Shown piece after piece: positions 1 through 32,844 of a stretch of 32,844 nucleotides of DNA (the stretch's first letter is position 1; each line of letters starts with the position of its first letter). Source of the stretch: a virus; IMG/VR virus record IMGVR_UViG_3300047508_000287, positions 1-32,844 of that record. The stretch is one strand, 5' to 3'. Under the pieces are notes generated by a model, which did not search any database, had not been told where the DNA came from, and saw only the letters and a list, made by a program, of their open reading frames with translations. The position numbers were made by a program, and so were the translations under genes.

Positions 1-230
1 TGCCAGACGCGCCGCCTCCCAAGCGCGTCCACCGGCGCACGCAGGCCGAGCGTCTGCAGCAGCAGTACCAGAGCAAGCAGAACGTGGTCGACACGTGCAA
101 GGCGCGCGTGCAGACCCGCGAGGCAGAGCTCGCCGCTGCCCAGCGCGAGCTGCGCGTCACCGAGCAAGAGCTCGACCTCATCGGCCGCATGCTCGAGCTC
201 GCCCGCGCCCAGCAGGAGCTTTCGCAATGA
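1..230 (+). CDS. C-terminal end of a coiled-coil protein (partial)
   Basis: An open frame enters from the left edge (codons begin at base 3) and ends at TGA 228-230, giving 75 residues. The segment is rich in Gln, Glu, Arg, Ala and Leu with heptad-like spacing (for example EAELAAAQRELRVTEQELDL) and has no Gly or Pro after the first few residues, so it should form a long amphipathic helix or coiled coil. Its stop overlaps the ATG of the next gene (ATGA), which indicates translational coupling. The function cannot be read from this fragment; it could be a small phage structural or DNA-metabolism protein. Confidence 0.7.
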   Translation, partial: PDAPPPKRVHRRTQAERLQQQYQSKQNVVDTCKARVQTREAELAAAQRELRVTEQELDLIGRMLELARAQQELSQ

Positions 231-403
231 GCGGCGCGCAGCACTCTCACTCTCCCGAAGAGCGCGAGCAGCTGCGCGCCGAGGCGCTTGCGCTGCGCGA
301 ATACAACGCCAAGCAGCGGCGCCTGGCCAACCAAGCTCGCAAGAGCACCAAACGCCGCGCACGAAAGCGCGCACGCGACTACCGCAAGCGAGTCAGCCCA
401 TGA
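227..403 (+). CDS. Small basic protein of unknown function, 58 aa
   Basis: The gene starts at the ATG that overlaps the preceding stop by ATGA and ends overlapping the next start in the same way. The same frame stays open further upstream, but that extension runs over the coiled-coil gene, so the overlapping ATG is the better start. The product is helical, with an acidic N-terminal third (SPEEREQLRAEALALREY) and a very basic C-terminal half rich in Arg and Lys (KSTKRRARKRARDYRKR). Such a tail could bind nucleic acid, but that is inference. No family was recognised. Confidence 0.65.
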   Translation: MSGAQHSHSPEEREQLRAEALALREYNAKQRRLANQARKSTKRRARKRARDYRKRVSP

Positions 404-921
404 TGGCAGCCTGCCCAGCGCCGCGACGCCGCGCGCCATCGCGCAAGCTCCGCGCCCTGCGCGAGCACCTGACGGTCGTGCGCGTGCGTGCGTCGTACGG
501 CCTGGCGCGGCGCGTGAGCATCCCGGACGGGCACCCCGGCGCGCTCAGCTGGGAGCGCGCGTCGTGGACCGACGACGACGCGGCGTGGTTCGTGACGGCG
601 GCGCATCCGGGCGGGCTGACGCAGGAGCAGGTCGCAGTCGTCATGGGCATCACGGCCGGGCGCGTGAGCCAGCTCGAGCACGCCGCGCTCGAGAAGCTGC
701 GCGTCGGCCTCGAAGCCATCCTCGCAGCGTTCGCGCCGAGCCAGCTTGAGCAGGAGCTTGGCGAGGTGCTCGAGCCGGAGGACCTCTTGCTCGGGATGTT
801 CGCGCTGTTCGACAGACATCGACGCGCTGAGGCGCTTGCTGCTGCGGGACTGATTTACGCAGACGCAGCGCCTTATGACCCCGACCTACGAACGCAGTCC
901 CACCACCCACACGCGCCATGA
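400..921 (+). CDS. Sigma-70 region 4-like helix-turn-helix protein
   Basis: A 173-residue protein with two in-frame ATGs at 400 and 403; the first overlaps the previous stop. Residues about 73-105 (GLTQEQVAVVMGITAGRVSQ, followed by LEHAALEKLR) have the spacing and key residues of the sigma-70 region 4 helix-turn-helix: a TQEQVA first helix, a GIT turn, a RVSQLE recognition helix and an ALEKLR end. No region 2 is visible, so it is probably not a complete sigma factor. It lies immediately upstream of the terminase genes with 4-base overlaps on both sides, and could be a late-gene regulator or a DNA-recognition partner in packaging. The HTH is clear; the role is inference. Confidence 0.7.
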   Translation: MMAACPAPRRRAPSRKLRALREHLTVVRVRASYGLARRVSIPDGHPGALSWERASWTDDDAAWFVTAAHPGGLTQEQVAVVMGITAGRVSQLEHAALEKLRVGLEAILAAFAPSQLEQELGEVLEPEDLLLGMFALFDRHRRAEALAAAGLIYADAAPYDPDLRTQSHHPHAP

Positions 922-1322
922 GCAAGAACCTCTACAACGAAGACCTGCGCGCGCGCGTCTGCCAGCTCATCACTGCAGGCATCGACGAACTCGATGCGTT
1001 TGGCGTCGAGGGCATCTCGCGCACGACCTTCTTTCGCTGGAAGGCGGAAGCCAAGGAAGGCGTCGAGCCGTACGCGTCGCTCTGGGTGGACGTCGAGCAG
1101 GCAGCGTCCAAGCGCAACACGACGCTTACGTTCTGGGCGATGCGCGCCGCGAAGGCCGGCAACATCGAGGCGATCTTCAAGCAGCTGCGCGCGCACCGAC
1201 CTGACCTGTACAACGACAAGCAGCGCGTCGAGCTGAGCGGCCCCAACGGCGGGCCCATCACGGCGGGCATTCGCTACGTCGTGCACGTACCCGAGGACGA
1301 ACCCGAGGAGCAGGACCCATGA
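918..1322 (+). CDS. terS: Probable terminase small subunit
   Basis: A 134-residue protein directly before the large terminase. The N-terminal part contains a helix-turn-helix with a Thr-Thr-Phe-Phe-x-Trp-Lys signature at about residues 35-43 (ISRTTFFRWKAEAKEG), as seen in phage small terminases that recognise the packaging site. It is followed by an amphipathic helical region (residues 50-95) suited to oligomerisation. The C-terminus has RPDLYNDKQRVELSGPNGG, a style common in small terminase and Nu1-like proteins. In the holoenzyme the small subunit binds phage DNA and stimulates the ATPase and nuclease of the large subunit. ATG 918 overlaps the upstream stop. Confidence 0.8.
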   Translation: MSKNLYNEDLRARVCQLITAGIDELDAFGVEGISRTTFFRWKAEAKEGVEPYASLWVDVEQAASKRNTTLTFWAMRAAKAGNIEAIFKQLRAHRPDLYNDKQRVELSGPNGGPITAGIRYVVHVPEDEPEEQDP

Positions 1323-1468
1323 TCAACCTACGCAACGTGCTTGTCGTGCTGCTGCTGCTCGTGCTCATCGCGCACTTCTGGCACGGCGGCATCCCGCTCG
1401 CGTTCAGCGGCACGCTCGGTGCGGTGCTCTTGCTGCTGCTCATCCTGGTGCTGGTCGGCGCGCTGTGA
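1319..1468 (+). CDS. 49-aa double membrane-span protein
   Basis: A short gene between the small and large terminase, joined to both by 4-base overlaps (ATGA at 1319, GTGA at 1465). The product has two hydrophobic stretches, about residues 6-21 and 33-49, separated by a loop containing His, Trp and Gly-Gly. It should be a hairpin in the inner membrane. Small two-span phage proteins can act as holins or superinfection factors, but nothing here identifies one and no endolysin is adjacent. The tight coupling to both terminase genes supports it being real. Confidence 0.6.
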   Translation: MINLRNVLVVLLLLVLIAHFWHGGIPLAFSGTLGAVLLLLLILVLVGAL

Positions 1469-2859
1469 CCAGCGAGGCCACCGTCGAGGAGGTGCACGTC
1501 CGGCTCAATCCAGGGCCGCAGACCGCCGCCGTGGCGTCGTCTGCAGACATCACCTTGTTTGGCGGGGCGGCGGGCGGCGGCAAGAGCTTCTCGACGCTGT
1601 TCCGCTTCGGCCTGCACGCTGCGCGTTACGAGAAATACTACGGCGCGATCTTCCGGCGCGAGATGCCGCAGGTCACGATGGGCGGCGGCATCTGGGAAGA
1701 GTCGATGAGCATGTACCCGATGTGGTCTGCTCGCCCGAACCTCTCGACGCACGAGTGGCGCTTTCCCGAGACGCGCTCGCTCATCCAGCTGCGCGGTCTG
1801 CAGCACGCCAAGGACGTCATCGACTACGCCGGCGCGCAGTTCACGGAGTTTGCCTTCGAGGAGGCAACGCTGATGGAGGAGACGCAGTTCTGGTTCATGT
1901 ACTCGCGTCTGCGCTCGACGTGCGGCATGCGCCCGCGCTGCTTTCTGACCTGCAACCCCGACCCCGACAGCTGGGTCGCCAGGATGGTCAAGTGGTGGAT
2001 CGGCGAGGACGGCTACGCCATCCGCGAGCGCGCAGGCGTCAAGCGCTACTTCGTGCGCGACGGCGACGAGCTGGTCTGGGGCGACACGGCCGACGAGGTG
2101 CGTGACCGCGCCGCGCACGTGCTGCGCCGCCCGCGCGCCACCAGGCCGCAGAGCTGCCGGTTCATCCCGGCGATGCTCGCCGATAACCCCAAGGGCGACC
2201 CCGACTACGAGACCAAGCTCATGGCGCTGTCGCTCGTCGAGCGCATGCGCCTGCTCGGCGGCAACTGGAAGATCCGCCCGGCTGCAGGCACGGTGTTCAA
2301 GCGCGTGTGGTTCGAGATTATCGACCACCTGCCGCACGACGTCATCGCGACGAGCCGAGGCTGGGACCTTGCGGCGACGCAGCCGAGCACCGACAACAAG
2401 GAGCCTGACTGGACGCGCGGCGTGAAGATGAGCCGGCACGCGTCGGGGCTGTTCGTCGTGCAGAACGTCAAGAGCCTCAGAGACCGCCCCTACGCCGTCG
2501 AGCAGCTCGTGCACAGGACGACGCGCGAGGACGGGCGCGAGTGCCGCCAGGCGATGTGGCAGGACCCTGGCGGCGCCGGCAAGAGCGAGGCGCAGCGCTT
2601 CCTCCGCGAGCTCGCCGGCTGGGACGTGCGCATTGCCGTCGCGAGCGAGAACAAGCTCACGTACGCCAAGCCGGTCAGCGCGCAGGCCGAAGGCGGCAAC
2701 ATGAAGCTGCTGCGCGGCGACTGGAACGAGAGCTACCTCAACGAGCTCGAGGCGTTTCCTGACGGCGCCAAAAAAGACCAGGTCGACGCGACCAGCCGCG
2801 CCTTCCTCGACCTGACCACGAGCGTCACGCCGACGCCCTTCTACGTGCCCGGACTTTAG
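1465..2859 (+). CDS. terL: Terminase large subunit (packaging ATPase and nuclease)
   Basis: A 464-residue protein starting at a GTG that overlaps the preceding stop. The N-terminal ATPase domain has Walker A at residues 33-41 (GGAAGGGKS), a Walker B strand ending in acidic residues E132-E133 (FTEFAFEEA), and coupling motif LTCNP at 161-165. The C-terminal RNase H-like nuclease shows the three expected acidic positions: D301 in RGWDLA, D367 in WQDPGGAGKSE, and D438/D441 in KKDQVDATSRA. The enzyme translocates DNA into the prohead through the portal and cuts the concatemer. The length is normal for the family and all core motifs are present, so it should be active. Confidence 0.95.
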   Translation: MTSEATVEEVHVRLNPGPQTAAVASSADITLFGGAAGGGKSFSTLFRFGLHAARYEKYYGAIFRREMPQVTMGGGIWEESMSMYPMWSARPNLSTHEWRFPETRSLIQLRGLQHAKDVIDYAGAQFTEFAFEEATLMEETQFWFMYSRLRSTCGMRPRCFLTCNPDPDSWVARMVKWWIGEDGYAIRERAGVKRYFVRDGDELVWGDTADEVRDRAAHVLRRPRATRPQSCRFIPAMLADNPKGDPDYETKLMALSLVERMRLLGGNWKIRPAAGTVFKRVWFEIIDHLPHDVIATSRGWDLAATQPSTDNKEPDWTRGVKMSRHASGLFVVQNVKSLRDRPYAVEQLVHRTTREDGRECRQAMWQDPGGAGKSEAQRFLRELAGWDVRIAVASENKLTYAKPVSAQAEGGNMKLLRGDWNESYLNELEAFPDGAKKDQVDATSRAFLDLTTSVTPTPFYVPGL

Positions 2860-2870
2860 GAGACACCGCC

Positions 2871-4445
2871 ATGCCCTACGCATCCACCAAAGACGCCCTC
2901 GAAGCCAAGCGCGACGGCTACCTGCTCGAGCTCGAGTGGCATCAGTTTCTGCTCGACAGCTACACCGGCGCAGGCGGCTACCTCGGCCGCATCAAGCAGG
3001 ACGCCGCCGGCTTCTGGGGCATCGTCACGCAGACCTACAGCAAGTTCGCAACGCTCAGCAAGAGCGTGGTCGAGTCGTCGCACAGCTACCTCGACCGCTT
3101 CAACGCCGAGGACGCCATCAAGTACCAGCGCCGCGTCGACGTCGCGCACTACCTGAACTACGTCGAGCCGACGACCGCGATCAAGGTCGGGTACATCGCT
3201 CGCAAGCCGCACAAGCGAAACAACGTGCCGCCCGAGGTGCTCGATTGGATCGAGCGCACCGGCTACGACAAGGACCTGCGGAGGCGCGCGCTCGTCACGG
3301 CGGTGCTCGGGTGGTTTCCCTTGCTGGTCGACCTGCCGAGCTCGCCGCGCGAGGCGCTGACGGTCGAGCAGACCGGCAAGCTCGAGCCGTACGTCGTGCT
3401 CAACCTGCCCTGCCATCTGTTCGACTACGAGCTCGACGACGACGGCGCGTTCGTCTGGGCGAAGCTCGGCGTCACGTTCACGCGCAAGCCCGCATGGGAC
3501 CAGGACGCGGAGCGGGTCACGCGCTACACGGTCTGGACGCGCGCCGACTGGACGGTCTACGAGGTCAGCGGCGACGTCGTCGGCGCGCCGCAGACCGGCA
3601 CGCACGCGTTCGGCGCGGTGCCCATCGTGTCGTGGCGTGCAGACACGAGCGTCGAGGACAGCGTCAAGGCCAAGAGCATCAACGCCAACATCGCGCTCGA
3701 GTGCCGGCGTCTGTTCAACCTGGTCAGCGAGATGGACGAGCACCTGCGCTGCCAGGTGTTCGCGCAGCTGGTCTGGCCGGGCGCAGCGCCTGCCGCGAAC
3801 AACACGGGCACGGGCGGCGTCACCACGGGGCTGGTCATCAGCGACCAAGCCAAGGTGGTGCCGTTCTACCTCGCGCCGCCTGCGTCGGTCGCTGCGACGC
3901 TCGAGGAGCGCATCACCAGCACCATCATCGAGATCTACCGCATCAGCGGCGTCGAGTACGCCAAGGCCAGCGGCGTCACCACGAGCGCGCAGAGCAAAGA
4001 GGTCGAGTTCGAAAAGACCAACGTGGCCATCGTGTCGCTCGCGCAGGCGCTGGCGCGTGCCGACCGCGACACGCTCATCCTGGTGGGGCGCGGGCTTGGC
4101 GTCGCGGAGGAAGCGCTGCAGAGCATTGAGTGCACGGCGCACGAGAGCTACGCGGACGCAGCGCTCGGCGACGAGCTTGACCAGGTGACGCAGGCATTGC
4201 AGCTCGACATCGGGCGGCAGGCCAAGATCGAGCTGCTGCAGCGCCTCGTGCAGAAGCTTCTGCCTGGCCTTGCCAGCGACACCAAGCAGACCATCGACAG
4301 CGAGATCGAGGACGAGGTCGACCAGGCCGAGAAGGACAAGGAAGCGCTTACGTCGCAGCTCACCGAGGGGCAGCCCGACGAGACGCCGCCGCCTGACGAG
4401 GAGACGCCCCCGCCGCCCGCGAGCGGCCAGCAGGAGGCTGCCTGA
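2871..4445 (+). CDS. Portal protein
   Basis: A 524-residue protein following the terminase by 11 bases, with a good ribosome binding site (AGGAGAC) before ATG 2871. Its position, length and architecture fit a dodecameric portal: a mixed alpha/beta body with Trp- and Tyr-rich strands around residues 170-260, a long helical stretch around 340-400 (SVAATLEERITSTIIEIYRI), and a flexible acidic/proline C-terminus (DEETPPPPASGQQ). The portal forms the DNA entry channel of the capsid and docks the terminase. The stop overlaps the next ATG by one base (TGATG). Confidence 0.88.
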   Translation: MPYASTKDALEAKRDGYLLELEWHQFLLDSYTGAGGYLGRIKQDAAGFWGIVTQTYSKFATLSKSVVESSHSYLDRFNAEDAIKYQRRVDVAHYLNYVEPTTAIKVGYIARKPHKRNNVPPEVLDWIERTGYDKDLRRRALVTAVLGWFPLLVDLPSSPREALTVEQTGKLEPYVVLNLPCHLFDYELDDDGAFVWAKLGVTFTRKPAWDQDAERVTRYTVWTRADWTVYEVSGDVVGAPQTGTHAFGAVPIVSWRADTSVEDSVKAKSINANIALECRRLFNLVSEMDEHLRCQVFAQLVWPGAAPAANNTGTGGVTTGLVISDQAKVVPFYLAPPASVAATLEERITSTIIEIYRISGVEYAKASGVTTSAQSKEVEFEKTNVAIVSLAQALARADRDTLILVGRGLGVAEEALQSIECTAHESYADAALGDELDQVTQALQLDIGRQAKIELLQRLVQKLLPGLASDTKQTIDSEIEDEVDQAEKDKEALTSQLTEGQPDETPPPDEETPPPPASGQQEAA

Positions 4446-4768
4446 TGCTTACCGCGACCATGACGCTCGACGAGCTTGAGGTGCTCGAGCAGCAGGCGCA
4501 CGCGGCGCGTAGCGTGACGATGCCTGACACGTACTTCTCGGTGCTGGTGCCGGGCGACGCGCTGCTCAAGCTCGTCGCGACGCAGCGCGCGGTCGAGCTC
4601 TTGCGCGCGCACGCGGGCTGCGCGCACATCATTCGCACGCTGCGCACCGACCGCGACGACTGGGCGTACGATGAGCAGCAGGGCCTGGAGGAGTACCCCG
4701 GCGAGGCACGGGCGAACCGCGAGGCGTACGACCTGCTGCTCCTGCTGCTCGAGGAGGCGCCGCGATGA
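4445..4768 (+). CDS. Hypothetical helical protein, 107 aa
   Basis: Starts at the ATG that shares its A with the portal stop, and ends with an ATGA overlap into the next gene. The product is mostly helical and acidic towards the C-terminus (YDEQQGLEEYPGEARANREA), with a leucine-rich end (YDLLLLLLEEAPR). There is no signal peptide or membrane span. No family was recognised. It belongs to the run of small genes between portal and minor head protein. Confidence 0.7.
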   Translation: MLTATMTLDELEVLEQQAHAARSVTMPDTYFSVLVPGDALLKLVATQRAVELLRAHAGCAHIIRTLRTDRDDWAYDEQQGLEEYPGEARANREAYDLLLLLLEEAPR

Positions 4769-4920
4769 GGCACAGCCGCGAGGACGAGGTGCTGCGCATC
4801 GGCTGCGCGTTCGCGCTGGCGGTGTTCGTGCTGGTGTTCATTGCGTGCCTGCCGTGGATCGACGAGCTGGTCGGCGAGGTCGAGCAGCTCGAGCGCGACC
4901 ACGCGGAGTCGAGCCGATGA
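4765..4920 (+). CDS. 51-aa single membrane-span protein
   Basis: A short gene with ATGA overlaps on both sides. The product has a charged N-terminus (MRHSREDE), one hydrophobic span at about residues 10-30 (GCAFALAVFVLVFIACLPW) and a short acidic, heptad-like C-terminal helix (LVGEVEQLERDHAESS). This is the form of a small bitopic inner-membrane protein. A spanin or holin partner is possible but unsupported: there is no lipobox and no lysis gene nearby. Confidence 0.6.
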   Translation: MRHSREDEVLRIGCAFALAVFVLVFIACLPWIDELVGEVEQLERDHAESSR

Positions 4921-5159
4921 GACTTGCGCGCGTACGGCTCGAGGTGGTCTGGCACGCCGCGTGGGTCGGCCTGTTCTGGGACATCGCGCCGGTCGCCGGC
5001 CAGCTCGTCATCGTCGAGACGCGCAACGTGCACGGCGTGCGGGTCAAGCGCCTGGTGCACCCGCGACACCTGCACGTGTACCTCTGCCTGATTCCGTTCG
5101 TGGCGCTGCACGTCGAGTTCGCGCTCGGGCTGCGACACGAAGAGAAAGACGAGCCATGA
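4917..5159 (+). CDS. Hypothetical 80-aa protein with hydrophobic segments
   Basis: ATG 4917 overlaps the preceding stop. The product has hydrophobic stretches at residues about 9-33 (VVWHAAWVGLFWDIAPVAG) and 54-70 (LHVYLCLIPFVALHVEF), separated by a basic segment containing a HPRH motif. It could be membrane-associated, although the spans are short and contain charges and His. No family was recognised. It is coupled to the next gene by an ATGA overlap. Confidence 0.6.
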   Translation: MRLARVRLEVVWHAAWVGLFWDIAPVAGQLVIVETRNVHGVRVKRLVHPRHLHVYLCLIPFVALHVEFALGLRHEEKDEP

Positions 5160-5506
5160 GCCAGTCCTGGACCATCAGCATGGGCGACTACCCGGCCGGC
5201 TTCGAGAACGCGCGTCTGCTCGTCGCGACGTTCCTCGGCATGTCGATGGTCGTCGCGTGCGACAGCTTCGACACGACCTTCACCGTCATGCTCGAGGCAG
5301 ACGACGGCACGTGTCCGGTCGAGGTCACGCCCGCGTCGTTCGCGAGCGTCGCGGTCTCGTGCGCAGCCGTGCGCCGGCAGCCTCGTAAGCCGCTCATCGT
5401 GCTGCAGCGACGCGACGCTGACAGACCGTTCTCGTTCGTTCAGTTCGCCGACGCGGACGAGGCGAGCGTGCTCTTGACGCAGGCGCAAAGGGAGACCCAT
5501 GAATGA
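5156..5506 (+). CDS. Hypothetical protein, 116 aa
   Basis: The start is the ATG overlapping the upstream stop. An upstream extension of this frame exists, but it only runs over the preceding genes. The product looks beta-rich, with alternating hydrophobic strands (LLVATFLGMSMVVACD, FTVMLEADDGTCPVEVTP) and two Cys within residues 35-55. It has no signal peptide. The function is unknown. It overlaps the next gene by eight bases. Confidence 0.6.
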   Translation: MSQSWTISMGDYPAGFENARLLVATFLGMSMVVACDSFDTTFTVMLEADDGTCPVEVTPASFASVAVSCAAVRRQPRKPLIVLQRRDADRPFSFVQFADADEASVLLTQAQRETHE

Positions 5507-6002
5507 CACCGTAGACGCCGACTTCGACCAGCTCGACCACGCGCTGCTCAGCGGGCAGCTCACCACCGACCGGCTCGCCGCGCTGCAGCCGCGCACGCAG
5601 TGGACGCGCATCGAGACGCACCCCGAGATACTCGCGCAGCCGTACGTCGTCGCGCTCGGCACGTACCTCGAGCCGCGCAGGGACGGCCTGCGCGCCATCG
5701 TCACGCTCGACCTGGCGTCTGACGTAGGCGCGGGCGACTGGCTGCACCTGAGCGTCTCGCGCGAGCGCAGGCTGCCGACCTGGGGCGACCTTGTCACGAC
5801 GCGCGACATGCTCGGCTACGAGGAGCTGTACTTCCTGCAGCAGCTGCCGCCGCGTCGCTACTGGCTCAACGTGCACCCGTACTGCCTGCACCTCTTGCAC
5901 CGGCTCGACCAGGACGCTGTGCCGCGCGTGTTCTGGGAGGGGCAGGAGGGCGGCGACGGGAGCAACTACAAGCATGGGCGCCAGAACGGCAGGCGTGCTT
6001 AG
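5499..6002 (+). CDS. DUF7694-like phage protein
   Basis: A 167-residue protein with ATG 5499 preceded by GGGAG. Residues 80-135 carry a pattern I associate with the DUF7694 family of phage proteins: a WLHLSVSRERRLPTWGDL segment, a short helix, then LQQLPP and a NVHPYCLHLLHRLD motif. The conserved Trp, Ser-Arg, HPxCLHL and Asp are all present. The biochemical role of this family is not known to me. It is the last gene of the packaging operon before a promoter-like element and a change of gene content. The family name is from memory of the motif. Confidence 0.7.
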   Translation: MNDTVDADFDQLDHALLSGQLTTDRLAALQPRTQWTRIETHPEILAQPYVVALGTYLEPRRDGLRAIVTLDLASDVGAGDWLHLSVSRERRLPTWGDLVTTRDMLGYEELYFLQQLPPRRYWLNVHPYCLHLLHRLDQDAVPRVFWEGQEGGDGSNYKHGRQNGRRA

Positions 6003-6007
6003 CAGGC

Positions 6008-6026
6008 GGTGGGGAAATGTTATAGG
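6008..6026 (+). promoter_or_regulatory. Candidate promoter (extended -10 type)
   Basis: The intergenic sequence contains TGTTATAGG preceded by GGGGAAA. This resembles an extended -10 element (TGnTATAAT) and also the core GGGG(G)CTTGTTATTG shared by the two 43-44 base elements at 10955 and 31833. It sits about 60 bases before the ATG of the next gene, at the point where gene content changes. No convincing -35 hexamer is visible. Promoter function is inference. Confidence 0.35.
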
Positions 6027-6083
6027 CGCGAAACGGCATGGTGTACTCGTGGTCAAGCAATACAGCAGCGCGAGGACAAGGGC

Positions 6084-6644
6084 ATGAGAACATACCGAGC
6101 AACGATCAGGGGCCTGTCGCCCTACTCTCAGTCGCGTCACCACGACGCCGAGTGCCTGGATAAAGAGGGCAAGGACGCGTACGAGCTGCGGACCTGGCGC
6201 GAGCGCATGCACGTCAATGCCCGCGGCGAGGTGTTCATCCCGCCGATGAGCCTGAAGAACTGCCTGGCTGAAGCCGCGAAGTTTCTGAGCGTGCCGATCA
6301 AGGGCAAGGGCAAGGCCACGTACACGAAGCACTTCGAGGCGGGCATCATGGTGCTCGACCAGATCTCCCTCGGCATCAAGGCGCAGGACGTTCCGCGCGA
6401 GGCGCTCTTTGTTCCGGCCGATGGCGTGCGCGGGTCTGGCAAACGCGTCACCAGATTCTTTGGCCGCATCGAGAACTGGGGCGGCGAGTTCGAGATCATG
6501 GTGCTCGACGAGACCATCACCAAGGACGTGCTCGAACTGCACCTGCGCGAGGCAGGCAGCCTGATCGGCATCGGACGCTTTCGCCCGCGCAACAACGGCT
6601 ACTACGGGCGCTTCGCTGTCGACGCGCTCGAGCAAGTGTCATGA
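6084..6644 (+). CDS. RAMP/Cas7-like phage protein (putative RNA-binding fold)
   Basis: A 186-residue protein. I chose ATG 6084 rather than the upstream in-frame GTG at 6009 because it is preceded by a purine-rich GAGGACAAGGG and begins a beta strand (MRTYRATIRGLSPYSQSR). Three features recall CRISPR Cas7/Csm3-type RAMP proteins: the N-terminal strand ending in SPYSQSR, the segment FIPPMSLKNCLAEAAKFL (compare the IPGSSLKGALR helix of RAMPs), and the C-terminal glycine-rich motif GIGRFRPRNNGYYGRF preceded by a strand and a helix. No Cas genes or CRISPR repeats accompany it. It overlaps the next gene by ATGA. The resemblance is a motif-level impression; the function is unknown. Confidence 0.6.
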   Translation: MRTYRATIRGLSPYSQSRHHDAECLDKEGKDAYELRTWRERMHVNARGEVFIPPMSLKNCLAEAAKFLSVPIKGKGKATYTKHFEAGIMVLDQISLGIKAQDVPREALFVPADGVRGSGKRVTRFFGRIENWGGEFEIMVLDETITKDVLELHLREAGSLIGIGRFRPRNNGYYGRFAVDALEQVS

Positions 6645-7141
6645 GCCAGGTCGTCGTCGTACGGCGCGCCGGCTTGTCTCAGCAGTTGATGACGCGGTTG
6701 CGCGCAGCCGCCATCGGAGACGTCGTAACGTGGGAGGAGCTCGAGGCGCTGACAGGGCAGACGCGCAAAGCGGTTCAGGACATGGTGATCGACGCCAAGA
6801 AGGTGCTGCTTGTCGACGACAAGATGCACTACCGCACCGTCACCTCAGTGGGCGTGGAGCGCATCGGCTTTGCGACTGTCGTGCACGAAGAGCTACCGGC
6901 ACGGCGTCAGCGCATCGGCGCAGCAGCCGGCCGCATGGTGCTCACGACGCAGAACATCATCGTCGAGGGTCTGAGCAAGGACGACCGCGATCAGGTTTAC
7001 CTGCACCAGACACTCGGAGGGCTGACGCAGTCGATTTGCGCGAACGAAAGCGTCAGGCGTCTGCGCGCAAGCGTGAGCGACTGCGAGACGGTCGCACCAC
7101 TCTCTCCGCGAGAAGCTGCAGAGCGGCTCTTTGCAAAGTGA
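6641..7141 (+). CDS. Hypothetical protein with winged-helix-like N-terminus
   Basis: A 166-residue protein coupled to the RAMP-like gene by an ATGA overlap, so the two form one unit. Residues about 27-68 read as a winged helix: a TWEELEALTGQTRKAVQDMV helix-turn-helix, then a strand pair around VLLVDDKMHYRTV. A second, helical half contains LTTQNIIVEGLSKDDRDQVY and ends in a basic helix. Codons are somewhat less GC-biased than in the head genes. No family was recognised. The partner relationship with the RAMP-like protein suggests a nucleic-acid-related role; that is inference. Confidence 0.6.
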   Translation: MSQVVVVRRAGLSQQLMTRLRAAAIGDVVTWEELEALTGQTRKAVQDMVIDAKKVLLVDDKMHYRTVTSVGVERIGFATVVHEELPARRQRIGAAAGRMVLTTQNIIVEGLSKDDRDQVYLHQTLGGLTQSICANESVRRLRASVSDCETVAPLSPREAAERLFAK

Positions 7142-7249
7142 GCGTAGCAACGCGTAGCTAGGCGTGGCCTGTCACAGCGAGACGGCGCATGGCGCGACGA
7201 TGCAGAGCGCAGCAGTGCGAAGCAAGACAAGGAGCAGTACCAAGTTTTT

Positions 7250-7274
7250 CACGTTCGCGAGGACGTGTGTTTTT
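7250..7274 (+). terminator. Rho-independent terminator, repeat copy 1
   Basis: CACGTTCGCGAGGACGTG folds into a 7-bp stem (CACGTTC with GGACGTG, one T-G wobble) closed by a GCGA tetraloop of the GNRA class. TGTTTTT follows. It lies about 110 bases after the stop of the winged-helix gene and would end the 6084-7141 transcript. Confidence 0.7.
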
Positions 7275-7391
7275 GCGCGGCACGACTGTGCATGGCTTGG
7301 CGTGGCAATGCGAGGCCGTACATGGCGCGGTAACGCGGGGACGGGGCAAGGCACGACGCAGCAGAACAAGACAAGGGCAGTACCAAGTTTT

Positions 7392-7418
7392 CACGTTCGC
7401 GAGGACGTGTGTTTTTTT
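7392..7418 (+). terminator. Rho-independent terminator, repeat copy 2
   Basis: The hairpin is identical to copy 1 (7-bp stem, GCGA loop) and is followed by an uninterrupted run of seven T at 7412-7418. It is the strongest terminator of the array. Confidence 0.75.
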
Positions 7419-7509
7419 GCAAGGCTGGGTCTCGCGTGTTTGTGAGCGGCGTGGCGTGGTGGGGCATGGCTGGGCGCAGCAGAGCAAGACAAGGGCAGTA
7501 CCAAGTTTT

Positions 7510-7535
7510 CACGTCTGCACTGCGGGCGTGTTGTT
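7510..7535 (+). terminator. Diverged hairpin, repeat copy 3
   Basis: CACGTCTGC ACT GCGGGCGTG forms a 9-bp stem with two T-G wobbles and a three-base loop. The inner stem and loop differ from copies 1 and 2, yet pairing is kept, which suggests selection for structure. The following tract (TTGTTAGG) is too weak for a good intrinsic terminator. Confidence 0.5.
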
Positions 7536-7638
7536 AGGGCATGACGGGACCCGGCGTCGCCCGGTCGGGCAGAGCACAGCACGGCATCGCAAGACAAGGC
7601 AAGGGCAGTGCCCAGCGCAACGAGCAGGAGCAGACACC

Positions 7639-7899
7639 ATGACCGACCAAGACAACCCCACCCGCGACGCGCAGCCCGCCATCGACAGCGGCGCCGACGT
7701 CATTCGCGCCGTCAACGGGTGGTGCTTCGAGCGCAGCATGTACGTCGTCGCGATCGGGCGCGTCGCCTACCACGACCGCTACCACTGCCGCGTGCAGCCC
7801 GCGTACGGCGCCGACGTGCTCTGCGTCGAGAGCGACACGCTGTCCGGTCTGCTCGAGCGGCTGAACAGGTGGCACACGACCGGCAAGCCCGATGGCTAA
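7639..7899 (+). CDS. Hypothetical protein, 86 aa
   Basis: ATG 7639 is preceded by AGCAGGAGCAGACACC, a clear ribosome binding site. The same frame is open far upstream, but that part is translated repeat array and is not credible. The product has an acidic N-terminus (MTDQDNPTRDAQ), then a probable beta-alpha domain containing WCFERSMYVVAIGRVAYHDR and ending in a helix (DTLSGLLERLNRW). No family was recognised. It overlaps the minor head gene by eight bases, so it is probably a co-translated head-module accessory protein. Confidence 0.7.
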   Translation: MTDQDNPTRDAQPAIDSGADVIRAVNGWCFERSMYVVAIGRVAYHDRYHCRVQPAYGADVLCVESDTLSGLLERLNRWHTTGKPDG

Positions 7900-10699
7900 G
7901 CGCAAGGTCCTCGCCCACGTCGCCAAGGAAGCGCGCGCGCAGGCCAAGCAGCTCGGGTATCGCTACCGCGTCATCCCGATCTCACGCATCCTCGAGCAGG
8001 CTCCCTGGCAGCCGAGCAAGACGCCGTTCATCGAGTCGGGCATCGCCAAGGGCGCTGCGTTCCCGCCCATCCGCGTCGGCGCGACCGCGCAGGGCTTTGA
8101 CATCGTCGACGGCATCCACCGCGTCGCTGCAGCGCGCGCAGCCGGCTACACGCACATCGCCGCGATCGTCGAGGGCACAGCCGCCGAGGAGCGAGCGGCG
8201 CTCGGGGCGACCGTTCCCAAGCCCAAGGTCAAGCTGCCTCGCCTGCGCGCGCCCGTAGCGCCACGCGTCGGGCCGACGCCGCTCAGGGTCTACCGCGCCG
8301 AGCTCTCGAAGCTGCTCGGCGCGGTAGAGCGCGGCGAGCTCGAGCTCGCCCAGGCGCACGCGCAGCTCGCCAAGAACGTGCTCGCCCAGCTGCCCGAGGC
8401 CGTCAAGGGGCGCCGCTCGACGGCGCAGCTCGAGGCGCTGTTCGACGCCGAGTTCGCCAAGACGTTCCCCGCACGCGTGCGCATCGTGCGCCAGTCCATC
8501 CGCGCTGGCGCCGAGGCAGGCCCCGCTGCCGCAGAGCAGACCTTCCGCGCCGTGCTGGGCGACGACGTGCTCGACGCGCACGTGCGCGCGACCGCGAGCG
8601 CCATGTCGGAAGCTGCAGACCGCATCGCCGGACGCATCACCGTCGACAAGGTCGGGCTGACCAAGCGCATGCGCCGCGTCGACCGCGAGGTCTCGCAGCA
8701 GATGGCAGCCGAGGTGCAGCGCGGCATCAGGCAGCAGCGCGGCATCCTCGGCGCAGCGCGCAAGATCGAGCGCATCGACCCGCGTAGCGTCGAGCTGCCC
8801 AAGTACCTGCAAGAGCTCGAGGCCGCCGCACGCGCAGGCGACAAGGGCGCCGTGCGCGACATCGCGCGCAGCTACGCCGGGCGCATCGCCAAGCTGGGCG
8901 AGGTGCAGACCGACAACACGTTCATCGCGAGCAAGTACTCGCTCAAGAGCGCCACCAAGAAGTTCGTCGCCGAGGTGCAGACCGCCAGCGACGCGCAGCT
9001 CGACAGCGTCGTGAAGCGCTACGTCAAGGACAAGCTCGCCTTCCAGGCCAACCGCATCGCGCGCTCCGAGACGGTGGAGGCGATGCGTCAGAGCTACGTC
9101 AAGCAGACCGCGAACAAGCCCGGCGTGGTGTGCTTCGAGTGGCGGCTGAGCAACCGGCACGAGGCTGCGCTGCACGGCGGCTCGAAGATGGACGTGTGCG
9201 ACATCCTCGCCAACCAGAACGCGTACGGGCTTGGGCCTGGGCGCTATCCGGCAGACGAAGTGCCGGCGATGCCTCACCCGAACTGCTGCCCGGAAGGCTG
9301 CTTAATTGAAACCAGCACGGGCGATATACCCATCGAGAACGTGCGGCCAGGCATGCTCGTGCGCACGCACTCAGGCGCGCTGCGCACCGTGCTGCGTCTC
9401 AGCGCTGTCCCATGGCGCGGCGAGCTCGTCGTAGCGACCATCGGCGACAAGCGTCTCGTAGCGACGCCAGAGCATCCTGTGCTTACGGCTCGGGGCTGGC
9501 AGATCGCGGAGCAGCTTCAGCCAGGTGACCGGGTCTTTACTCGGGTCGACGCGCAGCACGCGCCAGCCGACCGCGTCGAGGTACCTCTCCTTGGCCATGT
9601 CGGCGATGCGCTTGCGTCCGCCACGATGCCAGTCACCCGGGTCGACCTCGACGGCGACCAGCAGCTTGTGAATGCCGGCGTCGATGTTGTACTTGCCGAC
9701 AGCAAACTGGCTGACCGCAGTGTACCCGTCTGCCGTCAGCGCAGCGAGCACGCGCGCTTCGTGAGCAGTCGGGACGGCGCGCAGCTCCTTGGTGTGAGCG
9801 CGCGCGAACAGAGACTGGAACGTGTCGCGACTTCCGCGTCGGGCAGCCTGCGCAGCAGTGGCCATCGCCTTGCGCTTGGCAGGCGAGCGTCGAGCGTTGG
9901 CCAAGAACTGCTGCTCAGACATCGTCCGCTTCTCAACGCCGAGCTGCTTGAGCGCAAGGTCGACCATGGGGCGACCTACGCGGAGCAGCTTGGCAATAGC
10001 GTCCACGCTCAAGCGCTTGCCGACGTAGAGTTGAGCGATGTGTCGATAGCGCGACTCCCGCTCGCGCTTGATGCGGCAGAGTGGATTGGGTGGCTTCTTG
10101 GGCTTGGGCGGCAGACGCGCAACGTAGTTCGCGCGCTGCTCAGCAAGCGTACGCAGCCGGACGCCGGCCTTGCGCAAGCGCGCTTGGATCGTCATGCCGC
10201 TTGTGCTGAAACGTTTCCCAATCTCGAGGGCCGACAGTCGCTCGTCCACGTAGAGCCGAACGACCTCGGCGTCATCGAGGATCACGAACCTGCGGTCGTA
10301 TGCCACGCGTCTGTACACTTCTCGCTCTCCACTGTGACGGCACTCGAGCGCGTCGCCTACGACGGCCCAGTGCACAACTTTGCTGTCGACGTCGACGAGT
10401 CCTACGTCGTCGATGGCGTTGTAGCACATAACTGCTTGTGCACAGTGCATGCGGTCATAGATCGGGATGCCTTCTCGCGCCCCGACGACGACGACGGCCA
10501 GGTCCCCGAGGACATGCAGGACCACGAGTCGCCCGACGCGGCGGGCTGGCTCGCCGCGAACCCGGACAAGGCGCGCGCCATCCTCGGTCCGACGCGGCAC
10601 GCGCTGCTCGAGAAGGGCGCGACGGTGCTCGAGCCGACCGGGCAGCCCAAGCGTGTAGGCGACCTGCTCAAGGGCAGCGCGAGAAAGGCGGCGCCGTGA
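7892..10699 (+). CDS. Minor head protein: ParB-like domain, Mu F-like domain, interrupted by an intein
   Basis: The precursor has 935 residues. Residues about 25-95 resemble a ParB/Srx-type N-terminal domain: VIPISRI, then PPIRVG, then IVDGIHRVAAARAAGY with the DGxHR motif at 73-77. A long helical region follows. A Mu F-type head morphogenesis domain runs from about residue 385 (RANRIARSETVEAMRQ) to a PHPNC motif, where it is split. After removing residues 465-847 the halves join as PHPN-CLCTV, the expected HPNCxCT motif of this family, leaving a 552-residue mature protein. Mu F-like proteins are minor head components made near the portal. ATG 7892 overlaps the preceding gene. The ParB-like fusion is unusual. 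Confidence 0.9.
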   Translation: MAKRKVLAHVAKEARAQAKQLGYRYRVIPISRILEQAPWQPSKTPFIESGIAKGAAFPPIRVGATAQGFDIVDGIHRVAAARAAGYTHIAAIVEGTAAEERAALGATVPKPKVKLPRLRAPVAPRVGPTPLRVYRAELSKLLGAVERGELELAQAHAQLAKNVLAQLPEAVKGRRSTAQLEALFDAEFAKTFPARVRIVRQSIRAGAEAGPAAAEQTFRAVLGDDVLDAHVRATASAMSEAADRIAGRITVDKVGLTKRMRRVDREVSQQMAAEVQRGIRQQRGILGAARKIERIDPRSVELPKYLQELEAAARAGDKGAVRDIARSYAGRIAKLGEVQTDNTFIASKYSLKSATKKFVAEVQTASDAQLDSVVKRYVKDKLAFQANRIARSETVEAMRQSYVKQTANKPGVVCFEWRLSNRHEAALHGGSKMDVCDILANQNAYGLGPGRYPADEVPAMPHPNCCPEGCLIETSTGDIPIENVRPGMLVRTHSGALRTVLRLSAVPWRGELVVATIGDKRLVATPEHPVLTARGWQIAEQLQPGDRVFTRVDAQHAPADRVEVPLLGHVGDALASATMPVTRVDLDGDQQLVNAGVDVVLADSKLADRSVPVCRQRSEHARFVSSRDGAQLLGVSAREQRLERVATSASGSLRSSGHRLALGRRASSVGQELLLRHRPLLNAELLERKVDHGATYAEQLGNSVHAQALADVELSDVSIARLPLALDAAEWIGWLLGLGRQTRNVVRALLSKRTQPDAGLAQARLDRHAACAETFPNLEGRQSLVHVEPNDLGVIEDHEPAVVCHASVHFSLSTVTALERVAYDGPVHNFAVDVDESYVVDGVVAHNCLCTVHAVIDRDAFSRPDDDDGQVPEDMQDHESPDAAGWLAANPDKARAILGPTRHALLEKGATVLEPTGQPKRVGDLLKGSARKAAP
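9284..10432 (+). mobile_element. Intein in the minor head protein (383 aa)
   Basis: The intein begins at C465 (CCPEGCLIETSTGDIPIENV, block A) and ends at H846-N847 before C848 (block G, VVAHN|C). Block B carries T525-x-x-H528 (ATPEHPVLTARGW, then LQPGD). Block F is AYDGPVHNFAVDVDESYVV. All residues needed for Cys-type splicing are visible. Between about residues 560 and 808 the sense translation is odd, low in aromatic residues, and shows no LAGLIDADG or HNH motif; the other strand of this stretch encodes an endonuclease. Early codons such as TTA, ATT, GAA and ATA differ from the surrounding gene, suggesting acquisition. Confidence 0.92.
9371..10318 (-). CDS. Putative homing endonuclease (HTH plus Vsr/EDxHD-like nuclease) nested antisense in the intein
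   Basis: A minus-strand frame starts at GTG (10318-10316) behind GGAGAGCGAGAA, eight bases from GGAG, and ends at TGA 9373-9371: 315 residues. The frame is open further upstream, but that part is only the antisense of the intein C-block and extein. Residues 16-55 and 91-130 look like two helix-turn-helix units (LSALEIGKRFSTSGMTIQAR; LSVDAIAKLLRVGRPMVDLA). Residues 185-260 fit a Vsr/DUF559-like nuclease: E187, D213 (KYNIDAG), VEVDPGDWH with H231, D240, and GWRVLRV. This matches the EDxHD type of homing nuclease (I-Bth0305I-like). Its last 55 residues run antisense over splicing block B. Confidence 0.8.
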   Translation of the reverse strand: MYRRVAYDRRFVILDDAEVVRLYVDERLSALEIGKRFSTSGMTIQARLRKAGVRLRTLAEQRANYVARLPPKPKKPPNPLCRIKRERESRYRHIAQLYVGKRLSVDAIAKLLRVGRPMVDLALKQLGVEKRTMSEQQFLANARRSPAKRKAMATAAQAARRGSRDTFQSLFARAHTKELRAVPTAHEARVLAALTADGYTAVSQFAVGKYNIDAGIHKLLVAVEVDPGDWHRGGRKRIADMAKERYLDAVGWRVLRVDPSKDPVTWLKLLRDLPAPSRKHRMLWRRYETLVADGRYDELAAPWDSAETQHGAQRA

Positions 10700-10869
10700 C
10701 GCTGCTCGCGCTCGACCTGCTGGTCGGCGTGCTCATCGTCTGGGGCCACCTGCACGTCGAGTCGCGCTACTGGCCGGCCGTCGCCCTGTTCTGGGCGCTC
10801 GAGTGCGCCGTCGACGCCTGGGCGTACTGGGCGACCTGTGCTCGAACGGCACGGCAAAAGCGGAAGTAG
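10696..10869 (+). CDS. 57-aa membrane protein
   Basis: GTG 10696 overlaps the stop of the minor head gene (GTGA). The same frame is open upstream, but only as a shadow of that gene. The product has two hydrophobic segments, about residues 3-20 (LLALDLLVGVLIVWGHLHV) and 27-47 (PAVALFWALECAVDAWAYW), and a basic tail (ARTARQKRK). The charge pattern suggests a two-span protein with both ends in the cytoplasm. It ends the head-assembly operon before the repeat and promoter region. Function unknown; holin-like by shape only. Confidence 0.6.
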   Translation: MTLLALDLLVGVLIVWGHLHVESRYWPAVALFWALECAVDAWAYWATCARTARQKRK

Positions 10870-10878
10870 CGCCCGCCA

Positions 10879-10920
10879 GCGCCCGGAATCCGCTTTCCGG
10901 CGCCCGGAATCCGCTTTCCG
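10879..10920 (+). repeat. Perfect tandem repeat, 2 x 21 bp, with hairpin potential
   Basis: GCGCCCGGAATCCGCTTTCC plus a final G occurs twice back to back (10879-10899, 10900-10920). Each copy contains CGGAA-TCCGCT-TTCCG, a 5-bp stem with a 6-base loop; the first extends to CCGGAA/TTCCGG. It lies ten bases after a stop codon and about 35 bases before a promoter-like element. It could be a transcription boundary or a protein-binding site; there is no T tract. Confidence 0.7.
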
Positions 10921-10954
10921 CTTGCGCCCGCTGCGAACTGCCCGCGCGCACGCC

Positions 10955-10997
10955 GCGCCACGTCGCACGCGAGATACCTGCGCGGGGCTTGTTATTG
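10955..10997 (+). promoter_or_regulatory. Conserved intergenic element, copy A (candidate late promoter)
   Basis: A 43-base element beginning GCGCCACGTCGCACGCGAGA and ending GGGGCTTGTTATTG is repeated almost exactly at 31833-31876. Both copies lie in non-coding gaps upstream of structural genes, here 119 bases before the scaffold ATG. The TGTTATTG core resembles an extended -10 region. The conserved 5' part could be an activator site or phage-specific -35 region. The element is seen; its promoter role is inferred. The remaining leader to 11115 contains short hairpins such as CCCACCCGTGGG. Confidence 0.5.
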
Positions 10998-11115
10998 CTC
11001 GCTCGGGGCGCTGTGAGAGCATCCGCGCCAGCGCTGGCAGCTCCCACCCGTGGGCTGCCGAGAGCGCGTGTTGCGACGGGGAACACCGGCTCTGCCGGGG
11101 AGACGAGAGACCACC

Positions 11116-11964
11116 ATGACCACGCCCTTCAAGCACGCCCGCAGTCACGCGTACGCCGCCAGCGCCTTCGAGCGCGAGGCGTTCGACCCGCTGTGCATGC
11201 GCGAGCCTGTCGCCCGTAGCGCGACCGTCTGCAACGCCCTGCCCTGGTTTGCGCTGCCCGGCGTGCTGCGCGCGCCCGACGGCGACCCCGCCCCAGGCGG
11301 CAAGACGTTCTCGCAGGACGAGGTGAACACCATCGTCCAGGAGCGCGTGGGCAAGCTCAAGGTCCAGCTCGACGCGGCGACCGCTGCGCTGAGCGAGCTC
11401 GACAGCATCAAGGCCCGGCTCGCCGAGGCGGACGCCGCGCGCGAGGAGCAGCTCGAGCAGGAAAAGCTCAAGGGCAAGAGCGAGCTCGAGAAGCTGCAGC
11501 ACAACCTGCAGAAGTCGACCGAGAAGCAAAAGCAGCTCGAGGCGGAGTGGCAGGCCAAGGTCCTCGCCGCCGAGCAGAACGCCGCCAAGGCGGCCGATGC
11601 GCACCGGGGCTACGTGCAGCGGCACCTGGTGTCGAGCGCGCTTGCAGACGCCGGCATCGCCAAGGGCGCGAGCAAGGCCGCGACGCTCACGTTCCTGTCG
11701 GAAGCGCAGATCGAGCTCGACGACAACCTCGAGCCCAAGAGCGTCGCAGTCGGCGGCAAGAGCTTCGCGAAGCTCGCCGAGGCGGCCAAGCAGTACCTCG
11801 CCGACAACCCCTACTTCGCGGGCAAGAGCGACGGCGGCAGCGGCGCACCGCGCAGTCCGCTCTACGGCAACGGCGGCCCGCAGAGCGTCGACCAGATCGC
11901 CAACCTCGACGGCCTGCTCTCGGCAGGTCTCAGCGCACAGGCAGCAGCAAGCAAGTCCTCGTAA
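11116..11964 (+). CDS. Probable capsid scaffolding protein
   Basis: A 282-residue protein immediately before the major capsid gene. ATG 11116 follows GGGGAGACGAGAGACC. The frame is open upstream through the leader, but only this start has a binding site. Residues about 65-165 form a long charged coiled coil with a Lys-Ser-Glu-Leu-Glu-Lys core (KGKSELEKLQHNLQKSTEKQ). A C-terminal mixed region follows, ending in a Gly/Ser-rich tail. Upstream position, high helix content and a separate C-terminal domain are typical of phage scaffolds, which nucleate procapsid assembly and then leave. A protease function is not visible. Confidence 0.8.
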   Translation: MTTPFKHARSHAYAASAFEREAFDPLCMREPVARSATVCNALPWFALPGVLRAPDGDPAPGGKTFSQDEVNTIVQERVGKLKVQLDAATAALSELDSIKARLAEADAAREEQLEQEKLKGKSELEKLQHNLQKSTEKQKQLEAEWQAKVLAAEQNAAKAADAHRGYVQRHLVSSALADAGIAKGASKAATLTFLSEAQIELDDNLEPKSVAVGGKSFAKLAEAAKQYLADNPYFAGKSDGGSGAPRSPLYGNGGPQSVDQIANLDGLLSAGLSAQAAASKSS

Positions 11965-12020
11965 CCAGACCCGCGTGATTGCAGGCGGGCAGAAACACTC
12001 AGACAGGAGAGTCACCCGCC

Positions 12021-13292
12021 ATGGCATTTACCCTCTACGAGGCGGCGAAGATCGCCCGCAACCCGCTCACTCGCGGCGTCTTCTTGGGCATCGCGGTCAC
12101 CAACGAGCTCTTCAGCCGAATGCAGTTCGTGCCGAAGTCGGGCTCCGCGTGGACCTACCCTCGCGAGAAGGCGCTGCCCACGATCGAGTTCGTCGACCCG
12201 GCCAACCCCGTCACCGTCGAGTCGTCCGCGACGTTCGATGACGTGACGGTGCCGCTGCGTCTCATCGAGACCGACGTCGACGTGCTCAACACGGTGCTCA
12301 ACCAGACCGACCCGAACGGCGACCCGCGCGCCATCCAGCTCAAGCAGAAGCTCAAGGCCCTCGGCATGAAGCTGCAGGACCGCATGCTCGGCGGCGGCTA
12401 CGTCACGAGCGCAACGTTCTCGGGCGCGGCGGTCTCGCCCGCTCTCGCGCTCACGTTCGTCAGCGCCAGCGCGCACACGGACAGCTTTCGGTTTGGGCCG
12501 GGCGACATCAAGTACGTGCACGCCGGCACGCTCTGGAGCTACCGCGCGCCCGGTGACCGCACGTTCGGCACGCCCGTCGCAGTCGCTGCGAACACGACCA
12601 ACGTCGTGCTGAGCTCGGACAACCCGAACAAGAAGATCGTCCTGAACATCTCTGTCGCGGGCGCGACTGCAGACGGCATCACGTCGGTCAACTTCGCGAC
12701 GACCACGCACGAGTTCGACGGCCTGCCCAAGCTCATCCCTGCGTCGCAGACCATCCCGTCGACAGGCACGGACGGCGACGCGCTCTCCTTCGACGTGCTC
12801 GACCAGCTGCTGTTCGAGAAGCTCAAGGAGCGCGGCAATGCGGCGTTCTTCATGAACGCGAAGCTCAAGCGCAAGTTCATGGCGCTCGCGCGCTCGGCCG
12901 CTGGCGGCATGACGCCCGAGCAGCTGAGCATCGGCGTGCTGGGCATGAACGGCCAGCCCGCGCAGATTCTGGTGCCGCAGTACAACGGCATCCCGATCTT
13001 TCAGGTCGACGACGTGCCGAGCAACGAGGCCAAGGGCACGAGCACCACGCTGTCGTCGGTCTACATTGCCAGCCTCGAAGCCGAGGTGGGTCTGTACTTC
13101 GGCGTGCAGCAGCAGTCCGAGCAGGCGCTTGCAAACCTGACGCCCTACGACGCAGTCATCGGCGGCGTCAAGATGTACGACATCGGCCAGCTCGAGGGCA
13201 AGGCCGCCTTCCGCACGCGCGTCGAGTGGTACGGGTCGCTCGCGCTCGGCAGCGAGTACGCAGCGGCGCGCGCCTCCGAAATCAAGACCTGA
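12021..13292 (+). CDS. Major capsid protein
   Basis: A 423-residue protein starting at ATG 12021 behind CAGGAGAG; the open frame further upstream covers only the spacer. The sequence reads as an HK97-fold capsid protein: an N-terminal arm (MAFTLYEAAKIARNPLTRGV), an E-loop-like region around YPREKALPTIEFVDP, a spine-helix candidate at QLKQKLKALGMKLQDRMLGG, a variable beta insertion at about 140-240, and a C-terminal P-domain segment with YNGIPIFQVDDVP and VEWYGSLALGSEYAAAR. The YGSLALG style close is typical of capsid C-termini in this class. It follows the scaffold gene, as expected. Confidence 0.88.
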   Translation: MAFTLYEAAKIARNPLTRGVFLGIAVTNELFSRMQFVPKSGSAWTYPREKALPTIEFVDPANPVTVESSATFDDVTVPLRLIETDVDVLNTVLNQTDPNGDPRAIQLKQKLKALGMKLQDRMLGGGYVTSATFSGAAVSPALALTFVSASAHTDSFRFGPGDIKYVHAGTLWSYRAPGDRTFGTPVAVAANTTNVVLSSDNPNKKIVLNISVAGATADGITSVNFATTTHEFDGLPKLIPASQTIPSTGTDGDALSFDVLDQLLFEKLKERGNAAFFMNAKLKRKFMALARSAAGGMTPEQLSIGVLGMNGQPAQILVPQYNGIPIFQVDDVPSNEAKGTSTTLSSVYIASLEAEVGLYFGVQQQSEQALANLTPYDAVIGGVKMYDIGQLEGKAAFRTRVEWYGSLALGSEYAAARASEIKT

Positions 13293-13304
13293 ACAACCGC
13301 CAGC

Positions 13305-13327
13305 GCTGCGCGCGTGCGTGGCGCAGC
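13305..13327 (+). other. Hairpin after the capsid gene
   Basis: GCTGCGC and GCGCAGC form a 7-bp stem around a nine-base loop, 13 bases after the capsid stop. No T tract follows, so it is not a classic intrinsic terminator. It could protect the abundant capsid mRNA or reduce read-through. Confidence 0.35.
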
Positions 13328-13340
13328 TCGGAGCTCGACC

Positions 13341-14360
13341 ATGGGACTAGCGCTAGACGACGTGCCGTATGAGCCAGCGACCGAGTACACCGATCGCTGG
13401 GTGTTCGCGCTCAGCGACACGCTCGAGGGCGAGCACGGCGGCACGTTCTTCGAGGCAGGCGTAGCGACGCGCCCGGTCGACGTGCGCGGCCTGCGTAAGT
13501 TCATCTGCGCGCACGTCGTGCTCGGCGCGCTGCGCGTCGAGGGCGCGCCGCTCGAGCTCGGCGACACCAGCAAGCTCGTGGGCGATGGTGGCGAGGAGGG
13601 CGAGGGCGAAGGCGAGACCGACCCGGACGCGCCCACGGGCGGCACGCTGCCCGCACCCGAGGGCGGCACGCTGCCCACGCAGCCGCGCCCTGAGCGCCCG
13701 CCAGGCGGCTCGACGCTGCCCGAGTCGCCTGCGCCGGACAACGAGCTGCCGCGCCCAGGGCTGCCGCCCATCGGCGTGACGCTCCCGGAAGGGCCGCGCC
13801 CTGGCAACGAGCTGCCGCGCCCTGAGCTGCCCGACGAGCTTCCGCCTGTCGGCGTCAACCTGCCGACGCGCCCTGGCGTCGACAACGAGCTGCCTGGCGA
13901 GCAGCCCGGCATCGACAACACGCTGCCGCCTGAGCGTCCGCCCATCGGCTCGACGCTTCCCGAGGGGCCTGGCCCCGACAACACGCTGCCGCGTCCCGAG
14001 CTGCCCGACGAGCTGCCGCCTGTCGGCGTGACGCTGCCTGAGCGCCCCGAGGGCGGGCACCTGCCGGCGATTCCCGAGGCTGGGCAGGAGCTGCCCGACC
14101 CCGAGCCCATCCCGGACAACGAGCTGCCAGGCGAGCGCCCGCCTGTCGGCACGACGCTGCCCACGCGCCCCGAGGGCGGCACGCTTCCCGAGCTCCCAGA
14201 AGGCGGCCACGAGCTGCCGGCGCCCGAGCCCGAGCTCGCTCGACTGCGCGAGCAGGAGCGCGCCCGCGAGCGCGAGCGTCGGCGCGAGCTCGAGAAGCCC
14301 GTTCCGCCGCCACACACGCCCAGCTGGAGCGAGAAGCTCAAGGGCAAGAAGGGCAAGTGA
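13341..14360 (+). CDS. Protein with small N-terminal domain and long proline-rich repeats
   Basis: A 339-residue protein with ATG 13341 after GGAGCTCGACC. Residues 1-75 form a compact domain of unknown family with an aromatic/acidic start (YEPATEYTDRWVFALSD). Residues about 95-300 are imperfect repeats of 20-25 residues built on NELPRPELP, PPIGVTLPEGP and PTRPGVDNELP. The C-terminus is a charged helix (ARLREQERARERERRRELEK) and a Lys-rich tail. Nearly identical repeats occur in the gene at 15859. The repeats should be extended and disordered or polyproline-II-like, perhaps exposed on the virion. It lies between capsid and neck genes; the function is unknown. Confidence 0.75.
   Translation: MGLALDDVPYEPATEYTDRWVFALSDTLEGEHGGTFFEAGVATRPVDVRGLRKFICAHVVLGALRVEGAPLELGDTSKLVGDGGEEGEGEGETDPDAPTGGTLPAPEGGTLPTQPRPERPPGGSTLPESPAPDNELPRPGLPPIGVTLPEGPRPGNELPRPELPDELPPVGVNLPTRPGVDNELPGEQPGIDNTLPPERPPIGSTLPEGPGPDNTLPRPELPDELPPVGVTLPERPEGGHLPAIPEAGQELPDPEPIPDNELPGERPPVGTTLPTRPEGGTLPELPEGGHELPAPEPELARLREQERARERERRRELEKPVPPPHTPSWSEKLKGKKGK
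13641..14230 (+). repeat. Proline-rich coding repeats (also in 16120-16490)
   Basis: In-frame imperfect repeats of about 60-75 bases encode NELP, GVTLP and RPG units. A block of about 100 bases around 13730-13830 is almost identical to 16225-16325 in the gene before the sheath, so the two tracts are related by duplication or gene conversion. Confidence 0.8.
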
Positions 14361-14361
14361 C

Positions 14362-14763
14362 GTGATCTCCATCGTCGCCGACTTCGACGCCTTCCATGCT
14401 GCGTTTGCGCAGCTCGAGGGCGCAATGAGCAAGCGGCTCGAGCAGGGTCTTGACCTGACGCTCGAGAGCATCGCTGCGCACGCGAAGCTGACGACGACGT
14501 TCACCGACCGCACGGGCGCGCTCCGCAACTCCATCCAGTCAGACGGCGTGACGGTGACTGGCAACGGCGAGATGTTCGGCGTCGTCAGCTTCGCCGCGAC
14601 GAGCGAAGACGGCTACCTCTACGGCCTGGCGCAAGAGTTCGGCACGCGCACCGGCGTGACCGAAAAGCGCTTCATCCGCGACGCCATCGACGCCGAGGAC
14701 GGCGACATCCTCGAGAGCGCGATGGGCCGCGCCTTCAAAGACTGCGGCTTCGAGGTGCGCTGA
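14362..14763 (+). CDS. HK97 gp10-like neck/tail completion protein
   Basis: A 133-residue protein starting at GTG 14362, one base after the preceding stop. It shows the pattern of the HK97 gp10/minor-tail family: an N-terminal helix, the FTDRTGALRNSI segment, a central strand pair, then YGLAQEFGTRTGVTEKRFIRDAI, with the EFGT motif and a C-terminal FIRxA helix. These proteins act at the head-tail junction or in tail completion. Its place among neck genes supports this. The stop shares a base with the next ATG. Confidence 0.78.
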   Translation: MISIVADFDAFHAAFAQLEGAMSKRLEQGLDLTLESIAAHAKLTTTFTDRTGALRNSIQSDGVTVTGNGEMFGVVSFAATSEDGYLYGLAQEFGTRTGVTEKRFIRDAIDAEDGDILESAMGRAFKDCGFEVR

Positions 14764-15155
14764 TGGCACTCGCGGTCGACAGCATCTGCACCGACACGGA
14801 CCTCGCCAACCAGGTCGGCGGGCTGAGCGAGCTCAACCGCATCAACAAGGACCAGCCGACGCGCGACGTGTTCCGCCAGGCCGCGCTCGACGACGCTATC
14901 GCAGCACTCGCCTCGCGCGCGCCGCCCCTGCAGGAGACCGACCTCGCCAACCCGACCGAGCTCAAGCTCGCAGTCTGCTACCGGGCGCTGAGCAAGATCT
15001 ACTTCGCGGCGATGGCCGCGCAGGACGACCGCAACCACACGCTCGCGCGCAACTACGAGCGCGAGTACATGGGCGCGATTCACGGACGCTTCACGCCCGC
15101 AAGCGGCGGCGGCGGCTCGGTCGGCGGCTCCACCTTCCCATTCGAGCGGAGGTGA
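14763..15155 (+). CDS. Probable head-tail connector protein
   Basis: A 130-residue helical protein starting at ATG 14763 (TGATG overlap). The segment NPTELKLAVCYRALSKIYFA, followed by DDRNHTLARNYEREYMGAI, has the look of head-tail connector and completion proteins, with a helix holding alternating Ala and aromatic residues and a conserved Tyr-rich end. A glycine-rich tail follows. Assignment rests on position between the gp10-like protein and a likely tail terminator; no catalytic motif is present. Confidence 0.6.
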   Translation: MALAVDSICTDTDLANQVGGLSELNRINKDQPTRDVFRQAALDDAIAALASRAPPLQETDLANPTELKLAVCYRALSKIYFAAMAAQDDRNHTLARNYEREYMGAIHGRFTPASGGGGSVGGSTFPFERR

Positions 15156-15158
15156 CCC

Positions 15159-15866
15159 GTGGCCGATAACGCGCTCGACGTCATCCCCGACCCACTCGTC
15201 ACGCCCATCCTGGCGCTGCTCTACGACGCCATCAACGCCGACCTCGCGATCGACATGGCCGCAGCTGGCGTGCCTGTCGAGAACGCCGTCAGCACGACGT
15301 CGCACGTGCCGTTCACACTGACCATGGTCGGCGCGGGCGCGCTGCCGGCGCTGCACTGCTATCGCGTCCGGTCGCGCTCGAGCCAGCAGACCGTGCAGTG
15401 GGTCAATCACACGAGCACGCTGCAGTTCGTGTACGCGACGCCGGCCGCGGGGCGCGAGCAGCTCGACGTGCGCTGGCCGCTGCTCGACCGCGTCTGGCAC
15501 GCGATGCTGCGCGCGCTCAAGCGCGGCTACCACCCGGCGCACGCGGACGGCGGCGACGTGCTGCTCGAGGCGGGCGTCGTGCGCATCGACCTGTCGACCG
15601 CCATCAAGCGCGAGGCGTTCATCGAGGCAGGTCAGCAGACCTTCCCCGGCTTCGTGGCGGAGCTCGACGTGGTCTGGCGCGATGCGAACGACATCGACCA
15701 GGGCCCGTTCTACCCGGCGCTGAGCTTCGACGCGCTGCTCTTCACCGATCGCCCCGTCGACACGGAGACCGAGGCCGACGTGCACGCGCGCGCCGTGCTG
15801 CCTGCGGGCATACCGCCCGGAAAAGACTTCCCACCACCTGACGACTGGAGTCTCGACAATGACTGA
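15159..15866 (+). CDS. Probable tail terminator/neck protein
   Basis: A 235-residue protein starting at GTG 15159 with a strong ribosome binding site (GGAGGTGACCC). The middle has LPALHCYRVRSRSSQQTV, then a beta strand and a long helix (WPLLDRVWHAMLRALKRGYHP), an arrangement seen in phage tail terminator proteins, which cap the tail tube and join it to the head. It stands in the expected place just before the tail genes. The C-terminus is proline-rich (AGIPPGKDFPPPDDW). Family assignment is by pattern and position only. Confidence 0.55.
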   Translation: MADNALDVIPDPLVTPILALLYDAINADLAIDMAAAGVPVENAVSTTSHVPFTLTMVGAGALPALHCYRVRSRSSQQTVQWVNHTSTLQFVYATPAAGREQLDVRWPLLDRVWHAMLRALKRGYHPAHADGGDVLLEAGVVRIDLSTAIKREAFIEAGQQTFPGFVAELDVVWRDANDIDQGPFYPALSFDALLFTDRPVDTETEADVHARAVLPAGIPPGKDFPPPDDWSLDND

Positions 15867-16500
15867 CACGCTTCGAGTCCGCGCCGTCGAAGGGCGCTTG
15901 CTGCAGTGGGAGGGCGACGCGCATCGCGGCTACGTCGGCTGGTCGACCGCGCCTGCGGGCGAGGCGTACGACCACGAGATCGACGGCGTCGTGAAGCTGT
16001 CGATGAGCGAGGCGCCCGTCGACGTGCCCAACACGATCTACTACCGCAAGGCGCTGTCGTGCGGCGACCTCGACGACGCCACGGGCGAGGCGCTGCCTGG
16101 CCCCGAGCCCGAGCCCGACCCGGACGAGGAGCGCCCCATCGGCGGCACGCTGCCGACGCCCGGCATCGACAACGAGCTGCCGCCCGAGCGTCCGCCCATC
16201 GGCTCGACGCTGCCCGAGGGGCCTGCGCCCGACAACGAGCTGCCGCGCCCTGGCCTGCCGCCCATCGGCGTGACGCTGCCGGAAGGGCCGCGCCCCGGCA
16301 ACGAGCTGCCGCGCCCTGAGCTGCCGCCAGGGAACACCACGCTGCCCGAGAGTCCTGGCCCCGACAACGAGCTGCCTTACCCCGAGCTGCCCGAGGAGCT
16401 GCCGCCCATCGGCGTCAACCTGCCGACGCGCCCCGGCATCGACAACGAGCTGCCCCCCGAGCCGCCGCCCGCGTCTGACGACGCAGAACTGGAGCGTTGA
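15859..16500 (+). CDS. DUF2635-like (Mu gp38-position) protein with proline-rich repeats
   Basis: A 213-residue protein that overlaps the preceding gene by eight bases. Residues 1-75 resemble DUF2635, the small family encoded by Mu gene 38: LRVRAVEGRLLQWEG near the start and a VDVPNTIYYRKALSCGDL end. It sits directly upstream of the sheath, as gp38 does in Mu. The rest (about 90-205) is a proline-rich repeat tract of NELPRPELP and PPIGVTLPEGP units, almost identical to part of the gene at 13341. Mu gp38 has no such tail. The role is unknown; tail assembly is likely from context. Confidence 0.7.
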   Translation: MTDTLRVRAVEGRLLQWEGDAHRGYVGWSTAPAGEAYDHEIDGVVKLSMSEAPVDVPNTIYYRKALSCGDLDDATGEALPGPEPEPDPDEERPIGGTLPTPGIDNELPPERPPIGSTLPEGPAPDNELPRPGLPPIGVTLPEGPRPGNELPRPELPPGNTTLPESPGPDNELPYPELPEELPPIGVNLPTRPGIDNELPPEPPPASDDAELER

Positions 16501-16503
16501 CCC

Positions 16504-17982
16504 ATGGCCCTGCAGAGCATCATCAGCGACTCCAACCGCGTGCCAGGCACGTACACGCTCGTCTCGCTCGGCGTCGGCGTGCGCTCGGCAGGCGGCGTCA
16601 CGCGCCACGTCGTGCTGTTCGGCAACATGACCGCAGGCGGCTCGGCGCTGCCGCTGACCGAGTACGACATCTTTTCGGAGGACGACGCGCGCACGTACTT
16701 CGGCGCGGGCTCGGAGCTCTTCCTGATGGCCAAGGCGGCGCTCGACGGCTGGGCGGGCATCTCGCTCAAGGCCATCGCCATCGCCGAGTCTGCAGGCACT
16801 GCAGCGACCGGAACCATCGTCTACGCAGGCACGGCGACCAGCGCAGGCACGCGCGGCGTGACCGTGCTCGGCGAGGAGATTCAGGTCGGCGTCAACAGCG
16901 GCGACGCTTCTGCTGCGGTCGGCATCGCCGTCGCTGCCGCCATCAACGCGAAAGGCGACTGGCCCGTCACGGCCGCCGCGAACACCGGGACGGTCACGCT
17001 CACGGCCAAGCACAAGGGGCCGCGCGGCAACTTCATCGCCGTGCGCGAGCGCGCCATCGCCGGGGCGGGCATCACGGCAGTCGCGCCCGTGGGCGGCTAC
17101 CTGACGACGGGCGCGACGAGCGACACGCCGCAGGCTGCGCTCGATGCCATCGCGGCGGTGCGTCGACGCTACCTGGTCGCGCCCTACTCCGACGCCACCA
17201 ACCTCGCGCTGTTCCGCGCGCACATCGATGCCGAGCAGCAGCCCGAGGTCGGCCATCGCAAGCGCTGCATCTTCGGCTCGCTCGACACGCTCGCCCTGAC
17301 CACCACGCTCGTCACCGGGCTGAACAAGGCGCGCATGCAGGCCGCCTGGCAGTACCTCGCCGACCAGCCTCCGGGCGTCATCGCAGCGGGCCTGGCGGCG
17401 CGCATCGCCGCGCGCGAGAGCGCGGGCGCGAGCGGCACCGCCTACAACTTCGATGGCGAGATCCTGCCGAGCGTCAAGCCGCACTACCTCGTCACCAGCC
17501 GCCCCATCAACGCGCAGCTACAGAGCGCGCTCAACAACGGCATCACGCCGCTGGCGACCGCAGGCGACGGCACGGTGTACGTCGTCCGCAGCATCACGAC
17601 GCGCAGCCGCGACCAGCTCAGCAACGCCGACTACCGCGTGCTCGACACGACCAAGGTCGCCGTACCGGACGAGGTCGCAGACCGCACCGAGCTGCTCTGC
17701 CTCGACCGCTTCGTCGGCTTCAACGCGTCGCAGGACCCACCCGATGGCCAGGTCGCGCCGAGCGGCGTGCTGACGCCCTCGCTCTACCGCGACGCGCTCT
17801 ACGAGGTCGCCATCGGCGCCGAGGAGGACGGCCTGCTCGAGGTCGGCAGCGTCGAGAAAAACAAGGGCCAGATCCTCACCGAGCTGTCGACCACTGCGCC
17901 CGGCCGCTTCAACGGCGTGCTCCCGCTCGACGTCATCGAGGGCGCCCACCAGTTCGCAAACGACGTTCGACAAATCGGCTGA
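16504..17982 (+). CDS. Contractile tail sheath protein (Mu gpL-like)
   Basis: A 492-residue protein starting at ATG 16504. It follows the sheath pattern: an N-terminal strand with SNRVPGTYTLVSLGVGVRSA, a domain of Ala/Gly-rich beta segments, a central conserved region (VRRRYLVAPYSDATNLALFR) and a C-terminal core with YRVLDTTKVAVPDEVADRTEL and the DPPDGQVAPSGVLTPSLYRD segment. The C-terminal domain of sheath proteins makes the inner contacts that drive contraction. Its presence identifies a myovirus. The tube protein follows 28 bases later, as in Mu. Confidence 0.9.
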   Translation: MALQSIISDSNRVPGTYTLVSLGVGVRSAGGVTRHVVLFGNMTAGGSALPLTEYDIFSEDDARTYFGAGSELFLMAKAALDGWAGISLKAIAIAESAGTAATGTIVYAGTATSAGTRGVTVLGEEIQVGVNSGDASAAVGIAVAAAINAKGDWPVTAAANTGTVTLTAKHKGPRGNFIAVRERAIAGAGITAVAPVGGYLTTGATSDTPQAALDAIAAVRRRYLVAPYSDATNLALFRAHIDAEQQPEVGHRKRCIFGSLDTLALTTTLVTGLNKARMQAAWQYLADQPPGVIAAGLAARIAARESAGASGTAYNFDGEILPSVKPHYLVTSRPINAQLQSALNNGITPLATAGDGTVYVVRSITTRSRDQLSNADYRVLDTTKVAVPDEVADRTELLCLDRFVGFNASQDPPDGQVAPSGVLTPSLYRDALYEVAIGAEEDGLLEVGSVEKNKGQILTELSTTAPGRFNGVLPLDVIEGAHQFANDVRQIG

Positions 17983-18010
17983 GCTCAGCTGCGCAACCAG
18001 GAGGTGACAC

Positions 18011-18385
18011 GTGGACGCGTACGAGGGGCCAGCTGAAATCTACATCGAGGCGCGCTTGCTCGCAGAGGCGAACAAGGCGAGCTTCTCGATCAAGGGCAAC
18101 AACAATCAGGTGTTCACCATGCGCAAGGGCCTCGCCGGCAAGAGTGACGGCGCGACCACGAGCGAGGCCACCATCGAGTCGGCCATTCCGAGAAAGGGCA
18201 TGGAGTTCGACTTCCGCACGGCGGTGCTGCAGAAGCGGGTGTTCACGATCGTCGTCAAGAGCGGTAACCAGCGCGTGCAGTTTCAGGGCTGGTTCGAGTC
18301 TGCAGACTGGGCCAACGCGGTCGACGCGGCGACGATGCAGAGCGCGCAGTTCATCGCGGGCGCGCCCAAGATCCTGGGCGCGTAA
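18011..18385 (+). CDS. Tail tube protein (Mu gpM-like)
   Basis: A 124-residue protein starting at GTG 18011 behind a near-perfect ribosome binding site (AGGAGGTG at 17999-18006), consistent with high expression. The sequence is beta-rich, with NNNQVFTMRKGLAGKSDG and a VQFQGWFESADW segment typical of Mu-type tubes. Tube proteins stack as hexamers inside the sheath. Size and place after the sheath agree. The stop shares a base with the ATG of the next gene. Confidence 0.85.
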   Translation: MDAYEGPAEIYIEARLLAEANKASFSIKGNNNQVFTMRKGLAGKSDGATTSEATIESAIPRKGMEFDFRTAVLQKRVFTIVVKSGNQRVQFQGWFESADWANAVDAATMQSAQFIAGAPKILGA

Positions 18386-18909
18386 TGGCGAAGTTCTCGG
18401 ACGAGTCGGTGCGTGCGGCGCTGCGTGGCAGACAAGCCATGCAGCGCTACCCGTTTCCTGGGCAGCCCGGCATCGAGGTCGGGCTCAAGCTGCTCACGGA
18501 CGCGGAGCTTGACAGCGTGCGGCTTGAGGCGGTCGAGCTGTGTAAGCGCGCCAAGGCCGAGCTCGTCGCCGACCCCGAGTTCCTCGACCGCATGATTCAT
18601 CGCGAGACCATCTCGCGTGCGTTCGTCGACGTCGACAAGCCTGAGCAGCCTTTCTTCAGCTCGCAGAAGGAGGTCGCCGAGCTTGACAGCCTGACGGTGC
18701 GCACGCTGTTCGAGCTGTACAAGGCGCATCACGAGGCGATGGACCCGTACACGCATTGCCCGCCCGAGGAGGTCGGAGCGCTCGTCGAGTCGCTAAAAAA
18801 ATCAGCGCAGCCACTGGCGGTCTTGAGCCTCTTCGACTCGTCCACGCTGAGGCACTGCGTCACTTCTATGGCGTTGATGCTGCGCGGGACGTCACCGCCA
18901 CCCAGTTGA
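18385..18909 (+). CDS. Tail assembly chaperone, unshifted form
   Basis: A 174-residue protein between the tube and the tape measure, the standard place for tail assembly chaperones. It is helical, with a segment PFPGQPGIEVGLKLLTDAEL near residue 30 and a YKAHHEAMDP helix near 115. Reading in the zero frame past the slippery site at 18795 gives a 35-residue end that stops at 18909. The frameshifted product (next entry) reaches the start of the tape measure gene. Both forms are normally needed for tail-length assembly in phages using this arrangement. Confidence 0.8.
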   Translation: MAKFSDESVRAALRGRQAMQRYPFPGQPGIEVGLKLLTDAELDSVRLEAVELCKRAKAELVADPEFLDRMIHRETISRAFVDVDKPEQPFFSSQKEVAELDSLTVRTLFELYKAHHEAMDPYTHCPPEEVGALVESLKKSAQPLAVLSLFDSSTLRHCVTSMALMLRGTSPPPS

Positions 18910-18962
18910 TCTACTTCCTGCAAGTGCTCGCCGAAGTGCGCGAGCGTCGAGGTGGACGGTGA
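18385..18962 (+). CDS. Tail assembly chaperone, -1 frameshift form
   Basis: A shift at A_AAA_AAA (18795-18801) moves ribosomes from the zero frame to the -1 frame, giving 139 shared residues plus 53 new ones, 192 in all. The extension has protein-like content (LRLVHAEALRHFYGVDAARD, then TQLIYFLQVLAEVRE) and ends at TGA 18960-18962. That stop overlaps the tape measure start as GTGA, the same coupling seen elsewhere in the operon. The unshifted stop is 50 bases short of it. This is the G/GT arrangement known from lambda and many tailed phages. Confidence 0.82.
18795..18801 (+). promoter_or_regulatory. Slippery heptamer for -1 ribosomal frameshift
   Basis: A AAA AAA in the zero frame of the chaperone gene, followed by TCA. 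Seven A in a row is exceptional in this GC-rich sequence. Both tRNAs can re-pair after slipping back one base. I do not see a strong downstream stem. Confidence 0.82.
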
Positions 18963-20893
18963 GCATCGAAGCGACCGCAAAAATCACCCTGGTGGGCGCG
19001 AGCGAGGCGCTCAAGTCGCTGCAGGGTGTGACGCGCGAGACGGGCGCCGCAGGCAAGGCCGCCAAGGGCGCAGCCGAGGTGCAGGCCGCAGCTGCCAAGA
19101 AAGCTGCTGCTGCGCAGCAGGACGTTGCGCGCAGCGCCGACAAGAGCAAGCGCGACATCGAGCGCTCTGCGCAGAGGACAGCCGACGCTGAGAAGCGCCT
19201 CGCGCAAGAGACCGCCAAGGCGCACATCGCCGAGATGGCCAAGGTGACGCAGGCCGCCGAGCGCGAGGCCGCCAAGCAGCGGCGCACTGCCGAGAAGACC
19301 GCCGCCGCCGAGGTCAAAGCCAAGCGCGAGACGCTGCGGCAGATCGGCGGGCTGATGGCGACGGCGGGCGCGGGCCTCGCGGCCGGCATCGGCACTGCAG
19401 TCGCCACGTCGCGCACGGGCAGCAAGTCGCTCCAGGAGCGCATCGCAGCCGGCAACGACTTTACTGAGCGCCTGGTGCGCGTGAGCTCGTCGGCGGGGCT
19501 CACGAGCGAGGAGAGCGCAGGCGTGCAGGCCAAGATCATTGCGGCGAGCAAGAGCACGGGCATCGACGCAGGCGAGCTGCTCGGGTCTGCTGAGACGGGA
19601 CAAGGCCAGTTCGGCAACCTGCGCTGGTTCGCCGACAACATCGAGGAGATCGGACGCATCTCCAAGGCGAGCGGCGCGGACGTCAAGACGCTGTCAGCGT
19701 CCATCGGCTTTGCCAACCAGGCGTTCGAGCTCACCGGCGAGCAGGCGAAGGAAACCGGCTACGCGCTCAAGGCAGCGGCTGACGTGGGCAGCGTCGAGCT
19801 TAGCGACCTCGCCAACGCGTTTGCGCCCGTCGCGGGTATCTACGCCATGACCACCAATCAAAAAGGCGTCAAGGGCCGTAACCAGTTTCTGGGCATGGCT
19901 GAGACGCTCAACACGGCGGGCTTTGGCGCAGAGGGCAGCGCCGTGCGCGGGACGGCGCTGCTCAGCGCAGTGAGCGCGAAGGACACGCAGGACAAGCTCA
20001 AGGCCATCGGCGTCAAGGGCTTCGTCGGCAAGGACGGGTCGATCGACCTGTCGTCGCTCATCAAGCAGCTCGCGAGCAACAAGAAGTTTCAGAGCGCCGA
20101 CGTGCGGCAAAAAATCTTCACCGAGCAGCGCGGCCAGCAGGGCATCGAGGCGCTCGTCGCGGCACGCAAGCGCGTCAAGGCGGGCGTTGCGGGCGCGGTC
20201 GACCTCGACTCGTTCAACCTCGACACGGCAGCGGCCAAGGCGAAGGTCGACGCCGGCATGGACGCGATGAAGGACAAGGGGTTCTTCAAGAACCAGGTCG
20301 CGGCGGCCGAGATGCAGGCGCACACGATCGAGCATCTCGAGGAGATGAACACGCAGCTCGGGTTCGTCTCGGGCGCGGCGGACACGCTCGAGAAGTCCTT
20401 CGGCGCGCTGTCCATCTGGGCGAGCAGCATCGCGGCGCTCGGCGTGACGTCGGTCCTGTCCGCTGCCATCCAGGGCAAGCTGTTCGGCGGCGCTGCAGCG
20501 GCAGAGGGCGGGCTGCTCGGCAAGGCGGCAGGCGCAGTCGGCGGCGCGTTCGGGACGCTAGGCGGCGCGATGGGCGGGACGCTGGCAGCTGCGTCAGGCG
20601 CGACGATTGCGGGCGGCGTGGCGCTCGCAGGCGGCGTCGGCGTGGCTGCGGGCATGGGCTTCAATGCTGCGTCGAGCTGGCTACGCGACGACAAGCGCTC
20701 GCTCAGCGACATGCTCGCCGATGCGATGTCACGCGCGACCGGGCAGAACGAGGCGCTCGACCGCATCGGCGGCACGCGTGTCAATGCGCAGGGCGGCACG
20801 AGCGAGATCGTCGCGGTGCTCAAGACCATCGACGCGGGCATCCGCGCCAACGCGGCCAAGCCCACGGCAGGTGCGCCGAGGGAGCCGGCCTGA
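18959..20893 (+). CDS. Tail tape measure protein
   Basis: A 644-residue protein starting at GTG 18959, overlapping the stop of the frameshifted chaperone. The first 130 residues are an Ala/Lys/Glu-rich coiled coil. A hydrophobic Gly/Ala segment lies at about 130-150 (LMATAGAGLAAGIGTAVA). The middle is helical with a SSSAGLTSEES segment typical of Mu-like tape measures, and the C-terminal third has long Ala/Gly hydrophobic stretches (about 490-570) that may insert in the host membrane. Tape measure length sets tail length; at about 0.15 nm per residue this suggests a tail near 100 nm. It is the longest helical protein of the tail module. Confidence 0.88.
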   Translation: MSIEATAKITLVGASEALKSLQGVTRETGAAGKAAKGAAEVQAAAAKKAAAAQQDVARSADKSKRDIERSAQRTADAEKRLAQETAKAHIAEMAKVTQAAEREAAKQRRTAEKTAAAEVKAKRETLRQIGGLMATAGAGLAAGIGTAVATSRTGSKSLQERIAAGNDFTERLVRVSSSAGLTSEESAGVQAKIIAASKSTGIDAGELLGSAETGQGQFGNLRWFADNIEEIGRISKASGADVKTLSASIGFANQAFELTGEQAKETGYALKAAADVGSVELSDLANAFAPVAGIYAMTTNQKGVKGRNQFLGMAETLNTAGFGAEGSAVRGTALLSAVSAKDTQDKLKAIGVKGFVGKDGSIDLSSLIKQLASNKKFQSADVRQKIFTEQRGQQGIEALVAARKRVKAGVAGAVDLDSFNLDTAAAKAKVDAGMDAMKDKGFFKNQVAAAEMQAHTIEHLEEMNTQLGFVSGAADTLEKSFGALSIWASSIAALGVTSVLSAAIQGKLFGGAAAAEGGLLGKAAGAVGGAFGTLGGAMGGTLAAASGATIAGGVALAGGVGVAAGMGFNAASSWLRDDKRSLSDMLADAMSRATGQNEALDRIGGTRVNAQGGTSEIVAVLKTIDAGIRANAAKPTAGAPREPA

Positions 20894-21831
20894 TGCCAGA
20901 CTTCTTCGAGCAGACGATTCTCGAGGCGAGTCTCGCGTACGTCGAGTTTCCGGTCAGCGATCGCAAGGTCGCCACCGGCCGGCGCGTCAGTCGCACCGAG
21001 TACCCCTACCGCGACGGCCAGGGCGTCGAGGAGCTCGGGCGCAAGCCCTACGTCTTCAACCTGACCGTGCCGCTCTTTCGGGGCCTCGACGTCTCGTACT
21101 ACCCCGACACGTACCAGCTCCTGCTCGCAGTCATCGAGGACCCGGAGCAGCGCGGCTCGGTCGAGTACGTCGACCCGGAGTTCGGCCCGGTGCAGGTGCA
21201 GATTCTCGACTACGACGTGACGACGTCGGGCGAGCGGCGCGACGGCGTAATGCTGTCGCTGGTGCTCGAGGAGCGCGGGCTTGACCAGTCGCTGCTCAGT
21301 AACCTCACCAAGCCCGAGCTCGCAGGCGCAGCGCGCGCGAGTCTGTTCGCCACGCAGGTCGACCAGGAGGTGGCGTTCATCGACCTGCCGGACGAGGACA
21401 AGCCGCCCTTCCGGCTGTCCGACACCTGGGGCAAGTTTCAGGACGCGCTCAACACGGCGGCGATGACCGCCGACGAGGTCGCCGCGCTGCTCGACGAGGT
21501 GTACTTCGTGGTCTCGCGCTTTCTCAACTTCAGCGCCAAGGACGAGCTCGAGCGCTGGAGTCTGTTCAACACGCTCATCGACTTCGCAGGCGCAGCAGAA
21601 GACGCGGCCAACCAGAACGACCTGGTGCAGACGATCGAGGTCGTGCTGCAGGCGGACATGAGCGCCTACGACATCGCGACGCACTACCACAACGACGCCG
21701 ACCGCGCCGACGAGGTCATTCACAACAACCCGACCGCCAACCCCATGCGCTACCCGCGCGGCACGACCATCCGCATCGTCACGGACGCGCAGACGCCGGC
21801 CGAGCGGCCTGGCTACGGAGCCCAACGATGA
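20893..21831 (+). CDS. Mu gpN-like DNA circularisation/baseplate protein
   Basis: A 312-residue protein starting at the ATG that overlaps the tape measure stop. The N-terminal domain fits the DNA circulation protein family: ILEASLAYVEFPVSDRKVAT, then RRVSRTEYPYRDGQGVEELG and YVFNLTVPLFRG. The C-terminus ends in a LysM-like segment, VIHNNPTANPMRYPRGTTIR, as in other baseplate wedge and hub connectors that bind cell wall or neighbours. In Mu the homologue lies between the tape measure and the gpP hub, as here. It ends with an ATGA overlap into the hub gene. Confidence 0.82.
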   Translation: MPDFFEQTILEASLAYVEFPVSDRKVATGRRVSRTEYPYRDGQGVEELGRKPYVFNLTVPLFRGLDVSYYPDTYQLLLAVIEDPEQRGSVEYVDPEFGPVQVQILDYDVTTSGERRDGVMLSLVLEERGLDQSLLSNLTKPELAGAARASLFATQVDQEVAFIDLPDEDKPPFRLSDTWGKFQDALNTAAMTADEVAALLDEVYFVVSRFLNFSAKDELERWSLFNTLIDFAGAAEDAANQNDLVQTIEVVLQADMSAYDIATHYHNDADRADEVIHNNPTANPMRYPRGTTIRIVTDAQTPAERPGYGAQR

Positions 21832-23324
21832 CCCGCGCAAGCGCGAGCGAGGACCACGCGGAGCTCGAGTGCGAGTCGAGCCTGCTCACCAGCTGGACGA
21901 GCTACTCGTTTCAGAGCGACCTGTTCACGCCTGCCGACGCGTGCCGTCTGAGCATCGGCCTCGGCAGCTCGAGCGCGCGCGACATCCGGCGCACCATCAC
22001 AGAGGCCCAGGCGCTGCTCGCCCCCGGCAAGCTCGTCAAGGTGTACGTCACGGCGGGCGGCAGGCGCGCGCTCCAGGGCGCCTTCCTCATCGACAGCTGC
22101 GAGATTGCCAACGACGCGGACGGCGGCACGCAGATGACGCTGTCGCTACGTGACCGGGCGCTGCAGCTCATCGGCTCGGCAGCCGACCCGAAGCTGTACG
22201 CGGCGCACGACACGCTCGTGTCGGTCGCGCGCAAGGCGGTCAAGCCGTGGGGCATCGAGGTGACGGCCGACCACGTCGCGGCGCGCGACCTCCGCCAGGC
22301 GCGCGTGAGCAAGGACAAGCTCAAGCGCCTGCAGCAAAAGGCGCGCAGCTGGGGCATCCAGCCGAGCCTGATGTCGGAGAAGATCGCCGCGTCCATCGAC
22401 CACGGCACCATCACGTTCGACGACTTCGCGGGCGCGCAGGCCGGGCGCATCGACGACAAGAGTCGCGCGCTGGGCATGGGCACCGTCCCGTTCCCGTACG
22501 CGGGCGCGTACGAGCGCCCCAAGGTCGTGCGCACGGTCGTGCCGCTCAACGCGCCGCTGACTTTCCCGTTTCGCAACGGCATCACGCGCGACGGCAATCT
22601 GATGGTCGTGCACCAGGGCATCCCGTGGTCGGGCGCGACCGGGCTCAGCTCGCTGCAGATCTACCAGCTCAAGGTCAAAGACATCCGGCCGCAGTCGGGC
22701 GAGACGGTCTGGGAGTTTCTCGACCGCAGCGCCAAGCGCAACGGGCTGCTGATGTCAATGACGCCGGACGGCAAGCTGCTCTTCTGCGGGCTGCTCTACG
22801 ACCAGCACCCGAGCTATCACCTGACGCGCCGGGTCGAGGGCGACCGCACGCAGAACAACATCGTCAGCGGCGGCTCGCGCCTCGACATCTCGGACGTGTG
22901 CGGCGACGTCATCGTGTACGGGCGCGTCAAGGGCAAGGACGTCTCGCGCAGCGCGTTCAAGGGCCACGCGGTCTCGACCGCGACCGACCTCGTGCGCGTG
23001 CCGTACGTCAAGACGCTGGTCGTGCACGACAACGCAATCAAGACCCGGGAGGACGCGCAGCACCGCGCCGCGTACGAGCTCGGCAAGTCAAAACAGGGAG
23101 CATTCTGTCTCGAGTACACAATGCGAGGACACTCGGACGGCGGGCTCTTCTATGCACCAGACACAATTGCTCAAGTCAGCGACGAGGTCGCCGGCATCCA
23201 CGGGCCTTACTACATCACAGCGCGCACGTTCACGCGCTCTGCGCGTCAGGGCCCGCAGACATCGCTCAAGCTGGTCCCCCCTGGATCCATTGTGTTGAGC
23301 GCCGTCGGGGAGTTGGCGAGATGA
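21828..23324 (+). CDS. Baseplate hub protein (Mu gpP / late control D-like)
   Basis: A 498-residue protein coupled to the gpN-like gene. It has the hub pattern: an N-terminal barrel (LFTPADACRLSIGLGS), a helical insertion around 130-190, a QIYQLKVKDIRPQSGETVWE FLDR segment followed by GLLMSMTPDGKLLF, and a C-terminal barrel with GPYYITARTFTRS. The hub forms the trimeric centre of the baseplate under the tube. From about 23085 to the end the codons change (AAA, GGA, GCA, ACA, CGA, CCA become common), and the 3' end is antisense-overlapped by an HNH endonuclease frame. The 3' part may have been replaced during homing. Confidence 0.85.
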   Translation: MTRASASEDHAELECESSLLTSWTSYSFQSDLFTPADACRLSIGLGSSSARDIRRTITEAQALLAPGKLVKVYVTAGGRRALQGAFLIDSCEIANDADGGTQMTLSLRDRALQLIGSAADPKLYAAHDTLVSVARKAVKPWGIEVTADHVAARDLRQARVSKDKLKRLQQKARSWGIQPSLMSEKIAASIDHGTITFDDFAGAQAGRIDDKSRALGMGTVPFPYAGAYERPKVVRTVVPLNAPLTFPFRNGITRDGNLMVVHQGIPWSGATGLSSLQIYQLKVKDIRPQSGETVWEFLDRSAKRNGLLMSMTPDGKLLFCGLLYDQHPSYHLTRRVEGDRTQNNIVSGGSRLDISDVCGDVIVYGRVKGKDVSRSAFKGHAVSTATDLVRVPYVKTLVVHDNAIKTREDAQHRAAYELGKSKQGAFCLEYTMRGHSDGGLFYAPDTIAQVSDEVAGIHGPYYITARTFTRSARQGPQTSLKLVPPGSIVLSAVGELAR

Positions 23325-23980
23325 GACCAGTTCCGACCGTTGACGATGTGACAGATCGCCGCCTTGGTGACGCCAAGCTCGCGCGCGAGCTGCGCGAGCA
23401 GACCATGCGGTCGCGGCTTCTTGCCCGCCCTGTCAAAGACGTACAGCACCTGGGCGTTGCTGAGCTTGCTTTGCCCGCTCCGTTCTCCGCGCGCGCAAAG
23501 CTCCGGATGTTTCACGAACGGATGGTTCGCTCCACGGTTTCGACTCTCCGGCTTTGTATGAGTGCCGTTCCGCTTGCCGCGTCGGAGAGCGCCCGCCCCA
23601 GGGCGCGGCCCTCGTGCGACAGTTCCGTGGGCAAGCATGTCGTCAGTGTTGTCTCGGTGCGTGCCCCAGCGGAGATTGTCGGGATGGTTGTTTGTGCGCG
23701 TTCGATCCGGGAAATGGCAGACCATCATCCCGGGCGGCCGAGGACCGACGTTCATCTCGAGAACTATTGCCGCGACAGAGAAGCTGTGTCGTTTGCCGTT
23801 GGCGTCGCTAATGCCGACGCGCAGGTAGCCGTCCCGGTCGAGCCACGGCTGCACAGGCCGCGGGCTATCGCGACGATGCCTGCCCGGCCCTTGCTGTATC
23901 CAGCTCCTGAACTCGCCGAAGCGCGTGCGCTCGTACCCCGGAAAGCCCGGCACCGGTTCCCAAACGGCATCATCGACCAT
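23246..23980 (-). CDS. Free-standing HNH homing endonuclease (NUMOD4-HNH-HTH)
   Basis: A 244-residue minus-strand gene from ATG 23980 to a stop at 23246. Residues 7-27 match a NUMOD4 DNA-binding motif (WEPVPGFPGYERTRFGEFRS). Residues 65-120 are an HNH_3-type nuclease, with the catalytic His 89 in VCHFPD, then TNNHPDNLRWGTHRDN. Residues 168-220 are a helix-turn-helix of the type attached to such enzymes (SKLSNAQVLYVFD, then LARELGVTKAAICHIVNGRN). The real domain ends near residue 221; the last 23 residues run antisense over the hub gene end. Such enzymes nick or cut a specific site and promote copying of their own gene. Phage structural neighbours are all on the opposite strand. Confidence 0.88.
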   Translation of the reverse strand: MVDDAVWEPVPGFPGYERTRFGEFRSWIQQGPGRHRRDSPRPVQPWLDRDGYLRVGISDANGKRHSFSVAAIVLEMNVGPRPPGMMVCHFPDRTRTNNHPDNLRWGTHRDNTDDMLAHGTVARGPRPGAGALRRGKRNGTHTKPESRNRGANHPFVKHPELCARGERSGQSKLSNAQVLYVFDRAGKKPRPHGLLAQLARELGVTKAAICHIVNGRNWSHLANSPTALNTMDPGGTSLSDVCGP

Positions 23981-24036
23981 GCTGTGTCTTACGGTGGTTC
24001 GCAGCTGCGTGCAGTTGCAAAAGTCGGAGAGCTCGC
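23325..24036 (-). mobile_element. Homing endonuclease insertion between hub and gp45-like genes
   Basis: The gap between the hub stop and the next gene is 712 bases and holds no + strand gene, only the HNH gene. Similar sequences flank it: GTCGGGGAGTTGGCGAGATG at 23304-23323 and GTCGGAGAGCTCGCATG at 24023-24039, each followed by AGAC. Both encode a VGELA ending followed by an overlapping ATGA. This looks like a duplicated gene junction left by the insertion. The 56 bases at 23981-24036 would encode a second, orphaned hub C-terminus in the frame ending at 24040. Confidence 0.65.
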
Positions 24037-24588
24037 ATGAGACGCAAGGACGTCGGGCAGTTTCTGCAGGACGTGATCGGCTTTGCCAAGGTCGTCGCGG
24101 CGAGCGTGGGCAAGAGCGGCTCGGTCGAGCTGAACATCCAGGCGACCGACGACGACGCGTCCAAGGACAGCTGCGAGTGGTGGGGCCACCCGGCCATCAG
24201 CTGCCAGCCTGCTGCGGGCAGCGAGTCGCTGTTCGTCGACCTCGGCTCCGAGCGCATCGTGCTGGGCGTCAAAGAGCGGCGTTGGCAGGTGTCGGTCGAG
24301 GCGGGCGAGTGCATCGTGCGCGCGCTCGGGCCGGGCACGCCTGCGTACCTCAAGCTCAAGCCGGACGGCACGGCGGAGCTGCATGCGACCCGCATCGACC
24401 TTGGCGGCGAAGCGCTCACGACGTTCATGGCGCGTGCTGATAGGGTCGACGTGGCGCTGGCCAAGCTGCAGACCACGTTCGACACGCACACGCATCTGAG
24501 CGCTGCGCCGAGCTCGCCAACGGCGACGCCGCTGCCTCTTGTCGGGGCGCTCGGCAGCTCGGCAGCAGACAAGGTGCGTGGCACATGA
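24037..24588 (+). CDS. Baseplate spike protein (Mu gp45-like)
   Basis: A 183-residue protein starting at ATG 24037, where the ATGA overlap points to an earlier coupling with the hub gene. The sequence follows the gp45/gpV spike family: an N-terminal helix, an OB-fold-like region with ECWGHPxISCQPA-type residues (CEWWGHPAISCQPAAGSESL), FVDLGSERIVLGVKERRWQ, then a beta-helical stretch (YLKLKPDGTAELHATRID). It has a His-Thr-His at 151-153, close to the C-terminus; such HxH motifs bind iron at the tip of some spikes. It is the membrane-piercing needle below the hub. Confidence 0.85.
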   Translation: MRRKDVGQFLQDVIGFAKVVAASVGKSGSVELNIQATDDDASKDSCEWWGHPAISCQPAAGSESLFVDLGSERIVLGVKERRWQVSVEAGECIVRALGPGTPAYLKLKPDGTAELHATRIDLGGEALTTFMARADRVDVALAKLQTTFDTHTHLSAAPSSPTATPLPLVGALGSSAADKVRGT

Positions 24589-25508
24589 CGGTGACCTTCA
24601 TCGATCCGCCGTCGAGCGTCATCGGCAAGACTGAGGCGCTCGACTTCACGGCGAGCGCGGAGGTCGTTGCCATCAGCGTGGGCTACGGCGCGGTGCGCGA
24701 CGAGGAGCGCGTCTATCGCGACGGCGCGTTCTTGCGCAGCTACACGCGCAGCACCAAGGTCGGCAATACGTACAGCGTCGTGCGCGACGGGGGCTGGCCT
24801 GCGAACCCGCAGCTCTACGTGGACGAGCTGCCGGCTGTGCCCGGCCCGCAGCTGCAACCGCTGCTCGGCTCGCCCGTCGCTGCGTGGTCGCTCATCAACG
24901 GGTCGTTGGCCGATCGCTCTGGCAACGGCAACACGCTGTCTGTTGCGCAGCTGCCCGTGCCTGACTACTACGCGGGGCAGACCTGCTACGGGGATGGCAA
25001 CGCCGCTGTCGTGTCGAACAGCGCGCCGCTGCGTCTGGTCGGTCCGCTGACCCTGACGTTCCGGTACTTCACCGCGAACTACGGACCCTTTACGGTGGCC
25101 GGTCTGTTCACGTCGAGCCCTGACTCGCAGCCAGGCTCGAACTCGAGCAGCTGGGCGTCCTGGGTCGCGACCCTGGCAACCGACGGCCCGGAGCTGCGCT
25201 CTTCGAGCTGGGGCGCGTCGATGCCGTTCCAGTCAGGTTCACTCAACGGCAAGTGGTACACGTGCTGTCTGCGTCGCGACACGAACGGCACGGGCTTTCG
25301 CGACTGGCGCGGGACCAAGGTGTCGTCTGGCTTTACGGGCGGGCCTGCGCCCGCAGCGGCCGGCAACTTCTACCTCAACGCGCAGTACGGCGGCGGCGCT
25401 TCGAGCGCGTGCCGCAGCCACGGGCTTGCCGACGTCATGCTCTGGAACCGCATGCTCTCAGACGCCGAGGTGGCCGTGCAGCTCGCAGGAATGGGGGTCG
25501 CCCCATGA
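24585..25508 (+). CDS. Baseplate-associated protein with LamG/concanavalin-like domain
   Basis: A 307-residue protein inserted between the gp45-like and gp46-like genes, joined by ATGA overlaps. Residues 1-85 are a beta-rich N-terminal domain of unknown family. From about residue 95 it has the laminin-G/concanavalin A-like pattern: PVAAWSLINGSLADRSGNGN, a jelly-roll with NGKWYTCCLRRD, and the typical ending LADVMLWNRMLSDAEVAVQL. Such domains bind carbohydrate, so this may be an extra receptor-binding or cell-wall-binding part of the baseplate. The location inside the gp45-gp46 pair is not the Mu arrangement. Confidence 0.72.
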   Translation: MTVTFIDPPSSVIGKTEALDFTASAEVVAISVGYGAVRDEERVYRDGAFLRSYTRSTKVGNTYSVVRDGGWPANPQLYVDELPAVPGPQLQPLLGSPVAAWSLINGSLADRSGNGNTLSVAQLPVPDYYAGQTCYGDGNAAVVSNSAPLRLVGPLTLTFRYFTANYGPFTVAGLFTSSPDSQPGSNSSSWASWVATLATDGPELRSSSWGASMPFQSGSLNGKWYTCCLRRDTNGTGFRDWRGTKVSSGFTGGPAPAAAGNFYLNAQYGGGASSACRSHGLADVMLWNRMLSDAEVAVQLAGMGVAP

Positions 25509-25921
25509 GCAGCTCCGCCTCGTACTTCCTGCCGCCCCCAAGCGCGACCCTGCTCAGCAGGTCGACCGTGCGCGCGCGCCGCTGGATTGACGCGCAGACG
25601 CTCGACTACGTCGTGGAAGCGGGCGGGCTCAAGCAGGACGACGGCTTCACCAGCCAGGTCGTGCTCGCGCTCGCGACGCGCCTCGGCAGCTGCCAGGTCT
25701 ACCCTACGTTCGGCTCGCGGCTCTATCAGGTCAAGCGCGCCGACGAGACCGGGCGACGCCTGTCCGAGGCGTATGCGAAGCTCGCCATCGCGCACCTGAA
25801 CATCAAGGACCTGCGCGTGGTCGCGACGCTGAGCAAGAGCGCGCCCGGCCGCATCAACCTCCTGGTCGCCGGCAAGAAGTCCGGCCTCCCCGTCAACGTC
25901 CCCTACAGCGTGGATCTTTGA
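25505..25921 (+). CDS. Baseplate wedge protein (Mu gp46 / GPW-gp25-like)
   Basis: A 138-residue protein starting at ATG 25505 in an ATGA overlap; the longer open frame upstream is a shadow of the previous gene. It has the gp46 pattern: LDYVVEAGGLKQDDGFTSQV, then TRLGSCQVYPTFGSRLYQVK, then a helix and a C-terminal strand. In the GPW/gp25 family this small protein starts sheath assembly at the baseplate. It precedes the gp47-like gene, as in Mu. Confidence 0.82.
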   Translation: MSSSASYFLPPPSATLLSRSTVRARRWIDAQTLDYVVEAGGLKQDDGFTSQVVLALATRLGSCQVYPTFGSRLYQVKRADETGRRLSEAYAKLAIAHLNIKDLRVVATLSKSAPGRINLLVAGKKSGLPVNVPYSVDL

Positions 25922-25924
25922 GCC

Positions 25925-27817
25925 ATGACCTACTCCATCGATGAGCTGCTCGATGCTGCCAAGGCGGTGCTGCGCGGCAGCGTGGCGGGCGTGGGCACCG
26001 AGGAGGGCACCGACTTTGACCTGACGATCAACGCAGCGGCGCGCCTCTTTCACGGCACGCAGGTCGCGGGCGCGCACGTGCTGGCGCAGCTCGACCCGGA
26101 GCAGGCGGACGCCGACCGCAGAGACCAGCTCGTCGGCATGCTGGGGCTGAGCTTCACGCGCGAGGCCACGCCTGCGCGCGGGCTCATCGCGGTCACGCCG
26201 GGCGCCACCCTCAACGGCATCTTCACGCTCAAGGCGGGCACGGAGATTGTGTTCCCCGGCGAGCTGTTCGCAGACGGCGCCGAGCGCACCTACCGGACGC
26301 TGTCGGACATGGGGCACAGCCTGCGGATCAACGGCGTGTACTTTGCGCTCGGCACGGGCATCTGGAAGCTCGTGCCGAAGATAGGCGCGTCGTCGGGCAC
26401 CGGCCTCGGGTGGCTCGGCGCGCGCATGGCGCTGGTGCTCACGACGGGCGATCCGGCAGCCCTCGAAGGGCAGTACGTCTTTGTTCGCTCGGTCAACAAG
26501 GACGACCAGTCTGTCGACCTGCTCGCCGCCGTGCGCGCCGCGATCACCCTGGACATCAGTAACCGCATTGTCGGCTACGTGCCCGACCTTGTGGTCGAGG
26601 CAGAGTGCACGACGCCCGGCGCGGCCGGCAATGCGCCCTACGCCGTCAACGCGTACGTCGACGAGACTGCGGGCGTTCAGGACGGGCAGCTCGTCGCGAC
26701 GCTGATCGAGATGAGCGGCGGCGGCGACGCGGTCTCGGACATCGACGTGGATAGCGCGCGCGTGTCGGCGCGCATCGAGGACACGCTCGCGATGCCGCCC
26801 GGCTACGGCAACGCGCAGCACTGGCGCGAGGTCGCCCTCGCCTGCCCGGACGTCGACCTCGACGACGTGCTGGTCTATCAGCACGTGCGTGGGCCCGGCA
26901 CGATCGACCTGGTCTGCATCGGTCGGCGCGGCAGCCTGCGCGCGGATGCGTACCCGGCTGTCGACTCGAGCTTCTGCGGCTGGGGCAACAACAGCCGGCG
27001 CATCGGCGAGGCGCAGGCCGCGCGCGTGACCAACTGGTGTAGGTCGCAGGCGAGCTACTTCGACGACATCCTCGCGCGCTCAGTCGAGTGGGACTGGCGC
27101 GGCAACAGCTACCCCTTCGAGAGCTACGCGCGCGGCTTTCGCGAGGCGACCAGCGCGCTCGAGCTGTCCATCGAGGCGCAGCCAGGCTACGGGCCGGACT
27201 GCGGCGTGGCGCTCGACGTGACGCCCTACGCGCGCCACCAGACGCGCCTCTACGCCGCCGCGCAGGGCACGCAGGTCGACCCGAGCCTGCGCATCGGGCA
27301 GCGCGTCTGGGCGACCGTGGGGCACCTCAACGCGGACGGGCGGCACGCGTTCGCGACGGTGGTCACGCCCATCCTGAACATCGCGGGCGACCGGACCTAC
27401 GTCGAGATTGCGGACGTGACGGTGCTCGGGCCAGGCAGCGGGTTTTTGCTGCACGTGCTGCGCTGGGGCTCTGCCGGGCCGCTGACACAGGCGTGCGTCG
27501 ATGCGGTGTTTGCGTACTACGACGCGCTCGGTCCGGGCAGCTACCTCGAGCCGCCGCACAGCGCCAACTACGTCGCGCACTACTCGAGCGACATCGCCCC
27601 GATCGAGACCGGACAGGCGGTCACACGCTGGCCGCCCGAGGGCAGGCGCTGGGCGTCGAGCCTGCGCGCGAGCGAGCTGCGCGCGGCGCTCTTGACCATC
27701 GAGGGCGTGAGCGACGTACAGCTCTACCCGGTCGGCGACCCGGGCGGGCTCATCGACTTTGACCCTGGCGTGTTTCGCACGCTGGCCCTAACCGGCGTCG
27801 TGCCGAGGAGCGCTTGA
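25925..27817 (+). CDS. Baseplate J-like protein 1 (Mu gp47-like)
   Basis: A 630-residue protein with ATG 25925, three bases after the gp46-like stop. The N-terminal part resembles baseplate J/gp47 wedge proteins: a helical start (YSIDELLDAAKAVLRGSVAG), a helix with FDLTINAAARLFHGTQVAGA, and LGLSFTREATPARGLIAVTP leading into a beta domain. The GGGDAVSDIDVDSARVSARI segment and a helix before DVLVYQHVRGPGTIDLVCI are also typical. It links the wedge to the hub. It is longer than Mu gp47, with extra beta domains in the C-terminal half (about 400-550), and is followed by a second J-like gene. Confidence 0.82.
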   Translation: MTYSIDELLDAAKAVLRGSVAGVGTEEGTDFDLTINAAARLFHGTQVAGAHVLAQLDPEQADADRRDQLVGMLGLSFTREATPARGLIAVTPGATLNGIFTLKAGTEIVFPGELFADGAERTYRTLSDMGHSLRINGVYFALGTGIWKLVPKIGASSGTGLGWLGARMALVLTTGDPAALEGQYVFVRSVNKDDQSVDLLAAVRAAITLDISNRIVGYVPDLVVEAECTTPGAAGNAPYAVNAYVDETAGVQDGQLVATLIEMSGGGDAVSDIDVDSARVSARIEDTLAMPPGYGNAQHWREVALACPDVDLDDVLVYQHVRGPGTIDLVCIGRRGSLRADAYPAVDSSFCGWGNNSRRIGEAQAARVTNWCRSQASYFDDILARSVEWDWRGNSYPFESYARGFREATSALELSIEAQPGYGPDCGVALDVTPYARHQTRLYAAAQGTQVDPSLRIGQRVWATVGHLNADGRHAFATVVTPILNIAGDRTYVEIADVTVLGPGSGFLLHVLRWGSAGPLTQACVDAVFAYYDALGPGSYLEPPHSANYVAHYSSDIAPIETGQAVTRWPPEGRRWASSLRASELRAALLTIEGVSDVQLYPVGDPGGLIDFDPGVFRTLALTGVVPRSA

Positions 27818-27820
27818 GCC

Positions 27821-29434
27821 ATGGCGATTGAGTTCCCAGCGTACGACCGCGGCGAGCTCGAGCAGCGCGGCCGCGACCTCATTCGCACGCGTCGACGTGG
27901 CGCCGACGTCTCGGACAAGAGCGACTTTGACATCACGGCGCGCCTGCTCGCGGCGCTTGCCTGGGGCATGCAGGAGCAGGGACGCGTCGCGCGTAACCTG
28001 CTCGACCCGCGCCGCGCGCGCGGCCCCTACCTGGCCGAGTTCATGGCCGAGCGGGGCCTCGGGCGTGACCTCACCGAGACGACGACGTCCGCCGTCAAGA
28101 GCACTGGGCGCGTCATCCTGCGCTCGACGACCGCGAGCCAGACGCAGCCTGCCGGCTCGGTCTTGCGGCACGCAGACGGCACGACGTACACGCTTGACGC
28201 CGCCGTGACGACGCCGGCGACGGCGACCAAGGTGCTGCGCTCTGGGCAGCGCAGCGGGCGGCGCAGGCTCTACCAGGGTCACCTCGGCGCGGGCTTTGTC
28301 GCGGCGGCCGTCGGCGAGGTGTATCTGTCGGCGGGCGGCGAGCTCTGCGCGCTCTTGGACGTCGAGAACGGCGTTGCGCTCAAGCGCTGGCTCTTTGACC
28401 TCTACAACGAACTCAACACGCTGCCGGCGCTGCACACGACGTTCACGCAGCAGCTCGGCGCGGTCGGCTCCATCACCGCGCAGGTCGCTGGCCAGCGCGG
28501 CAACAAGGACCCGAAGGATGTGCTGACGCTCGTCTCGCCTGCCGGCACGATGCTGGCCGAGGTGAGCATCCTGTCGCTGTCGGGCGGGCGCGACGCGATG
28601 GACTCGGCGGCGCAGCAGGGCGCGCTGACGGCGCTCTACGGCGCGCGCACGCCTGTCGGCACGCTCGAGGACATCCGGCGCATCGCGCTGAGCTACCCCA
28701 AGCTCGAGCTGCGCGAGTGCTACGTCGTGCCGGCGACGGGCGGCCTCGGCACGTACACGCTTTTGCCCGTGCTGGTCGAGGGGCAGTACGTCGGCGCGAC
28801 GCAGCTCGGCGAGCTGCTCTCGTACGTCTCGGCGCGCCTGTCGCCTGTCGACAAGGTCTCGGGCGCGATGGTGTACGAGGTGCTCGACACCAGCATCGAC
28901 TACCTGAACATCGCGTGCGCGGAGATCTACGCGCCCGACTGGACGCTGCCCGACCAGTCCGCGCGCGGCGTGACGGTGACGACGACCGGCTCGAGCTCGC
29001 TGCAGCTCAGCGCCGTCTCGGACCTCGCGGTCGGCGACCGCATCATCGTGCACGCTGCGACGTCGGCGGGCGTGTACATCTGCCAGCGGCGCGTGAGCTC
29101 GCTCGTGGGGCTGACCGTGGGGCTCGAGGTGCCCTTACCCTTCCCGCCCGCGGTCGGGGCGTACGTGACGCCGGGCGGGCCGCTGGCCGATGCCATCATC
29201 GAGGCCGCGTCGAGCGCCTACGAGCTGCGCGCGCCGAGCGTGAGCGACACGGGCCCGCAGGTCAGGCTGCCCGCGAGCATCGTGTCGAGCGACCCGGACG
29301 CCATCGCGGCGGCCGTCTCGCGCGTGCCGGGCGTCGTCGACGTCGCGCGCATGCCAGGCCCCGTGCCGGCGCTCGCTGCAGCAGGCGGCGTGCTCGTGCC
29401 CAGCTTCATCGTTCGCATGTACCTGGAGGTTTGA
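27821..29434 (+). CDS. Baseplate J-like protein 2
   Basis: A 537-residue protein starting at ATG 27821, three bases after the previous stop. It shows the same plan as its neighbour: an N-terminal helix with DKSDFDITARLLAALAWGMQ, then YLAEFMAERGLGRD, a beta domain with GRVILRSTTASQTQPAGSVL, the GGRDAMDSAAQQGALTALYG segment and a DIRRIALSYPKLELRECYVV module. It is therefore probably a paralogue of gp47. Two J-type proteins could form a heteromeric wedge. The stop is followed by a GTG start two bases downstream. Confidence 0.75.
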   Translation: MAIEFPAYDRGELEQRGRDLIRTRRRGADVSDKSDFDITARLLAALAWGMQEQGRVARNLLDPRRARGPYLAEFMAERGLGRDLTETTTSAVKSTGRVILRSTTASQTQPAGSVLRHADGTTYTLDAAVTTPATATKVLRSGQRSGRRRLYQGHLGAGFVAAAVGEVYLSAGGELCALLDVENGVALKRWLFDLYNELNTLPALHTTFTQQLGAVGSITAQVAGQRGNKDPKDVLTLVSPAGTMLAEVSILSLSGGRDAMDSAAQQGALTALYGARTPVGTLEDIRRIALSYPKLELRECYVVPATGGLGTYTLLPVLVEGQYVGATQLGELLSYVSARLSPVDKVSGAMVYEVLDTSIDYLNIACAEIYAPDWTLPDQSARGVTVTTTGSSSLQLSAVSDLAVGDRIIVHAATSAGVYICQRRVSSLVGLTVGLEVPLPFPPAVGAYVTPGGPLADAIIEAASSAYELRAPSVSDTGPQVRLPASIVSSDPDAIAAAVSRVPGVVDVARMPGPVPALAAAGGVLVPSFIVRMYLEV

Positions 29435-29436
29435 CC

Positions 29437-31827
29437 GTGGACCTGGGAACACTCGACGCGCAGGGGTACTTCGAGCTGCTGCAGCGCCTCGAGGGAAGCG
29501 GATATTCGAAAGACGAGGACGGCGTGCGCGCGAGCGAGCTGCGTGCGTGGGCCGAGATCGCGGCGCGCGCGACCGAGGCACTCAACGACGCCACGAACAA
29601 CCTGTTTCTGCAGTCAGCGACCACGACGCTCGACCTGATGGAGCGGACCTTGTTCTTGCTGCAGGGCTCGAGCCTGCCGGTGGCGCAGCGTCGCGCGCGG
29701 CTGCTCGCGTACAAGCGCGCCTCGCCGCTCAACGAGACGCGGATGCGCGCGTCCTTCGGCACGCACCTGGCCTCGTTCACGGGCGTGACGCAGCGCCCGA
29801 ACAACGCCGTGGCCCTGGCGCAGCGCGCGGCGCCCTCGACGGGGCTGCTCGTCGGCTCGCTCGAGCCGCTGGCCATGACGCCCCAGCTGCAGCAGGACCT
29901 GTCGCTCGTGCTCGGGCGGGGGCTACCTGCGCGCGCCATCTCGGGGGGCGTGGCGCAGCGCGATGCAGTCTGGGGCGACGCGCTCTTGCCTGCGGCCATC
30001 AAGCTCGTGCCGGCCGTGACGGTGCCGGCGCAGACCAAGCGCCGGGTCGCGCCCGTCGAGGTGCTGCCCGGGCAGCGGGTCACGCGCGAGAACTGGCTCG
30101 AGCTGCAGAGCATGCTTTGCCACAAGGGCTATGGCTTTTCGCTCGACCAGCACAAGCAGGGGCGCACCGTCGTGTGCGTCGACAAGGTGCTGGCGGCAGG
30201 CGCCGCGTATGAGTTTCCAGACCGCCCGATGGGCTGGCAGAATCGCTTTGTGCAGGCGTGCGGCATCGTCAGCGACGCGGCGGTCCTCGACCCGGCAGCG
30301 GCGCCTGACGCTGAGCACGTGTGGCTGCCGACCAGCAAGCTTGGCCCGTCAGGAGGCGGCTACAGCCAGGCGTTGATCACGACCACCGAGCCCGGCACGG
30401 CGACGAGCGTGGTCTTGCGCGTGAATGGGACGGGCGGCCTCGAGGTCGCCAACACGGGCGGCGGCAGCAAGCACGTCACGCTGATGGTGCGCGTGTCGGC
30501 GCCCTACCTGCCAGGGTCGCTGACCAGCACGCAGCCTTGGATCGACGCGGTGCAGCCGAGGAACGCGGACGTGGCGGAGCTCTACCTGGCGCAGGTCATC
30601 GCGGACCTCGACGTGGGCATGTTCGCGGGCGCGCCCGCAGGAGCGCTGCGCCGCGTCGTGTCGAGCGGGGCGCTCTTTTACGGGGCCGGCTACGTCGTGC
30701 CGCAGCAGGTCGTGCTCGACAGCTCGGAAGACTGGCGCAACCGCTGGGTGCAAGTTGTGTCGGTCGGGCACTACAACGAGCTCGGCGTGGACTTTCCGGT
30801 GCCGAGCATCTGGGGGCAGCTCGCGTCGGGCTCGCTCGCCTCGCATGCGCCGCGCCTCTTTTACACGGGACCTGGCGCTGCGCCGGGCAACGACGCGCAG
30901 CTGCCCTACCAGCAGCCGCTCGTGCACGCGCTGTTCGGCGACGGCGTATCGGCGCGCGCGCCGACCGACATCTGGCTCTATGCGCGCGACACGGACGGCG
31001 CGCTGTGCTGCGAGATGAAGGCCGCCATCAGCCAGAACCAGGCTGCGTCGATGCTCGCGCTGGTGACGGCGAGCGAGCGCGACGACGGCACGAGCGTGGT
31101 CAGGCGCGTGCCGGTGCATGCGACGCAGGTGCAGACCATCGACCTCGAGCAGCCCCAGAACTGCGGCGTGTACGCGCAGGGCCAGCAGGGCAACGTGCCG
31201 CGCTACCGACTGACAGACCCCGCGCCGCGTGCGCTGCCGACGTGCCCGCCGCTCGGCGCCATCGCGGACGGCGCATCGCCTGTGCGCCCGGTGCGCTGGC
31301 TCGTGCGCGAGCGCATCGGCGCAGCCGACGACGCGCTCTACGAGGTGCGGCAGAAGCTCCTCGGACAGCGCAGGCGCCTGTCGTCGCTCCGGTGCTTGGC
31401 AGGCGCGTCGACGCCGCTTGACGACTTCAACATGCCGGCGCAGCTGGCGCCGGGGGTCATCGACCAGGCGGACTATCGCGACCGCTTTGTGTGGGTCGAG
31501 GGCAGGCTCAGCGCGAGCGACATCACGGTCGCGGCGGCCTCGCCGCTGAGCGACGCGTCGGCGACGCCGTTCTTGGCGCTGCTCTACACGGGACCGAGCA
31601 CCATCGAGAGCGAGCTCGCGCTGACCTCGCGCGGCACGTACAGCGTCATCATCGCCGACAACGTCTACCTGCAGTTCGAGTTCACGCGCGGCAAGCCTGG
31701 GCAGGGTTTCCACTCGCGACTCGTCGTGCAGAACAAGTCCGGCGCCGACGTCTATGTGAACTGCAGCATCGAGGCATCCGGGTTTCTGGGCCTGACCGAC
31801 CGGCGCGCGGCGGGGCAGCCCGTCTAG
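29437..31827 (+). CDS. Large baseplate/tail protein: gp48-like N-terminus plus repeated beta modules
   Basis: A 796-residue protein. I chose GTG 29437 because TGGAGGT lies just before it and the upstream extension is a shadow of the preceding gene. Residues 1-160 are helical and fit the Mu gp48/DUF2313 pattern: TTTLDLMERTLFLLQGSSLP, then VAQRRARLLAYKRASPLNET. The remaining 600 residues are beta-rich, with three related modules marked by W/Y-x-N/D-R-F/W-V segments (GWQNRFVQACG near 265, DWRNRWVQVVS near 435, YRDRFVWVEG near 680) and by FYTGPG/LYTGPS motifs. A tail-fibre attachment or adhesin role is likely. Mu gp48 itself is much shorter. Confidence 0.72.
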   Translation: MDLGTLDAQGYFELLQRLEGSGYSKDEDGVRASELRAWAEIAARATEALNDATNNLFLQSATTTLDLMERTLFLLQGSSLPVAQRRARLLAYKRASPLNETRMRASFGTHLASFTGVTQRPNNAVALAQRAAPSTGLLVGSLEPLAMTPQLQQDLSLVLGRGLPARAISGGVAQRDAVWGDALLPAAIKLVPAVTVPAQTKRRVAPVEVLPGQRVTRENWLELQSMLCHKGYGFSLDQHKQGRTVVCVDKVLAAGAAYEFPDRPMGWQNRFVQACGIVSDAAVLDPAAAPDAEHVWLPTSKLGPSGGGYSQALITTTEPGTATSVVLRVNGTGGLEVANTGGGSKHVTLMVRVSAPYLPGSLTSTQPWIDAVQPRNADVAELYLAQVIADLDVGMFAGAPAGALRRVVSSGALFYGAGYVVPQQVVLDSSEDWRNRWVQVVSVGHYNELGVDFPVPSIWGQLASGSLASHAPRLFYTGPGAAPGNDAQLPYQQPLVHALFGDGVSARAPTDIWLYARDTDGALCCEMKAAISQNQAASMLALVTASERDDGTSVVRRVPVHATQVQTIDLEQPQNCGVYAQGQQGNVPRYRLTDPAPRALPTCPPLGAIADGASPVRPVRWLVRERIGAADDALYEVRQKLLGQRRRLSSLRCLAGASTPLDDFNMPAQLAPGVIDQADYRDRFVWVEGRLSASDITVAAASPLSDASATPFLALLYTGPSTIESELALTSRGTYSVIIADNVYLQFEFTRGKPGQGFHSRLVVQNKSGADVYVNCSIEASGFLGLTDRRAAGQPV

Positions 31828-31832
31828 CGCGC

Positions 31833-31876
31833 GCGCCAGGTCGCACGCGAGATACCTGCGCGGGGGCTTGTTATTG
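31833..31876 (+). promoter_or_regulatory. Conserved intergenic element, copy B (candidate late promoter)
   Basis: A near-exact second copy of the element at 10955: GCGCCAGGTCGCACGCGAGA at the start and GGGGGCTTGTTATTG at the end. There is one substitution and one extra G. It starts six bases after the gp48-like stop and ends 46 bases before the ATG of the next gene. Conservation outside coding sequence over a distance of 20 kb argues for a functional site. Confidence 0.5.
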
Positions 31877-31922
31877 GTGCGGCGTGGCTTGTGGGCATGC
31901 TCCGGCGCGGAGGAGCACCCGC

Positions 31923-32333
31923 ATGACCACGACTGCGCAGAAGCGGCAGGACTCGTACGGCCCCGACCAAGCGCCCTACGCCGCAGCGTGCATGCGCGGC
32001 GCCGTGCGCGGCGAGCTGTATCCCATCACCGTCGCGACAGGCAGCAAGACGTTCGTCGTGCCTGACGCTTGGAAGGGCGCCTTCGTGCGCATCCAGGCCG
32101 AGGGCGGCGACGTGTTCTACGCCATCAGCTTCGACGCGACGCTGGCTGTCGTCGACAAGGCGGCGCTCGCGACCGTGGCGGGCGACCCGGCCGTGCTCAC
32201 GCCTGCCGTCAACGGCGCAGGGCGCATCGCCAAGGACCAGTGGCAGGACATTCCGTTTCCGCCGAACGCGACCACGTTCGCGCTCGCGGGCAGCGTGGCC
32301 GGCGTCGCGCGCTGTCACCTCGCGGAGAGTTGA
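31923..32333 (+). CDS. Probable tail-fibre accessory or decoration protein, 136 aa
   Basis: ATG 31923 is preceded by GGAGGAGCACCCGC, a strong ribosome binding site; the upstream open frame is a shadow. The product is beta-rich: GELYPITVATGSKTFVVPDA leads to WKGAFVRIQAEGGDVFYAIS, a WxGxxVRI strand pattern like the modules of the preceding large protein. A FPPNATTFALAGSVAGVARC segment closes it. No family was recognised. As the first gene after the promoter-like element and before a fibre-type gene, it may be a virion surface protein. The function is unknown. Confidence 0.6.
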   Translation: MTTTAQKRQDSYGPDQAPYAAACMRGAVRGELYPITVATGSKTFVVPDAWKGAFVRIQAEGGDVFYAISFDATLAVVDKAALATVAGDPAVLTPAVNGAGRIAKDQWQDIPFPPNATTFALAGSVAGVARCHLAES

Positions 32334-32335
32334 GC

Positions 32336-32844
32336 GTGAGCATGCAGCGCACTCGCACGCGCGCACGCTACCGGCGCATCCCGGAGCTCGCGCGGCGCAC
32401 GCCTGGCGGACGCAGCGGCGGCACGGGTGGTGGCGGCGGGTCGAGCGGCGGCGGCGACGACGTGGGGATGGTCGCGCTGGGCAACTTCACGGCGGGCAGC
32501 TACCTCGTGACGGCACCGGGCGGTGGCGAGGCGGGGGTGGGGACGGGTTTTGGGATCGTGACGGTGTATCGGTTTCGTCAGATGCCGACAGCTGGCTCTG
32601 TATCTGTCTGCCGTCTCGGGGCAGGCAATGTCGGGTATCAGCATTTCTTGCCGGCTACGGGGGTCCTCAACGCGCACTTCGGCATGGGTACTGGCATTGC
32701 CGGCGCAACGTACCCACTCGTTGCGTCCGATACTGGACGAGTTCACGTTGCGGTGTCGCGCACGCCACCGATTCCCAGCACCGTTGAGCTCATTGTTGAC
32801 GGGGTGCAGCAGCTGACCGGCTTTGGGATTACAGCCTATGTCCC
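32336..32844 (+). CDS. Tail-fibre or adhesin-like protein (partial, runs off the window)
   Basis: An open frame starts at GTG 32336 (GGAGAG eight bases upstream favours it over ATG 32342) and is still open at the right edge, 169 codons later. A basic N-terminus (RTRTRARYRRIPELARRTPG) is followed by a glycine-rich linker (GGTGGGGGSSGGG). The rest is a beta domain with VALGNFTAGSYLVTAPGGGE, VYRFRQMP and STVELIVDGVQQLTGFG, suggestive of a LamG-like jelly-roll. From about 32520 the codons become clearly less GC-rich (TTT, TAT, GTA, TCT, ATT), as is common for exchanged receptor-binding domains. Confidence 0.65.
   Translation, partial: MSMQRTRTRARYRRIPELARRTPGGRSGGTGGGGGSSGGGDDVGMVALGNFTAGSYLVTAPGGGEAGVGTGFGIVTVYRFRQMPTAGSVSVCRLGAGNVGYQHFLPATGVLNAHFGMGTGIAGATYPLVASDTGRVHVAVSRTPPIPSTVELIVDGVQQLTGFGITAYV

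Follow-up and report, generated by a model that had tools for sequence, protein, structure and literature searches.

The window analysed here, the whole 32,844-nucleotide stretch of the viral record IMGVR_UViG_3300047508_000287, contains an intein-interrupted, MuF-type phage head-morphogenesis gene (7892..10699, + strand), whose 935-aa precursor would be reduced to 552 aa by splicing. The gene matched phrog_1657 (head morphogenesis, 1.4e-20), and its intein-bearing relatives matched PF04233 (Phage_Mu_F) or PF06152. The intein itself (C465-N847, 383 aa; 9284..10432, +) was delimited by a Hint_2 match from residue 465 (2.8e-8, Pfam scan of the 935-aa precursor), by an alignment of 23 inteins (A4), and by a precise intein-less allele at the related locus L008. 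Its splicing residues, specifically C465 at the start, T525 and H528 in block B, H846-N847 at the end, and C848 as the first C-extein residue, all lie where an earlier, sequence-only reading of the window had placed them, the lengths of the intein and spliced protein also agree, and the junction after splicing reads HPN-CLCTV in the window sequence. The N-terminal splicing half (intein residues 1-88; 9284..9547, +) holds blocks A and B, the latter as T525-P-E-H528 (9464..9475, +), and the C-terminal half (residues 343-383; 10310..10432, +; w_sense 0.17) ends in HN, followed by C848; in the alignment, C1, H64, G71, and N383 were invariant and T61 nearly so. AlphaFold gave a confident Hint fold in the splicing halves only (pLDDT 88-97 over residues 1-90 and ∼84-98 in the C-terminal half), for which the top Foldseek matches were inteins (6bs8, 6rix, and 6qaz; E 2.6e-5 to 8e-5). 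The sense linker between the halves (residues 90-342; 9551..10309, +) is an open frame, mostly of pLDDT <50, with no family match. As previously claimed, no endonuclease family, including LAGLIDADG or HNH, was detected in the sense frame by the Pfam scan of the precursor, and no group I ribozyme was matched in Rfam up to E 1 within positions 8800-11000. The head gene of the window carries an intein, the splicing of which is predicted from these blocks and the Hint fold.

On the opposite strand, nested within the intein and codon-aligned with the sense frame, lies a homing-endonuclease-like gene of 315 aa with a GTG start (9371..10318, -). A Shine-Dalgarno-like GGAGAG (10325..10330, -) precedes the GTG by 6 nt and falls within the C-terminal splicing half, and both motif and start codon are conserved at the related loci L002, L003, L004, and L007; no sigma-70 promoter above chance was found upstream of the gene in promoter scans of the window and phage SE1. 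Pfam matches of the product were to the MTES_1575 REase family (PF18741, 1.8e-12), DUF559 (5e-5), and the Sigma70_r4 helix-turn-helix (3e-4). The first helix-turn-helix unit (residues 16-50; 10169..10273, -) corresponds to the Sigma70_r4 match and to AlphaFold helices of pLDDT mostly 89-97, and the second (residues 98-125; 9944..10027, -) to weak HTH_23 and GntR matches and to AlphaFold helices; the first is absent in L004, and one unit is lost in L003-L006. These are followed by a nuclease core of the Vsr/MTES_1575 type (residues 185-258; 9545..9766, -), in which D213 and E224 are invariant, E187 is nearly so, and H231 is common, not universal (alignments A2 and A3), and by a C-terminal extension (9371..9544, -) opposite the N-terminal splicing half, where the DNA is dual coding.

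A PDB sequence search gave no match, and the structural relationship of the antisense protein was found by fold search alone: the best PDB match was I-Bth0305I (3r3p, ranks 1 and 2; probability 1.00), followed among nucleases by the Vsr structures 1cw0 and 1vsr. These models support a nuclease of the I-Bth0305I/Vsr type by fold, in which E187, D213, E224, and H231 are candidates for the EDxHD active-site set, and the Foldseek E-value is modest (1.4e-3), which counts against the assignment. The minus-strand product of helix-turn-helix units and nuclease read from the sequence, and its GTG start with ribosome site, were recovered, and its proposed Vsr/EDxHD-like relationship was borne out by the fold.

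Since the window genome is 68.6% GC, an open codon-aligned frame on the other strand is often to be expected by default (P ∼0.4-0.55 per gene in the window and close relatives), so the length of an antisense ORF alone proves nothing, and the test of stop avoidance was therefore moved to loci of low and medium GC. Because the frames are codon-aligned, a sense stop arises only from an antisense TTA, CTA, or TCA. None of these occurred in 14,114 codons of nested endonucleases, compared with 12 in a free-standing sibling (L078); in 20 diverged loci, 117.5 blocking codons were expected and none was found, and L039 and L050 were likewise codon-aligned and free of them. Nested homologues reach down to GC 0.35-0.46, and the open sense frame at low and medium GC is far from chance. 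A reading in which high GC opened the antisense ORF by chance, and only the sense intein is real, would agree with the long codon-aligned antisense ORFs of many window genes, but this has a negligible probability given the specific nuclease and helix-turn-helix matches and the low-GC homologues, and is refuted by the purifying selection on the antisense frame described below and by the free-standing sibling, which is annotated as a gene. The reality of the predicted antisense gene rests on its homology, on the pattern of substitutions by codon position, and on relatives of low GC.

Substitution patterns differed along the intein. In the middle, sense codon position 1, which is the antisense wobble position, varied most (145:57:72 and 99:26:45), whereas at the splicing ends position 3 varied most (28:12:50 and 0:10:30). 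The corresponding w_anti in the middle was 0.34 (95% interval 0.24-0.46), and w_sense over intein codons 82-216 was 0.89 (0.67-1.24). Cultured Guernseyvirinae provided an independent test, with counts of 974:213:405 in the middle and w_anti of 0.19 (0.13-0.26); their sense middle showed mild constraint (w_sense 0.54), so this region may not be pure filler. In the dual-coding stretch (9371..9544), no class of site diverges freely (0.059/0.033/0.101 per site at sense positions 1/2/3), and w_sense was 0.21 and w_anti 0.33, the latter with an upper bound of 1.01. Selection thus splits by strand, with the splicing ends constrained in the sense frame and the middle in the antisense frame, and is not limited to the sense frame. 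The sense middle might instead be a degenerate in-frame endonuclease of which the antisense similarity is an echo, as the mild constraint in Guernseyvirinae and the conserved sense motifs EDFHGDG and VDVVLAD that many of these inteins have in their middle could suggest; however, these motifs read as the reverse complement of the antisense catalytic strands AVEVFGG and GKYNID, opposite which they lie, the sense middle has neither an endonuclease family nor a confident fold, and its most variable position is 1, not 3, so that this explanation is disfavoured and has next to no probability.

Many homologues of the antisense protein were found outside this locus. In all 36 related IMG/VR loci, the endonuclease is antisense, codon-aligned, and inside a spanning, intein-bearing sense ORF, and the same arrangement was found in 24 of the 26 phage or plasmid matches that were opened, the two exceptions being one free-standing sibling and one unrelated match; the sense ORF was unbroken in every nested locus opened, unlike the fractured-gene layout of split inteins. 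The host gene is nearly always of MuF type; the intein of L063 sits in a dCMP-deaminase-type gene. The family occurs in phages of Salmonella, E. coli, Klebsiella, Pseudomonas, Vibrio, Gordonia, Mycobacterium, Helicobacter, and others, and the nested arrangement first proposed for the window alone is thus supported and belongs to a widespread family that includes many cultured phages. In Salmonella phages, the reverse gene overlaps almost the whole intein; in UPWr_S2-S5 and KMB36, it was detected by tblastn at the annotated intein locus, and fEg-Eco06, the locus of which was opened, has the same kind of intein in its head/capsid gene. The second, antisense gene has generally been missed by annotators of these phages. 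The breadth of the family, and the extent of overlap with the N-terminal splicing domain, are beyond what the sequence-only reading could see. The Providencia match L076 was ruled out as an unrelated helix-turn-helix protein, Klebsiella plasmid matches were set aside because their similarity is confined to a short nuclease segment within DUF3320 helicases, and profile scans of genome contigs with the endonuclease alignment, under strict patterns, gave no confirmed relative.

Several observations bear on mobility. Intein-less alleles exist at the same site in L008 and in L071/Salmonella phage vB_SenTO17, including one with a 94% identical protein. Between L003 and L004, the 5′ extein is 85% identical, the intein 98.9%, and the 3′ extein 100%; this near-identical intein in two head genes diverged by 15% is a recombined one, which argues for recent activity. 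Endonuclease distance tracks intein distance (rho 0.67, partly built in because the endonuclease C-terminus shares DNA with the N-terminal splicing half) and not extein distance (rho 0.15). An arrangement that is real but inactive, with a fixed intein, a decaying endonuclease, and homing rare or never, would fit the loss of a helix-turn-helix unit in some loci, but is improbable in view of w_anti of 0.19-0.34, catalytic residues invariant across lineages, coexisting empty alleles, and the recombined intein. It is also unlikely, if a little less so, that the endonuclease is a head-gene-linked nuclease for marker exclusion of co-infecting phages instead of intein mobility: the targeting of head genes and the free-standing version adjoining an intein-less head gene in phage IME285 would suit such a role, whereas the distances above link the antisense gene to the intein and not to the host gene, and a dCMP-deaminase-type gene has also acquired the intein. 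The two roles are compatible and not exclusive.

Computation established that both strands code, that they are under separate selection, that an empty allele exists, that the element has passed between phages, and that the family is wide. The best explanation of these findings, with a probability of roughly 0.92, is a two-strand mobile intein with splicing encoded in sense and a homing endonuclease in antisense. From this we infer splicing, antisense expression, cleavage, and homing in the following form. A mobile intein would be written on both strands of the same DNA, with the + strand translated as a single head-protein precursor, in which the two Hint halves would fold together, loop out the non-conserved linker, and splice to restore the HPNCLCTV head protein. 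The - strand, with its own start codon and ribosome site, would encode the I-Bth0305I/Vsr-type homing endonuclease, the helix-turn-helix units of which would bind the intein-less head-gene site for cleavage by the nuclease core, and repair from the intein-bearing copy would insert the element. Selection would remove antisense TTA, CTA, and TCA, keeping the sense frame open. It is a more tentative generalisation, with slightly less than an even chance, that a broad class of phage inteins are stable selfish elements coding on both strands, with an overlap that extends into the splicing domain. If true, the antisense position would uncouple the endonuclease from the late expression of the head gene, each part could evolve in the synonymous positions of the other, and a break in the sense frame would lead directly to the split-intein fractured genes already known, so that the two-strand intein suggests a route to split inteins.

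The intein itself is already known in some of these phages; no earlier report of the antisense gene was found in the literature covered, which excluded one preprint on non-canonical phage inteins. A single DNA segment encodes a protein-splicing element in one direction and, it appears, the enzyme that mobilises it in the other, endonucleases have been missed in most annotations of these phages, and isolates exist for testing splicing, cutting, and homing. Overlapping antisense genes whose selection can be separated are seen here with unusual clarity in a natural system, for which the free-standing sibling serves as a control.

Canonical inteins such as PI-SceI and Mtu RecA contain LAGLIDADG or HNH domains, and the general description of an intein places the endonuclease domain in the splicing protein itself. 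The window intein shares with them the Hint domain, the block A, B, and G residues, and insertion at a conserved host-protein motif, but its endonuclease has a gene of its own on the minus strand and is not part of the protein that is spliced out. In some group I introns, too, the homing endonuclease gene runs antisense to a self-splicing element; however, an intron need not be translatable through that gene, whereas an intein must be, making both strands protein-coding in the window. The EDxHD family, including I-Bth0305I, was reportedly described by Dassa in 2009 with split-intein "fractured genes". EDxHD homing endonucleases are associated with phages (PMC3943268) and resemble the antisense gene in combining a Vsr-like nuclease core with separate DNA-binding units, but the window endonuclease is encoded in reverse within an unbroken intein. 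Two papers on Salmonella and E. coli phages (PMC8425127, PMC11162368) record inteins of the same kind in the same host gene, there called a minor head or capsid gene, and the passages on the intein in these two papers treat the intein only, leaving an antisense endonuclease unmentioned. The ShiLan domain, an HNH endonuclease concealed in a different frame of an insertion in a phage methylase (PMC11855218), is similar in having a GTG start and in that the host frame stays open through the insertion that hides it; it is, however, on the same strand, of HNH type, and without a splicing domain, whereas the window gene runs antisense within a true intein and is of Vsr type.

The head-morphogenesis precursor of the window (7892-10699, + strand; 935 aa; phrog_1657, 1.4e-20) is interrupted by an intein at 9284-10432 on the same strand (Pfam Hint_2, 2.8e-8). 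The splicing residues named in the sequence-only reading, specifically C465, T525xxH528, HN847, and C848, were all located in this open reading frame, and removal of the 383 intein residues would leave the 552-aa product proposed there, with the junction HPN-CLCTV. As also proposed, Pfam reported no endonuclease family in the sense frame of the precursor. The confident part of the AlphaFold model of the sense intein was limited to residues 1-90 and 343-383, corresponding to the Hint domain, and its top fold matches were inteins (E 2.6e-5); the intervening stretch, residues 92-342, was mostly below pLDDT 50 and lies nearly entirely opposite the endonuclease gene. The start of the head protein (7892-8200) contained a weak ParB-like segment (phrog_3264, 2e-4; PF02195, 0.07) ahead of the MuF portion, to which it is fused.

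The antisense endonuclease-like gene (9371-10318, - strand; 315 aa) has the predicted GTG start and Shine-Dalgarno sequence (GGAGAG, 6-nt spacer), and no sigma-70 promoter stood out upstream of the gene in the window or in phage SE1. Its codons are the exact reverse complements of the sense codons. The product matched MTES_1575 REase (1.8e-12), DUF559, and Sigma70_r4 HTH families, and its AlphaFold model, built with 26 aligned sequences (mean pLDDT 80; final 43 residues not confident), showed HTH units together with a nuclease core of alpha/beta type. The top PDB fold match was the catalytic domain of the homing endonuclease I-Bth0305I (3r3p, E 1.4e-3, prob 1.00), followed among nucleases by Vsr (1cw0, 1vsr), bearing out the suggested HTH and Vsr-like composition. 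Elsewhere in the window, a free-standing HNH endonuclease gene (23246-23980, - strand; PF13392, 1.2e-7) lies among tail genes on the opposite strand, and two proteins (13314-14360 and 15859-16500) carry proline-rich GxTLPExP-type repeats, the first of these with no Pfam match.

Many homologous inteins with the same antisense gene were recovered. A scan with the window protein yielded six IMG/VR relatives, all antisense within the same intein, and an alignment scan yielded 28 further loci (25-37% identity; GC 0.35-0.69), in all 28 of which the endonuclease was antisense in a spanning sense open reading frame that also encodes a block-B-like motif; the intein ends were clear in most. The IMG/VR set, 36 loci including near-duplicates, also contains L054 and L055, with the same nested arrangement. 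The sense inteins of two related loci, L025 and L026, apparently lack an N-terminal cysteine (HPRGK-AELPG...) and are possibly of the alanine-1 type; at another, L023, the 989-aa sense protein, a head protein (Phage_min_cap2), also matched in its C-terminal part the papain-fold glutamine-deamidase toxin family PF15644 (1.4e-7). Searches of phage records by tblastn returned 112-130 matching records each, nearly always in genes labeled head morphogenesis, MuF-like minor capsid, minor head protein, or hypothetical. Among the records inspected for the endonuclease match (25 phage and one plasmid), the nested antisense arrangement was present in 23 of the phage records, including that of a Helicobacter prophage, and in the plasmid, from Ca. 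Promineifilum breve. The two exceptions were L076, rejected as an unrelated HTH protein match, and Acinetobacter phage IME285 (L078), in which a free-standing sibling endonuclease (455-1348) is convergent with an intein-less MuF head gene and touches its 3′ end. Hosts include Salmonella, E. coli, Pantoea, Klebsiella, Pseudomonas aeruginosa, Vibrio, Idiomarinaceae, Aggregatibacter/Haemophilus, Gordonia, and Mycobacterium; the Gordonia phages are of a kind that a phage-intein survey would cover. The two frames were codon-aligned at all nested loci. In Virus Rctr197k (L063), the family intein and its antisense endonuclease reside in a dCMP/cytidine deaminase gene (PF00383; 616-1968) rather than a head gene, and its "head morphogenesis" annotation probably derives from intein homology.

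A codon-aligned opposite frame is often open by default in GC-rich genomes such as that of the window, which does not hold for genomes of lower GC. Across 20 mutually diverged loci, with splicing-domain overlaps left out, local codon usage predicted 117.5 TTA, CTA, or TCA codons, against an observed count of zero (summed log10 P -61.9, with codons taken as independent). The 51 nested loci, some of them near-duplicates, contained none in 14,114 codons, including 2,001 Leu and Ser codons; the free-standing sibling in IME285 contained 12 among 39 Leu and Ser codons. The open sense frame opposite the endonuclease is under selection.

Selection also acts on the antisense frame. Among close relatives, differences in the intein middle were most frequent at sense position 1, the antisense wobble position (positions 1:2:3, 145:57:72 and 99:26:45), and those in the splicing ends at position 3 (28:12:50 and 0:10:30). 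Selection ratios were obtained by classifying and counting changes according to their consequence in each of the two frames, with non-independent pair counts and 95% intervals from resampled codons. For the window group, the middle (intein codons 82-216, without the variable HTH half) gave w_anti 0.34 (0.24-0.46) and w_sense 0.89 (0.67-1.24), and the splicing ends gave w_sense 0.25 and 0.17; in the segment that encodes the N-terminal splicing half on one strand and the end of the endonuclease on the other, both ratios were low (w_sense 0.21, w_anti 0.33; upper bounds 0.53 and 1.01). In Guernseyvirinae (seven of nine fetched sequences used), the endonuclease gene spans nearly the whole 272-aa intein, with its stop at the second intein codon; the middle (974:213:405) gave w_anti 0.19 (0.13-0.26) and w_sense 0.54 (0.37-0.77), and the C-terminal splicing half w_sense 0.05.

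Intein-less alleles with precise junctions were found in the related locus L008 (94% amino acid identity across the joined region) and, with flanks at 92-93%, in phages including Salmonella phage vB_SenTO17; L071 was inspected as an intein-less control. At one contig end (L014, IMGVR_UViG_3300047092_000080, 1-112), the sequence stops inside the C-terminal half of the intein and its 3′ flank is identical to L008 over the stretch shown, perhaps reflecting presence/absence variation within one population. Between two loci, L003 and L004, the inteins were 98.9% identical, with all differences within the first 100 bp, the 3′ exteins 100% identical, and the 5′ exteins 15% different, the pattern that homing accompanied by flank conversion, or some other recombination, should leave. 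Across 37 loci, endonuclease distances tracked intein distances (rho 0.67, inflated in part by the stretch of DNA that both have in common at one end) and not extein distances (0.15). The element probably moves by a two-strand homing mechanism, in which translation of the head precursor would run straight across the strand complementary to the endonuclease gene and the Hint halves would splice, discarding the translated linker. The endonuclease, made from a separate antisense transcript, would bind the empty head-gene site through its HTH units and cut there, and repair would copy the element in.

The observation of an intein with an antisense endonuclease-like gene is confirmed, and its interpretation as a two-strand selfish element is supported and enlarged from one locus to a widespread family. 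Two papers had already reported the sense intein from capsid genes of Salmonella and E. coli phages (PMC8425127, PMC11162368). Small hypothetical open reading frames are listed at this locus in the tables of three Salmonella phages. In Salmonella phage PK1 (2902-3711), the antisense open reading frame is annotated as hypothetical protein XRA40086.1; most other inspected records leave it unannotated. No account of an antisense endonuclease inside an intein was found in the literature surveyed, the coverage of which was incomplete. A mobile intein with a homing endonuclease is of a known kind; the novelty, as far as checked, is the two-strand architecture, present across a widespread family. Among published ideas, the ShiLan domain (PMC11855218) comes closest: there, an HNH gene lies out-of-frame on the same strand, within an insertion that has no splicing domain.
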